This document shows positions 1 through 38,451 of a stretch of DNA of 38,451 nucleotides, piece after piece. The notes under the pieces are model-generated. The model did no database searches. It worked only from the letters and a program-made list of their open reading frames with translations, and had not been told where the DNA came from. Both the position numbers and the translations under genes were made by a program. The DNA comes from Nesterenkonia sp. (GTDB lineage Bacteria; Actinomycetota; Actinomycetes; Actinomycetales; Micrococcaceae). The stretch covers positions 1-38,451 of the forward strand of contig NZ_JAJUJJ010000025.1 of assembly GCF_029265375.1 (NCBI RefSeq), in the 5' to 3' direction. Position 1 is the stretch's first letter. Each line of letters opens with the position of its first letter.

Positions 1-1550
1 CCGAGCACCGCCTCCAGATAGGGGGTGCGCTCATACATGTCCTGAGCCGCGGCCCGCGAATAGTCCATCAGCGGCCCGGCCAGCACGGTGAACGCCAGGC
101 TCATGGCCACCAGCGCCGCAGTGGGCACCACCATCGTTGCCGGAAGCAGCCGCTTATTGGCGGCCCGGGCATGCGCCAGGGACTTCTGCACCAGAATCCG
201 TTCGGGGTTCTCCACATCCTCCGTGCGGCGCCAGAATCCCTTGGTCCAGATCCGGGCCACCGCCAGCAGCGTCAGCAGCGAGGTGACCACTGAGGCGACC
301 ACCAGAACCCAGGTGATCCACGTGTTCTCCGCAATACCGCCGGCCATCATGCCCAGTTTGCCCACAAAGCCGCTGAACGGTGGGATTCCGGCCAGGTTCA
401 GTGCCGGGATGAAGAACAGCACTGCCAGCACCGGGGAGATCTTCGCCAGCCCGCCGAGGCGCTCCACGTTCGCAGTCCCGGCGCGCCGCTCGATCAGCCC
501 GGTCACCAGGAACAGGGTGGTCTGGATGGTGATGTGGTGAGCCACGTAGAAGACCGTGGCGGCCATACCGATGATGCTGGTCAGTGCCAAGCCGAACACC
601 AGATAGCCGATGTGGCTGATCAGGGTGAAGGACAGCATTCGTTTGATGTCCGACTGGGCCAGCGCGCCCAGGATGCCCACAATCATGGTCAGTGCGGCCA
701 CGATCATCAGCGCAGTGTTGATCCGCTCCCCCGGGAACAGCAGGGTCTCGGTGCGGATCATCGCGTAGATGCCGACTTTGGTCAGCAGTCCGGCGAACAC
801 CGCTGTCACCGGGGCGGGGGCAGTCGGGTAGGAGTCCGGCAGCCAGAACGCCAGGGGGAAGACGGCGGCCTTGATGCCGAAGGCCACCAGCAGCATCACG
901 TGCAGCATCAGCTGGGTGCCGTGCTCCAGCTCTGCGACCTTCAGGGCGATATCAGCCAGGTTGACCGTGCCGGTGGCCGCATAGATCAGGCCGATGGTGA
1001 TCAGAAACAGCATGGAGGACAGGATGGAAACCACCACATAGGTGACTCCGGCGCGGATCCGCGCTTCGCCCCCGCCCAGGGTGAGCAGCACGTACGACGC
1101 CGTCAGGAAGATTTCGAAGCCCACGTAGAGGTTGAACAGGTCGCCGGCCAGGAATGCGTTGGAGACTCCGGCCACCAGAATCAGGTAGGTGGGGAAGAAG
1201 ATGCTCACCGGGCCGGAGTCGTTGCGCTCCTCGGCGGCACCCTGGCCCACTGCGTAGAGCAGCACCGCCAGGGTGATCACCGAGGAGACCACCAACATCA
1301 GTGCGGAGAACCGGTCGATCACCATGGAGATCCCGAACGGCGCGGGCCAGCCGGCCAGGTGTACCGCGTGGGCCCCGGTCTGCCACACCTGGGTCAGCAG
1401 CACCACCTCCAGCAGCACGGTGAGCATCAGAGTGCCGATGGTGATGGACTTCTGCGTGGCCTGGTTGCGGTAGAACGCGAAGGCGAAGGCTGCCCCGAAG
1501 AACGGCAGCAGCACCGCCAAGGGGACGAAGTCGATCAGGTGGGTCTCCAT
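1..1550 (-). CDS. mnhD: Mrp/Mnh antiporter subunit D (3' end cut by window)
   Basis: Reading the minus strand from the ATG at 1550 gives an open frame of about 516 codons that reaches the left edge without a stop. It is a polytopic membrane protein of the proton-translocating NADH-quinone oxidoreductase ND5/NuoM-like family: hydrophobic throughout, with the family segments FGIKAAVFPLAFWLPDSYP and LLTKVGIYAMIR. It should be the MnhD/MrpD subunit of a multisubunit Na+(K+)/H+ antiporter in the cytoplasmic membrane. Family members have about 500-520 residues, so little is missing. The start overlaps the stop of mnhC by one base (TGATG), which indicates translational coupling. The remaining subunits (E, F, G) would be expected to the left, outside the window. 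Confidence 0.93.
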   Translation of the reverse strand, partial: METHLIDFVPLAVLLPFFGAAFAFAFYRNQATQKSITIGTLMLTVLLEVVLLTQVWQTGAHAVHLAGWPAPFGISMVIDRFSALMLVVSSVITLAVLLYAVGQGAAEERNDSGPVSIFFPTYLILVAGVSNAFLAGDLFNLYVGFEIFLTASYVLLTLGGGEARIRAGVTYVVVSILSSMLFLITIGLIYAATGTVNLADIALKVAELEHGTQLMLHVMLLVAFGIKAAVFPLAFWLPDSYPTAPAPVTAVFAGLLTKVGIYAMIRTETLLFPGERINTALMIVAALTMIVGILGALAQSDIKRMLSFTLISHIGYLVFGLALTSIIGMAATVFYVAHHITIQTTLFLVTGLIERRAGTANVERLGGLAKISPVLAVLFFIPALNLAGIPPFSGFVGKLGMMAGGIAENTWITWVLVVASVVTSLLTLLAVARIWTKGFWRRTEDVENPERILVQKSLAHARAANKRLLPATMVVPTAALVAMSLAFTVLAGPLMDYSRAAAQDMYERTPYLEAVL

Positions 1551-2050
1551 CAGCGGTCCCCCGCCTCGGAGGTTGTGGATGAGTCGGACTGCGGGCTCAC
1601 CGTGCGCAGCGCACCGGTCACCGGATCCATAGTGTCGATGAATTCGCTGGTCTCGGTGCTGACCTCGGCGTCCTCCTCAGGATCGTAGGCGCCCACCGAC
1701 TCAGCCAGGCGGCGGTCCTCTTCGTCGTCGGCGACCTCCTCCTGGCGGGCCAGCACCCAGGAGCGGTAGATCAGGGCGAGCATGAACGCCACCAGCGCGA
1801 AGGCGATGACGATCGCGGTCAGCAGCAGGGCCTGCGGCAGCGGGTCCAGGTAGTCTCCGGCCTCGAGACCCTCGCGCACGATGGGGGACTCCCCGGCCCG
1901 GCCAGCGGTCTGCAGCAGCAGCAGGTTCACCCCGTTGGAGAGCAGGATGATGCCCAGCAGCACCCGGGTCAGGGACCTCTCCAGCATCAGGTAGATCCCG
2001 ATGGCGAACATTGCGCCCATCACCACCAGCAGGGTCACGTTGATGGTCAT
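1550..2050 (-). CDS. mnhC: Mrp/Mnh antiporter subunit C
   Basis: This 166-residue protein has three hydrophobic segments (about 5-22, 27-47 and 72-95) and matches the NuoK/MnhC family, including the LLGIILLSNGVNLLLLQ stretch in the second helix. The last 65 residues are a charged acidic cytoplasmic tail, longer than in typical MnhC (about 110-125 residues). It is a small subunit of the Na+(K+)/H+ antiporter complex. It starts inside the mnhA stop (ATGA overlap) and its stop overlaps the mnhD start (TGATG), so the three genes form one operon. Confidence 0.93.
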   Translation of the reverse strand: MTINVTLLVVMGAMFAIGIYLMLERSLTRVLLGIILLSNGVNLLLLQTAGRAGESPIVREGLEAGDYLDPLPQALLLTAIVIAFALVAFMLALIYRSWVLARQEEVADDEEDRRLAESVGAYDPEEDAEVSTETSEFIDTMDPVTGALRTVSPQSDSSTTSEAGDR

Positions 2051-5049
2051 CGGGCCACCCCCATGCTGGTCTGGGCGTGGATTCCGTGGCCGACCGGGGA
2101 GGACTGGCGATGCTCCTGCTCACTGCGCACATCGATCTCCGATCCCAGGCTGCGCAGCACATCCACGATCAGGCCCACCACCACCAGGTAGACGCCGACG
2201 TCGAACAGCACCGAGGAGACCAGGTGGTGCTCGCCGAAGACCGGCAGGTGCAGGTCGACGACGAAGCTCTGGAAGGCCGCACCTCCGGCGAAGAGCGGCA
2301 GCAGCCCGGTGAAGCAGGCCACCGCCAGGCCCCACCCCATCAGCGCGCCGGCGGAGAACGGGATCGCGGCCTCCAGCTCGTACCGTCCGCCGGCCAGGTA
2401 GCGCAGCAGGAATGCCAGGCCGGCCAACAGCCCGCCGGCGAAGCCGCCGCCGGGTGAGTTGTGCCCGGCCAGCAGCAGGTAGATCGACAGCAGGATGGTG
2501 GCGTGGAATATCAGCCGGGTGACCACTTCGAAGATGATGGAGCGGTGCTCCGGGGCCAGCGTGCGTCCGGCCACCAGCCAGGCCTCCCGCGCCACGGTGG
2601 CGAAGCTGCGGGCCACCTGGATCTCCCGGATCTGGCGCGGGGACAGCGCCTTGTCGGAGAGCACCCGGCCCACCGACCCGGTGGGCACCTCGTGCAGCTG
2701 GCGGCGCTGGACGTCACGGCGCTTGACGAAGATCAGGCTGGCGACTCCGGTGGCGGCGGCGGCCAGCACGGTGATCTCTCCGAAGGTGTCCCAGGCGCGG
2801 ATGTCCACCAGGGTGACGTTGACGATATTGGCGCCGTGGCCGATCTCATAGGCCATCCACGGGTATTCCACTGAGACCGGCTCCTGGGAGCGGGAGTCCA
2901 TCGCGATGGCGGCTGCGACCATCATCACCGCGCCGAAGGATATGCCCAGCACTGCGCGGCCGAGCCGGCGGCGAGTGGGGTTCTGGGTCCAGATCCCGGC
3001 CGGAAGGGTGCGCAGCGCTAGGACGAAGACCACCAGCACGATCGATTCGACCAGCAGCAGGGTCAGCGCCAGATCGGGGGCGCCCTGCAGCGCGAAGATC
3101 CCGGCGATCCCCCAGCCGCACAGCGAGACCATCAGCACCGCCATGAATCGTTTGGGCGCCCAGACGGCCCCCAGTCCCCCGGCGATGATCACTGCCCCCA
3201 GCACCATCTGCATCGGCTGCTCAGCCAGGATGATGTGCCCGGGAACGGTGTGGCCGGTGAGCGCCACCACGCCGGCGGGCACCGCAGTTGCCACCGCCAG
3301 AATGATGAACAGGTACCAGCCCAGCGAGCCGCGCTGGGTGGTGGCGGTCAGCCAGGCGGCGACGTCGTCCAGTTCACGGATGCTGCGCCGGTAGATCCGT
3401 TCGGCGTCCAGCACCGCCGGCACCACCGGCCGGGACTCCCCGGCGCGGCCGACCAGCCGGAAGACTCCCAGGCCCAGCACCCAGGTCAGCGCTGAGAGCC
3501 CCAGCACCGGGGTCAGCCCGTGCCACAGCGCCAGGTAGGTGGGTTCGACGTCGGGCGCGGCGGGTTCGAACAGACCGGAGAAAGGCTCGATGAGTCCCTG
3601 CAGCGCCGCCGGAGCCAGCGCGAAGAGCACAGTCAGGCATGCCAGCAGCACCGGGGCGGCGAGGAAGACGGCGTCCGGCCGGCTGCTCAGCTCGGTGGGC
3701 TCCGCACCAGGCTTGGAGGCGAAGGCGCCCCACACAAAGCGGGCTGAGTAGGCCACGGTGAGCGCGGAGGCGGCGACCACTCCGGCGACCACCAGCCAGC
3801 CGGCGGCCCCGTGGATCTCGGCGTAGCCGTAGAAGGATTCGAAGACCACCTCTTTGGCCACAAACCCGAACAGCGGCGGCAGTCCGGCCATTGAGGCGGC
3901 CGCCACCACAGAGGCGGTCAGCAGCACCGGCTGCGCCCTTCCGATCCCGGAGAGCTTTTGCAGATCCCGCGTTCCGGTCTTGTGGTCGATGATCCCGACC
4001 ACCATGAACAGGGCGGCCTTGAAGAGCCCGTGGGCCAGCAGCATCGCCAGGCCGGCCAGCGCCGCATCCTGGTTGCCCAGCCCGTTGACCATGGTCAGAA
4101 AGCCCAGCTGGGAGACGGTTCCGTAGGCGAGGAGAAGCTTGATATCGGTCTGGCGCAGGGCGCGGTAGGCGCCCACCAGCATGGTGGCCAGTCCTAGGGT
4201 CAGCACCACAGGCAGCCAGAGGGTGGTCTCAGCGAAACCCGGCGCGAAGCGGGCCACCAGGTAGACCCCGGCTTTGACCATGGCTGCGGCGTGCAGATAG
4301 GCCGAGACCGGGGTGGGCGCGGCCATGGCCGCCGGGAGCCAGAAATGGAAGGGCACCAGCGCGGATTTGGAGACCGCGCCGATGAGAATGAGCACCACGG
4401 CGGTGTCCACCGCGGGCCCGGTCAGTCCACCGGCCTGCGCCAGGATGTCGGAGAGCCGGTAGGTTCCGGCCAGCTGACCCAGCCACAGCAGCCCGACCAG
4501 CATGGCCAGTCCGCCGAAGGTGGTGACGATCAGTGCCTGGATGGCCGAGCGCCTGGCGAAGATCCGGTGGGCCGAGTATCCGATCAGCAGGAAGGACAGC
4601 ACGGTGGTGGCTTCCCAGAAGATGAACAGGATCACCAAGTCATCGGCGAGCACCAGGCCCAGCATGGCTGCGGCGAAGGCGAACAGCTGGGCGGCGAAGG
4701 GCCCGGCGCCGCGTTCGGTCGCGGCGAAGTAGCGGGCGCAGTAGAGCATCACCAGTGCGCCGACGCCGGTGATCAGCAGCGAGAGGACCAGCCCAAGCGC
4801 GTCAAGCCGGAACGCCAGATCGATCCCCAGCTGAGGAATCCACGGGATCACCTCGGCCGGGGGCCCGCCAGGCTCACCTGCGGGCGCAGCCTGGTCGGCC
4901 TGCAGCACGGCGGGGGCCTGCCAGATCAGCCAGGCGAAGCTGAGGCCCAGCACGGCGGCCAGGACGTGAAAGCTGCGGCGCCCCCACCAGCTGTGCAGCA
5001 CCGGTGCGATCATGCTCACTGCGAAGAGCGCAGTAAGCATGATGATCAT
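2047..5049 (-). CDS. mnhA: Mrp/Mnh antiporter subunit A fused to subunit B
   Basis: This large antiporter subunit of about 1000 residues has an N-terminal ND5-like domain (roughly 1-560, with the LLAYGTVSQLGFL and VSKSALVPFHFWLPAAM segments), then MrpA C-terminal helices. The last 200 residues match MnhB (HATILLSIYLLLAGHNSPGGGF, FDVGVYLVVVGL). MnhA-MnhB fusions are usual in actinobacteria. The frame is open to 5097, but the ATG at 5049 is preferred: it is preceded by AGAAGG at a suitable distance and begins directly with the first membrane helix (MIIMLTALFAVSMIAP). It is the first visible gene of the operon and should carry the main ion path for cytoplasmic pH and sodium homeostasis. Confidence 0.93.
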   Translation of the reverse strand: MIIMLTALFAVSMIAPVLHSWWGRRSFHVLAAVLGLSFAWLIWQAPAVLQADQAAPAGEPGGPPAEVIPWIPQLGIDLAFRLDALGLVLSLLITGVGALVMLYCARYFAATERGAGPFAAQLFAFAAAMLGLVLADDLVILFIFWEATTVLSFLLIGYSAHRIFARRSAIQALIVTTFGGLAMLVGLLWLGQLAGTYRLSDILAQAGGLTGPAVDTAVVLILIGAVSKSALVPFHFWLPAAMAAPTPVSAYLHAAAMVKAGVYLVARFAPGFAETTLWLPVVLTLGLATMLVGAYRALRQTDIKLLLAYGTVSQLGFLTMVNGLGNQDAALAGLAMLLAHGLFKAALFMVVGIIDHKTGTRDLQKLSGIGRAQPVLLTASVVAAASMAGLPPLFGFVAKEVVFESFYGYAEIHGAAGWLVVAGVVAASALTVAYSARFVWGAFASKPGAEPTELSSRPDAVFLAAPVLLACLTVLFALAPAALQGLIEPFSGLFEPAAPDVEPTYLALWHGLTPVLGLSALTWVLGLGVFRLVGRAGESRPVVPAVLDAERIYRRSIRELDDVAAWLTATTQRGSLGWYLFIILAVATAVPAGVVALTGHTVPGHIILAEQPMQMVLGAVIIAGGLGAVWAPKRFMAVLMVSLCGWGIAGIFALQGAPDLALTLLLVESIVLVVFVLALRTLPAGIWTQNPTRRRLGRAVLGISFGAVMMVAAAIAMDSRSQEPVSVEYPWMAYEIGHGANIVNVTLVDIRAWDTFGEITVLAAAATGVASLIFVKRRDVQRRQLHEVPTGSVGRVLSDKALSPRQIREIQVARSFATVAREAWLVAGRTLAPEHRSIIFEVVTRLIFHATILLSIYLLLAGHNSPGGGFAGGLLAGLAFLLRYLAGGRYELEAAIPFSAGALMGWGLAVACFTGLLPLFAGGAAFQSFVVDLHLPVFGEHHLVSSVLFDVGVYLVVVGLIVDVLRSLGSEIDVRSEQEHRQSSPVGHGIHAQTSMGVAR

Positions 5050-5119
5050 AGAGAGACCCTTCTCTACCGGAGCGCAGACCGTCCAAGACCCACCCACCAG
5101 GATCCGGCGGGCGCGGAGT

Positions 5120-5132
5120 GCATAACCTATGC
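5120..5132. promoter_or_regulatory. Small inverted repeat between divergent genes
   Basis: The 161-base gap between mnhA (minus) and the MFS gene (plus) must hold both promoters. It contains GCATA-ACC-TATGC, a perfect 5-bp inverted repeat with a 3-base spacer, which could be a regulator site. No convincing -35/-10 pair was found for either gene, so this is a weak call. Confidence 0.2.
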
Positions 5133-5210
5133 CGCCAGCCTGGGAGTTCCCTCTATGTTAACAGGGATGAGTTACCATCCGCTCATCGGATCCGGGATCG
5201 GAGGGCACCT

Positions 5211-6629
5211 ATGACCACGCCGTCAGGGCAATCGGCACCAGCCACGCCCGCAGGGGAGGTGCAGCGCGGCTCGCGGGCCCCCCGCTCGCCTGAGGAGCCG
5301 CTGAACAAGGCGGTGATTCTGCGCTGGAGCCTGTGGAGCTGGGGCAATGCCACGGTCAGCGCGCTGATGGTCACCTTCGTCTTCGGCACCTACATCGCCG
5401 ACGCCGTGGGGCCCGGCGGCCAGGGGTCTCAGTACCTGACCACTGCGAATCTGGTGGCTGGGCTGATCATTGCCCTCACCGCTCCGGTGATCGGCCAGCG
5501 GGCGGATAAAGCCGGGCGGCGCCAGCTGTGGCTGACCATCAACACTGTGCTGGTGGTGCTGCTGTGTGCGGCCTGCTTCTTCGTCAAGCCTGACACGGGG
5601 TTCCTGCTGCTGGGCGTGACTCTGATGGCAGCGATGACGCTGTTCGACGAGTTTGCCAATCTGAACTACAACGCGATGATCACCGACATCTCCGACCATT
5701 CCCGGATGGGTCGGGTCTCCGGCATCGGCTGGGGGTCGGGCTACCTGGGCGGGATCGTGATTCTGGCGATCGCCTATTTCGGGCTGGTCGCCGACGGCGG
5801 ACTGCTGGGAGTCAGCACCGATGAGGCGTTCAATATCCGGTTAGTCGCCGTCGTCGGTGCCGTGTGGTTCCTGATCTGGGCGCTGCCGCTGCTGTTCACC
5901 CGGATGACCACTGCCGATGAGATGGCCGCCGCCGAACGGATTCCGGTCAGCGAGTCCTACCGCCGGCTGGTGCGTGTGGTGGTGGGGCTCTGGCGCGAGG
6001 ACCGCAACACGTTCTGGTTCCTGGTGGCCTCGGCGGTGTACCGGGACGGGCTGTCAGCGATCTTCACCTACGGGGCGATTCTGGGGGTGACGATCTACGG
6101 CTTCACCTCCGGGGACATCCTGCTGTTTGGGATCGCCGGCAATGTGGTGGCCGCACTGGGGGCCATCAGCGGAGGGTTCTTCGACGACCGGATCGGGCCG
6201 CGGCGGGTGATCGTCTTCAGCGTGGCCGCTCTGATGCTGATCGCGGCGGTGATGTATTTCTTCGACGTCGAACGTGAGGTTCTGGGCCTCACGGTGACTC
6301 CGACGGCGGCTTTCTGGGTGCTGGGTCTGACCCTGTGCCTGTTCGTTGGCCCCGCGCAGGCCTCCTCCCGCGCCTTTGTGGGCAGGCTGGCTCCGCCGGA
6401 GCGCGCTGCTGAGCTGTTCGGGCTCTACGCCACTGCCGGGCGGTCGATCGGCTTTTTGACCTCGGGGGTCAGTGCGCTGCTGCTGACCATCACACTGGGG
6501 GCCGAGGCGGATATTGAGGACGCCGAGAAGGCTCTGATCATCGGCATCCTGGTGGTGCTGGCCTGCGGCTTGGCGCTGCTGCTGAAGGTGAAGGATCCCA
6601 CCGGCCCGGCGAAGATGGCCGAGCACTGA
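5211..6629 (+). CDS. UMF1/Atg22-type MFS transporter
   Basis: A 472-residue membrane protein with about twelve hydrophobic segments. The N-terminal half has WSLWSWGNATVSALMVTFVFGTYI and the cytoplasmic loop GQRADKAGRR, which suits the MFS motif A; LNYNAMITDIS resembles the UMF1/Atg22 group. The substrate cannot be read from sequence; relatives are often described as amino-acid or unknown-solute exporters. The frame opens at 5118, but the ATG at 5211 has GGAGGG just upstream and leaves a short Ala/Pro-rich cytoplasmic tail before the first helix. It is divergent from the antiporter operon and converges on the AEC permease with only 4 bases between the stops. Confidence 0.85.
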   Translation: MTTPSGQSAPATPAGEVQRGSRAPRSPEEPLNKAVILRWSLWSWGNATVSALMVTFVFGTYIADAVGPGGQGSQYLTTANLVAGLIIALTAPVIGQRADKAGRRQLWLTINTVLVVLLCAACFFVKPDTGFLLLGVTLMAAMTLFDEFANLNYNAMITDISDHSRMGRVSGIGWGSGYLGGIVILAIAYFGLVADGGLLGVSTDEAFNIRLVAVVGAVWFLIWALPLLFTRMTTADEMAAAERIPVSESYRRLVRVVVGLWREDRNTFWFLVASAVYRDGLSAIFTYGAILGVTIYGFTSGDILLFGIAGNVVAALGAISGGFFDDRIGPRRVIVFSVAALMLIAAVMYFFDVEREVLGLTVTPTAAFWVLGLTLCLFVGPAQASSRAFVGRLAPPERAAELFGLYATAGRSIGFLTSGVSALLLTITLGAEADIEDAEKALIIGILVVLACGLALLLKVKDPTGPAKMAEH

Positions 6630-6633
6630 GCAT

Positions 6634-7593
6634 TCAGGCCATCAGCAGCGCGACCGCCACCATGGAGGGGATGCCCAGCACCGTGGTGATCAGCACGGTG
6701 TCGCGGGCGATGATTTCGCCGGCCTCGTAGCGCACCGCAGTGACCAGCACGTTCTGGGCGGTGGGCAGGGAGGCCATCACCACTGCGGTGAAGAGCATGG
6801 CGCCCTCCAGGCCGAAGAGGAAGGCGGCCGCCAGGTATGCCAGCACCGGGTGGATGATCAGCTTGGTCCCGGCGGCAAGCAGCACATCACGACGGCGCCC
6901 GGCGGCTTTGTCCAGCGGGTGGCTCCCCACCAGAGAGAGCCCGAAGGACAGCAGCAGCAGCGGGATCGCGGCTCCAGCCAGCAGCTCGATGGATTCATGC
7001 ACCGGCCCGGGAAAGCGCCACTGCTGCCAGGAGAACAGCAGCCCCAGCATCGCCCCGATGATCACCGGATTGGCCACCGTCTGCAGCACCCTACGCAGCA
7101 CCGCCAGGCGAGTCGTGGGCCGAACCGAGGCAGCTCCGGTCTCCCGGTGGCGGGCCTGATCCAGGGTGGCGACCACCAGCGGCATGTAGATCGCCAGCTG
7201 GAACATCACCACCGGCGCGGCCAGGGCGATGTCCCCCAGCACGTAGGCAGCGATGGGGAAGCCCAGGTTCGCGCCGTTGACCTGGGATGCGCTCTGGGCT
7301 GCGATCATATGTTCGGAGAACCGTCGGCCGGGCAGCAGAACCCTGCCGACCAGCAGGAACAGGAACAGCGCGGCGAAGGCGCTGACGGCCGCGACACCGA
7401 ACTGCGGGCCGATGACCTCTCCGATGGGTGAGCCGGAGATCGTCAGGAACAGCAGGCACGGGGAGGCGACGAAGAACGCTGTGCGGCTCATCACGATCCG
7501 CGCATCAGAGCCCAGAATTCTGAACCGGCCCAGGGCGAATCCGACGGCGATGATCAGCCACACCACCAGGAACCCGGCCAGCACATCCCACAT
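6634..7593 (-). CDS. AEC family transporter (auxin efflux carrier-like permease)
   Basis: A 319-residue protein with about ten hydrophobic segments in the two-times-five arrangement of the AEC family (PF03547). It has [17 protein letters not shown] in the first half and [20 protein letters not shown] in the second, both characteristic of the family. Bacterial members export or import small organic acids; the substrate is not deducible here. The ATG at 7593 has GGGAGGG immediately upstream. The longer open frame to 7935 is out of phase with real coding signals and runs antisense through dcd. Confidence 0.88.
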
Positions 7594-7671
7594 ACGCCCT
7601 CCCAGGTCAGATTCGCCGCGGGCCTGCGCCCCCGGCTCCGCGTCCCCACAATACTCCCGGAGATCTCTTGG

Positions 7672-7677
7672 TAGTTT
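7672..7677 (+). promoter_or_regulatory. -10 box for a probable leaderless dcd transcript
   Basis: TAGTTT fits the actinobacterial TANNNT -10 element and ends 7 bases before the GTG start of dcd, which has no good Shine-Dalgarno sequence. That places the predicted transcription start on or next to the start codon. No clear -35 is visible. Confidence 0.45.
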
Positions 7678-7684
7678 GGTCCTC

Positions 7685-8266
7685 GTGCTGCTTTCAGATA
7701 CCGACATCCGCGCCGAGCTGGACTCCGGCCGCATCCAGCTGGATCCGTTCGACGAGTCGATGATCCAGCCCTCCAGCGTGGATGTGCGTCTGGAGCGGAT
7801 GTTCCGGCTCTTCGACAACCACAAGTACGCCCATATCGACCCGTCGGTGGACCAGCCGGATCTGACCCGCCTGGTGGAGGTGGACCCCGAAGAGCCCTTC
7901 GTGCTGCACCCTGGCGACTTCGTGCTGGGTGCCACCTATGAGGCGGTCACCCTGCCCGATGATGTGGCCGCTCGGCTGGAGGGCAAGTCCTCCCTGGGCC
8001 GGCTGGGTCTGCTGACCCACTCCACGGCCGGGTTCATCGACCCGGGGTTCACCGGCCAGGTGACCCTGGAGCTGTCGAATATGGCGACCCTGCCGATCAA
8101 GCTGTGGCCCGGATCCAAGATCGGCCAGCTGTGCTTCTTCCGGCTCTCCTCCCCCGCCCAGCACGGCTACGGCACCAAGGTCCACCAGTCCCGCTACCAG
8201 GGCCAGCGCGGCCCCACCGCCTCCCGCAGCCACGAAAACTTCCACCGGACCATCATCAGCACATGA
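7685..8266 (+). CDS. dcd: dCTP deaminase
   Basis: A 193-residue trimeric nucleotide deaminase that converts dCTP to dUTP for thymidylate synthesis. It closely follows the actinobacterial Dcd pattern: [17 protein letters not shown] at the N-terminus, [27 protein letters not shown] (substrate-binding Ser and Arg), [14 protein letters not shown] (catalytic Glu) and RYQGQRGPT near the C-terminus. Some actinobacterial Dcd proteins, such as the Mycobacterium tuberculosis enzyme, also hydrolyse dUTP to dUMP; whether this one does is not shown. The GTG at 7685 gives the expected family length. The stop overlaps the next gene's ATG (ATGA). Confidence 0.96.
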
Positions 8267-9348
8267 GCGTCTTCCCCGACTCCCCCCGCCCCCAGCCGCA
8301 CAGCACCCCCGACTCCGGCCGCCCGGCAGCCGAGCAGCCCCAGCCGTCCGGCCCGCTGGGCCCCTACACCGCAGTGATCGGCTGGGCGGCGGCCCTGGTG
8401 CTGGTCGCCGTCGCCGCCGTCGTCGCCGTCTGGCAGGTCAATGAGCAGATCTACACCCCGCAGGCCGCGGCCGAGCAGTACTGGGAGGACGTCTCCTCCG
8501 GCAGCGGAGGGGCCGCCATGGGCCAGCTGAGCAGCACACCGGAGTTCCTCTCCGAGGAGGGGATCGATCATCTGCTGCTCGACGGCGAGCCGCTGAGCCG
8601 CTCCGCGCAGCTGCTCTCCGGGGCGCAGCTCACCGGGGAGAACGACGACGCCGAAATCTCCTTCACCGTGGAGGATGAGTCGCTGAGCACCCCCATCCCG
8701 GTCGAGCGGATGGGCACCACCTGGGGGTTCTTCGACGACTGGCAGGTCTCCCCGCAGGCGCTGAGCTGGTTCGAGGTGGAGGTCCCCGGCGCCCCGCAGG
8801 GCGGCATCGGGCAGGTGCAGGTCAACGGCCAGCCGGTGAACCTGAATGAGGAGACCGCCCGGCTCTCGGCATTCGTCCCCACGGCCGCGGAGATCAGCGT
8901 GGACTCCGAGTGGCTGGTGGGCGGAACGACCCACGTGGTCACCGCCGCCCAGGGCGAGCAGAGCAGCGCCGAGCGGGTCACCCTGGACCTGGAGGCCTCC
9001 GACGCCGCAGTGGAGCTGCTGCACACCGAGGTGGAGGAGTTCTTCAACCACTGCAGCGACCAGCAGGTCCTGATGCCGGCCGGCTGCCCGGTGGGGGTCA
9101 CCACCGCGCACCGGGTCGACGCCGAATCCATCGAGTGGAGCTTCCCGGACCCGGAGAGCTTCAGCCTGCGGTTCGACGCCGACGGCTGGCAGATCGACCA
9201 CGACCCGCTGGTGGCCGAGGTCAGCTTCGATGCCACCCACCACCACACCGGTGAAGCGATCACCGAGTCCAAGCAGGTGCCTTTCGAACTCGACGTGCAG
9301 GTCGGGGCCAGCGGGGAGGATCTGATTGTGGCGGTCTCCGGTCCATGA
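8263..9348 (+). CDS. Membrane-anchored protein of unknown function
   Basis: A 361-residue protein not recognised as a known family. A Pro/Ser-rich cytoplasmic tail (1-33) is followed by one transmembrane helix (about 36-57). The rest is a polar, acidic extracytoplasmic region of about 300 residues with two Cys near residues 265-275 that could form a disulfide. The first part of the ectodomain ([15 protein letters not shown]...) looks like the NTF2/Mce-type domains of membrane-anchored actinobacterial proteins, but this is only an impression. It is translationally coupled to dcd by an ATGA overlap. The start is fixed by that overlap. Confidence 0.75.
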
Positions 9349-9395
9349 GCGACCGCCTGCCCCGACCGCCGGCGCAGCAGATGCTGACTCATCGG

Positions 9396-9401
9396 TAGAC
9401 T
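9396..9401 (+). promoter_or_regulatory. -10 box for a probable leaderless P-type ATPase transcript
   Basis: TAGACT (TANNNT type) ends 6 bases before the GTG start at 9408, and there is no Shine-Dalgarno sequence in between. This is the arrangement of leaderless mRNAs in actinobacteria. No convincing -35 is seen. Confidence 0.45.
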
Positions 9402-9407
9402 TTCGGC

Positions 9408-11945
9408 GTGCCTGCAGAGAAGACTGACGTCCGCGATCCGGCGGATCTGAGGTCCAAGCCCGATCCCGGCGTGCTTGAGGAGCGGGGCCTGAACTCGGTG
9501 CAGGTCTCTGAGCGGCTGCGCCTGCAGCTGGGCAATGTGCAGCCGCACACCACCTCGCGCTCCATCGCCGAGATTCTGCGCACCCACCTGATGACGCTGT
9601 TCAACCTGATCATCGGTGTCTGCGCGCTGATCATCATTCTGCTGGGCCGCTGGCTGGACCTGCTGTTCGCCGTTGCCGCGGTCTGCAATGTCATCATCGG
9701 GCTGATCCAGGAGTACAGCGCCAAGCGGAAGCTGGACGCCATTGCGCTGCTGCACCAGGACCATATCCGGGTGCTGCGCGATGGGGTGATCATCCAGATC
9801 CACCGCGAGCAGGTGGTGCTCGATGACGTGGTGGAGCTGCGCCGCGGAGACCAGGTGCCCGCCGACGGGGTGATGATCTCCTCCCAGGCGCTGGACATCG
9901 ACGAATCCATGCTCACCGGGGAGGCGGTTCCGGTGCCGAAGCACCGCGGCGACCCGGTGCTCTCCGGAACGGCTGTGCTGGCCGGCAGCGGCCGGTTCGT
10001 GGTGACTGCGGTGGGTGAGCGGGCCCATGCGATCAAACTGGCCGCCGAGGCCAAGAAGTTCCAGAAGATCAATTCGGAGATCCGCCGGGCGCTGGAGAAG
10101 ATCGCGTTCTGGCTCTCCATTGTGCTGCTGCCGATCACTGCAGTGGTGTTCAACGGGCAGATGCAGGCCCACGGCGGGTGGTCGGCCGCCTGGTCCTCCG
10201 GAGCCTGGCAGGAGGCCATGGTGACTGCGGTCTCCTCGGTGACTGCGATGATCCCCCAGGGGCTGGCGCTGATGACCACGATCGCCTTCGCAGTGGCCGC
10301 GGTGAAGCTGGCCCGCCATGAGGTGCTGATCCAGGAGCAGCCCGCAGTGGAGATACTGGCCCGGGTCGACGTCGTCTGCTTCGATAAGACCGGGACGCTG
10401 ACCGACGGGACCATCGCTTTCCACGGAGCCTCCGCACTGGACGCCTCCGGCCAGCCCACCGGCTGGCGGCGCGACCCGGGGTCCACCGCCCTGGAGGGCA
10501 CGGAGCCGTGGCAGCAGGTGCTGGCCCATTTCGGCGCCGATGAGCAGGCCAACCCGACGGCAGCGGCCCTGACGGTGCCGTTTACGGCGCTGCCGCGCCA
10601 CCGTCCGGCCTTTCAGGTGCAGTTCTCCTCAATGCGGCGCTGGTCATCGGTGACCTTCGCCCCGGATGCGGGGCCGCTGGCCGGCCACTGGGTGCTCAGC
10701 GCCCCGGAGGTGCTGCGCTCAGAACAGGTGGCCGAGGGGGTCGCAGTGCCGCAGCTGCTGGCCCATACCGATGCCATCGCCGCCCAGGGCCTGCGCACCA
10801 TGCTGCTGTCGCGGGCTCCGGTGCAGCAGCCGCTGGACGCGGCGGAGACTCTGCCGCTGCGCCGCGGAGAGCAGCTTCCGGCGGGTCTGCAGCCGATGGC
10901 GCTGATCACGTTCAAGGAGAACGTGCGCCGGGACGCGGCGGCCACTCTGGAGTATTTCCGGGAGCAGGATGTCAGCCTGAAGGTCATCTCCGGGGACAAC
11001 CCCAAGACGGTGTCCGCGGTGGCCCGGGAGGTCGGTATGGACTTCGAGGGCGACGGCGTGGACGCCTCCCAGCTGCCGGAGGACCCGGATGCGCTGCGGT
11101 CGGCGTTGGCCACTCATCAGGTCTTCGGCAGGGTCACCCCGGAGCAGAAGTCGCATATGGTGCAGGCGCTGCAGGCCAACGGGCATGTGGTCGCGATGAC
11201 CGGAGACGGGATCAATGATGCCCTGGCGGTGAAGAAGGCGGACCTGGGCATCGCCATGGGCTCCGGAGCCCCGGCCACCAAGGCGGTGAGCCGGATGGTG
11301 CTGCTGGACGGCAAATTCTCGCGGCTTCCCAATGTGCTCACCGAGGGGCGGAAGGTCATCGCGAACACGGAGCGGCTGGCGCATCTGTTCCTGACCAAGA
11401 CCGCCTATGCGATCCTGCTCGGCCTGGTCTTCGCGCTGCTGTTCTGGCCCTTCCCCTTCCTGCCGCGGCAGTTCTCCACGGTGGACTTCCTGATGATCGG
11501 GTTCCCTGCCTTCTTCCTGGCGCTGATGCCCAACGCTCAGCGCTACCGACCGGGCTTCCTGCGACGATCCGCCCTGTTCTCGCTGCCTCCGATGGTCGCC
11601 ATCTGCGGCAGCCTGGTCGCCGTCAGCGCACTGGGCCGCCACTTCGGCGACGACGCGTCGGCGGTGCAGACTGCCAGCTTCATCTGTCTGGCCCTGGTGG
11701 GCCTGTGGGTGCTCAACGCGGCGCTGCGGCCGCTGAATCTGCCGCGGACTCTGCTGGTGACCTCCATGTATCTGCTGCTGGGCGCAGTGCTGCTGGTGCC
11801 GCTGTCCCAGCAGTACCACCTGTTCGCCATGCCCAGCGCCGAGCTGCTGGCCGCAGCGTTTGTGGCCGCTCTGGCCGGCTGCGGCATGGTGGAGTTGGGT
11901 CACCGGGCCTATGTGGAGCTGGTGGAGAAGCGCCGGTCATTCTGA
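9408..11945 (+). CDS. Cation-transporting P-type ATPase, CtpE-like
   Basis: An 845-residue P-type ATPase. Visible motifs: actuator-domain SMLTGEAVPV, the phosphorylation motif DKTGT at 326-330 (Asp326 is phosphorylated), ISGDNPKT in the P domain and the hinge motif MTGDGINDALAVKKADLG. The helix-4 motif is IPQGLAL rather than a heavy-metal CPx motif, and there is no N-terminal metal-binding domain. This places it with Ca2+/Mg2+-type or CtpE-like pumps. The overall layout, with a short N-terminus and about six C-terminal helices, is closest to mycobacterial CtpE; calcium uptake is reported for that family, but the ion here is inferred. It starts with GTG behind a -10 box and lies alone between dcd's partner and the YtxH gene. 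Confidence 0.9.
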   Translation: MPAEKTDVRDPADLRSKPDPGVLEERGLNSVQVSERLRLQLGNVQPHTTSRSIAEILRTHLMTLFNLIIGVCALIIILLGRWLDLLFAVAAVCNVIIGLIQEYSAKRKLDAIALLHQDHIRVLRDGVIIQIHREQVVLDDVVELRRGDQVPADGVMISSQALDIDESMLTGEAVPVPKHRGDPVLSGTAVLAGSGRFVVTAVGERAHAIKLAAEAKKFQKINSEIRRALEKIAFWLSIVLLPITAVVFNGQMQAHGGWSAAWSSGAWQEAMVTAVSSVTAMIPQGLALMTTIAFAVAAVKLARHEVLIQEQPAVEILARVDVVCFDKTGTLTDGTIAFHGASALDASGQPTGWRRDPGSTALEGTEPWQQVLAHFGADEQANPTAAALTVPFTALPRHRPAFQVQFSSMRRWSSVTFAPDAGPLAGHWVLSAPEVLRSEQVAEGVAVPQLLAHTDAIAAQGLRTMLLSRAPVQQPLDAAETLPLRRGEQLPAGLQPMALITFKENVRRDAAATLEYFREQDVSLKVISGDNPKTVSAVAREVGMDFEGDGVDASQLPEDPDALRSALATHQVFGRVTPEQKSHMVQALQANGHVVAMTGDGINDALAVKKADLGIAMGSGAPATKAVSRMVLLDGKFSRLPNVLTEGRKVIANTERLAHLFLTKTAYAILLGLVFALLFWPFPFLPRQFSTVDFLMIGFPAFFLALMPNAQRYRPGFLRRSALFSLPPMVAICGSLVAVSALGRHFGDDASAVQTASFICLALVGLWVLNAALRPLNLPRTLLVTSMYLLLGAVLLVPLSQQYHLFAMPSAELLAAAFVAALAGCGMVELGHRAYVELVEKRRSF

Positions 11946-12095
11946 GCCGACAGTCAGGCTGCTCCCAGAGACCTCTCATCCGGGATGTGTCAGGGTGGGA
12001 TCAGGGATGAATCCGGGCGTCCCCCTGGTGACAGGGATACTGCGCCCTCCGTAGGTTGAGGCTGTAGGAAGAAGCGACGACCGACAGGAGCGAAC

Positions 12096-12536
12096 ATGGG
12101 ACTGCTTTCACTGGGTGCCGGGGTGGCCATCGGCTATGTGATCGGCACCAAGACTGGGCGCGACAAGCTGGACACCGGCCTGTCCACAGTGAAGAAGAAC
12201 GCCGAAGAGACGTGGAACCGTCCTGATGTGCAGGACTTCGTCCACCGTGCTTCGGACACCGCCACCAAGGTCGCCCATGAGGCAGCCGAGGGTGCGAAGA
12301 AGGCTGCTGCGGCCGCATCGGAGGCGGTGAAGAAGGCAGCGGAGAAGACTGAGGAGGCCGAGGTGGCCGTCTCGGAGATCGTCGACGAGGCTGAGGAGAA
12401 GGTGGAGGAGACTGCCGAGGAGTTCACCGGTCCGGAGACCCACAGCACCTATCGCGGTGACTTCGTCTCCGACCCGGCGCAGTCGACCGAACGCAGGGGC
12501 AGCGACTGGGCCAATGAGGGCGGCGCCAAGTCCTGA
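12096..12536 (+). CDS. YtxH-like envelope/stress protein
   Basis: A 146-residue protein with a short hydrophobic glycine-rich N-terminus (LLSLGAGVAIGYVIGTKTGRDK), which is the YtxH (PF12732) signature. A long Ala/Glu/Lys-rich helix predicted as coiled coil follows (about 45-115), then a polar tail. YtxH proteins are small general-stress or envelope proteins of unknown mechanism. AGGAG lies 7 bases before the ATG. The 150-base gap upstream holds no clear promoter that I can defend. Confidence 0.8.
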   Translation: MGLLSLGAGVAIGYVIGTKTGRDKLDTGLSTVKKNAEETWNRPDVQDFVHRASDTATKVAHEAAEGAKKAAAAASEAVKKAAEKTEEAEVAVSEIVDEAEEKVEETAEEFTGPETHSTYRGDFVSDPAQSTERRGSDWANEGGAKS

Positions 12537-12565
12537 GGCCGCATTCGGCATATCCTTGAGGGGCT

Positions 12566-13369
12566 ATGCAGACTTTCAGCCCCGAGTCCACCGAGCCCGC
12601 TGGTGATACCGACGGCGACCCGGTGGCTCAGTTCCTCCGCGACGTCGCAGCACCGCTGCGTGCCCGTGGGCGCCCGCAGCGCCCAGACCCTCTTCCCAAG
12701 GCCTCCCAGCTGCTGGCCGAGGCGCTGCGCGCCCGCCGGATCCGGGTGAAGAAGGTGGTCGAGGGTCGGTGGGTCTTCGAATTCGCCGGCACGGTGATCG
12801 GCGGCTACTCACTCACCGGCCCTCCGGGGGATGCCCGCCCGCGCAGCGGCGGCGGGGTCACCACCCTGGTCTCCTCGCACGCCCGCCGCGTCCTGCGGGA
12901 CGCCGAGCGGGTGCGGATGCACTTCGATCTGATGGAGATCCCCCATCCGGCGCCGCTGCCTGAGAGCGCCGCCGATGAGATCACTCCCCCGCTGTTCGAC
13001 ATCGAGCTGCTGGCTCCTGGTGCCAACAGCTCCACCCTGCCGCTGCGAGCCTACGCGGTGGGCCGCGAGACCATCAGCCTGCTGGCGGTGGTTCCGGATG
13101 AGGACGGCGGCATACTGACGGTGGATGTCACCGACCGTGCCGCCGAGGAGATCCGCTCTCTGGCAGTCGATGCGATGCGCGCGATCCCTGGTCTGTTCGC
13201 CGCCGCGGTGGCGCTGGAGGTCGAATCCCTGGACCGAGCCGAGGGGGCGCAGGTGGTCGGCATTGATGAGACCGCCAGCATCGTCCCGCATCACTTTCCC
13301 GGGCTGGGCACCGGCCGTCCGGTGGCGGATGCGATCGCCGAGCAGATGCTCTTCACCGCGGCCCTCTAG
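12566..13369 (+). CDS. Degenerate ATP-grasp paralogue (likely pseudoenzyme)
   Basis: This 267-residue protein aligns with the downstream ATP-grasp protein in three blocks: residues 48-127 with 72-139, 159-180 with 217-242, and 182-260 with 304-382. The parts missing between blocks correspond to the ATP-binding core, including the Lys166 region and the Glu-Glu-Tyr clamp of the neighbour. The catalytic EVNPYAN motif of the neighbour is IDETAS here, so the metal ligands Glu354 and Asn356 become Gly232 and Asp234. The frame is intact and the codon use is normal, so it is kept as a gene rather than called a pseudogene. It may be a regulatory or structural partner of the neighbour. The start is supported by GAGGGG two bases upstream or by TATCCT nine bases upstream; neither is ideal. 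Confidence 0.7.
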   Translation: MQTFSPESTEPAGDTDGDPVAQFLRDVAAPLRARGRPQRPDPLPKASQLLAEALRARRIRVKKVVEGRWVFEFAGTVIGGYSLTGPPGDARPRSGGGVTTLVSSHARRVLRDAERVRMHFDLMEIPHPAPLPESAADEITPPLFDIELLAPGANSSTLPLRAYAVGRETISLLAVVPDEDGGILTVDVTDRAAEEIRSLAVDAMRAIPGLFAAAVALEVESLDRAEGAQVVGIDETASIVPHHFPGLGTGRPVADAIAEQMLFTAAL

Positions 13370-13390
13370 CCGCGGCGGCCCCCGGCACGC

Positions 13391-13434
13391 TTGTTAAAGT
13401 CAACGACGGTCCGCGCCGCTGCTAAATTTAACAA
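13391..13434. repeat. AT-rich inverted repeat between the ATP-grasp genes
   Basis: TTGTTAAA (13391-13398) and TTTAACAA (13427-13434) form a perfect 8-bp inverted repeat separated by 28 GC-rich bases, in an otherwise very GC-rich gap of 162 bases. It could be a pair of half-sites for a dimeric regulator. It lacks the short loop and U-run of a terminator. Confidence 0.4.
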
Positions 13435-13518
13435 CGCTCTGCATCCCCGAGCGCCGGCCATGGGGTCACCCCGCAGGCGGAAGCTTGAGCTCGCCGTGGC
13501 ATGATCCCGCGGCTCCTA

Positions 13519-13524
13519 TATCCT
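13519..13524 (+). promoter_or_regulatory. -10 box for a probable leaderless ATP-grasp transcript
   Basis: TATCCT ends 7 bases before the ATG at 13532, with no Shine-Dalgarno sequence between. The same spacing is found before dcd and the P-type ATPase gene. A -35 element is not evident. Confidence 0.45.
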
Positions 13525-13531
13525 AAACTGC

Positions 13532-14701
13532 ATGGCCGAGACCTACTTCCCCGCCGGAGGCTCGCGCAGCCGGCAGGCAGACACCTCCGGGCAGGATGTT
13601 CCCCCTCCCCCACCGCCTCCGGCGTCGTCGCGTCCCACCGCGCAGCTGGAGGAGGACGCATCGGCCACCGAACGCTTCATTGTGGACCACGTGGAGCCGC
13701 AGTATTCGGCGCTGCGGCTGTGGAGCTCCACCATGCCCCACGATCAGCTGCTGCAGCGCGCCGCCCGGCGCAAGCGCATGACCATCAAGAAGATCACCGA
13801 GTCCAATCAGCTGTTCTTCCTCTCCGGTGTGGTGGTCGGAGGGATGGACGGGGTGATCACCTCCCTGGTCTCCCACCAGGCCCGGCGGGTGACCCGTTCG
13901 AAGGCGATGACCAAGCGCTACCTCAATGCCGCCGATGTGCCCACTCCGAAGGGGCGGGCGATCAACCCCACGGAGTTCTCCCGGGCGGTGAAGTATATGA
14001 AGGCCCTCGGCAAGCAGGTCACCGTCAAGCCCTCCTCCGGACGCGCGTCGAAAGGCATCACCGTCAATGTCACCGGGGAGGGCGAGCTCCGCGCCGCGTG
14101 GCAGGAGGCCATGGCAGCCCGGTCGGCCACCTCCGACTCCCGGTACCTGATTGTGCTGGAAGAGTACACCCCCGGCCTGGACGTACGCGCCTATGTGGTC
14201 GGCGGGCAGGTGGTCGGGGCGGTGGCCAGACTGCCGCTGTATGTGATCGGAGACGGCGTCTCCTCCGTGGGCAAGCTCGCCGACGAGGAGCTCGCCCGCC
14301 GGCGGGCCAACGAGTACCTCAAGCCCCGCCTGCCGGAAGTCACCGACGCCTTCCTTGCCCCGGTGGGCCTGACCCGCGACTCGGTGCTTCCGGCCGGGAA
14401 GCTGCAGCTGCTGACCAGCATCGCCGACACCACCCGCGGCGGCGGGATCGCAGTGGATGTGCTGGACCTGCTGGCCGAGGAGGTCAATGACCTGGCAGTC
14501 GACGGGCTGTGGGCGATGCCCGGACTGGGCGCGGCCGCAGTCGATCTGCTGGTGCCGGATCTGTCCAGCGCCGACGGCGCGGTGGTGCTGGAGGTCAACC
14601 CGTATGCCAACATCATGCAGTTCCATTACCCCAGCTACGGCCAGCCGCGGAAGGTCAATGACGCGGTGATGGAGGAGATCCTCAACCGAGCCTCCCGCTG
14701 A
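13532..14701 (+). CDS. ATP-grasp ligase, cyanophycin synthetase/GshF-like
   Basis: A 389-residue protein with a Pro-rich disordered N-terminus (about 1-45), a linker domain resembling the region before the ATP-grasp core in cyanophycin synthetase and GshF, and a full ATP-grasp fold. Visible motifs: SKAMTKRYLNAADVPTPKG (124-141), nucleotide-binding Lys166 with a glycine-rich loop SSGRASKG, VLEEYTPGLDVRAYVVG (208-224), and the metal-binding Glu354/Asn356/Asn360 in EVNPYAN. Such enzymes join a carboxylate to an amine through an acyl-phosphate; the substrate is unknown. It lacks the Mur-ligase half of cyanophycin synthetase, so it is not that enzyme. Its stop abuts the convergent monooxygenase stop with no base between (TGATCA). 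Confidence 0.8.
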   Translation: MAETYFPAGGSRSRQADTSGQDVPPPPPPPASSRPTAQLEEDASATERFIVDHVEPQYSALRLWSSTMPHDQLLQRAARRKRMTIKKITESNQLFFLSGVVVGGMDGVITSLVSHQARRVTRSKAMTKRYLNAADVPTPKGRAINPTEFSRAVKYMKALGKQVTVKPSSGRASKGITVNVTGEGELRAAWQEAMAARSATSDSRYLIVLEEYTPGLDVRAYVVGGQVVGAVARLPLYVIGDGVSSVGKLADEELARRRANEYLKPRLPEVTDAFLAPVGLTRDSVLPAGKLQLLTSIADTTRGGGIAVDVLDLLAEEVNDLAVDGLWAMPGLGAAAVDLLVPDLSSADGAVVLEVNPYANIMQFHYPSYGQPRKVNDAVMEEILNRASR

Positions 14702-16126
14702 TCATCCGGCAGCAGTCCGGGCCGGTGTGCGGCGGCGCAGCTGGAACTGCGCACCGTGGTGGGCCTCGGGCAGGTGATCGCCGCGTCCGAACAGCTTCTG
14801 CCGCAGGGTTCCCGGAGCGTAGGCAGTCTTATATCGGCCCAGCCGCTGCAGCTCGGGCACCACATGCTCCACAATGTCCTCAAAGGTCCCCGGGGTGATG
14901 TGGTAGGCCAGGTTGAATCCATCGACGTCGGTGGCCTCCTGCCAGTCGATGAGCTGCTGGGCGGCCGAGGCGCCGCCGCCGACGATCACCGGACCGAAGC
15001 CGCCCACCCCGACCCATTCGGCAAGCTGGCGCACAGTCCAGGCCTCATCCTCACGTCCAGAGGCCTTCTGAAAGGTCTCCACGGTGGACTGGATGGCGTT
15101 GGACTTCACATCCCCGATGGGCTGGTCCAGGTCGAACTGGGACAGGTCAATGCCCATCCACCCGGACATCAGCACCAGTCCGCCCTCCGGGTCCACGTAC
15201 TGGCTGAGCTCGCGGTACTTGGTCTCCGCAGCGGCGTCGTCGGCGCCGGTCACGATGGTCTGCATGGCAAAGATCCGCACATCGTAAGGGTCGCGGCCGG
15301 CGTCGGCGGCGGCCTGGCGGATCTTCTGCACGGAGGCCTTGGCCAGCTCCTGGGTGGGCGGATTGATGAAGACCGCCTCAGCGTGCTTGCCGGCGAAGGC
15401 CCGCCCCCGGGTGGAGGCTCCTGCCTGGTAGATCACCGGGGTGCGCTGCGGGGAGGGCTCCACTACGCCGATCCCCGGGGTCTTGAAGTACTCGCCGTGG
15501 TGCTCAATCCGGTGCACTTTGGCCGGATCGGTGAAGACTCCGGTCTGTTTGTCGGCGACGACGGCGTCGTCCTCCCAGGAGCCTTCCAGCAGCTTATAGA
15601 CCACATCCATGTACTCATCGGCGTGGTTGTAGCGGGCGTCATGCTCCATCTGGTCGTCCTGGCCCATATTCTGCGCGGCCGAAGGCAGGTAGCCGGTGAC
15701 CACGTTCCAGCCGACCCGCCCGCCGGTGAGGTGGTCCAGGGTCCCCAGCCGGCGTGCGAAGGGATAGGGATGCTCATAGGCGGTGCCGGCGGTGATTCCG
15801 AACCCGAGGTTCTCGGTGACCGCGGCCATGGCGCTGACCAGCAGGAACGGATCCTGCAGGGGGATCTGCGCCCCGGAGCGCAGGGCAGCCTCGGGGCTGG
15901 CGCCGAAGACGTCGTAGGGTCCCAGCACATCAGCGATGAACAGCCCGTCGAACAGCCCCTTCTCCAGGGTCTGGGCGATATGGGTCCAGTAGCCGATGGT
16001 GTTGTAGTCGCGGGCGCGGTCTTCCGGGTGGCGCCACAGCCCCGGGGACTGGTGGACCACGCAGTTCATATCGAAGGCGTTGAACAGAATTTCGCGCTCG
16101 CCGGCATCGGTGGTGGGGTAGGGCAT
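14702..16126 (-). CDS. LLM-class FMNH2-dependent monooxygenase (DszA/NtaA/SnaA type), copy 1
   Basis: A 474-residue bacterial luciferase-like monooxygenase of the NtaA/SnaA/DszA group, seen from FNAFDMNCVVHQSPGLWRHP near the start, the TAYEHPYPFARRLGTLDHLT stretch, GGRVGWNVVTGY, and FQAGAS-like YQAGASTRGR. These enzymes use FMNH2 from a partner reductase and O2 to oxidise or cleave organosulfur or aminopolycarboxylate substrates. Behind an SsuABC-type importer, sulfur scavenging is the likely role. AAGGAG stands 6 bases before the ATG at 16126. The longer open frame running to 17632 overlaps the permease in another frame and is not real. It is the last gene of the riboswitch-led ssuB-ssuA-ssuC unit. 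Confidence 0.9.
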   Translation of the reverse strand: MPYPTTDAGEREILFNAFDMNCVVHQSPGLWRHPEDRARDYNTIGYWTHIAQTLEKGLFDGLFIADVLGPYDVFGASPEAALRSGAQIPLQDPFLLVSAMAAVTENLGFGITAGTAYEHPYPFARRLGTLDHLTGGRVGWNVVTGYLPSAAQNMGQDDQMEHDARYNHADEYMDVVYKLLEGSWEDDAVVADKQTGVFTDPAKVHRIEHHGEYFKTPGIGVVEPSPQRTPVIYQAGASTRGRAFAGKHAEAVFINPPTQELAKASVQKIRQAAADAGRDPYDVRIFAMQTIVTGADDAAAETKYRELSQYVDPEGGLVLMSGWMGIDLSQFDLDQPIGDVKSNAIQSTVETFQKASGREDEAWTVRQLAEWVGVGGFGPVIVGGGASAAQQLIDWQEATDVDGFNLAYHITPGTFEDIVEHVVPELQRLGRYKTAYAPGTLRQKLFGRGDHLPEAHHGAQFQLRRRTPARTAAG

Positions 16127-16173
16127 TGCGGCTCCTTCGGTTCGGATGGTGAGGTTTGGTTGAGCAGTGCTGC

Positions 16174-16200
16174 GGCGCAGGGAGCTGCCTGGCCTGCGCC
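16174..16200 (-). terminator. Hairpin between ssuC and the monooxygenase gene
   Basis: GGCGCAGG and CCTGCGCC form an 8-bp stem with an 11-base loop in the 113-base gap. A second 5-bp stem (GCCCG/CGGGC) lies at 16218-16232. There is no T-run, so partial termination or mRNA processing within the operon is as likely as true termination. Confidence 0.35.
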
Positions 16201-16239
16201 ACGGGCCGTCCTGACCTGCCCGCGGAACGGGCGCTGCGC

Positions 16240-17076
16240 TCAGGCCCAGGTCTTCAGGGCCTTGCGCTCCACCACGCCCAACAGGGCGTCGGTGAGCTTG
16301 CCCAGGATCGCCAGAATCACAATCGCCAGCAGCAGCCGGTCGGTGCGGCCGTTGTTCTGCGATTCGGTCAGCAGGAATCCGAGTCCTTCGGCAGCTCCCA
16401 GCAGCTCTGAGGCCACCAGGAACAGCCAGGCCTGCGCCAGGGCCAGCCGGAGACCGGAGAACACCGGGGGCACCACAGCGGGCAGCTGGACGGTGCCCAG
16501 CAGCCGGATTCCGTGGAATCCGAAGGCCCGCCCGGCCTCCACCAGCTGGGGGTCCACGTGTCGCAGGGCCGAGTGCACGGAGGTGAAGACCGGGAAGAAC
16601 GCGCCGATGGAGATCAGCAGGACTTTGCCGTCCTCCCCCAGGCCGACCCACAGCAGGATCAGCGGCACCCAGGCCAGGGAGGGCACGGCGCGGAAAGCGC
16701 CGACGGTGGGGTGCAGCAGACGGTCGGCGATGCGGGAGAGACCGAGCAGCGAACCCAGCAGCAGGCCTGCTGCGGCGCCGGCGGCGAAGCCCAGCAGCAC
16801 CCGTTGAACGGAGATCCCGATGTGTCCGGCCAGCGCCCCGGATTCGGCCAGGCCCACCCCGGCGTCGAAGACCCGCTGCGGGGCCGGCAGCTGGACCGGC
16901 GAGAAGATCTCCAGCACATCGGTGACCAGCCACCACAGGCCCAGCAGTGCGGACGGCACCGCTAGGCCGAGCAGGATGGTGCTGCCCGCGCGAGCCGTGG
17001 ACGCAGATGCCGGCACGGAATGCTCGGGGCTGCTCCGCCGCGCGGCGGGGTTCAGGAACGCCGGAATGACGCTCAT
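16240..17076 (-). CDS. ssuC: ABC transporter permease, aliphatic sulfonate type
   Basis: A 278-residue inner-membrane permease of the BPD_transp_1 fold with about six helices. The coupling (EAA) region is EAGRAFGFHGIRLLGTVQLP, and AVPSLAWVPLILLWVGLGE is typical of the SsuC/TauC/NitT group. It should form the channel with SsuB and SsuA of this unit to import sulfonates or related organosulfur compounds; the exact substrate cannot be read. Its ATG overlaps the ssuA stop by four bases (ATGA). Confidence 0.88.
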   Translation of the reverse strand: MSVIPAFLNPAARRSSPEHSVPASASTARAGSTILLGLAVPSALLGLWWLVTDVLEIFSPVQLPAPQRVFDAGVGLAESGALAGHIGISVQRVLLGFAAGAAAGLLLGSLLGLSRIADRLLHPTVGAFRAVPSLAWVPLILLWVGLGEDGKVLLISIGAFFPVFTSVHSALRHVDPQLVEAGRAFGFHGIRLLGTVQLPAVVPPVFSGLRLALAQAWLFLVASELLGAAEGLGFLLTESQNNGRTDRLLLAIVILAILGKLTDALLGVVERKALKTWA

Positions 17077-18233
17077 GATTCGTCGTCCTCGGTGATCGTG
17101 GCGTCCTCGGCGGCGCCGTCAGTGCCCTCAGCGCTGGTGGCCTCACGGTTCTCCGCGAATTCTGGGCGCAGCAGGTTCTCCAGCGCGTCGTCGACCTGGT
17201 CCTGGGAGTCGACGTCGCCGTTCTCCACGAACAGCGGCCCGGAGGCTTCCATAGCTGCGCGCAGATCGTCTCCCGGGACGGGGTCGACGTCGAAGGCGAC
17301 CCGCTCCTGGAGCACACGTTCGGCGACCTCCAGCTCAACACCGGCGTATTCGGCCAGAATCTCGGCAGTCTCCTCCGGGTTCTCCTGGGCCCACTGACGG
17401 GCCTGCTCATAGACATTGACCACGGTCTGGACCACATCAGGGTGGTCGTCCAGGAAGTCCGCCGGTGCTGAGAGCACGCTGTAGGTGTTGAAGTCCACAT
17501 TGCGGTAAAGCAGCTCTGCGCCGTCGAACTCTGCCCCGGCCATGATCGGGTCCAGCCCGGCCCAGGCATCCACTTCCCCGTTGGCCAAGGCCTGCCACCC
17601 ATCGGCGTGCTGCAGAGCCTGGACCTCCACATCGTCCAGGCTCAGGCCGTGGGCCTCCAGGGTGCGGGCCAGAAAGAAGAACGGGTCGGTGGCCGGGGTG
17701 GCAGCGATGGAGGCACCCTCCAGCTCCTCCACCGACTCGAATTCGGAGTCGGGGCCGACGACCAGGGCGGACCATTCGGGCTGGGATTCGATGAGGAACG
17801 TCTGGGTGTCTGCACCCACGGCTCGGTTGAGCAGGGCGGCAGACCCGGCGGTGGAGCCGATGTGAATATTGCCGGCGCGCAAGTTCTCGTTCGCCCGGTT
17901 GGAGCCGTGGGACTGGGTCCATTCCACGGAGATGCCGTCATCGGCCAGCTCCTCCTCCAGCCAGCCATGCTCCAGGATGACCAGTGAGAGCGGGTTGTAG
18001 GTAGCGAAGTCGATATTGAGGGTCTCCAGCTCCTCCTCGCCTCCGCAGGCAGTGCTGGCCAGCAGAGCTGCGCCGGCGGCGAGCGCCGCAGCGGCTCGGA
18101 AAGGCCTTTGGGCAGCGCGGCGGCCGGCGGCTCTCCCGGAGGTGATCCGGGCGGTCGCAGTGCCGGTGGCGGCGAGCGCCGCGGCCGCCGGGCTCTGGGC
18201 GAACGCGTGCTGGAGGCTGGTGTGTGGGGGCAT
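17073..18233 (-). CDS. ssuA: ABC transporter substrate-binding lipoprotein, sulfonate type
   Basis: A 386-residue NMT1/SsuA-like binding protein. The N-terminus is unusually long, about 45 residues of Ala/Arg-rich sequence before the hydrophobic core, and ends in LLASTAC with Cys63 as the probable lipidated residue. The mature part shows the family pattern: LNIDFATYNPLSLVILEHGWLEEEL near the start, the glycine-rich GNIHIGSTAGSAALLNRA and the substrate-cleft GASIAATPATDPFFFLART. The C-terminus is acidic and probably disordered. It lies between ssuB (115-base gap) and ssuC (ATGA overlap). No alternative in-frame Met is present to shorten the signal peptide. Confidence 0.87.
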   Translation of the reverse strand: MPPHTSLQHAFAQSPAAAALAATGTATARITSGRAAGRRAAQRPFRAAAALAAGAALLASTACGGEEELETLNIDFATYNPLSLVILEHGWLEEELADDGISVEWTQSHGSNRANENLRAGNIHIGSTAGSAALLNRAVGADTQTFLIESQPEWSALVVGPDSEFESVEELEGASIAATPATDPFFFLARTLEAHGLSLDDVEVQALQHADGWQALANGEVDAWAGLDPIMAGAEFDGAELLYRNVDFNTYSVLSAPADFLDDHPDVVQTVVNVYEQARQWAQENPEETAEILAEYAGVELEVAERVLQERVAFDVDPVPGDDLRAAMEASGPLFVENGDVDSQDQVDDALENLLRPEFAENREATSAEGTDGAAEDATITEDDES

Positions 18234-18348
18234 TCGGAGGGGGCCTTTCGGGTGTGGAACATCAGATGTGCGAGCGGGCGAATTCAGACTGACCGGCCGG
18301 GGCGGGCAGAGGTGTGCACGTCGGCGCCCTGCCGCTGCCGGGAGCAGG

Positions 18349-19188
18349 TCAGTGGGAGTCGACGCCGAGTCCGGCGTAGAGGGAGCCGCGCAGCTGCGCG
18401 AGTTCGGCTGAGGCGCGGTCGCGGGGGCGACTGCCGGGCACGCTCAGCAGCTGCTGGACGGTGGCGCCAGCCTCAGGGTGGCCGGCGTCTGCCCCGAGCA
18501 GCAGGATCCGGTCGGCCAGCTGAAGTGCCTCGTCCACGTCGTGGGTGACCAGCAGCACGGTGGTGCCGGTCTGGGCGTGGACGTCCAGCAGCAGGTCCTG
18601 CATCTTCAGCCGGGTGAGCGCGTCCAGTGCGCCGAAGGGCTCATCGAGCAGCAGCACGCCGGGGCGGCGGGCCAGCGCTCGCGCCAGTGAGGCACGCTGG
18701 GCCATGCCTCCGGAGATCTCACGGGGGCGCAGGTGAGCCCGGTCGGCCAGGCCCACCAGCTCCAGCAGTTCGTCGACCCGCGCGGCACCCTCAGCACGGC
18801 TGAGTCCGCGGGGCAGCCCGAGTTGAACATTTTTGCGCACCGACCGCCAGGGCAGCAGCCGGGGTTCCTGGAATCCGACGGCGGTGCGGGGATCATAGGG
18901 GCCTACCGGGGTGTTGCCGATGATGATCTCACCGGTGCATCCGGCGTCCAGACCGGCGGCGGCGCGCAGCAGGGTGGACTTTCCGCAGCCGGAGGCGCCG
19001 AGCACGGCGACCACTTCGCCGGGGTCTGCGCGCAGGCTGATGCCGCGCAGCACAGTGCGGGATCCGAAGGCCCGGCCGACATCGCGGAACTCCACGGCCA
19101 GAGAGTCGCCGGTGCTGACAGGGCCGGAGGCGGGTGCGCTCACCGGCGCGGGGGCTTCAACGGCCTCGAGTGCAGGCGCAGAGGGCAT
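18349..19188 (-). CDS. ssuB: ABC transporter ATP-binding protein, sulfonate type
   Basis: A 279-residue ABC ATPase with Walker A GASGCGKST (64-72), Q-loop FQEPRLLPW, signature ISGGM (158-162), Walker B LLLDEP (179-184) and the switch His in VTHDVDEAL. The LLPW after the Q-loop is typical of SsuB/TauB ATPases. It has an Ala/Pro-rich extension of about 28 residues at the start. It is the first gene of the unit and sits directly behind a SAM riboswitch whose closing stem runs into its GGGAG Shine-Dalgarno sequence, so sulfonate uptake should fall when SAM is plentiful. Confidence 0.9.
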   Translation of the reverse strand: MPSAPALEAVEAPAPVSAPASGPVSTGDSLAVEFRDVGRAFGSRTVLRGISLRADPGEVVAVLGASGCGKSTLLRAAAGLDAGCTGEIIIGNTPVGPYDPRTAVGFQEPRLLPWRSVRKNVQLGLPRGLSRAEGAARVDELLELVGLADRAHLRPREISGGMAQRASLARALARRPGVLLLDEPFGALDALTRLKMQDLLLDVHAQTGTTVLLVTHDVDEALQLADRILLLGADAGHPEAGATVQQLLSVPGSRPRDRASAELAQLRGSLYAGLGVDSH

Positions 19189-19202
19189 AGTGCAGATTCA
19201 CT

Positions 19203-19289
19203 CCCATCGGTTCTGGCATTAGCACCTTGCCCCGCGGGGCCGGTTGCTGCGACGTCATCGGGCCAGATCCCTCAGTCGCTCTGGATGGT
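19203..19289 (-). promoter_or_regulatory. SAM riboswitch (S-box type), copy 1
   Basis: Read on the minus strand, this has the S-box core: the kink-turn TGAGGGA with CGATGA, GCAACC, and GGTGCTAA. Pairings: P1 CCATC/GATGG, P2 GCGAC/GTCGC, P3 CCCC/GGGG, and TCTGGC/GCCAGA where S-boxes form the loop pseudoknot. No separate P4 hairpin is visible. GATGG continues into GGGAG, the Shine-Dalgarno sequence of ssuB, so ligand-stabilised P1 would hide it. The first 47 bases are identical to copy 2. Confidence 0.9.
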
Positions 19290-19310
19290 TCATGCAGTTA
19301 CGGCAGGTTC

Positions 19311-19340
19311 AGACTAAATGTTCACAGCCTTCCGGCTCAA
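19311..19340 (-). promoter_or_regulatory. Promoter of the ssu riboswitch unit
   Basis: On the minus strand TTGAGC (19335-19340) and TAGTCT (19311-19316) are 18 bases apart. The predicted start is a few bases before the riboswitch P1. A very similar promoter at the same distance precedes copy 2. The -35 lies just past the stop codon of the upstream monooxygenase gene, so the ssu unit can be transcribed independently of unit B. Confidence 0.7.
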
Positions 19341-19344
19341 ATGA

Positions 19345-20748
19345 TCAGACCACAGTGTGGACATACTTCGCCATCTGGGCTCGGCTCCCGGGGTGGTCCT
19401 CGGCCAGGTGCGGTCCTGCGCCGAGCAGCGTCTCCCGCAGCGTGCGGGGAGTGTCCGGGCGCTCGGCCAGCAGTCCGCGGCGCTGCAGCTCGGGGGTGAT
19501 GTAGTGGACGAAGCGTTCGAAGTCTGCCGGCCGCACGGCTGCTGAAATGTTGAAGCCGTCGATCCCGGTGACCCTGCGGTAGTGCAGCAGCTGATCGACC
19601 ACCTGCTGGGGGTCTCCCACGATGGTGGGGCCGCGCCCGCCGATGGAGACGAACTCTGCGATGTCGCGCACTGTCCAGCGGCGTCGGGGGTCTTTGGTGA
19701 AGAATGCCAGTGCCGATTGGTTGGCGTCAGTGGTCACGTCCTCCACATACGCCTCCTCATCCAGTCCGGAGAGGTCCACTCCGGTCCATCCGCCGAACAG
19801 AGCCAGCGCGGCTTCGGTGTCCACGTACTCCCGGTACTGTTCAAGCCGCTGCTGGGCCTCGGCCTCAGTTTCGGCGACGATGACGGTGGCCATGGCGAAG
19901 AACTTCACCGACTCCGGGGCCCGTCCCGCCTCAGCGAGCTTCCGGCGGGTGTCCACCACCTGGGCCGCCAGGGACTTGGTGTTGGCGTTGACCACGAAGA
20001 TCGCTTCCCCGTGGTCGACGGCGAACTGCTGGCCGCGGGCCGAGGACCCGGCCTGGAACAGCAGCGGGGTGCGCTGCGGCCCGGGGTGGGTGAGCATGGG
20101 CCCGGGCACCTGGTACCAGCGGGAGGAGTGTCCGATCTGGTGGACCTTCTGCGGGTCCACGAAGACGCCGTCCTGGCGGTTGATGGTCACCGCGTCGTCG
20201 TCGAAGGAGGTCTCGAAGAGCTTGTACATCACCTCCATGAACTCATCGGCGCGGTCGTACCGCTCGTCATGCGGAATCTGGCCGCTCAGCCCCAGGTTCC
20301 GAGCGGCGGACTCCTGGTAGCTGGTCACGATGTTCCAGGCGATCCGGCCGCCGGTGAGGTGGTCCAGGGTGGCGAATCTGCGGGCCAGCAGGTACGGGTG
20401 CTCGTAGGTTGCCGAGGCGGTGATGCCGAAGCCCAGATGCTCGGTGGCCTGAGCCAGGGCGGGAATGATCACCTGCAGGTCCAGCAGCGGGAACTGGACT
20501 CCCCCGCGGGCGGACGCCTGGTGGTCTCCGCCGTAGACGTCGTAGACGCCGGGCACATCGGCTAGGAAGAGGCAGCTGAATCCTGCCTGCTCCAGGGTCT
20601 GGGAGAGCCCGGTCCAGTAGCTGAGCTGGTCGAACTGGTCGATCTGGGACTCTGGGTGCCGCCAGAGTCCGGGTGACTGGTGGACCGGCACCAGCATGTC
20701 GAAGGCGTTGAAGTGCAGGGGCGCCTCATCGCTCACGGGCTGCGTCAT
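19345..20748 (-). CDS. LLM-class FMNH2-dependent monooxygenase (DszA/NtaA/SnaA type), copy 2
   Basis: A 467-residue paralogue of the monooxygenase at 14702-16126, sharing FNAFDM, VHQSPGLWRHPE, LADVPGVYDVYGG and TYEHPYLLARRFATLDHLT. It should use FMNH2 to attack a C-S or C-N bond in a small organic substrate; the difference from copy 1 in the substrate loops suggests a different compound. It ends the long metN-led operon and overlaps the preceding gene by ATGA. It lies directly next to a DszC/SfnB-like gene, as in desulfurisation pathways where DszC oxidises the sulfur and DszA opens the ring or cleaves the sulfone. Confidence 0.9.
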   Translation of the reverse strand: MTQPVSDEAPLHFNAFDMLVPVHQSPGLWRHPESQIDQFDQLSYWTGLSQTLEQAGFSCLFLADVPGVYDVYGGDHQASARGGVQFPLLDLQVIIPALAQATEHLGFGITASATYEHPYLLARRFATLDHLTGGRIAWNIVTSYQESAARNLGLSGQIPHDERYDRADEFMEVMYKLFETSFDDDAVTINRQDGVFVDPQKVHQIGHSSRWYQVPGPMLTHPGPQRTPLLFQAGSSARGQQFAVDHGEAIFVVNANTKSLAAQVVDTRRKLAEAGRAPESVKFFAMATVIVAETEAEAQQRLEQYREYVDTEAALALFGGWTGVDLSGLDEEAYVEDVTTDANQSALAFFTKDPRRRWTVRDIAEFVSIGGRGPTIVGDPQQVVDQLLHYRRVTGIDGFNISAAVRPADFERFVHYITPELQRRGLLAERPDTPRTLRETLLGAGPHLAEDHPGSRAQMAKYVHTVV

Positions 20749-22040
20749 AGGGTGCTCCGTCCTGGTGCGGTGCTGGTGGCATCGCCGATGGCGTTGAGGC
20801 CCTCCGGCAGGGTGCCGTTGATGGTGTGGTCTCCGATGGCTCGGGCCCGGAAGACGATCGGGTTGTGGGTGGCGATGGTCTGGGCGTTGCGCCAGTGCCG
20901 GTCCAGCGCTTTGGTGCGCGCTGTGGCGGAGGCTCCCACGGTCTGGAACAGCTCGGCGGTGACCTCCAGCACCAGGCCGGGCACGGTGATCTGGGCTTTC
21001 TCGACGGCGATTTCGGAGTCGCAGATGGATTCGGGAGGGGCGGCGGTGAAGGAGGGGTCGCCGGTGCCGGCGTCGAGTCCGTCCTGCAGGGCCCGGTCGT
21101 GTATGCGGGCGGCCTCTGTGACAGCGGCTTCGGCCACGAAGGTCTTGGAGGACATCTGGCCCACCACCTGTTGGATCAGCGGATCCTGCTTGAACGCCGC
21201 ACCCGATGCGGACGTGTTGAACGTGCGGGTGCGGGTGGCCAGCGTCGCGGCGGCGTCGCGCACTGCCGCCCGCGCGATGCCGACCTGCACGGCTAACAGG
21301 TAGAGCTGGAAGAACGCGGCCTCATGCACCGCCTCGTGAGATCCCGGTGTCCTGTCCAGCACCGCGATCTGCGGGACCTGCACCTGGTGGAATTCGGTGG
21401 TGCCGGTGCCGGTGAGCTTCTGCCCGAATCCGTCCCAGTCGTCGTGGACGGTGACTCCTTCGGCGTCGATGGGAACCACCGCGAACTGTCGCCCTTCGCG
21501 GCCGGCTATGGCGGCTGAGACTCGGGTGTAGTCGGAGAAGATGGTGCCGGTTGAGTAGAACTTCTCCCCGGTGAGGCTCCAGCTGCCGTCGCGCTGCGGG
21601 GTCAGCAGGGTGTTCAGGGTCCCTAGTGCGTTGCCGCCCTTCTCTGTGGAGGCGTTGCCCACAGTGCGTCCGGCGAGCACTTCGGCGTACCAGTGCCGGG
21701 CCTGCTCGGCGGGTTTGAAGCGCAGGGACTCCACGAATCCGAAGTGCCCGCGGTAGAGGTGGGCGATATTGGAGTCGGCCTCGGCCAGGCGGATGACCTG
21801 GCCGATCAGCTGCTCGATGCTCGCCCCGGGACCGCCGTGGCTCTGCGGCACCCGCAGCGCGCCGAAGCGCGCCTCGTCCAGCCAGGCGACCTGCTCGTAG
21901 GGCAGCCTGCGGTGCAGCTCACGGTCCACCGCAGCCTCGGCGATCGCCTCCAGCAGCTGCTGCGGCAGCTGAAAGTCTGCGGCCTCTGCCGGCTGGGTCT
22001 GTGCCGGCGGGAGCCCTTCGGTGATAGCGGTGGTGCTCAT
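20745..22040 (-). CDS. DszC/SfnB-type flavin-dependent monooxygenase (acyl-CoA dehydrogenase fold)
   Basis: A 431-residue acyl-CoA dehydrogenase-fold protein close to SfnB and DszC: RVPQSHGGPGASIEQLIGQ, ADSNIAHLYRGHFGFVE, TGEKFYSTGTIFSDY and KALDRHWRNAQTIATHNP, the last characteristic of the DszC/SfnB branch. Proteins of this branch bind reduced flavin and oxygenate sulfur compounds rather than desaturating acyl-CoA. The frame opens at 22061, but AGGAGG lies downstream of that ATG and 10 bases before the ATG at 22040, which also overlaps the metQ stop by ATGA; 22040 is therefore used. It probably acts with the adjacent LLM monooxygenase and the flavin reductase of the plus-strand unit. Confidence 0.9.
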   Translation of the reverse strand: MSTTAITEGLPPAQTQPAEAADFQLPQQLLEAIAEAAVDRELHRRLPYEQVAWLDEARFGALRVPQSHGGPGASIEQLIGQVIRLAEADSNIAHLYRGHFGFVESLRFKPAEQARHWYAEVLAGRTVGNASTEKGGNALGTLNTLLTPQRDGSWSLTGEKFYSTGTIFSDYTRVSAAIAGREGRQFAVVPIDAEGVTVHDDWDGFGQKLTGTGTTEFHQVQVPQIAVLDRTPGSHEAVHEAAFFQLYLLAVQVGIARAAVRDAAATLATRTRTFNTSASGAAFKQDPLIQQVVGQMSSKTFVAEAAVTEAARIHDRALQDGLDAGTGDPSFTAAPPESICDSEIAVEKAQITVPGLVLEVTAELFQTVGASATARTKALDRHWRNAQTIATHNPIVFRARAIGDHTINGTLPEGLNAIGDATSTAPGRSTL

Positions 22041-22951
22041 TGGCTGGTGGCCTCCTGCCATGCGGCGTCGATGTCACGTTCGAAGGCGGGGGTCAGCAGG
22101 CCGTCCAGGTACTGGCCGTACCACTGGCGGACCTCTTCGGAGTGGTAGGCCTCCTTCAGCGCCTGGTACTTCTCCGGCTCGTTCTCGCGGAACTCCGGCT
22201 GGGCGGCGATCGTCATCGCAAACGGCAGTGCTTCCTCGTCGGTCTCAATGATCAGGGCTTCCTCAGGCATGACGTCGACCTCCGCCATCAGCCGGGCGAA
22301 CCCGAAGACGGCGTCGACGTCGTCGTAGACCGTCCCCACCGACTGCTGGTCCACCTCGATGAACTCGAGATTTCGCGGATTGGAGGTGATGTCGTCGACA
22401 CTGAGCTCCACCACGTCTTTGGACTCGTCGATCTCGATCAGCCCGGCCCGGGCCAGCAGCCGGATGCCGCGGCCGTTGTTGGCGGTGTCCACCGGCAGTG
22501 CGACGGACGCACCATCGGGGAGCTCGTCCAGTGATTCGTATTCACGCGAATAGATGCCGGGGGGCTGTTCGAACATGAAGAAGATCGGCTCCAGCTCCAG
22601 GCCGTGATCAATATTGAACTGGCGCAGGTAGGTGAGGTTCTGGAAGAAATTGACGTCGTACTCTCCATTGCTGACCGCATAGTTGGGCTGGATGATGTCG
22701 GTGACATAGGTGGGTTCCAGCTCCCATCCCTCCTCTTCCAGGTGCTCCTGGGCGATCTCGGTGGGCTCCTGGAAGGGGGCATTTTCGGTGACGATGATGC
22801 TGATGCTGCGGTCCTGCCCGATCGCGCCCACCAGGCCGCATCCGGTCAGTGCAGCCGCGGCAGCGGCGGCCGCAGAAGCAGCCAGCAGGCGCCGTCGGGT
22901 CAGCGCAGCGGCCACGGCGGTGGGGGCGAACGGGCGATGCGGGGCGCTCAT
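22037..22951 (-). CDS. metQ: MetQ-like substrate-binding lipoprotein, copy 1
   Basis: A 304-residue NlpA/MetQ family lipoprotein. A twin-arginine-like n-region (TRRRLLAAS) and an Ala-rich core end in the lipobox LTGC with Cys38. The mature part has the family pattern: ENAPFQEP, the YDVNFFQNLTYL stretch, LPVDTANNGRGIRLLARAGLI and the DAVFGF segment. MetQ proteins bind methionine or its derivatives for the MetNI transporter. The frame opens further upstream, but the ATG at 22951 has AAGGAG 6 bases ahead and an ATGA overlap with the previous gene. It is a tandem paralogue of the next binding protein. Confidence 0.9.
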   Translation of the reverse strand: MSAPHRPFAPTAVAAALTRRRLLAASAAAAAAAALTGCGLVGAIGQDRSISIIVTENAPFQEPTEIAQEHLEEEGWELEPTYVTDIIQPNYAVSNGEYDVNFFQNLTYLRQFNIDHGLELEPIFFMFEQPPGIYSREYESLDELPDGASVALPVDTANNGRGIRLLARAGLIEIDESKDVVELSVDDITSNPRNLEFIEVDQQSVGTVYDDVDAVFGFARLMAEVDVMPEEALIIETDEEALPFAMTIAAQPEFRENEPEKYQALKEAYHSEEVRQWYGQYLDGLLTPAFERDIDAAWQEATSQ

Positions 22952-23853
22952 GCGTCTCCTTCGGTGAACTCGGTCCACTGCTGTTCGGCGTTGTCGAGGG
23001 TGAGGACGTCGGAGTATTCAAGGACTCCGCCTTGGTAGTCCTCGAACCACTGTTCGATCTCCTCAGACTGGAATGCGTCCTGCAGCGCCTGGGCCTGCTC
23101 GTCGGTGACCCCGTCGGGCCCGACGGCGACGACACAGGTGAACGGGGTGCTGATCTCCTCGCGCCCGTCTTCGATTGCCAGCTGGGTCTCCTCTAAGTCG
23201 TATCCGGCCTCCGCCACCAGGCGCACAAAGCTGAATCCGGCGTCGACGTCGGGCAGCACCTGCGCGGCCGACTGCTGATCGGTCTCCACGAACTGGAGCT
23301 GGCGAGGATTGGCGGTGATATCGTCCTGGGTCAGTTCGATCACCGGCACGGACTCGTCGATCTCGATCAGACCCTCATCGGCCAGCAGCTGCAGGGCCCT
23401 GCCGTTATTGGACGGGTCCACCGGAAGGTTGATCTCCGCACCCTCGGGCAGCGCCTCCAGAGAGTCGTGCTGCAGCGAGTACAGACCTGCTGGGGCGTAG
23501 TAGACCGAGAACAGCGGCTCCACCTCGGTGTCATTGGCGGAGTTGAAGTGATGCAGATAGGCCAGGTGCTGGAAGTAGTTGGCGTCGTACTCCCCCCGGT
23601 CGACCACTTGGTTGGGCTGGACGATGTCGGTGACATAGGTGATGTCCAGCTCGTACCCCTGCTCCTGCAGCCGGTCGGCGGCCATCTCGACCGGCTCCTG
23701 AAAAGGGGCGGACTCGGTGACCATGATGCTGATGGTCTGCTCGTCCTCGATCAGTCCGCAGCCGGTGCCGGCTGCCGCTGCTGCCAGAGCGACGACGACG
23801 GCGGCTGACCGCCTTCTGGGCGTACCGGTGATATGGGCATGGGTGTGCGTCAT
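22948..23853 (-). CDS. metQ: MetQ-like substrate-binding lipoprotein, copy 2
   Basis: A 301-residue NlpA/MetQ family lipoprotein, about half identical by eye to copy 1 (TESAPFQEP, YDANYFQHLAYLHHFN, LPVDPSNNGRALQLLADEGLIEIDES). The signal peptide starts with an Arg cluster (TPRRR) and ends at TGC with Cys32; the residues before the Cys are a loose lipobox. It is closest to metI (32-base gap). The start at 23853 is chosen because the upstream in-frame Met gives a charged 28-residue extension that breaks the signal peptide. Two binding proteins for one permease suggest two substrates, perhaps the methionine isomers or methionine and a sulfur analogue. Confidence 0.88.
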   Translation of the reverse strand: MTHTHAHITGTPRRRSAAVVVALAAAAAGTGCGLIEDEQTISIMVTESAPFQEPVEMAADRLQEQGYELDITYVTDIVQPNQVVDRGEYDANYFQHLAYLHHFNSANDTEVEPLFSVYYAPAGLYSLQHDSLEALPEGAEINLPVDPSNNGRALQLLADEGLIEIDESVPVIELTQDDITANPRQLQFVETDQQSAAQVLPDVDAGFSFVRLVAEAGYDLEETQLAIEDGREEISTPFTCVVAVGPDGVTDEQAQALQDAFQSEEIEQWFEDYQGGVLEYSDVLTLDNAEQQWTEFTEGDA

Positions 23854-23885
23854 TAGCGTCTCTCTTCTGGGGTGACGAGGGATTC

Positions 23886-24560
23886 TCAGGCGGTGACGCG
23901 CTTGTCGGTCCAGCGCGCGATGCGGGTTCCGCTCCACTGAGCGAAGGTGACCAGAGCGACCATGAGCACGCAGGCGAAGATCATGGTCTCGGTCTCATAG
24001 CGGTAGTAGCCGTAGCGGATGGCGAGGTCTCCGATCCCTCCGCCGCCGACCAGACCGACCATCGCCGAGTAGGAGATGAAGCTGACGGTGGTGATGGTGA
24101 TCGAGCCGATGATCGCCGGCTTGGCGTCCACCAGCAGCACATTGCGGATGATCTGACCGCGGGTGGCCCCCATCGCGCGGGACGCCTCCACTGCTCCAGG
24201 CCCAAGCTGGGTGATGTTCTGCTCCACCAGGCGTGCGAAGTAGGGGATCGCGTTGATGGTCAGCGGAACGATCGCCGCCGCAGTACCCACCGAGGTGCCC
24301 ACCAGCAGCCGAGTGAAGGGGATGATGGCGATCAGCAGGATCAGAAACGGGAAGGAGCGGACCATATTGACCACCCCGGAGACGATGGCGTGGCTCTTCG
24401 GCGTCGGGGAGATCCCGCCGGGGGCGTGGTTGTAGAGCCAGATTCCCAGCGGGGTGCCGAACAGCACGGCCAGCGGGATGGCCACTCCGATCATGGCGAA
24501 GGTCTCCAGCATCGCCACCTGGATCTCCGGCAGGCGTTGGATGATGGTCTCCCAGCTCAC
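23886..24560 (-). CDS. metI: Methionine-type ABC transporter permease
   Basis: A 224-residue permease with five predicted helices and the MetI pattern: RSFPFLILLIAIIPFTRLLVGTS, the coupling region GAVEASRAMGATRGQIIRNV, and VGGGGIGDLAIRYGYYRYET close to the C-terminus. It partners with MetN and the two MetQ proteins to import methionine or related thioethers. It starts with GTG overlapping the metN stop (GTGA), so translation is probably coupled. Confidence 0.93.
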   Translation of the reverse strand: MSWETIIQRLPEIQVAMLETFAMIGVAIPLAVLFGTPLGIWLYNHAPGGISPTPKSHAIVSGVVNMVRSFPFLILLIAIIPFTRLLVGTSVGTAAAIVPLTINAIPYFARLVEQNITQLGPGAVEASRAMGATRGQIIRNVLLVDAKPAIIGSITITTVSFISYSAMVGLVGGGGIGDLAIRYGYYRYETETMIFACVLMVALVTFAQWSGTRIARWTDKRVTA

Positions 24561-25474
24561 AGCCGGCCACCTCCCTGGACCGTGGTGAGGATCCGGTCCG
24601 GGGTCTCATGCGCGGACTCGCCCGGGCCGCCGGTCGCCGCCGTGGCCTCGGCCCGCTCCGCGGGGCTTTGGGTCTGCTCCGCGGCGCTGACGGTCTGCCT
24701 CGCAGGGCCGGACCGGTCCACTGTGATGCCTTCGGAGACCAGGTACCGGCCGATGGAGGTGGCCGGGGTGAACCCGGTGTCGCGCAGCCGATGCGCGGCG
24801 AACCGCTCCACCAACCGGCCATTCTCCATCACCGCCACGTCATCGGCGAGCGCCTTGATGACCTCCATCTCATGGGTGACCACCACCACCGTGATGCCGA
24901 ACTCCCGGTTGACATCGGCCAGGTACTGCAGCACTCCGGCGGTGGTGAAAGGGTCCAGCGCGGAGGTGGGCTCATCGCAGAGCAGCACCTCCGGCTTGGT
25001 GGCCAGCGCCCGGGCGATGGCCACCCGCTGCTTCTGGCCTCCGGAGAGCTGGGCGGGGTAGCCGGAGGCTTTCTCGGAGATGTCCACGATCTCCAGGGCC
25101 TCGGCGGCACGGCGGCGTCGTGCCGCAGCGTCCCGGACGCCGGCGAACTTCAGGGAGAGTTCCACGTTCTGGGCCACGGTGAGGTTGTTGACCAGGTTGA
25201 AGCCCTGGAAGATCATTCCGATCTGGTGTCGGGCCTGCCGCAGCTGCTCACTGCTGAGGCTGGTCAGTTCGGTCTCACCGACCCACACCTGGCCCGAGGT
25301 GGGGCGCTGCAGCAGGTTGATATTGCGCAGCAGGGTGGACTTTCCTGCCCCGGAGAATCCGATGATGCCTTGGATGGATCCGCGGGGGATCTCCAGGGAT
25401 ACGTCGTCGACGGCGGTCACCGGCTCCTTGCCGCGGGCGGCGAAGGTGGTGGACACATGGCGCAGTGAAATCAT
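24557..25474 (-). CDS. metN: Methionine-type ABC transporter ATPase, no NIL domain
   Basis: A 305-residue ABC ATPase: Walker A GFSGAGKST (39-47), LSGGQKQR (143-150), Walker B VLLCDEPTSALD (163-174) and His201 in the switch. MetN normally carries a C-terminal NIL/ACT-like domain that binds methionine and inhibits transport. Here the part after about residue 250 is a 55-residue Ala/Glu/Pro-rich tail without such a fold. The frame opens at 25537, but that start lies inside the riboswitch; the ATG at 25474 follows GATGGAG and gives a normal N-terminus (MISLRHVSTTF). It is the first gene of unit B. Confidence 0.92.
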   Translation of the reverse strand: MISLRHVSTTFAARGKEPVTAVDDVSLEIPRGSIQGIIGFSGAGKSTLLRNINLLQRPTSGQVWVGETELTSLSSEQLRQARHQIGMIFQGFNLVNNLTVAQNVELSLKFAGVRDAAARRRRAAEALEIVDISEKASGYPAQLSGGQKQRVAIARALATKPEVLLCDEPTSALDPFTTAGVLQYLADVNREFGITVVVVTHEMEVIKALADDVAVMENGRLVERFAAHRLRDTGFTPATSIGRYLVSEGITVDRSGPARQTVSAAEQTQSPAERAEATAATGGPGESAHETPDRILTTVQGGGRL

Positions 25475-25484
25475 GAGGCGTTCT

Positions 25485-25567
25485 CCATCGTTTCTGGCGT
25501 TAGCACCTTGCCAAGCGGCTGGTTGCTGCGACGTCATCGGGCCAGATCCCTCAGTCGCTCTGGATGG
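25485..25567 (-). promoter_or_regulatory. SAM riboswitch (S-box type), copy 2
   Basis: Minus-strand S-box leader of metN with the same core as copy 1: P1 CCATC/GATGG, P2 GCGAC/GTCGC, GCAACC, GGTGCTAA and the TCTGGC/GCCAGA pseudoknot. P3 differs from copy 1 (GCC/GGC). There is no P4. The 3' strand of P1 continues into GGAG, the Shine-Dalgarno sequence of metN, 9 bases before the ATG. Confidence 0.9.
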
Positions 25568-25590
25568 GTGATTGCTAGTGTTGCCCCTTC

Positions 25591-25619
25591 ACCGTAAATG
25601 TTCAAGCCAGTGTGTTCAA
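25591..25619 (-). promoter_or_regulatory. Promoter of the metN riboswitch unit
   Basis: On the minus strand TTGAAC (25614-25619) and TACGGT (25591-25596) are separated by 17 bases. The distance from the -10 to P1 is 24 bases, against 23 in copy 1. The GAACATTTA segment just upstream of and into the -10 is shared by both promoters. Confidence 0.65.
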
Positions 25620-25654
25620 AATGATCACGTCTGCGCGGACACACTTCGCAACTT

Positions 25655-25684
25655 TTGCCCCGCTGGGGCGGCCGGGCTTACCGT
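25655..25684 (+). promoter_or_regulatory. Candidate promoter of the flavin reductase-acs-metY unit
   Basis: TTGCCC (25655-25660) and TACCGT (25679-25684) are 18 bases apart on the plus strand, with the -10 ending 7 bases before the riboswitch. It is divergent from the metN promoter, with about 35 bases between the two -35 elements. Confidence 0.5.
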
Positions 25685-25691
25685 GGAGGGG

Positions 25692-25776
25692 TCCATCCCG
25701 AGCGGCCGAGAGACCTGGCTCTTCGACGCCGCAGCAACCCGGAGACTGCCGGGTGCTACCGCCAGGATCGATGGGA
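25692..25776 (+). promoter_or_regulatory. SAM riboswitch (S-box type), copy 3
   Basis: A plus-strand leader that keeps the S-box skeleton with covarying stems: P1 CCATC/GATGG, P2 GCGGC/GCCGC (GCGAC/GTCGC in copies 1 and 2), kink-turn CGAGAGA, GCAACC, P3 CGG/CCG, GGTGCTA and pseudoknot CCTGGC/GCCAGG (TCTGGC/GCCAGA elsewhere). GATGG runs into GGGAG, the Shine-Dalgarno sequence 10 bases before the ATG at 25788. The stretch between the pseudoknot and P2 (TCTTCGA) departs from the usual CCCGATGA. Confidence 0.85.
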
Positions 25777-25787
25777 GTGTGTAACTG

Positions 25788-26399
25788 ATGAGCGTATCCA
25801 CCGCCGCGCCGCCGCAGCTGAGCTCTTTGGACCTGCGCGCCGCCTTCGCCCACGTCCCGCAGAGCGTGGTGCTGATCGGCGCCGAGATCGCCGGGGCCCC
25901 GGCCGGTCTGCTGGCCTCCACCTTCACCGTGGGTGTTTCGCTGGATCCGCCGCTTGCCACCGTGGCTGTCCAGCACAGCTCCCGCACCTGGCCGCAGCTG
26001 CGCGAGCATCCCGGGCATCTGGGTGTCTCTGTGCTCGGCGGGCACCAGGAGCATCTGCCCCGGCAGCTGGCCACCAAGGACTCTGTGGAGCGCTTCGCCG
26101 GGGTGGAGTATGAGACCAACGACGACGGCGCCCTGCTGCTTCCGGATTCGCCGCTGCGGCTGAGCACCCGGATCTATGACCAGTTTCCCGCCGGCGACCA
26201 TGACGTGGTGGTCCTGGAGATCCTGGGCCTGAGCACCGACTCATCGCAGCCGGGGCTGGTCTTCCACCGCAGCGGGTTCACCCCGCTGGCTTCCCCTGAG
26301 GCGCAGACCACCGCTGAGCGTCCCTCCCAGGGCACGGCCGGCAGCGCCGCAGGTGCTTCCGGCGAGCTTCAGGCTCACCGCGCCGGCCGGAAGGCCTGA
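25788..26399 (+). CDS. Flavin reductase family protein (FMN reductase partner)
   Basis: A 203-residue protein of the flavin reductase-like (HpaC/DszD, PF01613) family: AGLLASTFTVGVSLDPPLATVAVQHSSRTWP binds the flavin, followed by LGVSVLGGHQEHLPRQLA; the DHDVVVLEILGL and PGLVFHRSGF strands complete the split barrel. The last 35 residues are a polar tail. It should reduce FMN with NAD(P)H and hand FMNH2 to the three flavin monooxygenases encoded in units A and B, none of which has its own reductase nearby. It is the first gene behind riboswitch copy 3. Confidence 0.9.
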   Translation: MSVSTAAPPQLSSLDLRAAFAHVPQSVVLIGAEIAGAPAGLLASTFTVGVSLDPPLATVAVQHSSRTWPQLREHPGHLGVSVLGGHQEHLPRQLATKDSVERFAGVEYETNDDGALLLPDSPLRLSTRIYDQFPAGDHDVVVLEILGLSTDSSQPGLVFHRSGFTPLASPEAQTTAERPSQGTAGSAAGASGELQAHRAGRKA

Positions 26400-26405
26400 G
26401 CCACG

Positions 26406-28496
26406 GTGAGAAGCTCTGTCCTCACCTCGCAAACCCCTGCTGCCCAGCAGGAAACCCACCCGCTGCAGGCCGATGTGCACCGCTGGCCGGAGCCGATTCC
26501 GGGTGATGAGCCGGCGCGCCTAGCGTTCTGGGAGCGGGCCTCGCAGCTGCTGGACTGGGAGACCGCCAGCCATACGGTGCATGCCTGGACTCCTGCGGAC
26601 CCGCAGGCGCGCCGCGGCCCGGAGATCCGCTGGTTCCTGGGCGGGCGGCTCAATGCCGCGGTCAACTGTGTGGACCGGCATGTGGCCGCCGGCCGCGGGG
26701 ATGTGCCCGCCCTGCTCTTCGAAGGAGAGCCCGGAGACCGGCTGACGGTCAGCTACGCGGATCTGCAGCGCCGGGTCAGCCAGGCCGCCAATGCGCTGAC
26801 GACCCTGGGGGTCGGCCCCGGAGACCGCGTGGTGATCTACCTGCCGGTGCTGGTGGAGACCATTGTGATCACCCTGGCCTGCGCTCGCATCGGCGCGGTC
26901 CACCAGCTGGTCTTCGGCGGGTTCTCCGCCGAGGCGCTGCGGTTCCGCATCGAAGACACCGGTGCGAAGCTGCTGGTCACCACCGACGGCCAGTTCCGCC
27001 GCGGCCAAGCAGTTGCAGTCAAAGCCGCCGCCGACGCCGCAGTCCAGGGGCTGACCACCGATGCCGGAGGCAGCCTGGAGCACGTGCTGGTCATCCGCCG
27101 CACCGGCTCGGCGATCAGCTGGAATGACCATGACCTCTGCGGCGATGGCCTGGGCCGGGATCTGTGGTGGCATGAGGTCGTGGACACCGCCTCCGCGCAG
27201 CACATCCCGGAGTTCTTCGACGCCGAGCACCCGCTGTTCATCATGTACACCTCCGGCACCACGGGCAAGCCCAAAGGCCTGGTGCACACCACCGGCGGAT
27301 ACCTCACCGGCGCGGTGTACAGCTATCTGCGGCTGTTCGCGCATCCGGATCCGGCCCAGCGCGACCAGGACGTCCACTGGTGCACCGCAGACTTGGCCTG
27401 GGTCACCGCCCAAACCTATGAGATCTACGGGCCGCTGGCGGCCGGGGCCACTCAGGTGATCTATGAGGGGGTGCCGAATGTGCCGCATCCGGGCCGGCAC
27501 TTTGAGATCATCGCCCGCCACCGGGTCACCAGCTACTACACCGCCCCCACGCTGGTGCGCTCCCTGATGGGCTGGTTCCCCCAAGGGGTGCCGCAGGACT
27601 ATGACCTCTCCAGCATCCGGCTGGCCGGCACCGTGGGTGAGGCGGTCAACCCGGAGGCCGCCGCATGGCTGCGCAGCCAGATCGGCCGGGACACCCGTGA
27701 CAGCCGGGGCGCGCCGTCGCTGCCGCTGGTGGACACCTGGTGGCAGTCCGAATCCGGCTCCACGGTGCTCTCCCCGCGTCCGGAGGAGCAGTCCGTCCCG
27801 GGCAGTGTGGCCGGGCCGATGCCCGGCTGGGAGGTGGAGGTGGTCGACGACGCCGGCTGGCCGGTGCCTGCCGGGGTGCAGGGCAATGTGGTGATCACCG
27901 CCGTCGGGCCGTCGATGGCCCGCACCGTCTGGGGCGACCCGGAGCGGTTCTTCACCAGCTACTGGCAGAAATATGTCGCCCAGGGCTGGTTCTTAGCCGG
28001 GGACGCGGCCGTGCGTGACGCGCAGGGCAATATCTGGATCCGGGGACGGATTGATGAGGCCATCAATGTCTCCGGGCATCTGCTCTCCACCATTGAGATC
28101 GAATCCGCCCTGGTCAGTCACCCAGATGTGGTGGAGGCCGGGGTGGCCGCCGTCGCCGATGCCACCACCGGTCATGCCGCAGTCGCCTTCGTGGTGCTCA
28201 GCAGTGCCGCGGCCGAGCGGATTTCCGGCGATCCTGCGGCCGAGCGTGCCCTGGCCGGGGAGCTGCGCGCCCATGTGGGGCAGGTGATCGGCCCGGTGGC
28301 CAAGCCGCGGGAGGTCATCCCGGTCCCGGAGGTGCCCAAGACCCGGTCCGGGAAGATCATGCGCCGGCTGCTCAGCCAGCTGCACAGCGGTGAGCCGCTG
28401 GGCGATACCACCAGCCTGCAGAACGAACCCTGTGTGCCGCAGATCCGCCGGATCTGTGAAGCGCGCGGAACGATGAGAGAGGTGCCCACCCCGTGA
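26406..28496 (+). CDS. acs: Acetyl-CoA synthetase
   Basis: A 696-residue AMP-forming acyl-CoA synthetase: core motif YTSGTTGKPKG at 281-291, DTWWQSESGS for adenylate binding, the hinge region RGRIDEAINVSGHLLSTIEIE and the catalytic/acetylation Lys650 in KTRSGKIMRR. The N-terminal segment (HRWPEPIPGDEPARLAFWER) and the overall pattern fit acetate as substrate. It is slightly longer than typical Acs (about 650) because of a polar C-terminal tail. It starts with GTG 6 bases after the reductase stop, and its stop overlaps metY (GTGA). Finding it inside a SAM-controlled methionine operon suggests that it recovers the acetate MetY releases. Confidence 0.92.
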   Translation: MRSSVLTSQTPAAQQETHPLQADVHRWPEPIPGDEPARLAFWERASQLLDWETASHTVHAWTPADPQARRGPEIRWFLGGRLNAAVNCVDRHVAAGRGDVPALLFEGEPGDRLTVSYADLQRRVSQAANALTTLGVGPGDRVVIYLPVLVETIVITLACARIGAVHQLVFGGFSAEALRFRIEDTGAKLLVTTDGQFRRGQAVAVKAAADAAVQGLTTDAGGSLEHVLVIRRTGSAISWNDHDLCGDGLGRDLWWHEVVDTASAQHIPEFFDAEHPLFIMYTSGTTGKPKGLVHTTGGYLTGAVYSYLRLFAHPDPAQRDQDVHWCTADLAWVTAQTYEIYGPLAAGATQVIYEGVPNVPHPGRHFEIIARHRVTSYYTAPTLVRSLMGWFPQGVPQDYDLSSIRLAGTVGEAVNPEAAAWLRSQIGRDTRDSRGAPSLPLVDTWWQSESGSTVLSPRPEEQSVPGSVAGPMPGWEVEVVDDAGWPVPAGVQGNVVITAVGPSMARTVWGDPERFFTSYWQKYVAQGWFLAGDAAVRDAQGNIWIRGRIDEAINVSGHLLSTIEIESALVSHPDVVEAGVAAVADATTGHAAVAFVVLSSAAAERISGDPAAERALAGELRAHVGQVIGPVAKPREVIPVPEVPKTRSGKIMRRLLSQLHSGEPLGDTTSLQNEPCVPQIRRICEARGTMREVPTP

Positions 28497-29857
28497 CCGC
28501 AGATCACCAGCCCACAGACCACCTGCCCGCCGGCTCAGCCACCGGCAATGGCCGCAGCCTGAAGGAGCGGACCCAGTTCGGCTTCCGCACCCGCGCACTG
28601 CACGCCGGCGCGGTGCCGGACACCGTCAACGGCACCCGGGCGGTGCCGATCCACCAGTCCACCTCCTTCGTGTTCAAGGACACCGCCGATGCGGCCAACC
28701 TGTTCGCGCTGCAGAAGTACGGCAATATCTACTCCCGGATCGGCAACCCGACCGTCGCCGCCCTGGAGGAGCGCCTGGCCTCCCTGGAGGGCGGCATCGG
28801 CGCGGTGGCCACCGCCTCCGGGATGAGCGCGGAGTTCTTAGTCTTCGCCGCCCTCTGCGAGCAGGGCGACCATATTGTGGCCAGTTCCAAGCTCTACGGC
28901 GGTACGGTCACCCAGCTGGACGTCTCGCTGCGTCGGTTCGGGATCGAGACCACCTTCGTCGACTCCGATGAGGCCGCCGACTTCGAGGCTGCACTGCAGG
29001 AGAACACCAAGCTGATCTTCACCGAGGCGGTGACCAACCCCAGCTCCGACGTCGTGGATCTGCCCGGCCTGGGTGAGGTGGCCCGCAGTCACGGAATCCC
29101 GCTGGTGGTGGACTCCACCCTGACCACGCCGTTCCTGTTCCGGCCGCTGGAGCACGGAGCGGATATCGTCACCCATTCGGTGACCAAGTTCCTCGGCGGC
29201 CACGGCACCACCCTGGGCGGGGTGATTGTGGAGTCCGGACGGTTCCCGTGGGACAACGGGAAGTTCCCGCAGATGACCGAGCCGGTGGCCTCCTACGGCG
29301 GGCTGTCCTGGTGGGGGAACTTCGGCGAGTACGGCTTCCTGACCAAGATCCGGGCTGAGCAGCTGCGCGATTTCGGCCCGTCGCTGACTCCGCAGGCCGC
29401 TTTCCAGCTGATCCAGGGTGTGGAGACTCTGCCGCAGCGGATGGTCGAGCATACGGCCAATGCCCAGAAGGTGGCCGAATGGCTGGAGGCCGATCCCCGA
29501 GTGGAGTATGTGAACTTCGCCGGCCTGCCCAGTCACCGCCATCACGCCCGGGCTCAGCAGCTGCTGCCCGAGGGCGTCAGCCCGGTGTTCAGCTTCGGGG
29601 TCGCCGGCGGCCGGGAGACCGGTGCGCGGTTCATCGAGTCGCTGCAGCTGGCCAGTCACCTGGCCAATGTGGGAGATGCACGGACCCTGATCCTGCATCC
29701 AGCCTCCACCACGCACCAGCAGCTCTCGGCCGAGCAGCTGGCCGCCGGAGGCATCGGCGAGGATCTGGTGCGGATTTCCGTGGGCCTGGAGGACGTTGAG
29801 GACATTATCTGGGACCTGGACCAGGCCCTGGAGGCGGCCACCGGAGCGCACCGGTGA
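28493..29857 (+). CDS. metY: O-acetylhomoserine sulfhydrylase
   Basis: A 454-residue PLP enzyme of the Cys/Met metabolism family. It makes homocysteine and acetate from O-acetylhomoserine and sulfide (or the methionine analogue from methanethiol). The N-terminal FGFRTRALHAGAVPDTVNGTR, the YSRIGNPTV motif, VVDSTLTTPFL and the PLP Lys232 in SVTKFLGGHGT are clear. FGEYGFLTKIRAEQLRDFGPSLTP and HPASTTHQQLSAEQ distinguish this branch from cystathionine synthases. It starts with GTG overlapping the acs stop and ends overlapping the CoA-binding gene. The SAM riboswitch upstream makes it the terminal step of the sulfur regulon. Confidence 0.95.
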   Translation: MTADHQPTDHLPAGSATGNGRSLKERTQFGFRTRALHAGAVPDTVNGTRAVPIHQSTSFVFKDTADAANLFALQKYGNIYSRIGNPTVAALEERLASLEGGIGAVATASGMSAEFLVFAALCEQGDHIVASSKLYGGTVTQLDVSLRRFGIETTFVDSDEAADFEAALQENTKLIFTEAVTNPSSDVVDLPGLGEVARSHGIPLVVDSTLTTPFLFRPLEHGADIVTHSVTKFLGGHGTTLGGVIVESGRFPWDNGKFPQMTEPVASYGGLSWWGNFGEYGFLTKIRAEQLRDFGPSLTPQAAFQLIQGVETLPQRMVEHTANAQKVAEWLEADPRVEYVNFAGLPSHRHHARAQQLLPEGVSPVFSFGVAGGRETGARFIESLQLASHLANVGDARTLILHPASTTHQQLSAEQLAAGGIGEDLVRISVGLEDVEDIIWDLDQALEAATGAHR

Positions 29858-30444
29858 GCCGGCGGGGATCCCAGGCAGCGCAGAAGCAGGCGGCAGGAAG
29901 CGAGCAGAGGATGAGCACCCAGACACAGGCAGAGGCCACCGAAGCCCACCCCCACGGGATCTGGGCCGAGCCCAGTCCGGCGCAGCGGTTGCAGCTGCTG
30001 CGCAGCGCAGAGTCGGTGGCGATCATCGGGATGAGCGATAACCCCTCCCGGTCCAGCTACTTTGTGGCGACCTATCTGAAGGCGGACTCCACCTACCGGC
30101 TCTACTGGGTCAATCCGCGCCTGGTCGGCAAGACCGTGCTCGGCGAGCCCGGATACGCCTCGCTGCAGGACCTTCCGGAAGCCCCGGACATTGTGGTGGC
30201 CTTCCGGCGGCCGGAGGATCTTCCCGGACTGGCGGAGGAGGCTGCGGCTGCGGGTGCGAAGACGCTGTGGGCGCAGCTGGGCATCGAGTCGCCCGAGGCG
30301 ATGCAGAAGGCCACCGACTTGGGGCTGAACGCGGTGCACAACCGGTGCATCAAGATCGAGCATGGCCGGTTCCACGGGAACCTGCACCTGGGTGGGTTCG
30401 ACACTGGGGTGATCTCGGCCAAGCGTCAGCTGCGCGACGCCTGA
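29854..30444 (+). CDS. CoA-binding domain protein
   Basis: A 196-residue protein of the CoA_binding_2 (PF13380) family with a Rossmann-like core: VAIIGMSDNPSRSSYFVATYL, YWVNPRLVGKTVLGEPGYASL, PDIVVAFRRPEDLPGLAEEA, and the conserved C-terminal CIKIEHGRF. Such small proteins often follow metY in actinobacteria, but their role is not established. The GTG at 29854 gives a GTGA overlap with metY; the ATG at 29911, behind AGGAAG, is an alternative that drops 19 poorly conserved residues. It closes the plus-strand SAM-controlled operon. Confidence 0.85.
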   Translation: MSRRGSQAAQKQAAGSEQRMSTQTQAEATEAHPHGIWAEPSPAQRLQLLRSAESVAIIGMSDNPSRSSYFVATYLKADSTYRLYWVNPRLVGKTVLGEPGYASLQDLPEAPDIVVAFRRPEDLPGLAEEAAAAGAKTLWAQLGIESPEAMQKATDLGLNAVHNRCIKIEHGRFHGNLHLGGFDTGVISAKRQLRDA

Positions 30445-30458
30445 ACCGCCCGGCCTGC

Positions 30459-30475
30459 TACCAGGTTGGTATCAT
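30459..30475 (+). promoter_or_regulatory. Operator and -10 box of the toxin-antitoxin operon
   Basis: TACCA-GGT-TGGTA (30459-30471) is a perfect 5-bp inverted repeat that overlaps TATCAT (30470-30475), a -10-like box ending 6 bases before the antitoxin ATG. This placement suits autorepression by the RHH antitoxin and a leaderless transcript. Confidence 0.5.
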
Positions 30476-30481
30476 GGTGGT

Positions 30482-30688
30482 ATGGCTATGACTTTGCGTC
30501 TGCCCGAGGAGCTGGATCGGCGGCTCGATGAACTTGCTGCTCAGCGGCATACCTCGAAGCACTCTCTGGTCCTGCAGGCTGTTGAGGAGCTTGTCCGCGC
30601 CCAGGACGCCCAGGAGAAGATCGACCGGGCGGTGGACTATACGTTTGAACGCTACGGCGACGTGGTGGACCGACTCGCTGACGCCTGA
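30482..30688 (+). CDS. RHH-type antitoxin
   Basis: A 68-residue protein with the ribbon-helix-helix pattern: the strand MTLRLPEELDRRLDELA followed by helices HTSKHSLVLQAVEELVRA, then an acidic tail (EKIDRAVDYTFERYGDVVDRLADA) expected to bind the toxin. It should bind the operator just upstream as a dimer and neutralise the Doc-like protein encoded next. The stop shares one base with the toxin start (TGATG). Confidence 0.88.
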   Translation: MAMTLRLPEELDRRLDELAAQRHTSKHSLVLQAVEELVRAQDAQEKIDRAVDYTFERYGDVVDRLADA

Positions 30689-31053
30689 TGCAGCGCATCA
30701 CGCTGGCTCAAGCACTCGGCGTCATCGACAGGCTGGGCTTCTATGTGCGCGACGAGGGACTTCTGGAGTCCGCGTTGGCTCGTCCGGCCGCCTCAGTCTT
30801 CGGCCGCCCCGCATACGCCTCACTCCCCTTAGCCGCCGCCGCTCAGACTGAGTCGCTGGCCCGGAACCACCCGCTGCTCGACGGCAACAAGCGGACCGCC
30901 TTCTTTCTGCTGAACGTCTTTCTGTCGCTCAACGATGCCCGGCTGGAGGCCAGCGACGACGAGTTGTTCACCTATATCGTCGACGTCGCCCGAGGGACGT
31001 TGGACTTAGACGGCTCGGCTGAGTTCCTCCGCGGCCACCTCACTGCCTGGTAG
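30688..31053 (+). CDS. Fic/Doc-family toxin
   Basis: A 121-residue protein with the Fic/Doc motif HPLLDGNKRTA (His61 to Ala71), matching HxFx(D/A)GNKR except for Leu in place of Phe. The size and pairing with an RHH antitoxin point to the Doc type, whose known member phosphorylates elongation factor Tu; nucleotidylation of another target is also possible. Both key residues, His61 and Lys68, are intact, so it is probably active. Confidence 0.88.
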   Translation: MQRITLAQALGVIDRLGFYVRDEGLLESALARPAASVFGRPAYASLPLAAAAQTESLARNHPLLDGNKRTAFFLLNVFLSLNDARLEASDDELFTYIVDVARGTLDLDGSAEFLRGHLTAW

Positions 31054-31142
31054 ACCTACCGACGCCGACGAGGAGTGCCCCGCTCGGTGCCTCCGGCTTC
31101 GGCCACCCGCAACGCCCACGCGCGCCGACCCGCACACCTGCA

Positions 31143-31157
31143 AGCTGGAAACCAGCT
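31143..31157. promoter_or_regulatory. Palindrome upstream of the surface-protein operon promoter
   Basis: AGCTGG-AAA-CCAGCT is a perfect 6-bp inverted repeat ending 8 bases before the -35 box at 31166. Its position suits a regulator site; it could also be a small terminator hairpin for the toxin gene, since a short A-run follows. It lies in the 283-base gap between the Doc gene and the first TasA-like gene. Confidence 0.4.
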
Positions 31158-31165
31158 GAAAAACC

Positions 31166-31195
31166 TTGCAGAAACCTGAATGCCCCAGATATTCT
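31166..31195 (+). promoter_or_regulatory. Promoter of the SipW/TasA-like operon
   Basis: TTGCAG (31166-31171) and TATTCT (31190-31195) are 18 bases apart, a good match to a housekeeping promoter. The predicted 5' leader is about 135 bases and GC-rich; no known riboswitch was recognised in it. Confidence 0.6.
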
Positions 31196-31336
31196 GAACT
31201 GTGGCGAGTGCCATTCTCAGCTCGGGGAGGCATTCCCGGTACTACGCGTCCGCCGGGCGCCGCGGCAGCGCACCCAGCTGGCCGCCTCCTCATGCAGATC
31301 ACGGCTGACTTCCAGCCACTCTCGAAAGAAGCATCT

Positions 31337-31969
31337 ATGACTCAGCACCCCGCTCCCGCTGCATCCTCCACCGACCGCCGCCGCAAAGTTCAGGCCGTTC
31401 TGGCCGGCGGTGTGGTCCTCGGCATCGGCGCTGCCGTGACCCTGGCTGCGTGGAATGACTCCGAATTCGCCTTCGGCACCTTCGGATCGGCCTCATTCAA
31501 TCTGGAGGGCTCCACCGACGGCACAACCTATGCGGACAACGACTCCGAAGGTGCCGCCGCCGAACTGGAGTTTTCAGCAGAGAACGTGATCCCCGGCGAG
31601 ACCCTCTACGCCCCCTTCTGGGTTCGTCTGGACGAGGCGACCACGGTGGACGGCACGATCGAGGCCGAGGACGGTATTGAGATCGTCGCTTCCGAGGGCG
31701 CCAACGTGGATTTTCTGTCCTACTCCGTCTACGCCGACCCGGCCAGCTGCGATGCTGAAGGCGTCGCCGACGGCACCCCGGTAGCCTCGGGCGCCGATCT
31801 CTCCGCGGGCGTGGGCTCCGAGCAGACCCTGAACCTCACTGCAGGCGACGGCGCCGCCGGCACCCCCATTCAGCTGTGCTTCGTGGTGCAGGCTAATGAG
31901 ACAGAGCTGCAGCAGGGAGAGCCGGCCAGCGCCACGTGGCAGGTCCTCGCCACTTCGCTTGAGGGCTGA
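31337..31969 (+). CDS. TasA/camelysin-like secreted protein with SipW-type signal, 1
   Basis: A 210-residue secreted protein. The signal peptide is DRRRKVQAVLAGGVVLGIG, followed by LAAWNDSEFAFGTF (36-49), the pattern of SipW-dependent signal peptides in TasA and camelysin-type proteins (compare the WAAFND of Bacillus TasA). The mature part is rich in beta-strand patterns, acidic (many Asp/Glu) and has two Cys in positions matched in the next protein. It could be a fibre or surface-layer subunit. The ATG at 31337 is preferred because upstream in-frame sequence disrupts the signal peptide; the Shine-Dalgarno sequence (GAAAGAAG) is weak. Confidence 0.82.
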   Translation: MTQHPAPAASSTDRRRKVQAVLAGGVVLGIGAAVTLAAWNDSEFAFGTFGSASFNLEGSTDGTTYADNDSEGAAAELEFSAENVIPGETLYAPFWVRLDEATTVDGTIEAEDGIEIVASEGANVDFLSYSVYADPASCDAEGVADGTPVASGADLSAGVGSEQTLNLTAGDGAAGTPIQLCFVVQANETELQQGEPASATWQVLATSLEG

Positions 31970-32601
31970 TGACACGGCACCCGAACCGTCCATCACCACC
32001 GTCCAGCACTCGCTCGTCCCTGTGGCTGCGCAGGGTCCGCGCACTGCTGGCCGCGGGGGTGGTGCTGGGCGTGGGCGCCACAGTGACGATGGCGGCATGG
32101 AATGACTCCGAGTACGCCACCGGCACCGTCACCGCGGGGACCTTCGCGCTGGAGGGCTCAGTCGACGGCGCCACGTTCACAGCCACTGACGCCTCCAACC
32201 CCCATTCCTTGGGCTTCTCGCCTGGCGCTGACCTGATTCCTGGCTCCACCAGTTACGCGCTGTTCAGCGTGCGCACCCAGGAAGGTTCCACCGGCGGCAG
32301 CGTCCAGGTGCTGGCCGATGACGGCAATACTGGCGGGCTGAACCAGCACCTGACCTATGGTCTGCGCACCATCGGGGGCACCACCTGCAACGCCACCACC
32401 TTTGAGGCGGGCACTGCGGTGGTGCAGCGCGGCTCGGCAATGACCGCTGACGCCCCATCCAGCCAGCCGGTAGCGGCCGACCAGGGATCCACTGTGAACT
32501 ACTGCCTGGAGCTCACCCTGAACAGTGACGCCCCCAATGACGCCCAGGGAGCCACGGCCTCCCCGGGCTGGCAGTTCCTAGGCACCAGCTCAAGCGAGTG
32601 A
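31969..32601 (+). CDS. TasA/camelysin-like secreted protein with SipW-type signal, 2
   Basis: A 210-residue paralogue of the preceding protein. RRVRALLAAGVVLGVGATVT leads to MAAWNDSEYATGTVTAGTF (41-59), and both genes keep nearly the same DNA across AAWNDSE. The mature region is less acidic, rich in Thr, Ser and Gly, with two Cys. Its ATG overlaps the upstream stop by one base (TGATG) and its stop overlaps the signal peptidase start (GTGA), so the three genes are translated together. It is likely a second subunit or minor component of the same extracellular structure. Confidence 0.82.
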   Translation: MTRHPNRPSPPSSTRSSLWLRRVRALLAAGVVLGVGATVTMAAWNDSEYATGTVTAGTFALEGSVDGATFTATDASNPHSLGFSPGADLIPGSTSYALFSVRTQEGSTGGSVQVLADDGNTGGLNQHLTYGLRTIGGTTCNATTFEAGTAVVQRGSAMTADAPSSQPVAADQGSTVNYCLELTLNSDAPNDAQGATASPGWQFLGTSSSE

Positions 32602-33968
32602 GTTCTGTGACTGCCCGTATCCGGCACTGGATCACAGAGGTGCTGCTGTGGATCCTCGCAGTCAGCGGGCTTGCCGCCATCGTGATGGTCATCTGCGCCT
32701 ACGTGTTCAATGTGTCCATCATCCTGTTCCGCACCGGATCCATGGAGCCGACTATCCCGGCCGGCTCGGCCGCGCTGGTCCAGGAGATCCCGGCCTCCGA
32801 AGTGGAGGTGGGCGATGTCCTCACTGTGGACCGGCCGGGTCAGCTGCCGGTGACCCACCGCGTCACCTCCGTCGAACCGGGCGACGGGCCGCAGGAGCGC
32901 ATCATTACGATGCAGGGCGACGCCAACGACTCGGAGGACCCGTATCCCTACACGATCACGGAGGGGCGCGTGCTGCTGGCCTCCGTTCCGGGGCTGGCCC
33001 AGCCGCTGCACCAGATGAACAACCCCTACGTCCTCGGCGGGCTGACCCTGGGCGCTTCGCTGCTGGTGGGCTGGGCATTCTGGCCCCGCAGCCGGGACAC
33101 CGACGACGACGCCGCAGCCGACTCTCAGGAACCCACGGCAACGGAATCTACCCTAACCGATGAGCACAGGCCTCGCCACGGTACACGGCGAGCCGCCGGT
33201 GTCTCGCTGATCGCTGTGCCGGTCGTCTCGGCACTGGTTGTTGCCGCACCGGCAGAGCCCGCGCAGGCGGCGCCGGACCAGGAGCTGGTGCAGGAGACCC
33301 GCAGCTCGCAGCACATCACGCTGACCTCGGTGTATGACCCGGGCTCTCGGCAGAACCTGGCACCGGGGGCTGTGTCGGTGTGGGATATCGGGGTCGCTTT
33401 CGACACACCTACGCGCGGTGATGCCCGGGTGGGTCTGAGCTCTGCCGGGCATCTGCCTCTGCAGGTGACGGTCCGCCGCTGCGCTGTCGAGTGGAGCACT
33501 CCCCCAGGGTCAACTTCCACAGAACCGACTGACTGCCCCGGGGGTGCTGCCGCTGCGGTGGCAGACTATGTGGTCTCTCCGGAGGAGGAGATCGCATGGA
33601 TCGATGAGTTCTCCACCGACGTCGAACCGTGGCTGCGCCTGGATATCCAGCTCCCCGATGACGACCAAGCGCTCCAGGACAGTGAAGCGCAGCTGAGTAT
33701 CCACGTCGGGGCCCGGGAGGACGAGGCCTCAATCGGAGCAGACGTCCCGGGGGCCGATGCGTCTCAGGAGGACGACGGCCCCTCCGCCGGCGAGACCTCT
33801 CCGACCGGAGAAGCCGCGAGCGCCGATTCCTCAGCCGTCGCTGGTTCCGGGACTGCTGAGCGGGAGGAGCAGGCACTGGCCCGCACCGGCGTCTCGGTGC
33901 TGGCGCTGCTAGTGGCCGCCCTGGCCTCCATGCTGCTGGGCCGCTGGATGATGAAGAGGGCGGGGTGA
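32598..33968 (+). CDS. SipW-type signal peptidase fused to an LAxTG-anchored ectodomain
   Basis: A 456-residue fusion. Residues 1-165 are a signal peptidase I of the SipW/ER type: helix 17-38, catalytic Ser48 in GSMEPTIPAGS, His87 in VTHRV in place of the usual bacterial Lys, the GDAND box (107-111) and a second helix at 145-162. After an acidic linker, a second signal-like helix ends in PAQAAPD (near 200-226), followed by an ectodomain of about 160 residues, an acidic Ser/Ala-rich stalk and the cell-wall sorting signal LARTG (427-431), a hydrophobic helix and MMKRAG. No start codon with a Shine-Dalgarno sequence was found in the linker, so the fusion looks real. It should process the two upstream TasA-like proteins. 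Confidence 0.82.
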   Translation: MSSVTARIRHWITEVLLWILAVSGLAAIVMVICAYVFNVSIILFRTGSMEPTIPAGSAALVQEIPASEVEVGDVLTVDRPGQLPVTHRVTSVEPGDGPQERIITMQGDANDSEDPYPYTITEGRVLLASVPGLAQPLHQMNNPYVLGGLTLGASLLVGWAFWPRSRDTDDDAAADSQEPTATESTLTDEHRPRHGTRRAAGVSLIAVPVVSALVVAAPAEPAQAAPDQELVQETRSSQHITLTSVYDPGSRQNLAPGAVSVWDIGVAFDTPTRGDARVGLSSAGHLPLQVTVRRCAVEWSTPPGSTSTEPTDCPGGAAAAVADYVVSPEEEIAWIDEFSTDVEPWLRLDIQLPDDDQALQDSEAQLSIHVGAREDEASIGADVPGADASQEDDGPSAGETSPTGEAASADSSAVAGSGTAEREEQALARTGVSVLALLVAALASMLLGRWMMKRAG

Positions 33969-33974
33969 GACCCC

Positions 33975-34538
33975 ATGGTGCACATCCGCCGAGCTGACCG
34001 GCGACGCCGTGCTTCAAGGCGACGCGCCATTGCAGGCGCCGCCGTAGTGATGGCAGCTCTGACGGTGAGCGCCTCACCTGGAGCAGACGAGATAGTGGAT
34101 ACCACCGAGGCCGCATGGCAGGTTCAGCAACCTGCCGCCGGATCGGTCACCGCGGCTACGATCCCCTCTCCTGTTCTGACCAGCCAATGCCGGTACAGGT
34201 CGGGCCTCCTCGGCCTGGGGGCGCGTGTGGAGATCTACTGGGCCGCCCCGGAGGGCTACACGGTGGAAGACGCTGAAGTCTTCGCTTCCACTGAGGGTCT
34301 CGGATCGGTTCTCGCGCCGCTGACGGGATTCAATGTCGAGGATGAGACCACTGGCAGTCCAACCAACTACACCACGCAGATAAAGTCCAATCTGCTGGGG
34401 GGCTTGTTAGGACTGGGCTCTGAACTAGAAGTGGCCATTGTCATGTCCCGCCACGGGTGGACCTCGGAACCTGCCTCCATCGCCAGCAATGCTGGGCTCA
34501 TTGTTGGCATTGGTGGGAATTGCCGCAACCTCTCGTGA
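33975..34538 (+). CDS. Small secreted protein with SipW-like signal region
   Basis: A 187-residue protein with a very basic n-region (RRADRRRRASRRR), a hydrophobic core (AIAGAAVVMAALTVSA) and then TTEAAWQVQQPAAGSVTAATI, which resembles the AAWNDSE...GT...AGT block after SipW-type signals. The mature part has a beta-rich VEIYWAAPEGY segment similar to Fn3-like strands and two Cys (72 and 183). I do not recognise a named family. It starts 6 bases after the signal peptidase stop and closes the operon; its stop codon lies inside the shared hairpin. Confidence 0.72.
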   Translation: MVHIRRADRRRRASRRRAIAGAAVVMAALTVSASPGADEIVDTTEAAWQVQQPAAGSVTAATIPSPVLTSQCRYRSGLLGLGARVEIYWAAPEGYTVEDAEVFASTEGLGSVLAPLTGFNVEDETTGSPTNYTTQIKSNLLGGLLGLGSELEVAIVMSRHGWTSEPASIASNAGLIVGIGGNCRNLS

Positions 34539-34558
34539 GACGGCGTCGCGCGTCTCAC
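34535..34558. terminator. Hairpin shared by two convergent genes
   Basis: GTGAGACG (34535-34542) and CGTCTCAC (34551-34558) form a perfect 8-bp stem with an 8-base loop. The plus-strand stop codon (34536-34538) is in one arm and the minus-strand stop codon (34555-34557) is in the other. It probably ends transcription in both directions, although no T-run is present. Confidence 0.6.
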
Positions 34559-35646
34559 CGCCAACTTCGTCGGGCGAGGTGGACCATGCGTTCGAGTCGT
34601 CGGTAGCTGCGGTCGCGGATGAAGATCGCGTCCACCGCAATCATCGTCAGGGAGAACCACGGCAGGCCCATCAGCAGGCCGATCGCGCAGTGGAAGGACA
34701 GGATCCCCAGCAGCGCGATGATCCGCGTCGCCCGGTTGAACAGCAGGAACGGGAAGGCGATCTGGAACAGCAGGGATCCCCAGGTCAGCGCCACCACCAG
34801 CGGGCCCCAGGCAGTCAGCAGGTCGGAGAGCACCGGCCAGGTGCCGAAGTGGGCGGTCTGCAGCGGGTTGTAGATGGCGAAGCCGTACTTCCACGCGTCG
34901 CCCCCTGCCTTGTACAGGCCGCCGGAGACGTAGATCGCGCAGACTTGGAACGCCAGCACCACCAGCGCCAGGTTGTGCGCGGTGATCAGGACCCACGGCG
35001 CTCGCTTCTCCAGCCATGAGGGCTTATTGCCGCGCTTTTCACGTCGTCGTGCGTCCAGGGACCATCGCATGGAGCTGTTGGTGAACAGCATGGCCAGCAG
35101 GAACATGCGGTAGGCGTTGTCGCCTTGGTCGCCGACAGCGTCGTTGGTTTCGATGAAGCTGACCCACAGCACCAGGTAGATCGGCAGCACAATGCGGGTG
35201 CGCCAGCCCAGCAGCACCAGGACCGCGATGATTCCCAGCAGGATATAGGCAGTGGTGAACAGCCCTGGGTGCGGGAGGAGTCGGTGGAACAGGGAGAACA
35301 GCCAGATCTGTGGGAAGTCGCTGACCGGTTCTGCCAGCTCGCCGCGCCAGGCTCCTCCGACGCCGAATACGTAGTGGCGTGCGCGGAAGTTCGTCAGCAG
35401 CAGGCCGATACCGGTGATGGCCAGCACGATGCGGGTCACCGCGATGCCGTAGGTGGCTTTGTAGCTGCCGGTCAGCTGCTCTTCGAAGCGTCCGAAGAGG
35501 TCGTTGAGCCGGGCTGCCTGCCGTTTGGCGCCGGCCACCACCACGGGGACCAGCGCTTCTTCAGCGGCTGGCTTAGTGGGGACTTCGGTGTCTTCGGCGA
35601 TGTCCTTCTCCGGCGCGGACGTCCGCTTGGCGGTCTTCTTACTCAT
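34555..35646 (-). CDS. HTTM domain protein (SdpB-like, gamma-carboxylase-related)
   Basis: A 363-residue polytopic protein with a Lys/Glu-rich N-terminal tail (1-65) and about eight helices. It fits the HTTM family: GYSAT-like TRIVLAITGIGLLL, GDNAYRMFLLAMLFTNSSMRWSLD (175-198), YVSGGLYKAGGDAWKYGFAIY (239-259) and the late FHCAIGLLMGLPWFS. Lys246 in the GLYK segment sits where vitamin K-dependent carboxylases have a key Lys. Bacterial members include SdpB, which acts in maturation of the Bacillus SdpC toxin. The ATG at 35646 is used because the sequence upstream of it is antisense to the DUF5819 gene. It overlaps that gene's stop by 8 bases. Confidence 0.85.
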   Translation of the reverse strand: MSKKTAKRTSAPEKDIAEDTEVPTKPAAEEALVPVVVAGAKRQAARLNDLFGRFEEQLTGSYKATYGIAVTRIVLAITGIGLLLTNFRARHYVFGVGGAWRGELAEPVSDFPQIWLFSLFHRLLPHPGLFTTAYILLGIIAVLVLLGWRTRIVLPIYLVLWVSFIETNDAVGDQGDNAYRMFLLAMLFTNSSMRWSLDARRREKRGNKPSWLEKRAPWVLITAHNLALVVLAFQVCAIYVSGGLYKAGGDAWKYGFAIYNPLQTAHFGTWPVLSDLLTAWGPLVVALTWGSLLFQIAFPFLLFNRATRIIALLGILSFHCAIGLLMGLPWFSLTMIAVDAIFIRDRSYRRLERMVHLARRSWR

Positions 35647-36415
35647 CGGTCTGGCACACCTCCAGCGGAGCCGAGCAGAAGTAGGAGGCGAATTCCTCCT
35701 GGGACTGCATGTTTTCGACGACGAGGCCTCGCCATCCCAGCGGCACCGGCTGGATGGCGGGCCGTTCCGCGTTGCGGTTGTTCCGCTGGTGGAACGGCAC
35801 CACGTTTTGGCGGGCAACCTGATATTGGACCCGGACGACGTCGTCTCCCCAGATTGCGAGGGCCACTTGGGTTGCATAGGCGGTAGCTCGCTGTTCTGCC
35901 TCCAGATACTCCAGCAGCTGCTCTTCGTTCTCGGTGACCTCCAGCAGCGTCTCGGTCATGCGCTCGTCCCAGTCCTCTTTGAAGTAGTTCAGCCCCACAA
36001 TCTCCTGCTCTGCTTCGCTGAGGCTCTCCCATTCGCCTTTCAGCGTGGAGGCTTGGGAGTTGGCCAGCTTGGCCGCCCGTGGCGGGAAGGGCCTGTATGT
36101 GGCCAGGGATTGCTCCACGTCTGTGGCCCGAATCCACTCGGTCACTTCGACCTCGCCGTCGGTTTCGACGACGGCACGGACGTCGAAGTAGTAGTCACCG
36201 TTGATCGGTTCTGGCGCGAAGACGCTCCATGACTGTCCGAACATCGGGATCATGTACTCCTGCAGCGCGTCGCCGGGGACCACCTCCCGCAGTGCGGAAG
36301 GTGGAGCTATCCAGAGGAAGGAGGCGAAGAGGTGCCAGATGGTCACCAGGGCGGCTGCGCTGATGGCCAGCCGTTTGATGACTTGCCTCTTGCCGGTGGG
36401 CCGGTCCTTGGTCAT
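35639..36415 (-). CDS. DUF5819 family (SdpA-like) membrane protein
   Basis: A 258-residue protein with one N-terminal helix (about 13-34) and an extracytoplasmic part. The MFGQSWSVFAPEPINGDYYFDVRA segment is the hallmark of DUF5819/SdpA-type proteins found beside HTTM proteins. Glu-rich helices follow, and the C-terminus has two Cys in FCSAPLEVCQ. GAGGAA lies 8 bases before the ATG. It overlaps the HTTM gene and the two should form a membrane complex. It follows the acidic repeat protein across a 125-base gap with a strong hairpin. Confidence 0.82.
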   Translation of the reverse strand: MTKDRPTGKRQVIKRLAISAAALVTIWHLFASFLWIAPPSALREVVPGDALQEYMIPMFGQSWSVFAPEPINGDYYFDVRAVVETDGEVEVTEWIRATDVEQSLATYRPFPPRAAKLANSQASTLKGEWESLSEAEQEIVGLNYFKEDWDERMTETLLEVTENEEQLLEYLEAEQRATAYATQVALAIWGDDVVRVQYQVARQNVVPFHQRNNRNAERPAIQPVPLGWRGLVVENMQSQEEFASYFCSAPLEVCQTDE

Positions 36416-36453
36416 GATGCAGTTCCTCAGTAAGGGTGGGGTGGAAGCGCGGA

Positions 36454-36484
36454 AGGGGTCCGGGCGCGGTGCGCCCGGACCCCT
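36454..36484 (-). terminator. Strong 14-bp hairpin between the surface protein and DUF5819 genes
   Basis: AGGGGTCCGGGCGC and GCGCCCGGACCCCT pair perfectly over 14 bp with a 3-base loop, 57 bases after the surface protein stop on the minus strand. No T-run follows on that strand. It may end most transcripts of the repeat protein while letting some read into the two downstream genes, or protect the 3' end of the mRNA. Confidence 0.65.
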
Positions 36485-36540
36485 ATCACATAGTCGAGCT
36501 CACGCCCGAACTATGCACCGCTCATCAATCAGCTGCCCAC

Positions 36541-38451
36541 TTAGTGGGTGCTGGCTGCACGGCGCCGCTTGGCATACACCAGCGCACCCGAGCCCAGCAG
36601 CAACAGCAGCAGGCCCAGCACAGTCAATGCCACGATGTTACCGGCACCAGTAGTAGCCAGATCATCATCGTCAGCATCGCCTGCAGCACCAGCACCGGCC
36701 ACGACCTCAAATCCAATGGACTGATCATCGTAGCCCTCAGCGGTCAGCGAGAACGTATGGTCATCAATCAGAGCCTCATCCGGGATCTCCCATGTGAAGA
36801 CCACAGTGCCGTTCTCATCAGCAACCTGGACACCCAGATCAATCGTCGGCTCACTGTTCATGAACCCACGCACCTCAGTGCCCGGCTCATAACCATAGCC
36901 ATACCCGATCTGAGTCTCACCACGGCGGATGACCTCGTGCTCAATATCGATGTCGATCTCACCAGCCTCCACATCCGGGGCCGGATCCACCACCACCAGT
37001 GACGCCGAAGCAGACACCTCCGGATCCTCATCATCGGTGGCAGTGACAGTCAGGCTGCCAGGCTCAGTACCCTCAGGCACAGTCCACTCCACCTCGAAAG
37101 AACCATCCTGGTCCACCTCGACACCCTCAATGGTGTCGATGACGTTGCCATCCTCATCCGTGATCTCCACAGTGACCGTCGAATCAGGGGTGAAGCCCTC
37201 ACCACTAACAGTCACCTCATCACCAGGAGTCGCCTGATCCGGCTCCACCGACAACGACGGCTCGCTTACACCATCGTCATCGCCAGTGCCATCAGCAGCA
37301 CCATCAGACTCCGCAGCAGCAGCCGCTGCGGCATCCGCTTCTTCGTTGCCATCCGCGTCAGCGGCGGCAGTCGCCGAGGCAGAAGCCGAGGCATTAGAGG
37401 TGGCCGCGGCAGAACCGGCAGCTGCTGCGTTGCCCTCAGCCGCTGCGCTGGCCTCTGCGTTGGTGTCATCCGAGGCGTCAGCCTGAGCGGCAGCCTGGGC
37501 AGCCGCAGTCGCCGAAGCGTTGGCGTCCTCACTCACATCGGCCGAAGCGTCAGCAGAGGCTTCCTCGTTAGCGGCAGCTTCAGCAGCGGCCGTCGCGTCA
37601 GCATCGGCAGCAGCGGAAGCGGCATCGGTGGCATCAGCCTGAGCCGCAGCAACTGCGGCAGCGGTAGCCGCCGGGTCACCATCAGCCGCAGCATCCGCCG
37701 ACGCCGCAGCCGAAGCAGCAGCGTTCGCGTTCTCATCCGCTTCCGCCTCGTCGGTGCCGGTCTCGTCACCCTCGGGGTCAGCAGCGGCCTCGTCGGTGCC
37801 GGTCTCATCGCCTTCGGGGTCGGCAGTGGCTGTGCCGGTATCATCGCCGTCTGCCTCAGCAGCGGCGTCAGCCGAAGCCGCAGCGGAGGAGTCAGCAGTG
37901 GCGGCGGCCGAGGCGGCAGCTGCCGCATTCGCATCCGCCGCAGCGGTAGCGTCTGCGTTGGTTTCATCGGAGGCGTCAGCCTGTGCGGCGGCCTCAGCAG
38001 CTGTCGTGGCAGCAGCGTTGGCGTCCTCGCTCACATCAGCCGAAGCCTCGGAGGAGGCTTCCTCGTTAGCGGCAGCCTCAGCAGCGGCCGTAGCGTCAGC
38101 TTCCGCAGCAGCGGAAGCGGCATCAGTGGCATCAGCCTGGGCCGCAGCTTCCGCAGCAGCCTCAGCCGCCGGGTTACCGTCAGCATCAGCATCAGCCGAC
38201 GCAGCAGCGGAGGCCGCCGCATTCGCGTTCTCGTCCGCGTCCGGGTCAGCAGCGTCATCCGCGTCTGCGTCAGTCTCCTCGGTCGCATCAGCATCAGCCT
38301 CAGCATCCGGGTCCGCCGCAGCATCCGCGTCAGCGTCAGTCTCCTCGGTCGCATCAGCATCAGCCTCAGCATCCGGGTCCACCGCAGCATCCGCGTCAGC
38401 GTCAGTCTCCTCGGTCGCATCAGCATCAGCCTCAGCATCCGGGTCCACCGC
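36541..38451 (-). CDS. Acidic Ala/Asp/Glu-repeat surface protein with LATTG anchor (N-terminus cut)
   Basis: An open frame of 636 codons that enters the window from the right without a start; the GTG at 38448 is simply a Val codon in a repeat. From the N-terminal side it has 22-residue repeats of the type DPDAEADADATEETDADADA, two long Ala/Ser/Asp-rich direct repeats of about 130 residues each, and DPEGDETGTDEA repeats between them. Next comes an Ig-like/IPT-type domain (VEPDQATPGDEVTVSGEGF), a further beta-rich segment, and a sorting signal: DDDDLATTG, a hydrophobic helix and AKRRRAASTH. It should be exported and linked to the cell wall by a class E-type sortase that accepts LAxTG. It resembles adhesins with a long flexible stalk. 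Confidence 0.88.
   Translation of the reverse strand, partial: AVDPDAEADADATEETDADADAAVDPDAEADADATEETDADADAAADPDAEADADATEETDADADDAADPDADENANAAASAAASADADADGNPAAEAAAEAAAQADATDAASAAAEADATAAAEAAANEEASSEASADVSEDANAAATTAAEAAAQADASDETNADATAAADANAAAAASAAATADSSAAASADAAAEADGDDTGTATADPEGDETGTDEAAADPEGDETGTDEAEADENANAAASAAASADAAADGDPAATAAAVAAAQADATDAASAAADADATAAAEAAANEEASADASADVSEDANASATAAAQAAAQADASDDTNAEASAAAEGNAAAAGSAAATSNASASASATAAADADGNEEADAAAAAAAESDGAADGTGDDDGVSEPSLSVEPDQATPGDEVTVSGEGFTPDSTVTVEITDEDGNVIDTIEGVEVDQDGSFEVEWTVPEGTEPGSLTVTATDDEDPEVSASASLVVVDPAPDVEAGEIDIDIEHEVIRRGETQIGYGYGYEPGTEVRGFMNSEPTIDLGVQVADENGTVVFTWEIPDEALIDDHTFSLTAEGYDDQSIGFEVVAGAGAAGDADDDDLATTGAGNIVALTVLGLLLLLLGSGALVYAKRRRAASTH
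37341..37734. repeat. Long direct repeat in the surface protein gene, copy B
   Basis: Encodes about 130 residues beginning ENANAAASAAASADA and ending near DADGNEE. It is an imperfect copy of 37848-38232, offset by 498 bases (166 codons). Shared landmarks are QADATDAASAAA, AAANEEAS and ADVSEDANA in the same order. Confidence 0.75.
37848..38232. repeat. Long direct repeat in the surface protein gene, copy A
   Basis: Encodes ENANAAASAAASADAD through EADGDD, matching copy B in order and spacing. The two copies have diverged mainly by Ala/Ser/Thr/Glu exchanges, so they are an older duplication than the 66-bp array beside them. Confidence 0.75.
38251..38451. repeat. 66-bp tandem repeats (22-residue unit) at the window edge
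   Basis: Three copies in phase with the reading frame, each encoding (A/V)DPDAEADADATEETDADAD. The landmark TCAGTCTCCTCGGTCGCATC recurs at exactly 66-base steps (38270, 38336, 38402). Copies are almost identical and the array continues out of the window, so copy number may vary between strains. Confidence 0.9.

Follow-up and report, generated by a model that had tools for sequence, protein, structure and literature searches.

A SipW-type operon facing a surface protein-DUF5819-HTTM cassette in Nesterenkonia: two possible arms of one cell-surface assembly

Two gene clusters face each other at the end of a Nesterenkonia contig, a SipW-type operon on the plus strand and, on the minus strand, a cassette coding for an HTTM protein, a DUF5819 protein and a long surface protein that very probably belongs, by its sequence, to the choice-of-anchor G (chG) family. 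In our judgement, there is an even chance that these clusters work together as the two arms of a single assembly at the cell surface. Comparison with other genomes revealed that DUF5819-HTTM is a real module located beside chG or anchored proteins, and that chG is found here in two contexts, either with DUF5819-HTTM, an ordinary leader and an anchor, or with SipW, a SipW-type leader and no anchor.

The window, i.e. the whole stretch of 38,451 nucleotides that was analysed, is the entire contig C30 of a genome of 58 contigs and 2.72 Mb, so that the surface protein is truncated by the assembly. All seven genes of the original prediction are present, in the range and orientation claimed, as verified by an ORF check (Table 1). 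The plus-strand half (31337-34538) comprises two proteins with a SipW-type leader, a peptidase and the protein P4, and the minus-strand half (34555-38451) encodes HTTM, DUF5819 and a surface protein of the sortase type. Where the halves meet, the inverted repeat of positions 34535..34558, possibly a two-way terminator, contains the stop codons of P4 and HTTM. Scans for sigma-70 promoters and for terminators did not exceed what shuffled sequence yields.

Table 1. Features of the two facing clusters and of the candidate N-terminal half of the surface protein.
Feature	Position	Strand	Evidence
TasA-like protein 1, secreted, SipW-type leader (..LAAWNDSEFAFG..)	31337..31969	+	TIGR04088 27 bits (cut-off 19)
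TasA-like protein 2, secreted, SipW-type leader (..MAAWNDSEYATG..)	31969..32601	+	TIGR04088 32.4 bits (cut-off 19)
ER/SipW-type signal peptidase, secreted tail	32598..33968	+	TIGR02228 54 bits (cut-off 51.85), PF10502 23.9 bits
P4, small secreted protein, degenerate SipW-type leader end (EAAWQVQQPAAG)	33975..34538	+	10-row alignment
Perfect 8-bp inverted repeat	arms 34535-34542 / 34551-34558		-14.4 kcal/mol, z -1.97
HTTM protein (SdpB / gamma-glutamyl carboxylase superfamily)	34555..35646	-	PF05090 50.3 bits (cut-off 27.7)
DUF5819 protein	35639..36415	-	PF19136 128.9 bits (cut-off 27.1)
Surface protein, C-terminal part	36541..38451	-	TIGR01167 sorting signal 19.3 bits (cut-off 15.9)
Ig-like domain of surface protein (residues 399-485)	36994..37251	-	MG2 and PGS Ig-like, both below cut-off
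Candidate N-terminal half of surface protein	contig C7, L205 11494-13422		NF033766 189.4 bits (cut-off 45), leader

Along the plus strand, stops and starts overlap or almost touch, the start of the second TasA-like gene overlapping the stop of the first, and the operon that had been predicted is thus borne out as an operon-like run. The first gene starts at the ATG of position 31337, the longer TTG open reading frame from 31166 being unnecessary. The name TasA-like, which comes from the original prediction, is justified by the leader type and the size of both proteins but not by homology. Neither of them has a Pfam match at E<=1, PF12389 (Peptidase_M73/camelysin) gave 0 matches in the genome with a positive Bacillus subtilis control, and a 16-row profile of these proteins searched against the PDB found no TasA or camelysin chain; TasA chains are present in the PDB. 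On these three results, TasA homology was rejected.

The peptidase part of the third protein covers approximately residues 1-165 and its profile matches human SEC11C (E = 5.8e-9). Ser43 and His82 are invariant in 12/12 alignment rows, and we take Ser43 to be the catalytic serine and His82, not a lysine, to be its partner. With the Bacillus SipW equivalog NF046067, the peptidase scored 31 bits, below the cut-off of 190. Its tail ends with LARTG, a hydrophobic stretch and a positive end, in agreement with the predicted cell-wall anchor of its own. An open frame of at least 380 codons was counted (SipW matches at E<=1e-25) in 22/32 genomes with DUF5819 versus 16/26 without, and a tie between the anchored tail and DUF5819 was rejected on these figures. 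P4 itself has no family match in Pfam or NCBIfam, and its residues A46, W48, C72 and C183 are invariant in the 10-row alignment. A homologue in L163, 51% identical, carries a TIGR04088 leader (30.5 bits), and P4 is probably, to judge from this likeness, a third SipW-leader protein.

On the opposite strand, the surface protein displays Ala/Asp/Glu-rich repeats, an Ig-like (MG2-like) domain and a LATTG sorting signal, and the 5' end of its gene is open at the contig end. The long acidic LATTG protein announced by the original prediction is confirmed by the TIGR01167 match and by the richness in Asp and Glu. The MG2 match reaches 28.9 bits, under the cut-off of 32.8, and tblastn matches to the Ig-like region were found in several Nesterenkonia surface genes. 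In the same genome, a candidate for the N-terminal half reaches the end of contig C7, where it adjoins purA and tdk. This fragment is probably the N-terminal half of the window's surface protein, since both genes stop at a contig end and the order of genes in G009 suggests that it continues into the window. A single chG domain compared with the PDB gave no convincing relative.

The model of the DUF5819 protein (pLDDT 91.1) contains an N-terminal helix (residues 8-36) and a mixed helix/strand domain, and this long predicted helix probably spans the membrane. No convincing relative of the protein was found by sequence in the PDB. The best start of HTTM is position 35646, overlapping the DUF5819 stop, and its predicted structure has a pLDDT of 88.0. 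The original prediction compared both proteins with SdpA and SdpB. For SdpA, the comparison is not supported by sequence: NCBIfam gave no match to the DUF5819 protein at E<=1, on which ground its SdpA identity was rejected. For SdpB, HTTM obtained 61.6 bits with the family model TIGR04033, below the cut-off of 178.4.

The association of these two genes was followed in the best 80 of 149 DUF5819 loci of a contig profile scan, hereafter the named loci, a set biased towards DUF5819 of the type present in the window. HTTM comes directly after DUF5819 in 80/80 of them. A chG or sorting-signal protein is encoded upstream of DUF5819 in 64/80 (41/53 with full upstream sequence and 23/27 with a short upstream), and chG was detected in 40 of the 80, always upstream, on the same strand and within 5.6 kb. 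The order sample contains 55 DUF5819 loci, the sub-cut-off matches G313 and G000:C57 being dropped and the 34-bit edge piece G451:C30 being kept; a chG match within 10 kb is lacking in 28 of them, and at least three of these 28 (G000, G051 and G509) hit the contig end approximately 2 kb or less upstream. The partner of DUF5819-HTTM is mostly a sortase-anchored chG stalk protein of 700-2100 aa. Such a size bears on the idea that DUF5819-HTTM acts like SdpA-SdpB by maturing or releasing a peptide (toxin), with the surface protein as precursor. The 61.6 bits of HTTM and the three adjacent genes, as in sdpABC, are compatible with this idea; SdpC processing requires SdpA and SdpB according to an excerpt of PMC6818787, and the accessible part of PMC5719810 reports weak homologues of sdpABC from Brevibacterium. 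With an anchored stalk in place of a short precursor containing a hydrophobic toxin segment, and a DUF5819 protein devoid of NCBIfam match, we regard this Sdp-like function as very unlikely.

The relationship of HTTM with human GGCX was also considered. The HTTM profile matches GGCX with an E-value of 6.8e-6, and Lys246, which is invariant in 12/12 and 43/43 rows, aligns with the catalytic Lys218 (position counted by hand). As the window's partner protein is Asp/Glu-rich, HTTM might be a quinone-dependent carboxylase producing gamma-carboxyglutamate on the acidic stalk and, by this means, a calcium-binding surface. However, His160, which is essential too in GGCX according to the consulted portion of PMC9146348, falls on Gly175 of HTTM (GDQGDN stretch), in a segment where the alignment is weak (7.2 bits). 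Moreover, Glu represents only 1-3% of the stalk in many partners, and some anchored acidic chG proteins (L180, L183 and L184) are encoded with no HTTM in the neighbourhood. A carboxylase of this kind is, on balance, unlikely.

In most cases, the SipW operon lies apart from the cassette, SipW being near only 1/80 of the named loci (up to 10 kb on each side, with a short flank upstream in 27 and downstream in 14). By eye, no SipW-DUF5819 pair within 20 kb was seen among the matches listed for the family sample, in which 39 genomes outside Nesterenkonia carry DUF5819. In the order sample, a strong SipW match lies within 10 kb of 4/55 DUF5819 loci, for a chance expectation of about 0.2. The operon adjoins the cassette in 5/30 Nesterenkonia genomes and in 4/47 genomes of the family f11, with four gene orders (SipW matches at E<=1e-20), and both stand side by side on one strand in [Zimmermannella] faecalis, so that the linkage is found in three lineages. 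The Nesterenkonia SipW table was established at E<1e-50, the weaker or broken matches of G005, G014, G015, G018, G024 and G028 being taken as no SipW. All seven gene types are together in the window and in G029, G022, G394, G529 and G602, as well as in G001, the chG domain of which is off the contig; the linked locus of G009 has no P4 match, and in G512 and [Zimmermannella] faecalis a single TasA-like gene is present. The predicted seven-gene linkage is therefore repeated in distant genomes, but the two halves are apart in most of them. One Curtobacterium plasmid bears both halves approximately 16 kb apart, too loosely to be counted.

The SipW genes of the five Nesterenkonia genomes with the linkage group in a single clade (support 87/90), but the DUF5819 genes come from two deep lineages, so that partners were exchanged in place and not merely co-inherited. 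Among 347 genomes, kinship being ignored, SipW is present in 32/51 genomes with DUF5819 versus 26/296 without, and in 43/61 genomes with chG versus 15/286 without. The co-occurrence within Nesterenkonia has a p value of 0.0086 and that within f11/g42 of 0.0017.

A second association concerns SipW and chG. In the 347 genomes, 84 chG loci were retained after removal of a sub-cut-off G412 match and of the second piece of one G327 protein. In eleven of them, distributed in five families, chG follows SipW in the same orientation at a distance of 0.9-1.6 kb and no DUF5819 is present within 10 kb, for about 0.36 such loci expected by chance; 2/84 are near both SipW and DUF5819, with an ordinary chG leader, and 44/84 are near neither. 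The counts of order-sample loci close to SipW (4/55 versus about 0.2 and 11 versus about 0.36) exceed chance, and a chance neighbourhood was rejected. Leaders and anchors were counted on the 68 chG proteins of the loci retrieved, fewer than the 84 of the order sample. The SipW-type leader motif was detected in 10/11 SipW-linked chG proteins, the eleventh being recognised by eye, versus 0/57 of the others, 3 of which have no leader region. A sorting signal is carried by 0/11 of the SipW-linked proteins versus 52/56 of the others, the chG piece L178 being dropped for a tail under 60 residues.

The neighbourhood could also result from two independent surface cassettes sharing a variable interval, from the metY/CoA-binding gene to purA, without joint function. 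This interval is empty in G003, G006, G007, G015, G016, G018 and G027, where purA and the CoA-binding gene are separated by no more than approximately 1 kb. Other Nesterenkonia genomes have SipW alone in it (G012 and G025), only the cassette (G008, of which the genome is 65% complete) or an anchored chG protein with neither SipW nor DUF5819-HTTM (G019, G024 and G026). In the window, it also bears a ribbon-helix-helix/Doc toxin-antitoxin pair, and Doc matches adjoin the same gene of the interval in G002 and G017. The separation of SipW and DUF5819 in most genomes points in the same direction. Nevertheless, a hot spot of one genus cannot explain the linkage seen in two further families, with other gene orders and with both halves on a single strand, nor the 11 genomes, from five families, in which a chG protein with a SipW-type leader is encoded after SipW. 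Such a sharing without common function seems to us possible but doubtful.

The linkage across families and the presence of chG directly after SipW make a shared assembly plausible, which agrees with the single system of the original prediction, the frequent separation of the halves speaking against it. In the first arm of this assembly, the SipW-type peptidase would cut the special leaders off the two TasA-like subunits and P4, and the freed N termini might polymerise into or cap a fibre-like structure, by analogy with the donor-strand assembly of Bacillus TasA/TapA. In the second arm, the sortase-anchored chG protein with its repetitive stalk would be exported via its ordinary leader, and the membrane pair DUF5819 and HTTM would service this stalk, most likely by maturing or modifying it. 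We infer that the chG domain joins both arms in physical contact: located here on the wall-bound stalk, it could tether the fibre. In a more precise version, which is rather improbable, HTTM and DUF5819 would be a split GGCX-like machine using menaquinone for a new or GGCX-type modification, and would mature the chG stalk on which the SipW-processed subunits polymerise.

If this last version is real, the HTTM superfamily would gain a natural bacterial role beyond toxin maturation. A likely partner, chG or other wall-anchored surface proteins, is offered for DUF5819 and its paired actinobacterial HTTM, the chG surface family is tied to SipW-type secretion through the leader switch, and the roles of SdpB/GGCX-like proteins in non-toxin settings become testable in harmless actinobacteria. 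The combined surface structure seems to be previously undescribed: no description of the seven-gene set was found by an open-access literature search, DUF5819 was not found among the matches listed for open-access literature on DUF5819 or HTTM, and "choice-of-anchor G" was not found in the open-access literature searched.

The tapA-sipW-tasA and B. cereus sipW-calY1-bc_1280-calY2 clusters are described in the available part of PMC10151520. Like these Bacillus clusters (tapA-sipW-tasA / sipW-calY), the locus associates an ER-type SipW-like peptidase with two SipW-leader proteins and a further small one, but its secreted proteins have no detectable TasA/camelysin homology, its peptidase bears a secreted LARTG-ended tail and a chG-DUF5819-HTTM cassette adjoins it. 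As in sdpABC / yitPOM, the gene of a secreted, substrate-like protein is accompanied by those of an HTTM membrane protein and of a partner predicted to have one N-terminal membrane helix, whereas here HTTM is far under the SdpB cut-off, DUF5819 is without NCBIfam match and the adjacent gene codes for a large chG protein anchored in the wall, not for a short toxin precursor. The sequence likeness to GGCX consists of the common HTTM superfamily and of the invariant lysine aligned with the catalytic Lys218; the window's HTTM differs by its separate partner, DUF5819, and perhaps at the position of His160, which the weak alignment places on Gly175. Finally, the candidate N-terminal half of the surface protein matches the choice-of-anchor G family NF033766 (Table 1), a library match which names the domain only.

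The two facing clusters of the original prediction are present in the window, which is the entire contig C30 of a 2.72 Mb genome in 58 contigs, and their coordinates are listed in the table. The two secreted proteins of the plus-strand operon, named TasA-like for their leader type and size only, carry SipW-type leaders (TIGR04088, 27 and 32.4 bits, cut-off 19). The signal peptidase (TIGR02228, 54 bits) has a secreted tail with a LARTG sorting-like end, and its peptidase domain is similar to human SEC11C and keeps Ser43 and His82 in 12/12 alignment rows. The fourth protein, P4, gave no family match in the window itself; a homologue (51% identity) has a TIGR04088 leader. At the junction of the operons is a perfect inverted repeat of 8 bp that includes both stop codons; its fold is only modestly better than that of shuffled sequences (z -1.97). 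Between a CoA-binding gene and TasA-like 1 (30482-31053) lie a ribbon-helix-helix antitoxin-like ORF (PF01402, 28.6 bits) and, after it, a Doc-type toxin (TIGR01550, 51.4 bits); in G002 and G017, Doc matches of 63-68% identity also adjoin the CoA-binding gene. Elsewhere in the genome of the window (G000:C57:58065-58244), DUF5819 has a further weak match of 21.7 bits, under the cut-off.

Features of the convergent locus in the window
Feature	Position	Strand	Description
Operon of four genes	31337-34538	+	two SipW-leader proteins, signal peptidase, P4
HTTM	34555-35646	-	minus-strand half
DUF5819	35639-36415	-	minus-strand half
Surface protein	36541-38451	-	truncated at contig end

On another contig of the same genome, C7, an open frame that starts directly after purA and runs off the contig end carries a domain of the choice-of-anchor G (chG) family (NF033766, 189.4 bits). 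In the Nesterenkonia genome G009, the order, with the labels of metY, purA, tdk, the regulator and the CoA-binding gene checked, is metY, CoA-binding gene, LuxR-type regulator, TasA-like 1, TasA-like 2 and SipW, then HTTM, DUF5819, chG (1403 residues), purA and tdk. Very probably the window has the same gene order and its assembly is broken within repeats. A contig break at most about 2 kb upstream of DUF5819 was seen in 6/11 DUF5819-bearing Nesterenkonia genomes (G000, which is that of the window, G001, G003, G007, G008, G014), falling within the repetitive surface gene or close to it; draft presence/absence counts of this protein are unreliable because contigs break there.

The surface protein, DUF5819 and HTTM form a conserved module. 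Among named DUF5819 loci (the best 80 of 149 found), HTTM directly follows DUF5819 in 80/80, and chG or a sorting signal lies upstream in 64/80. With full upstream sequence (53 loci), chG was found just upstream in 39 and chG or a sorting signal in 41; with short upstream sequence (27 loci), either was found in 23. Where chG is present, it is upstream, on the same strand and within 5.6 kb in 40/40 loci, and NF033766 matched 6/6 complete surface proteins hand-picked for the scan. In G029 (L040, 7552-11690), a tandem duplicate of DUF5819-HTTM lies behind a single chG protein, the two DUF5819 copies belonging to different branches of the type-B clade. A pair was also found on plasmid CP123774.1 (L060, 11451-13413), with an LPXTG protein about 3.6 kb away on the opposite strand; its HTTM is 56% identical to that of the window, the stretch has 58.5% G+C and the label Bacillus subtilis DK01 looks doubtful.

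The chG family is tied to both halves. Within 10 kb of the 84 chG loci of the order sample (347 genomes), DUF5819 alone was found in 27, SipW alone in 11, both in 2 and neither in 44, for about 0.36 chG-SipW pairs expected by chance. In the 11 SipW-only loci (families f1, f7, f8, f14 and f19), chG always follows SipW on the same strand, 0.9-1.6 kb further downstream. Ahead of its domain, a SipW-type leader ([ADS][AST]W..(.)[EQ]) was found by pattern in 10 and by eye in the eleventh, and in 0/57 other chG proteins of the fetched loci (3 of them lacking the leader region); both chG proteins near SipW and DUF5819 alike have ordinary leaders. In the 11, the median tail is 213 residues with a sorting signal in 0/11, against 895 residues and 52/56 in the other chG proteins. 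Since leader, tail length and sorting signal differ by context, chG has two forms: a SipW-delivered, unanchored one and an ordinary-leader wall stalk, the latter usually with DUF5819-HTTM in the loci read. The window holds the wall-stalk form beside a SipW operon with P4.

The proposal that both clusters build one system is partly supported: their neighbourhood exceeds chance and chG connects them, but the two are modules that can be separated. Convergent DUF5819 and SipW genes within about 2 kb of each other were found in 5/30 Nesterenkonia genomes (G000, G001, G009, G022, G029), with interrupted copies in the drafts G001 (HTTM, SipW) and G022 (DUF5819, HTTM, SipW tail). Both genes occur in 8 of the 30, SipW (E<1e-50) alone in 4, DUF5819 alone in 3 and neither in 15 (p 0.0086, uncorrected for relatedness). 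In the order sample, SipW lies within 10 kb of 4/55 DUF5819 loci (about 0.2 expected), namely the window and three genomes of family f11. This family (47 genomes) has DUF5819 in 8, SipW in 10, both in 6 and linkage in 4, in differing orders: P4-TasA1-SipW-chG-DUF5819-HTTM (G512), TasA1-TasA2-SipW-(one ORF)-P4-chG-DUF5819-HTTM (G529), P4-chG-DUF5819-HTTM-(three genes, other strand)-TasA1-TasA2-SipW (G394) and chG-DUF5819-HTTM-(two ORFs)-P4-TasA1-TasA2-SipW (G602). Linkage recurs in only 1/80 named loci (best 80 of 149), in [Zimmermannella] faecalis. There, a single strand encodes an Ala-rich anchored protein truncated at the start of the contig, DUF5819 and HTTM, a single TasA-like protein, and SipW with both a tail and an end resembling P4 of the window (23% identity). 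No DUF5819-SipW pair within 20 kb was seen by eye among the matches listed for 39 non-Nesterenkonia DUF5819 genomes of a 245-genome family sample. Plasmid pTCL of Curtobacterium sp. TC1 (L206) carries a DUF5819-HTTM pair and a SipW/SipW-dependent protein pair about 16 kb apart, too far to be counted as linked here. An open-access literature search found no description of this set.

The neighbourhood could also be explained if the metY-purA interval were a hot spot for surface genes, which fits within Nesterenkonia because the interval, in several genomes not readable to its end, is variable. G003, G006, G007, G015, G016, G018 and G027 have an empty interval. Elsewhere it contains SipW without DUF5819-HTTM (G012 and G025), the reverse (G008, a 65% complete genome), chG with neither (G019, G024 and G026) or gene pieces of TasA-like and chG (G017), and G005 has a remnant of SipW there. 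The chG proteins of G019, G024 and G026 (L180, L183, L184) are anchored and acidic, with no DUF5819-HTTM or SipW nearby. Against a hot spot speaks that the SipW genes of the five linked genomes form one clade (87/90, under the tool's strong-support mark) whereas their DUF5819 partners fall into two deep lineages, window and G009 versus G029, G001 and G022; partners have therefore been swapped beside each other at least once.

The most likely role of DUF5819-HTTM, for which the predicted models are confident (pLDDT 91.1 and 88.0), is to act on the chG stalk as it is exported, given that both genes are encoded together with chG. The HTTM profile matches human GGCX, whose catalytic Lys218 (PMC9146348) aligns with HTTM Lys246, invariant in 12/12 and 43/43 rows; GGCX His160 is unmatched, at a place where the alignment is weak. 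Carboxylation of the stalk would be a minority reading because many partner stalks contain no more than 1-3% Glu. Several TasA-SipW operons (L040, L041, L042, L194, L195, L204) have large regulator genes nearby that could control them; the regulators scanned, those of L041 and L204, both end in a LuxR-type DNA-binding domain. By analogy with Bacillus, the SipW-leader proteins would form a fibre, which P4, or chG where SipW-leadered, would cap or start and the anchored chG stalk would tether; in Bacillus, as described in PMC10151520, donor-strand complementation links the TasA protomers, and the filament is started by TapA through its homologous N terminus.
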